A stretch of 28,934 nt of DNA from a virus: IMG/VR virus record IMGVR_UViG_3300025000_000341, positions 1-28,934 of that record. One strand, written 5' to 3'. Within the stretch, counting starts at the first letter, position 1; each line of letters opens with the position of its first letter. Shown piece after piece: positions 1 through 28,934 of this stretch. The position numbers and the translations under genes are program-made. The notes below the pieces were generated by a model. The model was not told where the DNA came from. It saw only the letters and a program-made list of their open reading frames with translations, and searched no databases.

Positions 1-103
1 CCCTCTCTATGGCAGTTGACGCGACCTTCATAAGTTTCCGCAGGTAGTCGAGATCCCGGCGGGGCTTCTTTGTGAACAGGTTGAAAAACCATTTGAGGTT
101 CAT
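1..103 (-). CDS. Small basic protein, cut by left window edge
   Basis: An ATG at 103 is preceded by AAGGAG with a 5-nt spacer, a strong ribosome site. The frame stays open for 34 codons to the window edge. The visible protein starts MNLKWFFNLFTKKPRRD, an aromatic stretch followed by basic residues. No family is recognised. It lies 18 nt downstream of the HNH gene stop and is probably the next member of the same leftward operon. The C-terminus is outside the window, so its length is unknown. Confidence 0.6.
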   Translation of the reverse strand, partial: MNLKWFFNLFTKKPRRDLDYLRKLMKVASTAIER

Positions 104-121
104 ATAGGCTCCTTTATCGGC

Positions 122-568
122 TCAGTTGAATGCATCAAAGATAGTAAGTTGTCCAGCAGCCTCTCGCATCTTCTTGATGTCTCGTAGTTTCCTTCTTTGT
201 ATTGCCAAGTAGTTTTCGATGGGAGGCATCTGCTCCAAGTGGTCCGGGCGCACACACTTCCGATTCCTGCAACCATGATCTACATGCCTCTGAGCTTTGA
301 TGGGGCCATTGAACAGGGCGTAAGACACTCGATGAGCCCACCGAGTATTACCTCCGGGAGTAGGGCAACACGGGTAGCCGTTGTGAAACCTGCCTGTCCA
401 CTCCCAGCATCCACAGATACTAACCCGCACGAATTTCAAGAACACTTTCAGGTGTGCGTCCCTGTTCTCTTCTGAAATACTGTAGGGCTTGATCACCATC
501 TTGCCGCACTTGCCAAAATGCCCCGCCTGGATTTTCTGTCCCTTCCGTTGTTGCGCTGTCAGCCACAT
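122..568 (-). CDS. HNH endonuclease (homing type)
   Basis: A 148-residue protein with an HNH/zinc-finger core: CWEWTG near residue 53, RWAHRVSYALFNGPI near 77, then HVDHGCRNRKCVRPDHLE near 94-111. The HVDH, the paired cysteines and the DHLE histidine fit the beta-beta-alpha metal nuclease fold of phage homing endonucleases. The frame opens 12 nt earlier at a TTG with no ribosome site. The ATG at 568 has AGAGGAG just upstream and is preferred. The upstream gene ends at 577, so the two are separated by 8 nt. It probably cuts DNA to promote its own spread rather than serving replication directly. Function is inferred from the motif; specificity is unknown. Confidence 0.82.
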   Translation of the reverse strand: MWLTAQQRKGQKIQAGHFGKCGKMVIKPYSISEENRDAHLKVFLKFVRVSICGCWEWTGRFHNGYPCCPTPGGNTRWAHRVSYALFNGPIKAQRHVDHGCRNRKCVRPDHLEQMPPIENYLAIQRRKLRDIKKMREAAGQLTIFDAFN

Positions 569-576
569 AGCTCCTC

Positions 577-966
577 TCAAAATTGATCTTTGAATGGTTC
601 AGGAAACGTCCCATACTCCTCGAAAAAAGCAACTTCTTCGCTGGATAGGTTCAACTCTTTTTGAATGCCTTCTGCTATCTCAGTCAGGTGTTCGATGTAC
701 TTATGCTTTGACTTTCGCCCATCGCTTAGGGCCTTCAACGCTCTCAAGGTGTTCGCTCGCTTTATGATTGTCTTTGTTTTCTTCTTGCGTGTATCATATT
801 CATAGGTCCTACAGAAATCTTGGTACCATTTCGGGTTCTTGCTTACCACTGCCCGAGAGCAACAACCGTTTTGTGCTCGGTGTGTTGTGGATGGTACCAA
901 GCACACCTCAAGCTGATTACTCAGCAGGTCGTAATACATATACGAGAAGGTTTCTCTGAGAGTCAT
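577..966 (-). CDS. Conserved-type phage protein of unknown function
   Basis: A 129-residue protein beginning MTLRETFSYMYYDLL. Its ATG (966-964) overlaps the TGA of the primase-helicase in an ATGA junction, so translation is probably coupled. A longer open frame reaches back to 1074, but that extension overlaps the primase-helicase and lacks a ribosome site. The middle is rich in lysine and arginine (RKKKTKTIIKRANTLRALKAL, residues ~70-90) and the C-terminus is acidic and helical. No enzyme motif is visible. I do not recognise the family. Its place directly behind the primase-helicase suggests a replication accessory role, which is inference only. Confidence 0.6.
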   Translation of the reverse strand: MTLRETFSYMYYDLLSNQLEVCLVPSTTHRAQNGCCSRAVVSKNPKWYQDFCRTYEYDTRKKKTKTIIKRANTLRALKALSDGRKSKHKYIEHLTEIAEGIQKELNLSSEEVAFFEEYGTFPEPFKDQF

Positions 967-3812
967 TTCCTTTTCCCAGCCAAATGCAGAGGCGCCTTTG
1001 CCAGAGCGTCGGCCACCTCTACCAGATTCTCCACCACTGCCCCCAGTTTTGGGTTCTTCATATCGATCATCCAACAGGGCTGCGAGGCCGAGTCATAAAA
1101 GGTGTTTGACCCCAAGCACTTCGGCTTGTTGGCATCCCGCAGGATTTTCTTCTTCTCAAGCTCGGTCTTGATCTGGGTGTAAGACCCGAACCGGCGGGCG
1201 ACCCAGGTCTTGAACGCCGCCCGCGACAGGTAGAGGATCTTGCTGTCAAGTTCGTAGCGGATCAGCAGTGGGCCCCGCGGGGCTTCGATGATCGTGCATA
1301 TCCCTCGTGGCCGGTAGTCGCCCTTGACCAGCAGGCGGTTGGAGGCGTGTTCATCCAGGAACTGGCCAAGGATGCCGACCGGGTCACCGACCAGGTCGTC
1401 CTTGTCGCCGCGCATGTTGCGGATTACCTTAATTACCCACTCCATCGTCGGCACCACATCGAACTTGATCAGCCCCAGCGACTTGGCGATCGCTCCGCCG
1501 ACTAGAGACGCCGAAGCAACGGCCTTCGCCCGCAGGTCAATCTTCTCACGCATCTTGTCGATAGCAAACTTGACCACGTCGATGTTGCGAACCAGGTACT
1601 TGGCGTAGACCTCGCCGGCATGGCCGAAGTTCTCATGGATGGTCCAGTAGGTCTGCGAGGCGACCTGGCCCTTGAAGCAGTCCATCTCCGGCACCGGGTA
1701 CTCGAAGACTCGGTTGATCTCAGCTGAGGCGTCGTGCTTGAGCTCGGAGAGTTTGTCGATCAACGAGGCGTTCGACGAAGTCACAGCCAGGGTGTTCCAG
1801 GCGTTGATCAGCTTGCGTTCCTCAGAGTTCTTGGTCAGTCGCGCCTTGTCCCGGCCTTGGGTCACCTTATAGACGAAGTCCGAGATCTCGATCCCCGGCA
1901 TGTTGGTGACCTCGTCGACCACCAGCGGCAGGTTGCCGTAGACCCCGAGCCTGGACACGAGCGCATTTTTCGTATCATCCCGCAGCATCATCAAATCATT
2001 ATGGTAGCCCCAGATCGACTGGTTGAAGCGGAGCATCAGGGTCTTGCCGGCACCGGACTCGCCAACCATCGAGATCAGGGCGCCGTCAAAGCCGGTGAAC
2101 TTCATCAGCGGCGCACCGAAGCCAGCCAGCAGGGCAAAGGCGAACGGCTCCATGCCGCGGTTGTTGAAGACTTCGGTTGCCGATGACCACTTCTCAAGCG
2201 ACCCCTGTTGCCGGAAACCTTCTGCAGACTTCGGCACGTTGCGGGCGAGGCTTGCCTCTTCGCAGGAGCCGTCGGCATGGTAGATCTTGCGGCCATGGAC
2301 GAACATCGGCTTGCCGCCGCTGGTCTCTTTCCAGCCCATCTGGCAGAGCAGGCGAGTCATCCGCCGGTTACGCTGCAGCTTCGCCTGGTACGACTCGATG
2401 TAGCCGACCATCTTTTTCTTCTCGTTCATGCCTACCACCTTGATATGATTGTCTGACAGTATGGTCATCAGCGCCTTGGGGTCGTGCACCAAAGAACTGC
2501 GGATTGTGCATTCCATCTCGCCCTCATGCGGCAGCCGGTGCCTGAGAGTGGTCACCTCGTAGCCCAGCGACTCGTCGTAGGCGAGGCAGGAGATGTGCAG
2601 GTCCTGGTCATAGAAGCGCACCCAGCGGCCTTCCTCCTCGGCGAACAGCCCTTCCTCGGTGCGGCGGTAGCCGGCCGGCGGCTCGCACTCTTCAACGGGG
2701 ACTTCCTTCTTCGCCGGCTCTGGCCGACCGAGGACGATCGGGCTTTTGATCTTGCCGTTGTGCGGGCAGCCGATGCAGCCGCCGGCGTTCTCGGAGCCGA
2801 GCTTGGCACAGGTCGTAGGTCCCGCTCCTGCGTCGCGCCACTGCTGGATCTTGGCGTCGGTCTCGGTAGCGGTGTAGCCGGAGTACCCCTGCGACCAGGC
2901 GTGGATGATTTCCGGGCCGTTGACACAGTGCACCAGGACACCGATGCAGGCATACCACACAGGCTCGCTGATATTGCCCCCTGTTGCTCGCATCTGGCTG
3001 ACCTGGGCACACTTGTCGGCGATCAGGTTGGCGTCGCTGGGCACGTCGTCATGGACGAAGAACTCGGCATTGATATCGGTGTTGACCTTCGGCGGCAGCA
3101 ACGCCTGGTGCTGTACCTTTTTCTTCTGTGCCGCGGCCAGCAGGCGCGCGGTGAACTCCTCGAACTCGATGTCACCCGGGTCGTGGATGAGCTGTACCGG
3201 CTTGGGCTCCTTGCCTGGCTTGCGGTTGGTCGTGCCGGGGATGCGCAGGACCGAGGCCGGGTCGGAGGTGCGGGATGAATCCGCACCGATCGCAGGGGCG
3301 TAGGCTGCTACGACTTTTTTCAAGGTATGCGCCACGGTCTGCCATTGTGCCGTGGGGATCGGCTCGGTGAGGATCCAGTGGGCATAGAGGCCGTTGCCGG
3401 AGTTGACTACGGCGGGCATCGGCAGGCCGGTATCAGCGATGAATTGCTGCAGAGCTTTACAGCCCTCGCTCTGGTTCTTCAGCGGCCACTTCTCGCCGCA
3501 ATCGATGTCCAGGAAGAAGTTCTTCAGGGTCAGGGTATTGACCTGGCTCCTGGTCTTCATGGCGAGTTTTCGGTACTCGTCTTTGGGCAGCCCCCGCGGC
3601 AACGAGCGGTTATGCGCCTGGGCTTCCTTGATCTTCTCAGGGTTGAACGCGGCCTGAGTTATGTAAACGGTATTGCCGCCTTTATCCAAGGCGAGGAGGT
3701 TGGCTACTGCATCATCCAAGTTGTCATGGAAGTGGTGACGGAAACCGCCTCCGGGCAACAGCATTGCGACGCAGTAATACCCTTCTCCGGGAAGGAGCCT
3801 GTGCAGAAACAT
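963..3812 (-). CDS. Phage primase-helicase (AEP-like primase plus DUF927-like ATPase)
   Basis: A 949-residue replication protein. The N-terminal third looks like an archaeo-eukaryotic-type primase/polymerase: DIDCG near residue 103 (acidic metal motif), NSGNGLYAHW near 138 (sGxGxH motif) and SVLRIPGTTNRK near 187. A cysteine cluster follows (CAKLG...GGCIGCPHNG, ~335-353), likely a zinc or structural site. The C-terminal half carries an ATPase with Walker A GESGAGKT (~585), Walker B LVVDE (~631) and a polar motif AVTSSNAS, as in phage DUF927-type helicases. It should prime DNA and unwind the fork. The ATG at 3812 is preceded by GGAGG with a 6-nt spacer; the frame's own first codon is a TTG at 3815. 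It heads the last block of the leftward replication operon and is coupled to the next gene. The fusion order is seen directly; the biochemical roles come from family resemblance. Confidence 0.86.
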   Translation of the reverse strand: MFLHRLLPGEGYYCVAMLLPGGGFRHHFHDNLDDAVANLLALDKGGNTVYITQAAFNPEKIKEAQAHNRSLPRGLPKDEYRKLAMKTRSQVNTLTLKNFFLDIDCGEKWPLKNQSEGCKALQQFIADTGLPMPAVVNSGNGLYAHWILTEPIPTAQWQTVAHTLKKVVAAYAPAIGADSSRTSDPASVLRIPGTTNRKPGKEPKPVQLIHDPGDIEFEEFTARLLAAAQKKKVQHQALLPPKVNTDINAEFFVHDDVPSDANLIADKCAQVSQMRATGGNISEPVWYACIGVLVHCVNGPEIIHAWSQGYSGYTATETDAKIQQWRDAGAGPTTCAKLGSENAGGCIGCPHNGKIKSPIVLGRPEPAKKEVPVEECEPPAGYRRTEEGLFAEEEGRWVRFYDQDLHISCLAYDESLGYEVTTLRHRLPHEGEMECTIRSSLVHDPKALMTILSDNHIKVVGMNEKKKMVGYIESYQAKLQRNRRMTRLLCQMGWKETSGGKPMFVHGRKIYHADGSCEEASLARNVPKSAEGFRQQGSLEKWSSATEVFNNRGMEPFAFALLAGFGAPLMKFTGFDGALISMVGESGAGKTLMLRFNQSIWGYHNDLMMLRDDTKNALVSRLGVYGNLPLVVDEVTNMPGIEISDFVYKVTQGRDKARLTKNSEERKLINAWNTLAVTSSNASLIDKLSELKHDASAEINRVFEYPVPEMDCFKGQVASQTYWTIHENFGHAGEVYAKYLVRNIDVVKFAIDKMREKIDLRAKAVASASLVGGAIAKSLGLIKFDVVPTMEWVIKVIRNMRGDKDDLVGDPVGILGQFLDEHASNRLLVKGDYRPRGICTIIEAPRGPLLIRYELDSKILYLSRAAFKTWVARRFGSYTQIKTELEKKKILRDANKPKCLGSNTFYDSASQPCWMIDMKNPKLGAVVENLVEVADALAKAPLHLAGKRK

Positions 3813-3852
3813 CAATCACCTCCACTGGTAGGTTATATGTGTAGTGCTTTAC

Positions 3853-4146
3853 CTACTGGGGACGTGACATTTCCGCAACGATTTTCTTCAGCAGCGCCTG
3901 GCGCTCGGCCGTCTTGAGTTTTTCGGGCAGCGGGAACCGGCCGGCCTTGCAACCGCGCTGGATCATCTGCGCATACCAGTACGCCCGTGTGAGCCTGAGC
4001 TGGTCCGCCACATTGTGACCTTTTTTCCAGCGGTGAATGGTCTCCCTGGAGATGCCGGTGATAAAGGAAAAATCTACCTGCTTCATTTCCGCAACTTCGA
4101 TGATGCGAAAGATGAAATCGACTTTCTGTTTCGTTGCTTCTGACAT
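3853..4146 (-). CDS. Small helix-turn-helix DNA-binding protein
   Basis: A 97-residue protein with a Cro/XRE-like helix-turn-helix around residues 20-45 (MKQVDFSFITGISRETIHRW), followed by a basic, helical C-terminal half (KLKTAERQALLKK). The ATG at 4146 follows a purine-rich GAGAAGAGAG stretch. It sits between the SSB-like block and the primase-helicase, 40 nt before the latter. It may regulate the replication operon or mark DNA for the primase. No ligand or dimerisation domain is visible. The DNA-binding call is fair; the target is unknown. Confidence 0.65.
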   Translation of the reverse strand: MSEATKQKVDFIFRIIEVAEMKQVDFSFITGISRETIHRWKKGHNVADQLRLTRAYWYAQMIQRGCKAGRFPLPEKLKTAERQALLKKIVAEMSRPQ

Positions 4147-4171
4147 GGGGGGCTCTCTTCTCTATGTTGAA

Positions 4172-4196
4172 GCAGGGATGCTCTGACCATCCCTGC
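4172..4196 (-). terminator. Intergenic hairpin, weak terminator or mRNA-processing element
   Basis: A perfect 8-bp inverted repeat, GCAGGGAT (4172-4179) and ATCCCTGC (4189-4196), with a 9-nt loop. It lies 10 nt after the stop of the 61-residue gene and before the HTH gene. There is no run of T after the stem on the minus strand, so full termination is doubtful. It may only stabilise mRNA 3' ends. Confidence 0.4.
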
Positions 4197-4205
4197 GAGG
4201 TTTTG

Positions 4206-4391
4206 TTATGCAGTTATCCAGTCGTAGATTTCTTTGGCGGTTACCATGACAGCTTGTGCTTTCTCCTGGGCAGTTGTCCATCCTACTGAGGCAAAAGACG
4301 AACCATCCGAGATACGGGTGGCGATGTTAACGCACTCCAATTTCATTTGTTGCCTGGTAATTTCCGACGAACTCAATTCGTTTTCAGTCAT
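4206..4391 (-). CDS. Small protein of unknown function
   Basis: A 61-residue protein, MTENELSSSEITRQQMKLEC onward, predicted mostly helical with no membrane segment. AAGGAG with a 6-nt spacer precedes the ATG. It follows the SSB-like gene by 51 nt in the same direction. The pattern (short, mildly acidic N-terminus, ending KEIYDWITA) resembles small accessory proteins common next to phage SSB genes, but I cannot assign a family. Confidence 0.6.
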   Translation of the reverse strand: MTENELSSSEITRQQMKLECVNIATRISDGSSFASVGWTTAQEKAQAVMVTAKEIYDWITA

Positions 4392-4442
4392 TTCGTTCTC
4401 CTTAGAGTAGTGCCCCTGCGATATGCAAGGGCGAGGTTAATC

Positions 4443-5576
4443 TTACAGACCGAGGTCCTTCATCAGTTGGTCATCAGTCACTTCGCCGGGAGCGGCTGCA
4501 GGGGCGACGACAGCGGCCGGGACGGAGCCGAGATCAAGACCTAGGTCGTCCAGGAGTTCTCCACCCCCCTGCGCTGCAGCGGCAGCTTCAGCATCTGCCT
4601 TGGCTTTGGCCTCGGCAGCAGCCTTAGCCTTGGCTGCCTTGGTAGCGGCTGCTTTCTCGGCAGCAGCTTTCTTGGTTGCAGCGGCAGTAGCCGCTTCAGC
4701 CTGTGCTTGAGCTTCTGCAGCAGCTTTAGCCTGGGCTTCCTGAGCTGCGGCGAAGTCAACACCGGTTGGATCAGGAGCCTGCAGCTTTGCAGCAGCCGGA
4801 GGCGCCGGCAGAGCAGGAGCGTTGAACCCGCCGATGATATCCTCGGTCTCCGGCAGGGCAGCCATCTCAGCCAGCTTGGGCAGGGATGCTTCGGGCAGGA
4901 AGCCGCCGAACTTAAAGATGAGCACGGGGTTCTCCTTGGTCATGTCGAAGCCGACCAAGGTCTGGGCGGTGCCGAGCGGGATACCTGCAGACGACAGCTG
5001 CTTGACGTACATACCGAAGTTCTTCAGGCTGGCCGGTGGGAGTTTGAACTGGTAGACCTTCGGGTCGGTCTCCACTTTCCTGCTGCCGGGGACGAATACG
5101 GCCAAGATCTTGCTGTCGGCACAGGCTTTGCCCTTCATGGCGTTGCCGCTCTGGTCTACCGCACTGCCGAATTGGTTGTGCGGACAGGTGGCACAGAGGT
5201 CGCTCTGCACTGCCAGAGAAGTCGGGTCCGGCCGCTCGCTGTCGGTGGAGAAACAATCGGGCTGTTTTCCGTCTTCGTTGGGGTTGTAAGCCGTGGCATA
5301 CCAGGCTTTTTGTAGCGGTTTCTTAGCCCGCAGCACGACCACCGGCAGGTACGAGTTTTCATCCGGGCCGATAATCATTTTGCTCGGAGGGAACAGGGTT
5401 TCTTCGCCGGCAGCGTCGACGAGCTTGAACTGTTTCATCGACAGCTTCACTCTGGGAGGCATCCCGGTGGAAATGCCTGCAGCCGCCTCGTCGTTGGCCT
5501 GCTTGGCGAGGGCAGGGTTAAGGATATATGACGGAATGGTCGTGCGGTCGGGAATCATCAGGTCGAGATCACTCAT
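4443..5576 (-). CDS. Probable single-stranded-DNA-binding-like replication protein
   Basis: A 377-residue protein. Residues 1-245 form the folded part and include a cysteine cluster, DLCATCPHNQFG followed by KGKACADSKILAVF (~127-158), seen in a phage family often found with replication genes. Residues ~265-345 are a low-complexity Ala/Lys/Glu/Gln tract, probably a long helix or flexible linker. The tail is acidic and hydrophobic: DDLGLDLG near 349, ending DDQLMKDLGL. A flexible linker plus acidic tip is the layout of SSB proteins, whose tips recruit partners. Upstream GGAG with a 5-nt spacer supports the ATG. The neighbours are methyltransferase, helicase and primase genes. The SSB role is inference; no OB fold can be proved by eye. 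Confidence 0.55.
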   Translation of the reverse strand: MSDLDLMIPDRTTIPSYILNPALAKQANDEAAAGISTGMPPRVKLSMKQFKLVDAAGEETLFPPSKMIIGPDENSYLPVVVLRAKKPLQKAWYATAYNPNEDGKQPDCFSTDSERPDPTSLAVQSDLCATCPHNQFGSAVDQSGNAMKGKACADSKILAVFVPGSRKVETDPKVYQFKLPPASLKNFGMYVKQLSSAGIPLGTAQTLVGFDMTKENPVLIFKFGGFLPEASLPKLAEMAALPETEDIIGGFNAPALPAPPAAAKLQAPDPTGVDFAAAQEAQAKAAAEAQAQAEAATAAATKKAAAEKAAATKAAKAKAAAEAKAKADAEAAAAAQGGGELLDDLGLDLGSVPAAVVAPAAAPGEVTDDQLMKDLGL

Positions 5577-5618
5577 TTGTAGCTCCTAAGTAATTGATGG
5601 TTGCGCCCTCTCGGGCTG

Positions 5619-6011
5619 TTAACTTCTACGTACCTTAATGCCTTTGAAAGTCGTGTAATTTACTCCCGGCGGGGGTGCCTGCCCGTCCTCAAGCCGCTGC
5701 TTGACCGCGGTCTTCGAGACTGCGTGGGTCAGGAACTCAAACTCGGCGTTGGCCTGGACCCAGCCGAAGAATGTCTCCCAGTCGGCGACGGTGACCGAGT
5801 CGCCGGTCTCGATGTAACTGGTGCCATGCGGGGTCTTCATGCTGGAGGCGCCGACCCGGTTCATCTCGGACATCAGCCAGGCTTCGCGTTTCTCCTGCAG
5901 AGCCTTGAGGTCGGCAAGCTCGGCGTTCAGAGCCTTGGTCTTGGCCGCGATCAGGTCCCGAGTGGCGACGTACTTCTCGATGACCATGTCAACGGTGATC
6001 GTCTGGGTCAT
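5619..6011 (-). CDS. Alternative internal start: short form of the preceding zinc-ribbon gene
   Basis: Within the long frame, the ATG at 6011 has AAGGAG with a 6-nt spacer, as strong as any gene start in the window. Translation here gives a 130-residue protein (MTQTITVDMVIEKYVATRDL...) that lacks the zinc ribbon and matches the full length of the conserved domain. Either the ribbon gene lost its stop codon and fused to its neighbour, or the phage makes both forms. The two cannot be told apart from sequence alone. Confidence 0.5.
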   Translation of the reverse strand: MTQTITVDMVIEKYVATRDLIAAKTKALNAELADLKALQEKREAWLMSEMNRVGASSMKTPHGTSYIETGDSVTVADWETFFGWVQANAEFEFLTHAVSKTAVKQRLEDGQAPPPGVNYTTFKGIKVRRS

Positions 6012-6209
6012 GGTGGTCTCCTTCTTCTTTTGAGGTTTCAGTTCGTTGACGGTGCCGATCCAGTTGCACATGCACTCGACGACGTTGAGGTCCGGCGGAG
6101 CCGGGTAGTTGACACTGGTGAGCCGGTTCGGAGCCCTGCCGCACTTCGGGCAGCCTTGGTGCAGGATCTTATACTCCGCCATGCTCATCATACCTACTGG
6201 TTTGGTCAT
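5619..6209 (-). CDS. Zinc-ribbon protein fused to, or containing, a conserved phage replication-cluster protein
   Basis: A 196-residue open frame. Residues 16-50 hold a zinc-ribbon pattern (CPKCG ... ECMCN). After a lysine-rich joint (PQKKKETT), residues 67-196 form a separate soluble domain with a coiled-coil stretch (DLIAAKTKALNAELADLKAL) and the block TPHGTSYIETGDSVTVADWE, typical of an uncharacterised phage family near SSB genes. The ATG at 6209 follows GGGAG with a 6-nt spacer and lies about 15 nt after the predicted start of transcription from the 6231-6259 promoter. A second strong ribosome site lies inside the frame before codon 67, so both a long and a short product may be made. Function unknown. 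Confidence 0.65.
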   Translation of the reverse strand: MTKPVGMMSMAEYKILHQGCPKCGRAPNRLTSVNYPAPPDLNVVECMCNWIGTVNELKPQKKKETTMTQTITVDMVIEKYVATRDLIAAKTKALNAELADLKALQEKREAWLMSEMNRVGASSMKTPHGTSYIETGDSVTVADWETFFGWVQANAEFEFLTHAVSKTAVKQRLEDGQAPPPGVNYTTFKGIKVRRS

Positions 6210-6217
6210 TGCTTTCT

Positions 6218-6287
6218 CCCTTTCAACTCAACCTTAGCTCTTTGTAAACGGGTTGTCAACAATTATTTGTGAAGGGGTTTACTTTTT
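6218..6287. repeat. 70-bp perfect direct repeat, copy A (carries a promoter)
   Basis: These 70 bases are identical to 8060-8129 in the same orientation. They contain a full promoter and two GTTTAC-type motifs 33 bp apart. The right part of the repeat also encodes the last codons and stop of the cytosine methyltransferase. The two copies bracket the methyltransferase and its upstream gene. Confidence 0.95.
6231..6259 (-). promoter_or_regulatory. Sigma70-type promoter with operator motif in its spacer (copy A)
   Basis: On the minus strand TTGACA (6259-6254), a 17-bp spacer and TAAGGT (6236-6231). The spacer holds CGTTTACAAA (hexamer at 6244-6249) and a second GTTTAC lies 33 bp away, upstream of the -35 (6277-6282). 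Transcription would start near 6224 and give a short leader to the gene at 6209, so it should drive the zinc-ribbon and SSB-like genes and perhaps the primase-helicase. Confidence 0.72.
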
Positions 6288-7482
6288 CTACGAAGGCTAT
6301 CCGCTCTCCGATCCACCTCATGCACGGCACGGCCATCGAGTTGCCAAGCGCCTTGTACCTGGGGCCATCGGGGGACTCGGACTTGCCTCTCCAAGGGATG
6401 TTGGTGTAGTCGTCTGGAAATCCCTGTAATCTCTCACATTCTTTGGCAGTAAGTCGCCGTACTTGCATACCTCGGACTACGCCGTTGTGTCTACGGCTAC
6501 CGTTATTTGCGTCGAGTGTAGCAAATGCATCCACTATTCTGCAGCCGCTTTGCGAAGACTGGAAACCTACGACGTTCTCCTGCACCACAGCAAACCCATT
6601 ATCTACCCACTGGTTACATCCCCATTTCCGGTTATGGCTTGCGTCGAGAGTAGGAAAAACAATAGGAGCCTCATGGTTGCAGGTCAGCGACGGCGAGCCG
6701 TCGCTGCGGATTTCCGCGTTGCCTTGGCCGTGGGCCATGCAGAGAAGGTTCTCATGAGAATCCTGCTCTCTTGCTCGTAGTGTGCCAAGTCCGTCCTTCC
6801 ACCAACCCGCTCCTGTTGTGTGGACAGGAATCAACTCAAGTCCTCTTCCTGTTCCGTCTTCGCTTGAGTCGTAACGGCGAGTAAGGCTTCGTGCAACTGC
6901 CGGGGCAGTTTCTTCCCTCTTTTCTCTGCTCGGCGGAGGATTCCTCGACAGGCTGTGGCGCTCAAAAAGAACCGCTGCGGCACTGCGCCAGTCTCCAAGA
7001 TATCCGACAACGAAGACACGACGGCGTCGCTGGGGAACTCCAAAGTACTGAGCGTTGAGGACCCGGTAGGCCCACCCATACCCGAGTTCAGCCAACGCCC
7101 CGAGGAAGGAACCAAAATCCCTTCCTCCTCCGGATGAGAGGACACCGGGGACGTTTTCCCAGAGTATCCAGCGAGGGCGAAACCTCTCTGCAAGTCCGAG
7201 ATAGACCAGGCAAAGGTTGCCACGCGGGTCATCCAGTCCTTTTCTAAGCCCGGCGACGGAGAAGGACTGGCAGGGGGTGCCTCCGGCAAGCAGATCGATC
7301 TGGTCAATGTTCCACTCCTTGTATTGTGTCATATCCCCGAGGTTGGGAACGGTTGGATAGTGGTGGGCCAGGACTGTGGATGGAAACTTCTCGATCTCCG
7401 AGAAGGCTACCGGCTCCCAGCCCAGTGGGTGCCACGCGACCGTAGCCGCTTCAATGCCTGAGCATACTGACAGGTATTTCAA
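6256..7482 (-). CDS. DNA (cytosine-5-)-methyltransferase
   Basis: A 408-residue C5 cytosine methyltransferase that transfers methyl from S-adenosylmethionine to cytosine in DNA. Motifs are in order: SAM-binding VCSGIEAATVAW (~6-17), catalytic GTPCQSFS with Cys71, ENV near 110, QRRRRVF near 150, a variable target-recognition region (~180-340), and C-terminal RRLTAKECERLQGFP and YKALGNSMAVP. All core residues are present, so it should be active. The start is TTG at 7482 (TTGA overlap with the upstream stop), backed by AAGGAG with a 5-nt spacer. No cognate restriction enzyme is nearby, which fits self-protection against host restriction. It lies within a segment bracketed by 70-bp direct repeats, suggesting recent acquisition. 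The recognition sequence cannot be read from the protein. Confidence 0.93.
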   Translation of the reverse strand: MKYLSVCSGIEAATVAWHPLGWEPVAFSEIEKFPSTVLAHHYPTVPNLGDMTQYKEWNIDQIDLLAGGTPCQSFSVAGLRKGLDDPRGNLCLVYLGLAERFRPRWILWENVPGVLSSGGGRDFGSFLGALAELGYGWAYRVLNAQYFGVPQRRRRVFVVGYLGDWRSAAAVLFERHSLSRNPPPSREKREETAPAVARSLTRRYDSSEDGTGRGLELIPVHTTGAGWWKDGLGTLRAREQDSHENLLCMAHGQGNAEIRSDGSPSLTCNHEAPIVFPTLDASHNRKWGCNQWVDNGFAVVQENVVGFQSSQSGCRIVDAFATLDANNGSRRHNGVVRGMQVRRLTAKECERLQGFPDDYTNIPWRGKSESPDGPRYKALGNSMAVPCMRWIGERIAFVEKVNPFTNNC

Positions 7483-8018
7483 TTTCGCTCCTTTGATAAA
7501 CTTAACACTACGTCCTGCAGTTTTCCTTTTTCCTTTAGCACCGTGTAAATGCGTTTCTCTTCGGCGGTGGCGTAGAGATGGCAGATATCAATCTTCACTT
7601 CCTGTCGGCTGCCGTCGGTGCGGGCGTTGGCCAGCCGTTTAACAAAACTCTTGCCGTGGCTCAGGCCAGACTCATACCCGACCTCCCTGCCTACGCTCTC
7701 TGCACTCTGAACCGTCGAGATGATCTGCATCGCCACCCTGATAGCCCACATCGGCACCTCCCAAGGGATATTATTATTGTTGTCATCTGATGAGTAGCAG
7801 AAAGCGAAACCTCCACCCCTCGAAGAGACGGTGGGTGCATACACCGAATAAGAAGTGGCTCTATTATCATCACACGGCCTGCCAGCCGCCAGGAAAAGAA
7901 GATACACCGGCTTGAAACGTGGGTGTGGCGGTTCAGCTAGGCCACACTTCACATAGACATCGGCGGTTCCAGCGGGGATCCCGAGGATTTTCTCAATCTC
8001 TGTTCTTTCTTTGCCCAT
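7479..8018 (-). CDS. Unknown protein whose C-terminus copies the SNF2 helicase tail
   Basis: A 179-residue protein. The first ~128 residues match nothing I recognise; they include a glycine/serine and asparagine-rich stretch (SSDDNNNNIPWEVP). The last ~50, from ANARTDGSRQ onward, closely resemble the C-terminus of the SNF2 helicase at 8431-9993 (ANARTDGSKQ, then KIDI-H-YATAEEKR, KGK-QDVVL in both). That segment contains the helicase motif VI region, but the ATPase core is absent, so it is unlikely to act as a helicase. The ATG at 8018 has AGAGG upstream; the frame's GTG at 8024 is less likely. It is the first gene after the repeat-B promoter and is coupled to the methyltransferase. Possible readings are a recombination remnant fused to another gene, or a helicase-interfering module. 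Confidence 0.6.
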   Translation of the reverse strand: MGKERTEIEKILGIPAGTADVYVKCGLAEPPHPRFKPVYLLFLAAGRPCDDNRATSYSVYAPTVSSRGGGFAFCYSSDDNNNNIPWEVPMWAIRVAMQIISTVQSAESVGREVGYESGLSHGKSFVKRLANARTDGSRQEVKIDICHLYATAEEKRIYTVLKEKGKLQDVVLSLSKERN

Positions 8019-8059
8019 GATCACCTCTTGGGTTAATTGAGTGGGTACCTGTGTTTTCC

Positions 8060-8129
8060 CCCTTTCAACTCAACCTTAGCTCTTTGTAAACGGGTTGTCA
8101 ACAATTATTTGTGAAGGGGTTTACTTTTT
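8060..8129. repeat. 70-bp perfect direct repeat, copy B (carries a promoter)
   Basis: Identical to 6218-6287. Identity stops abruptly on both sides (first mismatches at 8059 and 8130), as expected for a recent duplication or an insertion target. It overlaps the last codons of the 108-residue gene at 8105-8431, but in a different reading frame from copy A's overlap with the methyltransferase. Confidence 0.95.
8073..8101 (-). promoter_or_regulatory. Sigma70-type promoter with operator motif in its spacer (copy B)
   Basis: TTGACA (8101-8096), 17-bp spacer, TAAGGT (8078-8073) on the minus strand, the same as copy A. GTTTAC-type motifs lie at 8086-8091 in the spacer and 8119-8124 upstream. It should drive the helicase-tail gene and the methyltransferase. 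Confidence 0.72.
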
Positions 8130-8431
8130 ATTTCGGCGTACCGACTGGATCGCTCCCGAGCGAAAATAAAGAACTGATTGCTGGCAATGTATACAGCATC
8201 ATCCACGAACCGTACATCTGCGAGGGTCCCCCGCAGTTTGTCGTGGTCCATCTCAGCATATCCAAACCTGATCCAACCTCCAGACCGAGTATCCTTCCAC
8301 ATTCTCTCGCTGTAATACGCCATAGCCTGCAGAGGAGGCCCGGCCTCAAAAGCTCGCACAGCGTCCCTGTAAAAAGGGAAAACAAGAATAATGCGCTCGC
8401 CGTTCAGCATGTCATCAATGTGTTTTTGCAT
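8105..8431 (-). CDS. Unknown phage protein following the helicase
   Basis: A 108-residue protein (MQKHIDDMLNGERIILVFPF...). The ATG at 8431 shares one base with the helicase TAA (TAATG) and has GGAGGAAGG upstream, so it is coupled to the helicase. It alternates beta-type and helical stretches (ERIILVFPFYRDAVRAFEAG; VRFVDDAVYIASNQFFIF) and has no cysteine cluster or membrane segment. Its last codons run into the 70-bp repeat. Coupling suggests a helicase partner, but I do not recognise a family. Confidence 0.62.
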   Translation of the reverse strand: MQKHIDDMLNGERIILVFPFYRDAVRAFEAGPPLQAMAYYSERMWKDTRSGGWIRFGYAEMDHDKLRGTLADVRFVDDAVYIASNQFFIFARERSSRYAEIKSKPLHK

Positions 8432-9993
8432 TACCTTCCTCCATTGTTCGCCATTTCCAAGACGACGTCTTGGAAACGACCTTTGCCGAGCAGGACATCA
8501 TAGGCGCGTTTCTCTTCAGCCGTTGCATAAATATGAGCGATGTCGATCTTTGCCGACTGCTTCGACCCGTCCGTCCTGGCGTTAGCCTGCTGGACCTTGG
8601 CCGCTTTCAGGTATGGTGCGTACCAGATAGACAACGAGGCGGCGGTGAGGTCGAGGCCGTGGGCCATGGTGTCCGGGTTGGCCATGATGATCCAAGGGTC
8701 GGGCAGAGAGCGGAACTCCCGGAAGATCTGCGCTCGCCGGCCGGCCGAGACACTGCCATCGACGACTGCCACGGACCAGCGCTTGCGAAGCTCAGTGGCG
8801 AGGGTGTTCAGGACCCCGGTGAACGGCACGAAGACCAGGACTTTCTCGTTGTTGGCCTCGATCAATTCCTCAAGGACTTTCAGACGCGGGCCGAAGTCGA
8901 ACTTGACCAGCTTGCCCTCTGCGTCATAGGCTACGCCACAGCTCACCTGGATCAATTTACTTAATAATACCGCAGCGTTAACTGCTGTAACTGTCTGGCC
9001 TCGCAGGTCGGTGGCGGCTTGGTTGCGCAGCTGTTTGTAGGCTCGCTCCTGCTCCGCCGATAACGGGGCCCGACGATCGATGAAGCACGGCTCCATGGTG
9101 GAGCAGACCGTGCGTTTGAAGCGGATGGCGGGTTTAAGGATCCTGGCAACGGACTCCTCCGCTCCTTTCTTCGGTACCCACTTGAACGGGCCAAACTGCA
9201 GCATGGTTTCCTGCTTGAAGCTGGTGAAGTGGCCGCGGTAGTTCTCCGGGGTGATCAATTTGCATTGCCCGAAGGCATCAGGTGGTTCATTTGGGGTCGG
9301 TGTGCCGGTCAGCCCCCAGGCGGAACGGACGATGCCCTGCTTGTTCAGCACCCGGTTCATCGGCGCCCACAAGACGCCCTTCTTGTTTTTCGCTGACCTC
9401 AGCTCTGCTAACTCATCAACGATCACCAGGTCAATGTCCGGCCGAGAGGCGAGGGCTTCCTCGATGAGTCCTACTCCGTGGTGGTTGACGACATAGAAGT
9501 CATGCGGCCGAGCGAGTAACTCAAGGCGTTTCTGCCGGCTGCCGTGCAGGACGGCGAAAGTGCGCAGCGGGAAGCTCTCGAAGATGTTCTGCTCCCAAAC
9601 ATCATAGATGGTGGAGAGCGGGGCGGCGATCAGGGTGCGACGGATCTTACCGGTGCGGCGGAGGTAATCGGCAGCCCACAGGGCGCTTAAGGTTTTTCCT
9701 GTACGCATTTCGGAGAGGCAGTAACAACGAGTGTGGAGGGTGAAGAACTCGCTCGAAGTAATTTGATACCACCTCGGAGTGTACCTCCCAGGCCAGTCGT
9801 ACTTCGTTCTTATCGGCGATGGAGCAGGAACGCCTAAGTTATTTAATATTCTGGCAGCATCCAAGGTGTACGGTACAGCACAAAAAGTTACTCCTGAAAT
9901 TGTCGTACTTTTTATGTCGGGAAAGATAGCACTCAGTTGTTCAGGGGTATTGGTCTGGACTACCAAATGATCCTTAATAATCCTTACCGGCAT
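8431..9993 (-). CDS. SNF2/DEAD-like superfamily 2 helicase
   Basis: A 520-residue helicase. Motif I is MRTGKT (~96-101), motif II VIVDELAE (~190-197), motif III LTGTPTPN (~228-235). The second RecA-like domain has VLVFVPF and ends with QQANARTDGSKQ in place of the usual motif VI arginine pair, a form common in phage SNF2-like helicases. It should be an ATP-driven DNA translocase in replication or recombination. The ATG at 9993 has AAGGA with a 7-nt spacer; a longer frame to 10086 would overlap the HNH gene. The first ~85 codons are visibly more A/T-rich than the rest, and a second, diverged copy of the N-terminus lies at 10517-10615. This points to a chimeric gene whose 5' end was replaced together with the HNH-AP2 insertion. 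Confidence 0.87.
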   Translation of the reverse strand: MPVRIIKDHLVVQTNTPEQLSAIFPDIKSTTISGVTFCAVPYTLDAARILNNLGVPAPSPIRTKYDWPGRYTPRWYQITSSEFFTLHTRCYCLSEMRTGKTLSALWAADYLRRTGKIRRTLIAAPLSTIYDVWEQNIFESFPLRTFAVLHGSRQKRLELLARPHDFYVVNHHGVGLIEEALASRPDIDLVIVDELAELRSAKNKKGVLWAPMNRVLNKQGIVRSAWGLTGTPTPNEPPDAFGQCKLITPENYRGHFTSFKQETMLQFGPFKWVPKKGAEESVARILKPAIRFKRTVCSTMEPCFIDRRAPLSAEQERAYKQLRNQAATDLRGQTVTAVNAAVLLSKLIQVSCGVAYDAEGKLVKFDFGPRLKVLEELIEANNEKVLVFVPFTGVLNTLATELRKRWSVAVVDGSVSAGRRAQIFREFRSLPDPWIIMANPDTMAHGLDLTAASLSIWYAPYLKAAKVQQANARTDGSKQSAKIDIAHIYATAEEKRAYDVLLGKGRFQDVVLEMANNGGR

Positions 9994-10520
9994 ACAATAT
10001 TCCTTGTGAGCATGTATTTCTTTGCTGTAGAGTCCCCCGACCAATCTGGATAGTCTAAACACTGCTCTGCAGCGTATCGCGCACATGCAGCATCTAATAA
10101 ATCAGAAAAGTGCCCTAAATATTTCATTTCTCCGGACACCATGACAAACGCTTGCCACCGGTTACGTTGCGCTCTCCAACGCACCCCTGTCACACTACTG
10201 GTGTTGTTTCGTGCCTTCGTGCAATTCCTAGATTGGCACTGGTAAGATGCCTCCCTAAGATTTTCATACGCATTGTTGTGTCTTACTCTATCTTCATGGT
10301 CTACAGTGAGTTCCGGAAAATATCCATCCACATACAACACAGCCAGTCTATGAGCTTTATATGACCTGCCGTCTAACTTTATGTCCACATACCCGTGTTT
10401 ATTGTGTCTACATCCAGCTACCTGCCCGACGGTGATCCCGCTTTTCCTGTGTATCCAGGTAAAGACTCCGGTGATTTTGTCGTAATGTAGAAGTTCCCTT
10501 AGTCGCTGTTGTGTAATCAT
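9984..10520 (-). CDS. HNH endonuclease with AP2-like DNA-binding domain
   Basis: A 178-residue homing-type nuclease. The HNH core is near residues 55-100 (AHRLAVLYVDG, VDHEDRVRHNNAYENLREAS), followed by an AP2-like DNA-binding segment (TSSVTGVRWRAQRNRWQAF ... LGHFSDLLDAACARYAAE, ~107-155). AAGGAG with an 8-nt spacer precedes the ATG. The 3' end overlaps the helicase start by 10 nt, and its 5' end overlaps a 32-codon remnant of a helicase N-terminus. It is A/T-richer than the genes around it. These features suggest a mobile HNH gene that entered the helicase gene, with the downstream helicase 5' end coming along. Cleavage specificity is unknown. Confidence 0.86.
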   Translation of the reverse strand: MITQQRLRELLHYDKITGVFTWIHRKSGITVGQVAGCRHNKHGYVDIKLDGRSYKAHRLAVLYVDGYFPELTVDHEDRVRHNNAYENLREASYQCQSRNCTKARNNTSSVTGVRWRAQRNRWQAFVMVSGEMKYLGHFSDLLDAACARYAAEQCLDYPDWSGDSTAKKYMLTRNIVCR

Positions 10521-10615
10521 ATTATTATCTCCTTGAGATCAGGGAACAGGGCGCGGAACTGGCCGGCGTTGTCAGACTCGATGACGTAGTGGTCGTTCAG
10601 GACGCGGATGGTCAT
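10517..10615 (-). pseudogene. Displaced N-terminal fragment of the SNF2 helicase
   Basis: A 32-codon frame, MTIRVLNDHYVIESDNAG then QFRALFPDLKE, that aligns end to end with the first 28 residues of the intact helicase (MPVRIIKDHLVVQTNTPE then QLSAIFPDIKS). Shared positions include R, DH, V, Q, A and FPD-K. It uses G/C-rich codons like the helicase body, unlike the A/T-rich N-terminus now attached to the helicase. It stops at a TGA overlapping the HNH start codon (ATGA), and its own ATG overlaps the small membrane gene's stop. The best reading is the original helicase start, cut off by HNH insertion. A short regulatory peptide is an alternative. Confidence 0.7.
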
Positions 10616-10761
10616 TGGCGAACCGCCAACCCAGTCCACATCAAAACGAGTCCGCCAACCAAGTATGTGTCACCTGGGGCTTCTCCATTAGTAATGTAGA
10701 GCGATAGCAGACCAATCATTATGAGAGCGAAGGCTCCAATAAATAATACTGTCTTATTCAT
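10612..10761 (-). CDS. Small membrane protein
   Basis: A 49-residue protein with two hydrophobic stretches: VLFIGAFALIMIGLLSLYI (residues ~5-23) and VGGLVLMWTGLAV (~35-47), joined by a short acidic loop. The ATG at 10761-10759 overlaps the VRR-NUC stop (ATGA) with GGAG 5 nt upstream, and its TGA overlaps the helicase remnant's ATG. It is likely a two-pass inner-membrane peptide. Role unknown; small membrane proteins in early phage operons can affect superinfection or host physiology, but nothing here proves that. Confidence 0.6.
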   Translation of the reverse strand: MNKTVLFIGAFALIMIGLLSLYITNGEAPGDTYLVGGLVLMWTGLAVRQ

Positions 10762-11141
10762 ATACTCTCCGCATAAGTAACTATCTTATCCACTCGCCTC
10801 AGCCACTCCTCAAACGCCTTCAAGCTCTCAGGCCCGTCCACCACAAAAACTGCCCCGCCGGAGCAGGAGATGGCGTCGATCTGGAGTTTTTGGAACCCCG
10901 ACGGGGTCTTACCTTTCACTTTTGCCTCGCATGCCCAGAAAACGCCACGGTAGTGTCCATGAAAATCGGGAATTCCAGATGTACCAAAGGCTCCCTTAAC
11001 CGGCATGGTGTACCAGCCCTGCGCGTCTTCTGGAAAGCCAGTGCCTCCCGGCCCGGACCCTGCCTTGCTGGCAGGGTAGATCTTGTACTGAGCAAGGACA
11101 GCCTTGATGCTGTCTTTTACCTTGCCTTCGGGAGTGGCCAT
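10758..11141 (-). CDS. VRR-NUC domain nuclease (PD-(D/E)xK fold)
   Basis: A 127-residue protein with the VRR-NUC signature: GTSGIPDFHGHYRGVFWACE, then AKVKGKTPSGFQKLQIDAI, then GGAVFVVDG. The active-site acids and lysine are D in GIPDF and E and K in CEAK. The family includes phage Holliday-junction or flap nucleases and FAN1. Length is typical for the free-standing phage form. GAGAGGG precedes the ATG. It sits between the DHH phosphoesterase and the helicase, fitting a role in recombination or replication-intermediate processing. Confidence 0.85.
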   Translation of the reverse strand: MATPEGKVKDSIKAVLAQYKIYPASKAGSGPGGTGFPEDAQGWYTMPVKGAFGTSGIPDFHGHYRGVFWACEAKVKGKTPSGFQKLQIDAISCSGGAVFVVDGPESLKAFEEWLRRVDKIVTYAESI

Positions 11142-11144
11142 CCC

Positions 11145-11342
11145 CTACCCTCTCGAAGTAACTTTTTCCCAAATCCGCTCAAGCACATCTATCTGCTTTT
11201 GAGAAATGGTATTCCTGGACACCATCTGCGTTTCTACAGAGTCGAGAAACTCAGCCTCCCATTCTGTCAGCCGGTCCTCTCTGCTCTTAGTCTTTAGACA
11301 GTCATCAATCATCTCTTTGTACTCGCTGAGCCAGTCATCCAT
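11145..11342 (-). CDS. Small helical protein of unknown function
   Basis: A 65-residue, mostly helical protein beginning MDDWLSEYKEMIDDCLKTK and continuing with LTEWEAEFLDSVETQM and SQKQIDVLERIWEKV. This last pattern recurs in small phage proteins found beside nuclease and polymerase genes. Its ATG shares one base with the DHH stop codon (TGATG), so translation is coupled. A GGGGGGAG stretch lies directly upstream. A TTG start at 11354 would overlap the DHH gene and is less likely. Function unknown. Confidence 0.58.
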   Translation of the reverse strand: MDDWLSEYKEMIDDCLKTKSREDRLTEWEAEFLDSVETQMVSRNTISQKQIDVLERIWEKVTSRG

Positions 11343-12169
11343 CACTCCCCCCAAAGAAAGCCAATAGGAAACGTCCCTATCTCAGTAGCAAACCCAGCCG
11401 AGTTCCGATGCCCGCCCCCGCCGTACCGCCGAGCCACCTCAGAGACATCGAAGTCACCCACTGATCGCAGGGACCACGATCGCACCCCTTTCCTGTCGCA
11501 GTATGTCGCTGAGAACGGGGCGGCGGGATAGACCCGGCACAGTTCGTTACCTATCTCTGAAACATTCGCCGAGGCGTTCAGCACCGGCACCTCGTGTATG
11601 TCCCAGAACATGATCCGGACGTCGCGCAGGGCGGCTTTGATCTGGCCGTTGCGGAAGGACTGGATGTAGCTGCCGGCGTTGAAAGCACGAAGGATGAAGC
11701 CAGGATGAACAGCCTCGTCGTGCCAGGCATCGAACTCGAAGGGCAGGGTGGCGATGTAAAGGTTGATGGTCTCCGACTCAGGCAGCTCGAACTTCCACAG
11801 ATCACGGTCCTGAACATAAGCAAGGATGGCAGGCATCGGCTCACGTTTATGAAAATACTCCCAAGTCAGGGCACAGCCGGACTTGTTCATGCTGAAGATA
11901 GCATAGTTGCTACCTCGCAAATTATCTTCCGCCGACTTGTGATGGTCGATGACCAGCAGCGCGTACTTGGCGGCGAGGGCGTCGCAGGTCTCGCGGTCGT
12001 AGGAGAAATCAACGATGAGCAGGTGCGTGGTGCCCTCTGGGATCTCCGGCACCGGCTGGTTGTACTGGACCGGGATATAGGTCGCCGTGTCCTGGTAGAC
12101 CCTCCAGGCTGCGTAGGCTGAGGCAAACCCATCGGCGTCTGAGTGGTAGAGAACTGTTACTGGTTTCAT
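11342..12169 (-). CDS. DHH-family phosphoesterase/nanoRNase-like protein
   Basis: A 275-residue DHH/DHHA1 protein. Metal-binding motifs are HSDADG (~9-14), VDFSYD (~53-58) and IDHHKS (~73-78); the C-terminal DHHA1 substrate loop is GGGGHRNSAGF (~248-258). Complete motifs suggest an active manganese-dependent phosphodiesterase. Relatives include RecJ exonuclease, NrnA nanoRNase and cyclic dinucleotide phosphodiesterases. The short length without an OB domain is nearer to NrnA than RecJ. Possible roles are recycling short DNA/RNA oligonucleotides or degrading second-messenger nucleotides. GGAG with a 7-nt spacer supports the ATG. Confidence 0.86.
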   Translation of the reverse strand: MKPVTVLYHSDADGFASAYAAWRVYQDTATYIPVQYNQPVPEIPEGTTHLLIVDFSYDRETCDALAAKYALLVIDHHKSAEDNLRGSNYAIFSMNKSGCALTWEYFHKREPMPAILAYVQDRDLWKFELPESETINLYIATLPFEFDAWHDEAVHPGFILRAFNAGSYIQSFRNGQIKAALRDVRIMFWDIHEVPVLNASANVSEIGNELCRVYPAAPFSATYCDRKGVRSWSLRSVGDFDVSEVARRYGGGGHRNSAGFATEIGTFPIGFLWGE

Positions 12170-12186
12170 TTTTCCTCTCCAAGTTG

Positions 12187-12573
12187 CTAGAACATTCCTC
12201 TAAACATATCGGCAACAGCCTTCGCTGCAGCTTCCAACATCTGCCGGTTCCTTTCAGCTCTTTCCTGTTTATGCTTCAGCTTTGCAAGTCTTCGCTTCTC
12301 AATATTCTCAGGCTTCCAGTAGGTTGCCCTTCTTTTATCCGCGGCGGCTTTCTTTTTAGCTTTTGCTTTCTCCGCTATTTCTTGCTCTTTCGCTGCTTCA
12401 AAGTAAATCGCTGTTTCTTGCGAGTCATAGCACTCAGAGCACAAAGCATAATCAATTTGGTTCTGGAGTGTCATTGGAGTGCAACAATCTTCACAGACAG
12501 GTTCATCACAATCACGACAAGCAAAGTCAGTTCGAGATCCGCAGATATGACACTCAAGCATCTCCGGCATCAT
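12187..12573 (-). CDS. Zinc-finger and coiled-coil protein
   Basis: A 128-residue protein. Residues 8-52 hold a cross-brace-like cysteine array (CHICG, CRDCDEPVCEDC, then LCSECYD), similar in spacing to B-box/RING zinc fingers. The rest is a strongly charged helix (EAAKEQEIAEKAKAKKKAAADKRR and on), predicted coiled coil. Two adjacent ATGs follow AAGGAG; the second (12570) has the better spacing. Its start overlaps the 49-residue gene. It may bind DNA, RNA or protein. The zinc binding is well supported; the partner is unknown. Confidence 0.65.
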   Translation of the reverse strand: MMPEMLECHICGSRTDFACRDCDEPVCEDCCTPMTLQNQIDYALCSECYDSQETAIYFEAAKEQEIAEKAKAKKKAAADKRRATYWKPENIEKRRLAKLKHKQERAERNRQMLEAAAKAVADMFRGMF

Positions 12574-12703
12574 CCATCTCCTTATTGGTTATGAGCCTGT
12601 CGGCTCGCGCTTGTGCAACCTCTGCCGCCCACTCATCCTCGGACAGCGGCTCTTGGTCTCTATCCCAGCACCAGTCTATGTAATCTTCGTATGAGGTGAT
12701 CAT
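12554..12703 (-). CDS. Small acidic protein
   Basis: A 49-residue acidic protein: MITSYEDYIDWCWDRDQEPL, then SEDEWAAEVAQARADRL. AAGGAG with a 6-nt spacer precedes the ATG. The last 20 nt overlap the zinc-finger gene start in another frame, and that gene's ribosome site lies inside this one. The acidic tyrosine/tryptophan pattern resembles short phage proteins of unknown role. Confidence 0.58.
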   Translation of the reverse strand: MITSYEDYIDWCWDRDQEPLSEDEWAAEVAQARADRLITNKEMDDAGDA

Positions 12704-12706
12704 GGT

Positions 12707-12919
12707 TTACTCCTTAATGAACCTAATCAAGGCAGCAGGTATGTTCAAAACCGAACCATCAGGTAGTTCTATGATGGCAGTAGAGTACATCCCTGGTCCT
12801 CCTTCAAACTCCTCGTACCCAACACCAAACTGGTGAAAAACAGCCTCGCCAACTTCGACGATGACGTTACGTTTCACCTCGGGCGACCACTTATATTCTG
12901 AATATTTTACTTTTCTCAT
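12707..12919 (-). CDS. Small protein of unknown function
   Basis: A 70-residue protein, MRKVKYSEYKWSPEVKRN onward, with a beta-rich second half (YSTAIIELPDGSVLNIPAALI) that looks like a small barrel or sheet. AAGGAG with a 7-nt spacer fixes the ATG at 12919; the longer frame to 12994 has no ribosome site and overlaps the next gene. Role unknown. Confidence 0.62.
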   Translation of the reverse strand: MRKVKYSEYKWSPEVKRNVIVEVGEAVFHQFGVGYEEFEGGPGMYSTAIIELPDGSVLNIPAALIRFIKE

Positions 12920-12923
12920 ACTT

Positions 12924-13190
12924 TCACTCCTTGGAGAAAGAAGGAATAATGAACATGGAGCGCTTGCGGTCGAGAAGTTCCACCAGCAGAGCATCCACTA
13001 CTCCACCGGGCAGGACATTACAGAGAGCATCAGCAAGCTGAAAGGCTTCTTCCATCAGCAGATCTCTCCATTCACTCTCCCACGAATTGGTTGTATCTGG
13101 GCGAGGAATCTCTTTGTCAAAGATCAGTGTGAGATCTTCCGGTACTGTGTCTCCTGCTCCTTGCGCTTTGTAGATATTCAGTGTCTTCAT
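12924..13190 (-). CDS. Small protein of unknown function
   Basis: An 88-residue protein, MKTLNIYKAQGAGDTVPEDL onward, with a helical C-terminal half (WRDLLMEEAFQLADALCNVL). The ATG at 13190 forms an ATGA overlap with the nuclease stop and has GGAGAGGAGAG upstream. The longer frame to 13388 lies within the nuclease gene and is rejected. Coupling suggests a nuclease partner, which is inference only. Confidence 0.6.
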   Translation of the reverse strand: MKTLNIYKAQGAGDTVPEDLTLIFDKEIPRPDTTNSWESEWRDLLMEEAFQLADALCNVLPGGVVDALLVELLDRKRSMFIIPSFSKE

Positions 13191-13888
13191 ACTCTCCTCT
13201 CCCCGCGCCGTGAGGCGCAATCGTTTACCTGACACCAAGGACACAAGCCAGAAGGTCTGGCCGGGAAGTGCTCCGACGCCCAAGCGTCCTCCATCCGCTG
13301 CACCCGCGGCAGGAACTCCTGCCAGACCTTGGGTATCTCTGCCTTGGTTATCGGCTTGATGCCGGTCGTTTGCTGGTGCTTTACCCATATAAGCTTTCCG
13401 TCAAAAGTCTGCAGGTAAGGACGCAGTATTGCCAGCGCTGCAAGCCCCAGAAGTAACTGGTCTTCGTCTTCTTTAATCTTACCCCCCGACTTCCAGTCCC
13501 CGTACCACACATTGACTTTCTGTTTGGTTATGACGATGTCCAATTTAATCCTGAACCAGGTGTCCTTGGCGAACCAGCTTACCGGCTTCAACTGCCGGGT
13601 CAGGGCGATCTCCAGCTCGGCCTCGACCTTATGGCCGGAGCGGAGCATGGCTGTCGCGTAGGGCTCGACAGGTTTCAGTGCCTCGATGTCCGGGTGCGGG
13701 ATGCCTTTTAGGAAAAGCTCGGCGGCCTTATGCACCCTGTTGCCATAGATGATGGCCTCGGTGTCTACCCAAGGGATCACGCAGTAAAAGCGGTTGGCGG
13801 CGTAGCGTTTCGGACAGCCTTCATAGTCGGTCAGGGCGGTGTAGCTCCATGAGAATTTCTTCCCTCGGGCGTTCAAAACTTCAGGCAT
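13187..13888 (-). CDS. Cas4/RecB-like PD-(D/E)xK exonuclease with Fe-S-type cysteines
   Basis: A 233-residue nuclease. SYTALTDYEGCPKRYA (~15-30) gives the first cysteine, GNRVHKAAE (~49-57) the conserved histidine, IKLDIVI and YGDWKSGGK (~118-138) the catalytic D...D-x-K core, then a glutamine in DEDQLLLG. The C-terminal CPWCQVNDC supplies three more cysteines, so all four iron-sulphur ligands of the Cas4/AddB-type domain can be placed. It is probably a 5'-3' or single-strand-specific DNA exonuclease for replication or recombination. The ATG at 13888 has AAGGAG with a 6-nt spacer; the upstream GTG at 13981 would translate the leader hairpin and is unlikely. Confidence 0.84.
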   Translation of the reverse strand: MPEVLNARGKKFSWSYTALTDYEGCPKRYAANRFYCVIPWVDTEAIIYGNRVHKAAELFLKGIPHPDIEALKPVEPYATAMLRSGHKVEAELEIALTRQLKPVSWFAKDTWFRIKLDIVITKQKVNVWYGDWKSGGKIKEDEDQLLLGLAALAILRPYLQTFDGKLIWVKHQQTTGIKPITKAEIPKVWQEFLPRVQRMEDAWASEHFPARPSGLCPWCQVNDCASRRGERRV

Positions 13889-13912
13889 GTAGGTCTCCTT
13901 ATCGGTAAAAAT

Positions 13913-13963
13913 GATGCCCTCGCAGTCAGTTACCCAGCCAGAGTGCGATCCTGCGAGGGCATC
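13913..13963 (-). promoter_or_regulatory. Long leader hairpin before the Cas4-like nuclease gene
   Basis: A perfect 13-bp inverted repeat, GATGCCCTCGCAG (13913-13925) and CTGCGAGGGCATC (13951-13963), with a 25-nt loop. On the transcribed (minus) strand the stem is followed by ATTTTT, a terminator-like ending. It sits 25 nt before the nuclease ATG and after a promoter-like element, so it may attenuate or terminate transcription entering from the polymerase gene, or stabilise the new mRNA's 5' end. Confidence 0.6.
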
Positions 13964-13979
13964 GTCCAGCGCACAACTC

Positions 13980-14029
13980 ACTGTGACACGGTTTACAAAC
14001 TATTGCAAGTAAAAAGTTGCGGGGTTTAC
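13980..14029 (-). promoter_or_regulatory. Operator pair with weak promoter
   Basis: GTTTAC motifs at 13991-13996 and 14024-14029 are 33 bp apart, exactly the spacing found in the two 70-bp repeats, and the distal one has the same GGGGTTTACTT context. A TTGCAA (-35 candidate, 14008-14003) lies 17 bp from CACAGT, a poor -10. The operator layout is convincing; the promoter itself is weak by eye. Confidence 0.45.
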
Positions 14030-15975
14030 TTAAATTTATCAAGATCCATCAAGTCACCCCACGACCCCCCGATCTTGGCGTCGACTGGGAACTTGATCGG
14101 CAGGTCTACGCCCCAGGCTTGCTTATACGGCAGGTTGGAGAGTTTGTCGAGGAACACCTCGGACGCCTGCACAGCCTTGGCTTGTGGGAAGATGAAAAAG
14201 AGGCCGTCGTGAAGTTCAAAGTACAGATACCCAGAAAATTCAGGCAGCAGGTTACGAGCCACTGCCAAAGCGAGGTATTTCTGGTCGCCGCCAGTGCCTT
14301 GGATCGGGTAATTGATCGCCGTACTCTCCAGCGGCCACGCCTCCTTGCCTGCCCAGTTGCCCTTTAACTGCACCCGCCGACCGGCGAAGGTCTCTGCATA
14401 CCCGAGCCGCTTGCACTTCTGAATTTGAGAGCCCCAGTAGCCACCATTGCGCTGGCCTGGCGGGCCTCCGACGCCGACGTAAGCCTGCCGGTAAATGCCT
14501 TGGGTTTGCTTGATGAACATCTCATCAACGTCGAGCTCGTACTCTACTCTGGCTTTTGTTGTGGCAGTTCGGGCACTTACGCGATACTGATAGCTGAGGT
14601 TGCAGAATTTTCCGGCCTTGCGCTTGAACGCAGCGTCGGCATCTCCAGATTTGACCAGTGCCACCAACTCTCTGTAGTCGCACGACGCTACCCGAGCCCC
14701 CATGTATCCGTGAGCGTCCTCTCCCGGGGCGCAGAGCGAGAGCATGGTCTCGTCACCAGAGGCGACAGCCATCCACCTGAACTCCTGGCCGGCGAAGTCG
14801 AACTCGCAGAGCAGGTAGCCCTCCGGGGGCCGGATCAGGCGGCGGTAGTCCTTGCCGCGTTTCCACTGGTGGAGAGCAACCCCGACTGGCACTTCGCAGT
14901 TCCTGGTGATGAGCGTCGTGCCGTTTTTCTTGGTGGTCTTCTCGACCTCCTCAGTGGCCTTGTCCGAGCTACCATAGGTAATTCTACTCGTGTACGTGCT
15001 GAAGATTTTCGCCTGCGGCCTGACCCTGCCGTCGCCATTATACTCCAAGGACTTGAGTGTGCCTATAGCGTACTTGGTGCGGTTGTTTTTCGCTTCCCTG
15101 AGTTTTTTCAACAGGCTCGCCCGCGGGTCGATGGCGGCAAGATCGAAGAGGGCATACTTGTCAGTGCTGGGGAGTTTTGTCTTCCTGCTGAACCTGGCGG
15201 GCATCAGCCCCCAGGTCTCATAGAGCAAAGCCTGCAGTTGCTTTACACTGCCAAGATTTATCCCTTTGACCTCTGGTGCCTCGGTCAGCAGCTGGCGATA
15301 GGTAGCCACCGCCTCGGCTGCCAGGACATCGGCCAGATCCTGCGCTGCGGACGCTGAAGAGACAATACCCATGACTCTGGTCTTGGCGATCATCGGAATG
15401 CACCTGGCTTCAATCAGGGCCGCTCGTTGCTGCTCGTCGTTGAGCATCCCCCAGAACTTTTCAGCCAGTCGCAGAGTCCACTGCGCATCCATTCGGTTGC
15501 GATGCAGCAGCAGGTCAAGACTGGCCTCGTCGGTCGCCTGGAAATCATCGAACTCCTTGAACCCGGCATCTTCAGGATGGAACTCGTGCATGGCTGAGGC
15601 CAGGGAATAGCTCTTACGTTTCGGCCTGGGGACATCCTCGCCCTCCGGCTCGACGACGGCATGGCGCCAGAGCAGCATAGCATCCAGCCACTTGACTTGG
15701 AAAACCTCCTGCTCCAGTCCAACAGCAATGCACCACGCTGCGTCGAACGCGACGTTCCACCCTACCATGTACCTATTCTGGCGACCAGCCAGCAGGAGCA
15801 TGTTTTTGACCTCCTGGATGGTCGGGTAGAGTTTGCCGGCAGTCTTGTCTGCTGTGGCAACACTGGCAGCCTTGATTGCTGCCTGCCCCTGTGTCGCTCG
15901 GAAAGGTTGCAGGCCGTACTCAGGCAAGTCGCCGTGGGTTTCGAGGTCGAAGCCGAGGGATGGTGGGAAGATCAT
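14026..15975 (-). CDS. DNA polymerase family A with 3'-5' exonuclease domain
   Basis: A 649-residue replicative polymerase. The proofreading domain has FDLETHG (D10, E12), WNVAFD (D78) and a third motif HRNRMDA (D163). The polymerase domain has motif A CEFDFAGQEFRW (D393), the fingers helix with GKFCNLSYQYRVS (~456-468), AINYPIQGTGGDQ (~553-565) and motif C ELHDG (D590). Catalytic aspartates are kept, so it should be active. Motif C reads HDG, where most relatives have HDE or HDS, and the fingers end YQY in place of the usual YG. There is no 5'-3' exonuclease domain. GGAGAGA precedes the ATG, which overlaps the XRE gene stop (ATGA). It is the core of the phage replisome with the primase-helicase. 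Confidence 0.93.
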   Translation of the reverse strand: MIFPPSLGFDLETHGDLPEYGLQPFRATQGQAAIKAASVATADKTAGKLYPTIQEVKNMLLLAGRQNRYMVGWNVAFDAAWCIAVGLEQEVFQVKWLDAMLLWRHAVVEPEGEDVPRPKRKSYSLASAMHEFHPEDAGFKEFDDFQATDEASLDLLLHRNRMDAQWTLRLAEKFWGMLNDEQQRAALIEARCIPMIAKTRVMGIVSSASAAQDLADVLAAEAVATYRQLLTEAPEVKGINLGSVKQLQALLYETWGLMPARFSRKTKLPSTDKYALFDLAAIDPRASLLKKLREAKNNRTKYAIGTLKSLEYNGDGRVRPQAKIFSTYTSRITYGSSDKATEEVEKTTKKNGTTLITRNCEVPVGVALHQWKRGKDYRRLIRPPEGYLLCEFDFAGQEFRWMAVASGDETMLSLCAPGEDAHGYMGARVASCDYRELVALVKSGDADAAFKRKAGKFCNLSYQYRVSARTATTKARVEYELDVDEMFIKQTQGIYRQAYVGVGGPPGQRNGGYWGSQIQKCKRLGYAETFAGRRVQLKGNWAGKEAWPLESTAINYPIQGTGGDQKYLALAVARNLLPEFSGYLYFELHDGLFFIFPQAKAVQASEVFLDKLSNLPYKQAWGVDLPIKFPVDAKIGGSWGDLMDLDKFK

Positions 15976-16163
15976 TCTCTCCCCTCCCGCCCCACCACAT
16001 GGTGGTGGAGCTTCAGAAGTTTGGTCATGTTCTCCGGCTTCGGTCCGCCTCCGCCTGACTCCCAGAGTTGCCAGACGCTGACGGAGACCCCGAGGATCTT
16101 AGCCATGTCCTGCTGGGTCCGGCCGAGGGGGGTGCGGATGAATTTGATTTGTTCGGGGGTCAT
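15972..16163 (-). CDS. XRE-family helix-turn-helix protein
   Basis: A 63-residue single-domain HTH protein: IKFIRTPLGRTQQDMAKILG then VSVSVWQLWESGG, the five-helix Cro/C1 layout. AAGGAG with an 8-nt spacer precedes the ATG. Both ends overlap neighbours by ATGA junctions, so it is translated in step with the polymerase. It may bind operator sites or have an accessory role; its target is not visible. Confidence 0.78.
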   Translation of the reverse strand: MTPEQIKFIRTPLGRTQQDMAKILGVSVSVWQLWESGGGGPKPENMTKLLKLHHHVVGREGRE

Positions 16164-16429
16164 GGCCGAGGCTCCTTAAACATTGGTCGGACCCAGACAG
16201 TAGCCTGCATACTTCTGGTTTTGCAGTAGTCATTCGCCACAACGACTGTGTAGTCGACCACTTCCACAGTCCATGCTACTTTGTCGATGCCTATGTTGCT
16301 ACCAACTGGTGGAACCATAGAGGATTTTACAGCGGTGAGGATTTCGCTTTTATAGCGAAAGACAACTGTGTCAGAGGTCTGCGCTGTTGCGCTGGTGCAA
16401 ACGTCGCCTACGTCTTGAAACATCTTCAT
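16160..16429 (-). CDS. Small beta-rich protein of unknown function
   Basis: An 89-residue protein with alternating valine/threonine-rich strands (DTVVFRYKSEILTAVKSS, then WTVEVVDYTVVVANDY). GGAGG with a 6-nt spacer fixes the ATG. It has no membrane segment or signal peptide and two separated cysteines. It lies between a small membrane protein and the XRE gene in the polymerase operon. No family recognised. Confidence 0.6.
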   Translation of the reverse strand: MKMFQDVGDVCTSATAQTSDTVVFRYKSEILTAVKSSMVPPVGSNIGIDKVAWTVEVVDYTVVVANDYCKTRSMQATVWVRPMFKEPRP

Positions 16430-16432
16430 TAT

Positions 16433-16558
16433 CTACCTCCCCAACCAAGCAAAAATTCCGCAAATAAACCCGGCCCAGGCGATGGTGAAGCAGAACCAAG
16501 CGAGTTTTTCCTTTGTTGACAGGCCGTCGAGCGGGGTGGCTTCATCGTAGGTTTTCAT
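16433..16558 (-). CDS. Small single-pass membrane protein
   Basis: A 41-residue protein: a short polar N-terminus (MKTYDEATPLDGLSTKEK) and one hydrophobic helix (LAWFCFTIAWAGFICGIFAW, ~19-38). AAGGAG with a 6-nt spacer precedes the ATG. The stop lies 3 nt before the next gene's ATG. Likely an inner-membrane peptide; role unknown. Confidence 0.62.
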   Translation of the reverse strand: MKTYDEATPLDGLSTKEKLAWFCFTIAWAGFICGIFAWLGR

Positions 16559-16602
16559 GGTGGTCTCCTTTTAATAAATTATTCGGGTGCTCCTACCTCC
16601 AA

Positions 16603-16628
16603 AGCCCGACCCCGCAAAGGGTCGGGCT
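16603..16628 (-). promoter_or_regulatory. Strong GC hairpin in mRNA leader
   Basis: A perfect 10-bp inverted repeat, AGCCCGACCC and GGGTCGGGCT, with a 6-nt loop. On the minus strand it is followed only by TTT, so it is not a classic terminator. It lies about 45 nt before the 41-residue gene, inside a long leader that starts near 16805. It may control mRNA stability or transcription through the leader. Confidence 0.55.
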
Positions 16629-16656
16629 GATATGTCACCTATATGCACTCTATAAT

Positions 16657-16689
16657 TTACCTGTCGGTACTCCTAGGATGTCCTCTCAT
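16657..16689 (-). CDS. Possible 10-residue leader peptide
   Basis: ATG AGA GGA and on to TAA encodes MRGHPRSTDR. GGAG lies 8 nt upstream. It is in the leader between the 16811-16839 promoter and the hairpin. It is too short to judge coding potential; a regulatory uORF is possible. Confidence 0.25.
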   Translation of the reverse strand: MRGHPRSTDR

Positions 16690-16755
16690 GTCAGTGTCTC
16701 CGGTTGATTTTTGTCGGCTTGCGCTCGTCAGGCGCGGTTGATACGAAGCTGATGG

Positions 16756-16774
16756 TTACATGGCTCTACCTCCT
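16756..16774 (-). promoter_or_regulatory. Shine-Dalgarno plus start-stop codon pair
   Basis: AGGAGG (16774-16769), a 7-nt spacer, then ATG immediately followed by TAA (16761-16756). This is an optimal ribosome site opening a one-codon reading frame in the leader. It may be a decaying gene start or a ribosome-stalling element. Confidence 0.5.
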
Positions 16775-16810
16775 GTTATTAAGGTTTTTCTTCTCCAGGT
16801 TGATATTCTT

Positions 16811-16839
16811 TATGTTACGCGGTTTACAAATAAATGCAA
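16811..16839 (-). promoter_or_regulatory. Promoter with operator motif in spacer
   Basis: On the minus strand TTGCAT (16839-16834), then TAACAT after 16 bp or AACATA after 17 bp. GTTTAC (16822-16827) lies inside the spacer, as in the 70-bp repeats. It would serve the block from the 41-residue gene into the polymerase. Confidence 0.55.
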
Positions 16840-17193
16840 TTAATATTTCAACTCAAACGTCCCGGCTGCAGGAATTTTCCATAAGTTTGCACTCCTGTCC
16901 TTGCCTGACAGTGATGCCCACTCAGCACTGCCTGCGTTTTTAGCCGCCTCGCCGGAGATGGTGAACCCTCTTTTGGCAGGAGGAGCGAGGAGGGTCAGGC
17001 TGTCCCAGCCCATCCGGGCCATGCGCTGCACCAGGCTGGCACCGTTGGCAAGACCGATGAGGACTGCCAGGTCGCCAGATGTGTAGCTCTTGCCGTCGTC
17101 ACAGTCAAGTTCATAGGTCTTCTGGCCGGAGGGCAGGGTGATACGGCGTGGTGGTCGGATGACACGTGTTGGTTTAATACTGGGCGTTGTCAT
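16840..17193 (-). CDS. Basic protein with possible DNA-binding helix pair
   Basis: A 117-residue protein. The N-terminus is basic and proline-rich (KPTRVIRPPRRITLPSG). The middle GDLAVLIGLANGASLVQRMARMGWDS (~40-66) could fold as a helix-turn-helix. The C-terminal AKRGFTISGEAAKNAG is glycine/alanine-rich. AAGGTGA lies upstream of the ATG. It overlaps a 48-residue membrane gene by 20 nt. DNA binding is a guess; no family recognised. Confidence 0.55.
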   Translation of the reverse strand: MTTPSIKPTRVIRPPRRITLPSGQKTYELDCDDGKSYTSGDLAVLIGLANGASLVQRMARMGWDSLTLLAPPAKRGFTISGEAAKNAGSAEWASLSGKDRSANLWKIPAAGTFELKY

Positions 17194-17320
17194 AGGTCAC
17201 CTTCATTTCAGTCTGGTGCTGGGTGAGTTTGTCTATAGCCTTCGGCAGGGTGTGGATGAAGGCGAAGGACATGGCGGCTATCAAGGTCGCGGCTGCGGCG
17301 TAGAGGAGTAGGGATTTCAT
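17174..17320 (-). CDS. Small membrane-anchored protein
   Basis: A 48-residue protein: an N-terminal hydrophobic helix (SLLLYAAAATLIAAMSFAFI, ~3-22), then a short polar tail (HTLPKAIDKLTQHQTEMK). The ATG forms an ATGA overlap with the upstream gene's stop and has GGTGGAG nearby. Likely anchored in the inner membrane with the tail outside or inside; topology not clear. Role unknown. Confidence 0.55.
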   Translation of the reverse strand: MKSLLLYAAAATLIAAMSFAFIHTLPKAIDKLTQHQTEMKVTYDNAQY

Positions 17321-17628
17321 TCTCCACCCCCCTCAGCAATCAGTTTTTCAGCTCTTGCGGCTGCGTCTCTGGATGGGAAAGTCTGGTTAAAATCTCCGCA
17401 GGCAATCCGCCACTTACCGTCGTCATAGTTCCGGCTGACACAGCCACACGCGCCGCTCTTATACCGGACGTTGGTAACGTACCATCCACCATGTCGCCAC
17501 TTCTCATATTGCGGGGTCCAGTCGGCCATTTTATCCTCCTCTGCTGGTTTGTCCTCATCTTGCCACGGCACGGTGCCGTGAGTCCTTAACTGCTCGAATA
17601 TGTCTGCTACTGTTGAGGGTTTGGGCAT
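17317..17628 (-). CDS. Unknown phage protein
   Basis: A 103-residue protein with a beta-type core, WYVTNVRYKSGACGC then VSRNYDDGKWRIACGDFNQTF, holding three cysteines, followed by DAAARAEKLIAEG, a helical tail. The layout resembles small phage/plasmid domains that read one short substrate per copy, but I cannot name the family. A GAGG lies about 8 nt upstream of the ATG. It is three bases from the zinc-ribbon gene. Confidence 0.58.
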   Translation of the reverse strand: MPKPSTVADIFEQLRTHGTVPWQDEDKPAEEDKMADWTPQYEKWRHGGWYVTNVRYKSGACGCVSRNYDDGKWRIACGDFNQTFPSRDAAARAEKLIAEGGGE

Positions 17629-17631
17629 GGG

Positions 17632-17862
17632 TCAGTCCTCAGTATCCAGAAGTGAGTCGGCCAGAATGATAGCGTTTTCAAATTCAGCGGCGTCCGCTGG
17701 CAGCATTTCGATATCTTCAATCCGCCTATCACAATGACCGCAAGTCAAGGCAAGGAACGGCCCCAAGATAGGATGGATGGAGTCCTCTTGTCTTCGCCCG
17801 CAGTGCGGACAGGTCCAGTTAAATGCAACTTCCTTTCCATCTGGTGTGTCGATTGTCCTCAT
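17632..17862 (-). CDS. Zinc-ribbon protein
   Basis: A 76-residue protein with CPHCG (~18-22) and CGHC (~42-45), a classic treble-clef or zinc-ribbon pair, and an acidic C-terminus (AAEFENAIILADSLLDTED). AAGGAGG with an 8-nt spacer fixes the ATG at 17862; the longer frame to 18108 lacks a ribosome site and overlaps the ArdA-like gene. It may bind nucleic acid or host proteins. Confidence 0.68.
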   Translation of the reverse strand: MRTIDTPDGKEVAFNWTCPHCGRRQEDSIHPILGPFLALTCGHCDRRIEDIEMLPADAAEFENAIILADSLLDTED

Positions 17863-17947
17863 GATTTTATCCTCCTTGTGTAAGTGTTTTGTCTGTGCTG
17901 CCTCGCCGCCGAGGAGGGCGCTGGTCCCTCCCCAGGAGCCGGGCGGC
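17863..17947. other. Short GC-rich intergenic stretch with two small hairpins
   Basis: Between the ArdA-like gene stop and the zinc-ribbon start lie two compact stems, GAGCC/GGCTC (touching the stop) and CCTCG/CGAGG, each with a 4-nt loop. No T-run follows. I see no promoter of quality here. Confidence 0.35.
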
Positions 17948-18388
17948 TCAGGACCGGAACAGGTAAGTGGTGCCTTGATACTCACAGCTTGAATAGTCCA
18001 TCTTGAGTTCGTTGGCTGCGGCCTCCCAGTCGATACAGTTGAACGGCCAGGGTTGGTCGCGAGGCATACCAGAAACGTCTTCAGCAATCTCCTGGGCGTA
18101 TTCTTCAAAGTCGTCTACGTCGATCATGGTCGCGCCGTGCATCCACTCGTCGCCGACTTCAGATTCAAGGGCGTTGAGTTCGTCGAGTTCTTCTTGGTAT
18201 TCTGACTGCCAATCTTCTAGCTCTGCTGTGGCCTCGTTAAGGGTGTCTGCAAGCGCTTCCTGGTCGTCTGCATCCTCGCACTCGTTAAGGGCCTCTTGTG
18301 CCTCACTGACAGCATCCTGGATGGTTTCCAGTTCTTCCTGAAATTCACATTGTCTCTTGTAAAGGTCTCTGGTGTCGACGATGTTCAT
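17948..18388 (-). CDS. Acidic coiled-coil protein with ArdA-like C-terminus (possible antirestriction)
   Basis: A 146-residue, very acidic protein. Residues ~10-80 are Glu/Asp/Ala-rich and helical (ECEDADDQEALADTLNEA; EYQEELDELNALES). The C-terminal ~50 residues follow the pattern of antirestriction ArdA and related phage/plasmid proteins: FEEYAQEIAEDVSG, WPFNCIDWEAAANELKMDY, then TYLFRS. ArdA proteins mimic DNA and block type I restriction; strong acidity fits that, but the long coiled coil is not standard ArdA. AGGAG with an 8-nt spacer precedes the ATG, coupled to the double-HTH gene. Its place near the front of the early operon suits an anti-defence role, which is inferred. Confidence 0.55.
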   Translation of the reverse strand: MNIVDTRDLYKRQCEFQEELETIQDAVSEAQEALNECEDADDQEALADTLNEATAELEDWQSEYQEELDELNALESEVGDEWMHGATMIDVDDFEEYAQEIAEDVSGMPRDQPWPFNCIDWEAAANELKMDYSSCEYQGTTYLFRS

Positions 18389-18774
18389 GGTTTAATCTCC
18401 TGTTGTTCGGATTTGAGTTGTGCGACCATGCCCCGCAGTGTGTGGAGCATGTGTTTCGGGATAGTGGTCTGGCCATTCTCCCAGCGGTTCCAGGTGATCC
18501 TTGAGACTCCCAGCAAAGTGGAGGCGGTTTCCTGGGTCAGGTGGAAGGCTTGGCGGAAGGCTGTTAAATGGGCCGGGGTGGCTCGCCTTTCTGTCTTTAT
18601 ATATCTTGGGTCTTCCTTTGCTTTAATTTCCATAAAGTCGGCTATACGCGCCGGGACGCTGGTTGATTTTTCGAGCCGTCTGTAGTAGCTCTCTGAGATG
18701 TTAAATTGTTTAGCTGCGTAAAAGACTGTCCAGCCTGCCATGTGCCGTACTTCTTGAAGTCGTTGTCCGTCCAT
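18385..18774 (-). CDS. Double helix-turn-helix regulator, first gene of the early operon
   Basis: A 129-residue protein with two HTH units: residues ~12-37 (AGWTVFYAAKQFNISESYYRR) and ~68-112 (LTAFRQAFHLTQETASTLLG then VSRITWNRWENGQ). The second is a clear XRE domain; the first looks like a degenerate copy. AAGGAGGA lies 8 nt before the ATG, about 20 nt after the predicted transcription start. Being the first gene after the strongest promoter in the window, it is a good candidate for a regulator of the leftward module. Whether it binds the GTTTAC sites is unproven. Confidence 0.75.
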   Translation of the reverse strand: MDGQRLQEVRHMAGWTVFYAAKQFNISESYYRRLEKSTSVPARIADFMEIKAKEDPRYIKTERRATPAHLTAFRQAFHLTQETASTLLGVSRITWNRWENGQTTIPKHMLHTLRGMVAQLKSEQQEIKP

Positions 18775-18800
18775 TGTGTTTTTCCTCCTTATGTAGGCAT

Positions 18801-18837
18801 ATTATACTAAGCAGGAAGTTAAAGTCAAGCGGTTTAC
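18801..18837 (-). promoter_or_regulatory. Main leftward early promoter with adjacent operator motif
   Basis: TTGACT (18828-18823), a 16-bp spacer and a perfect TATAAT (18806-18801) on the minus strand, the best promoter match in the window. A GTTTAC motif (18832-18837) lies 3 bp upstream of the -35. Transcription would begin near 18794 and enter the double-HTH gene. Confidence 0.82.
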
Positions 18838-18957
18838 AAGAAATAATGTAAAAATAAGTTTTTTCAGATTGAATTAGAATGATTCCAGATAGTTAGGCTG
18901 GAAGGTATAACGAATTTAACCTAAAAACGGAAATCATACTCAGTTTGTATGTATTTT

Positions 18958-18978
18958 GGTCCGTAATATGCTACATCA
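18958..18978 (+). repeat. GGTCCG repeat, copy 1
   Basis: GGTCCGTAATATGCTACATC followed by A. It pairs with the inverted copy at 19009-19029 across a 30-nt gap, so the two could also form a hairpin. Confidence 0.8.
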
Positions 18979-19008
18979 ATTAAATTGGTAGGTATGCCAG
19001 TGTTAGGC

Positions 19009-19029
19009 TGATGTATCATATAGCGGACC
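19009..19029 (-). repeat. GGTCCG repeat, copy 2 (inverted)
   Basis: Read on the minus strand it is GGTCCGCTATATGATACATC followed by A. It differs from copy 1 at three positions. Confidence 0.8.
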
Positions 19030-19226
19030 AAATGGCCAGTCTTTAGGCAGTGCGTATCTCTTTTTTTACTATATATATATATATTATTTAATAAATATAA
19101 TATAAGGGGTATGATTTTATTAGATTTTCTCCGCATGGCTGGAACCCTCCGCCGCCGCTAAAACCTCTAGAAATGCCACTTTTTGGGTAAACTATGACAC
19201 AGAAAAATCAATTTTTACCTCCTCTT

Positions 19227-19247
19227 GGTCCGCAATATGATACATGA
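19227..19247 (+). repeat. GGTCCG repeat, copy 3
   Basis: GGTCCGCAATATGATACATG followed by A. It lies on the far side of the A/T tract, in the same orientation as copy 1. Confidence 0.8.
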
Positions 19248-19367
19248 CCTGCCGCCCGACTCTAAAAAACACCACATTGTGGTATGTGATTCTCCTCCGC
19301 TGTCAGAGGAATAGGCAAGAATAGGCAATATTTTTTGCTCCATCATCTCTGCGTTTGTTCTCCTCCA

Positions 19368-19387
19368 AACGTATCATTTTTCGGACC
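19368..19387 (-). repeat. GGTCCG repeat, copy 4 (inverted, most diverged)
   Basis: On the minus strand GGTCCGAAAAATGATACGTT. It keeps the GGTCCG and ATGATAC blocks and forms the second inverted pair with copy 3. Confidence 0.65.
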
Positions 19388-19604
19388 TGATCCGCTTCAG
19401 TTTACATTTTTTTAGCAAAACGCCAAAATTTTTTCAGATAAAAATCACCTAAGACGTGGCCTAATCCGTGCTTTCCTAACTCAATTCCGCTACCTCGCCA
19501 GTGTTTGACCTCCTGGCGACAGTATAGTTTTGTTACTTTTTATGTAACAGAATGTTACTATAAACGTATATTCCTGTTACATCGGTTGTATCAATTCACT
19601 ACTC

Positions 19605-19650
19605 AAAACATGCAGACTTTTGATTTTTCTTTCTCCGGCCTGCATGTTTT
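19605..19650 (-). terminator. Terminator-like hairpin after the small minus-strand operon
   Basis: A perfect 11-bp inverted repeat, AAAACATGCAG (19605-19615) and CTGCATGTTTT (19640-19650), with a 24-nt loop. It begins 13 nt past the stop of the last gene. The T-run is part of the stem, so it could work in both directions. It separates the 19664-21202 operon from the origin-like region. Confidence 0.55.
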
Positions 19651-19663
19651 AGGTATCGAATTG

Positions 19664-19945
19664 CTACTCTTTTCCTTTCTCGATCCCGGCAAGGTAAGCC
19701 TGCAGTGCGTCCATCAATCGGCTTTTTGTCGTGTAGCCGGTATAAAGTACCGTCCGCACTCCTCCGCCTTCATTGCTCATCTGTTCAAGGCATACTCCGC
19801 CGTAAGCCCAACTCAGATGATAGTTTCCAACATTTGCTTTCAGCTTGCCGTTTTCTTGCCTGGTGTAAGGCATAGTCGGGTTCCCGGTTGCCTCGTTAAT
19901 TTGGAGCACAATATTCTCAAGGTCTTTCTTCGTTACTCGCTGCAT
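19664..19945 (-). CDS. Conserved-type small phage protein
   Basis: A 93-residue protein: an N-terminal helix (MQRVTKKDLENIVLQINEAT), a central beta block (LKANVGNYHLSWAYGGVCL) and a C-terminal helix (TTKSRLMDALQAYLAGIEKG). The AYGG and GYTTK elements resemble a widespread phage family of unknown role that senses or remodels no substrate I can name. GGTGG with a 6-nt spacer precedes the ATG. It is the last gene of the second leftward operon. Confidence 0.68.
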   Translation of the reverse strand: MQRVTKKDLENIVLQINEATGNPTMPYTRQENGKLKANVGNYHLSWAYGGVCLEQMSNEGGGVRTVLYTGYTTKSRLMDALQAYLAGIEKGKE

Positions 19946-19982
19946 AATATTCCACCTTTTCGATTTTTGGTTTTAACACAAG

Positions 19983-19999
19983 GCCCGGCAGGGCCGGGC
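19983..19999 (-). other. Compact GC hairpin between genes
   Basis: GCCCGGC and GCCGGGC with a 3-nt loop, between the 38-residue gene and the last gene. No T-run follows on the minus strand, so it is likely an mRNA structure rather than a terminator. Confidence 0.4.
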
Positions 20000-20007
20000 A
20001 CGATGGA

Positions 20008-20124
20008 CTAACAGTTGAATATGTAGTAATGCACTACCTGCAACCTGGCCGAAATACTCAACCGATAATAACCAGGTTCGGACAATAGCCTTGAGAGTGC
20101 TTGCCGCATAAGGTTTGTTCTCAT
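20008..20124 (-). CDS. Small 38-residue protein
   Basis: MRTNLMRQALSRLLSEPGYY onward. The ATG forms an ATGA overlap with the upstream stop and a GGTGG lies 6 nt before it. The N-terminal half is an amphipathic basic helix; the end (VVHYYIFNC) is hydrophobic. Coupling favours a real gene but length limits certainty. Role unknown. Confidence 0.45.
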   Translation of the reverse strand: MRTNLMRQALSRLLSEPGYYRLSISARLQVVHYYIFNC

Positions 20125-20501
20125 AATGCGCCACCTTCAGCTTGTAACCATTCGTGAAACGTATCGGCAATATACTCTTTAATCATATTGTGATCCCTGC
20201 CAGTAACGCGGATATTAAACCCATTAAAATCAGGTGTGATAATGACACTGTGACTAGTCCATCTGGTATAGTATCCGTCGTCATTCATATGATGAAAGGC
20301 AGTATTAAATACCAGTTTTGTCCTGGTACAATTCTTATAGTCAAGTTCGGTGCCATTATCAAACCCGGACCCGGACGGTGCGGTCTCTTTAAGGTCGCTT
20401 TCCAGCTCGTCTGAATGTCGGTTGAACCATTCATTATTATCGGTCTTGAAACAATTCTCTATAGCCTGTAACTTCATTGCAATCCATGCGTAACGTTTCA
20501 T
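20121..20501 (-). CDS. Unknown phage protein
   Basis: A 126-residue soluble protein (MKRYAWIAMKLQAIENCFKT, ending FHEWLQAEGGAL). The middle is polar and glycine-rich (SGSGFDNGTELDYKNCTRT) and is followed by a beta-rich part (SHSVIITPDFNGFNIRVTGR). GGAGG with an 8-nt spacer precedes the ATG. No motif points to a function; it resembles small unassigned proteins of phage early operons. Confidence 0.66.
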   Translation of the reverse strand: MKRYAWIAMKLQAIENCFKTDNNEWFNRHSDELESDLKETAPSGSGFDNGTELDYKNCTRTKLVFNTAFHHMNDDGYYTRWTSHSVIITPDFNGFNIRVTGRDHNMIKEYIADTFHEWLQAEGGAL

Positions 20502-20504
20502 GAT

Positions 20505-20720
20505 TTAATCCTCCAATATAGTATCACTAAAAACATTAATCTTCCGGCCTTTGTAGCTAATATTTGCCGTTGCAAAGTTGCCGAATGCTTCGTAGTAATT
20601 GACAGAGCGCGTTATTTCTTTGCCTGACTTAGTTGTCAAGGTTATGCGGTTGCGCTTGCCATTCTCCAGTATTACCCATCTGTGTCCTGTATTGTTCAAG
20701 TAGTATGTTCCGTTTCTCAT
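20505..20720 (-). CDS. Small beta-rich protein
   Basis: A 71-residue basic protein with short strands (GTYYLNNTGHRWVILENG, RKINVFSDTILED) and a lysine/arginine middle. GAGGTG with a 5-nt spacer precedes the ATG. It is 3 nt from the next gene. No family recognised. Confidence 0.64.
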   Translation of the reverse strand: MRNGTYYLNNTGHRWVILENGKRNRITLTTKSGKEITRSVNYYEAFGNFATANISYKGRKINVFSDTILED

Positions 20721-20722
20721 AA

Positions 20723-20977
20723 TTACACCTCACTATTAACGATTGTTGAAATAAGACTACCCAGCAGGTAACAATACTCCAGCCCATAAATTGCACCGCT
20801 TTCTCTTTGCAGTTTGCGAGCCTGCCTGATAGCTCGTTCGGTTGCATTGAACCTATTATTGATAGGCCACAAACGGCTATCGTCCTGCGCTCGGTATGCT
20901 TTATTAATCGCGCGGATATTCGCCAGGCCGTTCTTGCTGTCCGTCTCGTTTGCTATTTGTTCAGCTGTCTTTATCAT
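20723..20977 (-). CDS. Small helical protein
   Basis: An 84-residue, mainly helical protein (MIKTAEQIANETDSKNGLAN onward; ERAIRQARKLQRESGAIYGL). The ATG at 20977 has GGTGG with a 5-nt spacer; the GTG at 20986 is part of that ribosome site and is unlikely to be used. The C-terminus is hydrophobic (YCYLLGSLISTIV). Role unknown. Confidence 0.62.
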   Translation of the reverse strand: MIKTAEQIANETDSKNGLANIRAINKAYRAQDDSRLWPINNRFNATERAIRQARKLQRESGAIYGLEYCYLLGSLISTIVNSEV

Positions 20978-20992
20978 CTTTTCCACCTTTAC

Positions 20993-21004
20993 CGGGATAT
21001 CCCG
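20993..21004. other. 12-bp perfect palindrome between genes
   Basis: CGGGATATCCCG is its own reverse complement. It lies in the short gap after the 58-residue gene and could form a small hairpin or bind a dimeric protein. Confidence 0.4.
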
Positions 21005-21025
21005 CCCGGTTCGGGAGTTTGGGTT

Positions 21026-21202
21026 TTATTTGTTGGATGCTACGACCTGCCATCTATTATCTGTCCATACTGATATAGCCAGCTTGTTTTCTTTACCTTT
21101 GACAAAGCGCTTTGCCTCATCAATCGACGATACCATCTTGACGACATACTCGAACGGTGGATGATACGGGGAGAAGACAACCCTAGATACTTTAACTTTC
21201 AT
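21026..21202 (-). CDS. Small basic protein, first gene of the second leftward operon
   Basis: A 58-residue protein (MKVKVSRVVFSPYHPPFEYV...; SSIDEAKRFVKGKENKLAI). GGAG lies 8 nt before the ATG at 21202; the ATG six bases earlier is too close to that site. The predicted promoter lies about 40 nt upstream. Function unknown. Confidence 0.62.
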   Translation of the reverse strand: MKVKVSRVVFSPYHPPFEYVVKMVSSIDEAKRFVKGKENKLAISVWTDNRWQVVASNK

Positions 21203-21248
21203 AGCCATACTCCAGGTTAAGGTTATTCTCAATCAATCTCTATAATTA

Positions 21249-21277
21249 ATAGTATCCGATGTAACATAATGATGCAA
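21249..21277 (-). promoter_or_regulatory. Promoter of the second leftward operon
   Basis: TTGCAT (21277-21272), a 17-bp spacer, TACTAT (21254-21249). Transcription would start near 21242. The spacer contains TGTTACATCGG (21266-21256), an 11-mer repeated exactly at 19575-19585, so a dedicated regulator is possible. Confidence 0.68.
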
Positions 21278-21292
21278 GGGAAAAGTTAATCC

Positions 21293-21357
21293 GTTTACAT
21301 TTTTATTTGTTGTTCGGTTTACAATGATGTCGGGTTTACTTAGGTGGAGCGGTTTAC
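21293..21357. promoter_or_regulatory. Cluster of four GTTTAC operator-like motifs
   Basis: GTTTAC on the plus strand at 21293-21298, 21317-21322, 21334-21339 and 21352-21357 (steps of 24, 17 and 18 bp). Two further copies in opposite orientation lie at 21578-21583 and 21649-21654, so the sites face each other across the G-rich segment. Confidence 0.65.
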
Positions 21358-21533
21358 TTTCTCAGTTCGGGTGCATCGGCATACTTGCCAGGTCGCTGCG
21401 GTTGGTCGTCGGGTGCCAGGGAATTTTGATTGAAGGTTATATGGTGCCCGGGCGGGGAGGGGTAGGGGTACGGGGTCCGTGATATCCTGGATAGGGGCGA
21501 TGGGGGCTGGGCGGGAGGCAGGGGCATCTTCAT
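21354..21533 (-). CDS. Proline-rich 59-residue protein
   Basis: The ATG at 21533 has AAGG about 8 nt upstream. The first half is rich in proline (PLPPAQPPSPLSR; TPYPYPSPPGHH) and the second is polar (DDQPQRPGKYADAPELRK), a plausible folded or binding tail. The stop lies in the fourth GTTTAC motif. Proline codons on the minus strand create the G-runs seen on the plus strand. It may be a true small early protein or a chance frame in G/C-skewed DNA. Confidence 0.4.
   Translation of the reverse strand: MKMPLPPAQPPSPLSRISRTPYPYPSPPGHHITFNQNSLAPDDQPQRPGKYADAPELRK
21450..21475 (+). other. Strong G-quadruplex motif
   Basis: Five G-runs of 3-4 with loops of 1, 1, 2 and 3 bases: GGG C GGGG A GGGG TA GGGG TAC GGGG. 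Such short loops predict a very stable parallel quadruplex on the plus strand (DNA level, and RNA if transcribed rightward). Confidence 0.75.
21494..21524 (+). other. Second G-quadruplex motif
   Basis: GGGG, GGGGG, GGG, GGG and GGGG runs separated by 4, 2, 1 and 5 bases. It lies 18 nt after the first motif, in the same strand. Confidence 0.65.
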
Positions 21534-21787
21534 TTCATACCTTCTGATACGAACCCCCTAGATTTTACTAAAATCACGTAAACCCCCGTACTTACTCCAA
21601 AAATCCCTCCCACCAAAATATAACCCCTCGTTTTTATTACAAATTTCCGTAAACCAAACCATGCACCTCGAACCGCCTAAAAACCTGACCCGTAAATCCC
21701 TAAAGCCTACCAACCAAATATAGTATCTCGTATCATCCTGTTACTTTTCTCTTGCAATTTCTCCGCAAACACGCTACCACCTTTAGT
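21534..21787. other. C/A-rich segment before the rightward module
   Basis: About 250 nt in which the plus strand turns from G-rich to very G-poor. It holds two inverted GTTTAC motifs, a near match at 21692-21697, and a weak 34-codon minus-strand frame (21558-21662, starting MVWFTEICNKNEG, with GAGGT only 2 nt before its ATG). TTGCAA at 21752 is followed after 17 bp by TACCAC, a weak rightward promoter candidate ending 7 nt before the first rightward ATG. No strong terminator seen. Confidence 0.4.
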
Positions 21788-22309
21788 ATGAACCTGACAA
21801 GCCACCACACCTTGCTTGAAGACGACCTCGCCGACCTTCTCACTGGAGACTACGCAGACTTACCCCAAGCTGTGGCCATGCAGGATGGCGAAGTATTTGC
21901 TGTCACCGCCCCTGCCCCAATCAAACGCGAAGCAGTCAACCGCTGGGACCCAAGGCTCATCCTGGACCTGGCGCTCGGGGTGGAAGACCTCGACACCGTC
22001 CTGCCCCGCTACAGCCTCACCACAGACGATTACGAGACCCTGGCCCACTCACCGATCTTCAGGAGAGAACTGGCCCTGACTATCCGTGACGTCCGGGAAA
22101 ACGGCCTGCCGTTCAAAGCCAAGGCCCGGGTGCAGGCGGAGGCCTACCTGGAAGTCCTGGATGAGTTGGTGTATAGCGACGGCACCCCGGCCAGCACCCG
22201 GCTGGAAGCGATCAAGTCGACAGTGGCCTGGGGCGGCCTGATCCCCAAAGAGAGCAAGGAAGACAGCCAGACCAACGCCACGCAGATCAATGTAAGTATT
22301 AACTTCTGA
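21788..22309 (+). CDS. Phage packaging/structural-module protein, possibly terminase small subunit-like
   Basis: A 173-residue protein. The core NRWDPRLILDLALGVEDLDT then YSLTTDDYETLAHSPIFRRE reads like an HTH-type recognition unit, followed by FKAKARVQAEAYLEVLDELV and ASTRLEAIKSTVAWGGLIPK, helical segments seen in a phage family that often precedes virion genes. Terminase small subunits share this look, but no large subunit follows, so this is tentative. No Shine-Dalgarno precedes the ATG at 21788 or the TTG at 21752. It is the first rightward gene. Confidence 0.5.
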   Translation: MNLTSHHTLLEDDLADLLTGDYADLPQAVAMQDGEVFAVTAPAPIKREAVNRWDPRLILDLALGVEDLDTVLPRYSLTTDDYETLAHSPIFRRELALTIRDVRENGLPFKAKARVQAEAYLEVLDELVYSDGTPASTRLEAIKSTVAWGGLIPKESKEDSQTNATQINVSINF

Positions 22310-22325
22310 CATATAGGAGCATCCT

Positions 22326-22643
22326 ATGGGCGACATAATCACCCCTCAGACCACAGCCAAGACCTCGGACGTCATCCACCTCACCCGTGGACCCTTCCCG
22401 AAAACCATTCACGCAGTGGGCCCGTTCGGGGCCAACACCATCGCCGTCAATATCGTCACTGCGATGAACGCAGCTGGGGCAGCGACCGCCGTCCTGCCAC
22501 TCTACGACGCCTTCGGCACCGCGGTAACCATCACCGCCACCTCCCAGCCGATCACCATCCCCAGCCCCATCAGGCTGCAGTTCGCCAAGACGGAGTCGGT
22601 AGGAGCCACCATCGGCGTCGCTCTGGTTGAGCAGGAGTATTGA
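22326..22643 (+). CDS. Small beta-rich protein, probably virion-associated
   Basis: A 105-residue protein rich in Ala, Thr and Val with repeated strands (HAVGPFGANTIAVNIVTAM; FGTAVTITATSQPITI). It looks like a small beta-sandwich, as in head-decoration or tail accessory proteins. TAGGAG with a 5-nt spacer precedes the ATG. It lies 16 nt after the preceding gene and 1 nt before the tail gene. The structural role is inferred from position and composition. Confidence 0.58.
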   Translation: MGDIITPQTTAKTSDVIHLTRGPFPKTIHAVGPFGANTIAVNIVTAMNAAGAATAVLPLYDAFGTAVTITATSQPITIPSPIRLQFAKTESVGATIGVALVEQEY

Positions 22644-22644
22644 G

Positions 22645-24309
22645 ATGTCTGTCTTCTTCGACCCGTTTCGCTCTTTAACCAACGAGCCGTTCGGGCAGCA
22701 GTTCGGCTCCGCTCTGCTGGCAGGGGGGAGCACCGGTATCCCCGGCCTCCTGTCTCTCTGGAACGCCAAGACCCCATCCGTCTGCCCCGTAGGCCCCCAA
22801 ATCCAAACATCAGTAGCAGGAACTCAGCCCGACGCGAACGGCAACATGGTCCCGTGGCCTGTCAATCATCCTGGGCGGGGGGTGATGGTTCATCCTGCGT
22901 TTACCAAGTTGGGTAATAACTCAGTTTTTGACGGCGCGGTAGCAGGCTCTCCAGGCACGACTCCGACAGGTTGGACATATACTGTTGTCGATTCTCCGAC
23001 AATGGCAGTGACTGCGATTGAGGGAGAGAATAAGCTGACATTCAGTGGTACGGCATCAAGGGGATATCTCAGCCTCTCGCAAGCGGTCGCTGCCTTGGCA
23101 GTCTATACTTTCGATGTGATGGTGGCGACCGACGGAGTTCTCCGGTATGCCGACTTCGAGTATTGTTCACTCACTGGCGGAACCATTGTCGTGATGAAAG
23201 ATGGCGTTGTCGTTGCTGACGAGACTGCCGTCCCTGCTGCTGGCACATTCAAATTGTCAGTGAAGGTCACGGCTGGCGCAGTTGGCGATACGGCCATTTT
23301 CCGCTTCGGTCTGGGAGCGTCTGCCATAGCAACCGGCACTGTCTCGGTGTGGCAACCGCAGCTTGTCCTTGGCGCGTATTCCATGCCATACGTCAGGAGC
23401 ACGACCGGATCTGTAGCGGTGGCATCAACAGCAGCGACATCCTTGGGCATTGGAGCGGCTATCCCACTGAATGCGGCGATGAGGGAGGCGTTTCAGCGAA
23501 GTGTTACTGATGGGGTGGAGTTGATAACTGCTGCTGCTGATCGGGAGTTTACTGCTGATACCGGGTGGTGGACGAAGACAAACGCAACCATTGCTGATGG
23601 GAAATGTACGATAGCGGTTGCTGGCGGCTCTATTGTTAGAACGATGCTGACTGCCGGGTATAGTTACCGCGTAAGGTTTACTATAGCAGGGTATACCTCT
23701 GGGTCGGCGGGGATTTCCTCGTCTACAACAACCACAGCAGGGCGACTGCCGAATGCAAACGGATCGTTCGTTCTTGATATTGTGGCTAATGGGGGAGCGC
23801 CGACCGTCCTTGGATTTGTCTCAACAGTAGCAGGCGTGTCTTTTGACAACATTTCTATCCAGCGCCTTGCCACAGCAGTATTCACTGCCGCAGCCCTGGC
23901 CTATCTTGGCGCATCCTCAACAGAGGTAACAGCCGATACCAACATCCTTGCATTCTCCAACGCGGTCACTGGCGGCATCTACGCAGCGACTGGAGGGGTA
24001 TTTAAAGCATCGGATGGCACTAACACGGCTACCGTAACTGTGGCTGGTGGATGGGCTAGGGGCGAGACACCGCTGGTAGCCTGGAAAACAAATACAGCCG
24101 GAACGAAGATGTATATTGGCTACAAGAAAGCTGCTGATGCTGATATCACCTGGGGCGCTGAAGCGAATTATAGCGGGTCGGTCAATCCTGGAACTCATGT
24201 GAGATGGGGATACACGATTGATAAGTCTTTGGGGGCCATTCAGTCTCAGGCTTGGAACCGCCCTGTGACAAATGCTGAGATTGTCTCGCTGACGAGGCTT
24301 GCGGTATGA
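22645..24309 (+). CDS. Tail fibre-like protein with lectin-type beta-sandwich domains
   Basis: A 554-residue protein. After an N-terminal anchor region (~1-85), residues ~85-250 read as a carbohydrate-binding-module-like sandwich (GWTYTVVDSPTMAVTAIEGE; LSLSQAVAALAVYTFDVMVA). A similar block follows at ~290-410 (TADTGWWTKTNATIADGKCT). The last ~100 residues (TPLVAWKTNTAGTKMYIGY; HVRWGYTIDKSLGAIQSQAW) resemble a concanavalin/LamG-like domain ending NRPVTNAEIVSLTRL. Repeated sugar-binding folds fit host adsorption. AGGAG with a 7-nt spacer precedes the ATG; the TTG 18 nt earlier is less likely. No catalytic motif seen. Confidence 0.65.
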   Translation: MSVFFDPFRSLTNEPFGQQFGSALLAGGSTGIPGLLSLWNAKTPSVCPVGPQIQTSVAGTQPDANGNMVPWPVNHPGRGVMVHPAFTKLGNNSVFDGAVAGSPGTTPTGWTYTVVDSPTMAVTAIEGENKLTFSGTASRGYLSLSQAVAALAVYTFDVMVATDGVLRYADFEYCSLTGGTIVVMKDGVVVADETAVPAAGTFKLSVKVTAGAVGDTAIFRFGLGASAIATGTVSVWQPQLVLGAYSMPYVRSTTGSVAVASTAATSLGIGAAIPLNAAMREAFQRSVTDGVELITAAADREFTADTGWWTKTNATIADGKCTIAVAGGSIVRTMLTAGYSYRVRFTIAGYTSGSAGISSSTTTTAGRLPNANGSFVLDIVANGGAPTVLGFVSTVAGVSFDNISIQRLATAVFTAAALAYLGASSTEVTADTNILAFSNAVTGGIYAATGGVFKASDGTNTATVTVAGGWARGETPLVAWKTNTAGTKMYIGYKKAADADITWGAEANYSGSVNPGTHVRWGYTIDKSLGAIQSQAWNRPVTNAEIVSLTRLAV

Positions 24310-24384
24310 GTTTCATATGATTTAACTGCCTACATGGATGCAGGCTGCTATTCAGATGTTTGGAATTATGAAGGTTAGAAAATT
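24310..24384. other. Short junction before the propeller gene
   Basis: 75 nt with stops in all frames except a 14-codon frame (MDAGCYSDVWNYEG). Base composition drops to A/T-rich here, marking the left edge of an atypical segment. Confidence 0.35.
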
Positions 24385-25773
24385 ATGAAATCCGTGAAAA
24401 TAGGAACTGTTTCGTCAAAGGCATCGCTTAATGAAAATTTTGGGGATATCAATGATAATTTTAAAGAGTTATGTTTATGGTTTAGGGGATCAAGCAGAAT
24501 GATAACCCCACTGGAAACCCCACAGGAATTAACACTTCCCACGTATGATGGTTCTGGGCAGGTAATTCATCCGTCTGTTTTGTATTTCCCAGACAAGTTC
24601 GGGGGGGTTTATTATTGGATGGCAATGACCCCATACCCGGACAACGACAATACGAAAGAAAATCCATCAATTTTGCAATCGCAAGATGGTGTGACGTGGC
24701 AAGTCCCTGCCGGTGTCACCAATCCACTTGATATTCCAGAAACAGGTTATTACTCCGACACCTCGCTTGTTTACGCGGTTAATAAGTTATATATATATTG
24801 GGCAAACCATGCAACCTCTAAAACCTACAGAGTTTCATCCACCGATGGAACAACCTGGACCCCAAAAGAAGAGGTAACATATCTACAAGGGGCAGATGTA
24901 AAGTATTTGGGAGTGCTGAATGGAGTCAGCACGTGGATTGCGTGGAACAAAACCGTTGGCGGGCAGATGTCTAGGCATGTATCTAATGACGGAATTGGTT
25001 TTAGCAAGGCGTTGCCCGTGTCCACAAATTTAAACGGGGAGATTAACCATATATCCGTATTGCCAGATGGAAACGGGTATCACTTCCTCGCTGGCTGCGC
25101 CGCCCCTAATGGTAGGGGTGGATCTGCCCTATATTATGGATTCAGCGACACGGGAACAAGCGTACTATTCGATATTAACCCTGTTTTGCAACCGACTCAG
25201 GACACTTTTTATGCAAGTATCCTTTATACTACCTGCATGGTTCGCCTAGGTAACAACGAATACGAACTGTATATTTCGGCGAAATCCGGGTTTGTTGTAA
25301 GAACCGGAAGGATGAGAGTTAAGCTTAATGAAATAGTGGTCCCGGTAGTGCAGACAGGCAGCAAGGCCATGCTTACAAAAAGGGTGCTTTTGTTTAAGGA
25401 GCAGGAGATAAGAAGTGCCACACAGGTTTATTCACCATTTCTCCAGAGCGGTATAATTCCAAATTTTAATGATTACCCAAACAAGTCGATCACGTTTTAC
25501 AATACCCATGACAAGAGTATAAATCTCATTTTTTCAAGTGACTTCTACGGTTTTTCTTTGTCAACATGGACTGGAAAAGACACAAAGACGCGGCAAATGG
25601 TCACAATTGCCCCCGGTCTGAATTTGTTTCAGGTCAACTTTTTGCATCCTGACGATTTGGCGATATTAAGGACCATGATATCGGGATATATTAAGGCAGG
25701 GTTGGCCGCAACGGATGCTGGAGATTTGCCAACACAGGGCAATATAACCATAGAGATTACAATGTGGGCGTAA
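24385..25773 (+). CDS. Beta-propeller tail/receptor-binding protein
   Basis: A 462-residue protein. A short N-terminal segment (MKSVKIGTVSSKASLNENFG) likely docks to the tail. From ~60 the pattern IHPSVLYFPDKFGGVYYWMA then NPSILQSQDGVTWQVPAG is typical of sialidase/GH43-type propellers in phage tail proteins, with further blades (YSDTSLVYAVNKLYIYW; YRVSSTDGTTW; HVSNDGIGFSKAL). Asp-box-like SxDGxTW elements repeat. It may bind or trim host surface sugars; catalytic residues are not identifiable. It is clearly A/T-richer than its neighbours, suggesting horizontal exchange of the host-range gene. GAAGGT lies 9 nt before the ATG. Confidence 0.62.
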   Translation: MKSVKIGTVSSKASLNENFGDINDNFKELCLWFRGSSRMITPLETPQELTLPTYDGSGQVIHPSVLYFPDKFGGVYYWMAMTPYPDNDNTKENPSILQSQDGVTWQVPAGVTNPLDIPETGYYSDTSLVYAVNKLYIYWANHATSKTYRVSSTDGTTWTPKEEVTYLQGADVKYLGVLNGVSTWIAWNKTVGGQMSRHVSNDGIGFSKALPVSTNLNGEINHISVLPDGNGYHFLAGCAAPNGRGGSALYYGFSDTGTSVLFDINPVLQPTQDTFYASILYTTCMVRLGNNEYELYISAKSGFVVRTGRMRVKLNEIVVPVVQTGSKAMLTKRVLLFKEQEIRSATQVYSPFLQSGIIPNFNDYPNKSITFYNTHDKSINLIFSSDFYGFSLSTWTGKDTKTRQMVTIAPGLNLFQVNFLHPDDLAILRTMISGYIKAGLAATDAGDLPTQGNITIEITMWA

Positions 25774-25775
25774 TA

Positions 25776-25868
25776 TTCCGTGACAGGCCAAACATCTGGC
25801 AGCCGACGATGGCGGATGGAGTTGAGGTGCCGAATATCTGGAAATGCAGCGAGGAGAAAATGGTATGA
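25776..25868 (+). pseudogene. Possible 3' remnant of an earlier tail gene
   Basis: Just after the propeller gene, another frame reads FRDRPNIWQPTMADGVEV then PNIWKCSEEKMV and stops at TGA overlapping the next ATG (ATGA). It looks like the C-terminus of a protein but has no ribosome site for a start. This fits a former gene whose 5' part was replaced by the propeller gene. Short length makes it uncertain. Confidence 0.4.
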
Positions 25869-26230
25869 AAAAACTTTTAATTGTAATCGTAATGCTCTGC
25901 ATGGCCTCTGCTGCCAATGCGGCGACAATCACCCGCACTATGTCTTTCTCATGGACCTACGATGCACTGGATGAGGCGGAAATTACAGGGTTTGAAATCT
26001 GCATCTTTCCATCCGGCATATCTGAGGATGCAGCAACTGTAGCGATCGGAAATATTCCTAAAACTGCGAGGTTTGCGACTGGGCCGGTTACTTATGACAT
26101 GGCAAAGACGCAGAAACTCTTTATTCGTGCCGTCTCTGTCGATCCAATCGACGCAACACTCATTGAACGATCTGGTCCGTCGAACATAATCCGGCTGCTG
26201 ATCTCGCCGGCTAAATTCAAGAAAAATTAA
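25865..26230 (+). CDS. Exported fibronectin type III-like protein
   Basis: A 121-residue protein. The signal peptide is MKKLLIVIVMLCMASAANA, with probable cleavage after ANA. The mature part reads as one FN3-like beta-sandwich: ITGFEICIFPSG, then KLFIRAVSVDPIDATL and GPSNIIRL, the usual last strand. GAGGAG lies 8 nt upstream of the ATG at 25865; a longer frame starts at 25844. Likely periplasmic or surface-exposed, for adhesion or envelope binding. It opens a run of exported proteins. Confidence 0.65.
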   Translation: MKKLLIVIVMLCMASAANAATITRTMSFSWTYDALDEAEITGFEICIFPSGISEDAATVAIGNIPKTARFATGPVTYDMAKTQKLFIRAVSVDPIDATLIERSGPSNIIRLLISPAKFKKN

Positions 26231-26249
26231 ACTTTACCTGGGGGAAGAG

Positions 26250-26717
26250 ATGAAGAGACTTTTGGGAGTAGCCTTGGCCATTGGCCTGTTGACTGGATGC
26301 ACAAACAAGACCGCTACCTACACAATCAATCAGGGGGTTCCTTCCGAATGCACTCCGCAGGTAGTCGGTCAGTACGGTGCAAGTCCTAATCAGACAGGTG
26401 CCGGCTCAACGAACTCCGGCGGTGCAGGGAACACGGTCATCATCATCGAGGACTCTAAGCAGGACTCTAACGCCGACAGTGCGCTCGGGGCGTATGGCGG
26501 TACTGCTGCAACTGGCGCGATTAAGGATGCCCTAAGCAAGTGGACGAACGATATGCGGCAGACGGACTCCAACAATCCTGCTACCACGACTACTACCACG
26601 ACGACTCAGGTCAAGGAAGAGGTCAAACCAGCAGCTCCTGTTTTTCCTGACGTTACCCCGCCGGCGGCACCAGCGGAAGAAATCGAACCCGAAGGCCAGA
26701 TTGAGGAGGTAGACTGA
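26250..26717 (+). CDS. Lipoprotein of unknown function
   Basis: A 155-residue lipoprotein. The signal MKRLLGVALAIGLLTGC has the lipobox LLTGC, so the mature N-terminus would carry lipid at Cys17. The rest is low-complexity: Gly/Ser/Asn-rich, an eight-threonine run near 112, then Pro/Glu-rich (PPAAPAEEIEPEG). This is a flexible envelope tether rather than an enzyme. GGGGAAG precedes the ATG. The stop shares a base with the next gene (TGATG). An outer spanin is possible but length and composition do not show it. Confidence 0.66.
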   Translation: MKRLLGVALAIGLLTGCTNKTATYTINQGVPSECTPQVVGQYGASPNQTGAGSTNSGGAGNTVIIIEDSKQDSNADSALGAYGGTAATGAIKDALSKWTNDMRQTDSNNPATTTTTTTTQVKEEVKPAAPVFPDVTPPAAPAEEIEPEGQIEEVD

Positions 26718-27526
26718 TGTTCCGCCTTATCGTGGCGTTTTTCCTGCTTGCTTTGCTTTGGGCGGGTAGCGCTGGATCGGTGACCATCCCGCAGTCTCTT
26801 AATGAGTGCAACGCGCTCTGCGCTCAGTATTTCCCAGGGGGTCTGCCAGTCACACCTCCTGACACACCGCCTGTCACACCGCCATCCGGCAACAGGACCT
26901 TCCCGCACCCGATCACTTTTGAGCGAGAAACCACTCAAGGCAACGGTTCGGCAGGCATCTTGTTCAGGACTCTGCAGGCAGGCTCGGTCACCTACGTCAG
27001 TGTCAACGGCGAGGTTGCGAGGCAAGGCACACCTTACAAGGGTGCACCAGTCTTCCTGCTTACCAAATCCGGCGACCAGTATGCTCGGCCGCTGACGTTC
27101 GTGGTCAAGATGGCCGATGGCGTGACATACACTGCCAAGAGTGGGACGACTTCGACGCCGACAGAGCCCGGAGCTCCGACAGGAATATATACCCACAAAG
27201 CAGAGTACGATAGCTACGGGCAGAGGAACGGCGGGAGATGGGCGTGGAGAATCAACAAGAAGGGCCCGGACTTCGGACCTGGGCCGATCAAGTTTGTGTT
27301 CTCATCCGGCAAAGAATATACCGTAAAGAATACATCAAAAAATTGTCGTGGCGATAACCCCGATGCTTGCGGGATACCATCATCTAAAAACAAAGATGGT
27401 TTTGTATTCAAACCAGGAATCGGGCCGAATGGTGAGGGCGACAACGACACCGGGACTAGCCACGGCGGGGTCTATCTGCACGCTCCTTACAACGATAACA
27501 GCCAAAAAGTGACGGTGTACTGGTAA
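26717..27526 (+). CDS. Exported protein with proline-rich linker
   Basis: A 269-residue protein with a signal peptide (MFRLIVAFFLLALLWAGSAG). After a two-cysteine segment (ECNALCAQYF) comes a TPP-rich linker (VTPPDTPPVTPPSG, ~45-58), then a beta-rich domain (~60-150), a second linker, and a C-terminal domain rich in Gly/Asn (GPNGEGDNDTGTSHGG). Two cysteines in NCRGDNPDAC may form a disulphide. GGAGG with a 7-nt spacer supports the ATG. Likely periplasmic or secreted. No enzyme motif seen. Confidence 0.66.
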   Translation: MFRLIVAFFLLALLWAGSAGSVTIPQSLNECNALCAQYFPGGLPVTPPDTPPVTPPSGNRTFPHPITFERETTQGNGSAGILFRTLQAGSVTYVSVNGEVARQGTPYKGAPVFLLTKSGDQYARPLTFVVKMADGVTYTAKSGTTSTPTEPGAPTGIYTHKAEYDSYGQRNGGRWAWRINKKGPDFGPGPIKFVFSSGKEYTVKNTSKNCRGDNPDACGIPSSKNKDGFVFKPGIGPNGEGDNDTGTSHGGVYLHAPYNDNSQKVTVYW

Positions 27527-27609
27527 TGCACACTTGTACGCGTTGTGGCCATAATTACACTGGCCCAAGATGCCCAATATGTAATTATCCAAACGAAGAT
27601 TGCGACTGA
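27526..27609 (+). CDS. Tiny zinc-ribbon protein
   Basis: A 27-residue peptide, CTRCGHNYTGPRCPICNYPN at its core: two CxxC pairs spaced for one zinc. The ATG shares a base with the upstream stop (TAATG), so translation is coupled. No ribosome site of its own. Zinc binding is likely; role unknown. Confidence 0.5.
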   Translation: MHTCTRCGHNYTGPRCPICNYPNEDCD

Positions 27610-27637
27610 AGTTTTCCTTTACTTCCTGGAGGGAGAG

Positions 27638-27826
27638 ATGAGGGTGATTGCGGAAGCGAGTTTGCACATGAGTGACAGGGACGAGAACGGTATCCATCAG
27701 GTAAAGGATCGCTACTGCCAGGAAGATGGCCCATGCTTCTCCTTCGACTGCAACGGGCGGAAGAACAAAGGCTGTGAGAGGTTCAGGCAGCAACCTACCG
27801 GAGTAAAATTATGCGTCAAATTATAA
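27638..27826 (+). CDS. Small cysteine-containing protein
   Basis: A 62-residue protein (MRVIAEASLHMSDRDENGIH ... GPCFSFDCNGRKNKGCERFR). GGAGG with a 5-nt spacer precedes the ATG at 27638; an earlier frame start at 27545 overlaps the zinc-ribbon gene. Four cysteines in the middle suggest a zinc or disulphide site. Its 3' end overlaps the nuclease start by 16 nt. Function unknown. Confidence 0.55.
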   Translation: MRVIAEASLHMSDRDENGIHQVKDRYCQEDGPCFSFDCNGRKNKGCERFRQQPTGVKLCVKL

Positions 27827-28275
27827 TCCTCATCACGCTCCTTCTCGCTGTCTCTGCTCACGCCGAACCGGCCACGGTCGTCAACGTCATCGACGGCGAC
27901 ACCCTCAAGGTCGCAACTGAGCAGGGCATCACTACCATCAGGCTTTACGGCATCGACTCCCCTGAAAGATCCCAGGCTCACGGCCAGTCCGCCCGGGACT
28001 TCACCGCTTCGCAGGTCTTCGGCAAGATCGTCGATGTCGCCTCAGTCGGCAGGGACCGCTACGGCCGGACAGTAGCACTCGTCATGGTCGGCACCCAGTG
28101 CTTGCAGGAGCAGCTGATCCTCCAGGGCTACGCCTGGGTCTACCCAGACTACTGCAAGGAGAGGTTCTGCCAGGCATGGACTACCCTGCAGGGCATCTCC
28201 GCCGGCAACAAGGTGGGGTTGTGGATGGACCCGGCGCCGGTACAGCCGTGGGTGTGGAGGAAACAGGCGCGATGA
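27811..28275 (+). CDS. Exported SNase-like (thermonuclease) nuclease
   Basis: A 154-residue staphylococcal-nuclease-fold enzyme. The signal peptide is MRQIIILITLLLAVSAHAEP. The domain keeps the calcium and catalytic residues: VIDGDTLKV (Asp), TIRLYGIDSPE (Arg, Asp, Glu) and RYGRTVAL (Arg). Three cysteines in CLQEQ and YCKERFC fit an oxidising compartment. It should cut DNA or RNA in the periplasm or medium, as ParB/YncB-like plasmid nucleases do. CGGAG lies 7 nt before the ATG. It overlaps both neighbours, so it belongs to this operon. A phage role in degrading incoming DNA or host nucleic acid is inferred. Confidence 0.85.
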   Translation: MRQIIILITLLLAVSAHAEPATVVNVIDGDTLKVATEQGITTIRLYGIDSPERSQAHGQSARDFTASQVFGKIVDVASVGRDRYGRTVALVMVGTQCLQEQLILQGYAWVYPDYCKERFCQAWTTLQGISAGNKVGLWMDPAPVQPWVWRKQAR

Positions 28276-28787
28276 ATCATTTCCCAGAACCGAAATTCGA
28301 GTTCATTCCTTGCACCATTAGAGCCAGGCTTCTTGAGGATTACGTGTACCAGATCGGAGAGTCCAGGCCGATAATTATACCGGAAGGATTTGAAACCGAT
28401 TTCGCCAGCGTCCCCCGCCCACTTTGGCCGATTGCCTCCCCGATGGGGATCCTCCGCTACGGCTCGCTCCCCCACGATTTTGGCTACCAGCACGGATACC
28501 TACTGACCCCAGACTTCGGAGACTATCAGCCAGGTGCCAGGGCGGAAGCGATCATGAACGGGCACAAGTATGCCTTCGGCGGCAACATCCCGATCTGCAT
28601 CGGGGAGTCCAGAAAATATTTTGATCAGGTACTGAGAGACGTGACAATCTCTGCCACTGGTGCGACCTGTCGGGCGTGGGGTGCGTATTGCCTTGTTCGG
28701 ATAGGCGGCGGTATTTCGTGGGCAAAGTACCGAAAGGTAGGACCTATAGCCTTCAACAAAAATTCCTTGGGTCTCCCGGGGTACTGA
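28272..28787 (+). CDS. DUF1353 family protein
   Basis: A 171-residue protein with the DUF1353 signature: ETDFASVPRPLWPIASPMG, then RYGSLPHDFGYQHGY. DUF1353 occurs mainly in phages and prophages, often near lysis or tail genes; its function is unknown. The conserved Asp and His could bind metal. The ATG at 28272 forms an ATGA overlap with the nuclease stop; GGAGG lies 11 nt upstream, a little far. Earlier starts in this frame lie inside the nuclease gene. Confidence 0.82.
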   Translation: MNHFPEPKFEFIPCTIRARLLEDYVYQIGESRPIIIPEGFETDFASVPRPLWPIASPMGILRYGSLPHDFGYQHGYLLTPDFGDYQPGARAEAIMNGHKYAFGGNIPICIGESRKYFDQVLRDVTISATGATCRAWGAYCLVRIGGGISWAKYRKVGPIAFNKNSLGLPGY

Positions 28788-28873
28788 AATCCAAGGTTCG
28801 GAAAACGTATTACAGAAGACCACACGAGTGGCCCACGGATAGTGAAGACGTTTTGCACAGAGGAGACGAGTAA
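28718..28873 (+). CDS. Possible small overlapping gene
   Basis: A frame overlapping the end of DUF1353 ends in a protein-like stretch, KVRKTYYRRPHEWPTDSE, and its TAA shares a base with the next ATG (TAATG). A GTG at 28718 is one possible start, without a ribosome site. It may be a genuine small gene with an unusual start or a chance frame. Confidence 0.25.
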   Translation: MGKVPKGRTYSLQQKFLGSPGVLKSKVRKTYYRRPHEWPTDSEDVLHRGDE

Positions 28874-28934
28874 TGACGGAACATGCTCCAAGTAGTTGCA
28901 GCTTCGGGGAGGACGGCCAATGCGCCTTGCATGG
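28873..28934 (+). CDS. Partial CDS at right edge
   Basis: ATG at 28873 with AGAGGAG and a 7-nt spacer. The visible 20 codons read MTEHAPSSCSFGEDGQCALH, with two cysteines. The protein continues beyond the window; no assignment is possible. Confidence 0.55.
   Translation, partial: MTEHAPSSCSFGEDGQCALH

Follow-up and report, generated by a model that had tools for sequence, protein, structure and literature searches.

The question raised by this locus is how a phage helicase gene can be complete while a copy of its beginning lies on the far side of a neighbouring endonuclease gene. The window, meaning the whole stretch of 28,934 nucleotides analyzed here, is an IMG/VR virus record (IMGVR_UViG_3300025000_000341), a metagenomic contig from a bacterial virus. 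Read 5' to 3', its minus strand carries a small endonuclease-like gene (11141-10758, phrog_93), a 49-codon variable frame (10761-10612), a short frame resembling a helicase N-terminus, an HNH endonuclease gene and a SNF2-type helicase gene. There is an overlap at every junction of this row: the 49-codon frame ends within the ATGA of the short frame, the TGA of the short frame overlaps the ATG of the HNH gene, and the last 10 nt of the HNH gene include the helicase ATG. The comparisons presented below make it probable that this arrangement was produced by an intron-free homing element, one that exchanges an end of its target and so repairs the gene it breaks.

The HNH endonuclease gene (9984..10520, minus strand) encodes a 178-aa relative of I-HmuI (1u3e) that matches phrog_99 with E=2e-56. 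Its catalytic motif region, residues 54-93 (10242..10361, minus strand), corresponds to the Pfam HNH_3 stretch (E=3e-9; 36.7 bits against a cut-off of 24.8), and residues D74, H75, N83 and N87 are invariant across the family alignment. The C-terminal region, about residues 107-153 (10062..10202, minus strand), may bind DNA through an AP2-like fold. Pfam AP2 matches nothing in the window protein and gives a weak match in a single family member, L007 (E=0.017); the low-confidence model of the protein (pLDDT 59) folds this region into three strands plus a helix, and the top Foldseek matches of this low-confidence C-terminal model are AP2 domains (E=0.08, prob 0.96), which together weakly support the assignment. 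Five related records also carry HNH genes of this family, at a different place in each, and no close relative of the window HNH gene was found among viral contigs.

The relatives of the helicase provide the reference for the uninvaded state. Searching viral contigs with the helicase returned L001-L005, L014 and L016 as close relatives (best-segment identity 83-94%) and a second helicase group at ~70% identity; a DNA search of named phages with the region yielded zero matches, and no helicase relatives were found in the bacterial/archaeal genome collection. Immediately upstream of the helicase, almost every contig of L002-L016 carries a different gene, the stop of which overlaps or adjoins the helicase ATG, so that this position is, in these contigs, a hypervariable insertion slot.

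The short frame at 10517-10615 (minus strand), which reads MTIRVLNDHYVIESDNAGQFRALFPDLKEIII* and lies within a 40-aa ORF, aligns with the helicase N-terminus, as the initial annotation had recognized, and is recovered independently when the helicase is used as query against its own record (E=9e-4). Its first 29 codons (10529..10615; the open frame reaches 10517) constitute a displaced native helicase 5' end, hereafter the relic. These 87 nt are 92-98% identical to codons 1-29 of the intact helicases in seven HNH-free contigs (L002-L005, L013, L014, L016), with E about 1e-29 to 1e-36, and a match of this length, identity and significance is not due to chance. In the HNH-free relatives the equivalent of 10517-10615 runs directly and uninterrupted into the helicase body, and all further copies found begin intact helicases instead of forming a separately conserved peptide. 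Relative to L002 and L016 the relic presents synonymous differences only, which fits a recent displacement. The native start ends in the window exactly after codon 29, its last bases being the AAGGAG of native codons 28-29 (10529..10534, minus strand). Beyond AAGGAG, native alleles such as that of L016 go on GCGGTGGTGCAG, whereas the window goes on ATAATAATATG, the start of the HNH gene. This hexamer, which had gone unmentioned in the initial annotation, is separated from the HNH ATG by 8 nt, a Shine-Dalgarno distance, and is plausibly the ribosome site of the HNH gene. The exact left junction is carried by one metagenomic contig, with no second copy among the searched viral contigs.

The helicase gene itself (8431..9993, minus strand; 520 aa; SNF2-rel_dom, Helicase_C, phrog_62), whose start codon was picked from homologues and the HNH overlap, is a hybrid: one end is foreign and the rest native, and the endonuclease gene sits between this hybrid and the displaced native end. 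Judged by divergence from L014, GC3 and amino acid identity, the start now in use is foreign over codons 1-62 (9808..9993). Window and L014 differ at 90/186 nt in codons 1-62 and at 136/1275 in codons 93-517 (Fisher p=3e-31), and amino acid identity to the HNH-free type I natives is 43-48% up to about codon 60-62 and 96-98% in the native body (8431..9717), where nucleotide identity is about 88%. In successive 10-codon bins, identity to natives runs 50, 57, 50, 31, 59 and 59% to codon 60 and 79, 79, 65 and 86% thereafter, against 79-97% throughout for natives compared with each other. The divergence therefore peaks right beside the break (31% nucleotide identity, codons 31-40), and the later dip to 65% reflects a second, smaller non-native patch at codons 79-92 (9718..9759, 15/42 nt differing from L014), separated from the main stretch by native-like codons 63-78. 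The initial annotation had put the foreign N-terminus at about 85 codons; a foreign start is indeed present, with its main stretch ending at about codon 62 (window 9808), and the position 9730 that it gave falls at the edge of non-native sequence, in the end of the second patch, and not at the end of the main stretch.

Base composition follows the same boundaries. GC3 is 90% in the relic (84% in the native start of L014), 37% in codons 1-62, 46% in the HNH gene and 74% in body codons 93-520, which agrees with the compositional contrast originally noted; composition and divergence along the helicase are sharply non-uniform. The codon bias of codons 1-62 departs from that of the body (p=1e-8) and does not differ from that of the HNH gene (p=0.24). 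In an AlphaFold2 model, residues 1-53 form a strand-strand-helix-strand-strand-helix module (block pLDDT about 75-89) followed by a linker. Since the modelled module spans these residues, the right junction, near codon 60, would fall at its edge. The left junction cuts the native module within its third strand in the model, so the relic alone should not be able to form it.

A search for the donor of the foreign 5' end did not find it, the nearest sequence (65% amino acid identity) being that of L001, an independent contig with a comparable swap that the initial annotation had not mentioned. In L001 the helicase body is native from codon 61 and codons 1-60 are foreign and A/T-rich (GC3 42%), directly following an HNH gene of a different family (phrog_374), so that the right edge of the foreign start again lies near codon 60. 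No relic is present in L001, where the best match to the relic is the contig's own helicase start. In an N-terminal tree the foreign starts of L001 and the window are sisters with 94/93 support; with 63 columns this tree is too short to decide by itself and does not reject a grouping with natives (AU p=0.145).

The anatomy of the locus, the uninvaded allele in relatives, the hybrid gene, both junctions and the comparable cases in relatives are observed; a mechanism can be proposed from them. The mobile unit would comprise the HNH gene and the diverged helicase 5' end, from codon 1 to about codon 62. The HNH protein would cut a native helicase allele near codon 29/30, and the break would be repaired from an HNH-bearing genome, copying in both parts of the unit. 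The 87-nt native start and the DNA upstream of it would act as left homology arm and the body beyond about codon 62 as right arm, with right-side recombination ending in conserved sequence near codons 60-64. The recipient would gain the HNH gene and the foreign 5' end, make an intact hybrid helicase and lose the cut site; resistance of the hybrid allele is consistent with the divergence peak next to the break. The native start would be left upstream as a relic that could serve as left homology arm in the next round, and whose last codons and stop would supply the HNH gene with a ribosome site and translational coupling, a role that the HNH 3' end would play in turn for the helicase. AAGGAG may also have provided the microhomology for the first capture. 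On the arrangement of the reading frames, homing borne by a group I intron or intein was rejected: the relic stops at a TGA that overlaps the HNH start, the helicase is whole with its own start, and there is no continuous frame to splice.

Several related cases were identified at 5' ends. In L006 an HNH gene of the window's family begins MTAPL, matching the first five codons of a native PD-(D/E)XK gene, and is followed by that gene with codons 1 to about 33 diverged and A/T-rich (39-53% nucleotide identity over codons 1-12, versus 86-92% among the natives compared). In L009 and L011 an HNH gene, again of this family, lies directly 5' of a core gene, and the core gene has diverged over its first 24 codons (50-75% identity to same-group alleles, the natives being mutually 81-93% identical). 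Two HNH-bearing Felix O1-type phages differ from two HNH-free phages in the first 48 codons of the GIY-YIG gene downstream and in the last codons of the exonuclease upstream. These related 5' comparisons are short and few, and hence they support a rule and do not prove one. The proposition that every HNH gene of the window's family swaps the downstream 5' end was rejected, because in L098 (record G013) the HNH gene simply sits between terminase and portal and no swap accompanies it. L007, where an HNH gene follows a helicase 3' end, was set aside as ambiguous, the HNH-free alleles varying there too.

Some of the genes involved have peculiarities of their own. The PD-(D/E)XK gene of L006 (1033-2721), the relatives' version of which is 233-239 aa, is interrupted by a probable intein, an insertion that matches LAGLIDADG_3 (E=2e-7), and L011 carries a similar 562-aa gene at 183-1871. 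The Felix O1 gene with the differing first 48 codons (L083, 2998-3498) is annotated as NAD synthetase in that phage and as a GIY-YIG homing endonuclease in phage dune (L086). In L180, another relative, the helicase frame (1816 to about 3060) presents an apparent intein at the Walker A motif (HSAPR/CVDGSTEF...FITGN/TGKT), in which case the helicase gene would be targeted by more than one kind of homing element.

Mirror-image arrangements also exist at 3' ends. When 187 fetched sequences were scanned for a gene end repeated on the other side of an adjacent gene, two clear cases emerged besides the window, polA in L060/L061 and a helicase in L169, both at 3' ends. L060 and L061, from two metagenomes and identical in structure, encode DNA polymerase A followed by an HNH gene of the window's family, the C-terminus of which continues in frame into a polymerase tail, MPGIPLAADGGAHRRYGEAKN*. 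The polymerases of L044, L045, L064 and L070 end in tails that share 83-88% nucleotide identity with this displaced tail, and the sequence beyond it matches what follows polA in L070 (87%). Of 22 residues the tail in use retains 20, with only 65% nucleotide identity to its displaced counterpart. The helicase gene of L169 overlaps the next gene, which has a GIY-YIG-like start as read by eye, and beyond that gene comes a displaced helicase tail, IYATAEEKRIYTALKEKGRMQDIVLDLAKAK*; the L169 helicase represents another allele, and none of its relatives is close enough to tell which copy is native. No displaced end was found in 11 named-phage regions, where all matches were explained by repeated genes, mostly endonuclease paralogues. 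The joint arrival of foreign start and endonuclease gene by gene conversion, as the initial annotation had envisaged it, is the simplest reading and is backed by the L001 swap at the same place, by the diverged 5' ends of L006, L009 and L011, and by the tails of L060/L061 and L169.

The alternative that survives best, though we consider it unlikely, is ordinary phage mosaicism, whereby a foreign HNH gene and another phage's helicase 5' end were joined, one edge by AAGGAG microhomology and the other within conserved sequence, leaving the HNH gene as a non-cutting passenger. This phage group is strongly mosaic, as illustrated by L013, which combines a window-type native start with a 70%-identical body, and both the second non-native patch (codons 79-92) and the location of the right junction in conserved sequence would be accommodated by it. 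Against mosaicism, the swapped end has an endonuclease gene next to it in the window, L001, L006, L009, L011, L060/L061 and L169, and on the far side of that gene a displaced end is present in three of these cases (the window, L060/L061 and L169), whereas the mosaic joint of L013 has neither an endonuclease gene there nor a displaced start. Much less credible is a local duplication that generated tandem helicase 5' ends, with the HNH gene inserted between them and the used copy diverging afterwards. It would explain why the HNH gene is flanked by two related copies of the N-terminus. The used copy, however, matches natives at only half its bases and has a different codon bias, and its nearest relative is the foreign start of L001, while the abandoned copy, on which in-place divergence would fall, is 92-98% native; on divergence and codon bias, tandem duplication was rejected. 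An assembly chimera of two metagenome phages is equally improbable. The record is a metagenomic contig, and its exact left junction appears in no other searched viral contig. At both junctions, however, reading frames are preserved together with overlapping starts and stops and plausible ribosome sites, and the hybrid helicase gene stays in frame; L001 provides an independent hybrid, and L060 and L061 share one identical structure although they come from two metagenomes.

A further helicase fragment is present in the window. Positions 7507-7635 (minus strand), in ORF 7479-8024, encode about 43 codons of a helicase C-terminus with 91% nucleotide identity to L013, which belongs to the other helicase type, fused in frame to the ORF directly before a cytosine-C5 methylase gene (6256-7482). 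A promoter-like sequence of about 84 bp (TTGACA...), which follows the helicase in relatives, occurs in two copies (8049-8132 and 6203-6300) that bracket ORF 7479-8024 and the methylase stretch, giving it the appearance of an inserted cassette. This C-terminal copy was considered as the other edge of the HNH event and set aside, because it lies beyond the 84-bp repeat, belongs to a separate methylase stretch and matches the other helicase type.

Returning to gene-end replacement by homing, we lean slightly towards a broader proposal: that phages carry a recurrent class of intron-free elements, defined as an endonuclease gene plus a recoded 5' or 3' target end with the native end displaced, which would have originated separately from the yeast WHO elements, employ HNH or GIY-YIG enzymes, target replication genes (helicase, DNA polymerase A, RecB-like nuclease) and drive the formation of chimeric core-gene ends. 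If true, a phage counterpart acting at both gene ends with unrelated enzymes would make the design general, would explain how free-standing endonuclease genes enter important genes without splicing, and would be the origin of some of the short orphan frames and mosaic ends seen in phage core genes. In the open literature surveyed, displaced gene ends next to homing endonuclease genes are not reported for any phage, and novelty is provisional.

Among the closest known systems is the intronless homing of phage T4, in which adjacent gene sequence is co-converted with the free-standing endonuclease genes SegF, SegG and MobE (PMC2988022). The window shares with it the phage setting, the lack of an intron, the proposed co-conversion, and start and stop codons that overlap neighbours. 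The T4 genes are flanked by intact genes and their cut sites are at least hundreds of bases distant, and the description of them mentions no displaced gene ends, whereas the insertion point in the window lies within the target gene. With an insertion after codon 29 of the native helicase frame, the T4 type was rejected for the window; L098 does fit it. Split phage genes, such as Aeh1 nrdA/mobE and T4 gene 60/mobA, likewise have an endonuclease gene inserted in a phage replication or metabolism gene, and both halves are kept and reassemble as two polypeptides (PMC2988022); in the window, by contrast, a replacement end makes the gene whole and the native end is abandoned. Barth et al. (2023) reported phage homing endonuclease genes, including HNH-AP2 types, at genetic-exchange boundaries (PMC10448857), a placement that fits the window case.

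The arrangement itself is better matched outside phages. In the fungal mitochondrial mORF hybrids (Glomus atp6/atp9/cox2/nad3 and Allomyces atp6; Beaudet et al. 2013, PMC3630166), a foreign gene end also arrives with an endonuclease gene and the native end is displaced beyond it. Identity to a relative is 91-98% for the displaced native C-termini and 64-81% for the inserted ends; the corresponding values in the window, 92-98% and about 50%, come close to these. The mORF cases are mitochondrial, involve C-terminal ends and LAGLIDADG or GIY-YIG enzymes, and have transcripts shown, whereas the window is phage, N-terminal and HNH. In the WHO elements of Torulaspora and Lachancea yeasts, the FBA1 3' end is replaced at each integration and the old end is left as a fragment (Coughlan et al. 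2020, eLife, PMC7282813). WHO and the window are both intron- and intein-free, pair an endonuclease gene with a diverged target end, restore a hybrid target, leave the old end beyond the endonuclease gene and have two target ends with different histories. WHO elements occupy a yeast nuclear gene, FBA1, at its 3' end, form clusters and use a LAGLIDADG/HO-type enzyme with zinc fingers for which cleavage has been shown; the window has a single element at the 5' end of a phage helicase gene, with a predicted HNH enzyme bearing a putative AP2-like domain. Membership of WHO by descent was taken to mean an HO/VDE-like, LAGLIDADG intein-derived protein with zinc fingers and replacement of the target 3' end. 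With an HNH protein and a replaced 5' end, the window element works like WHO and is not a WHO member by descent.
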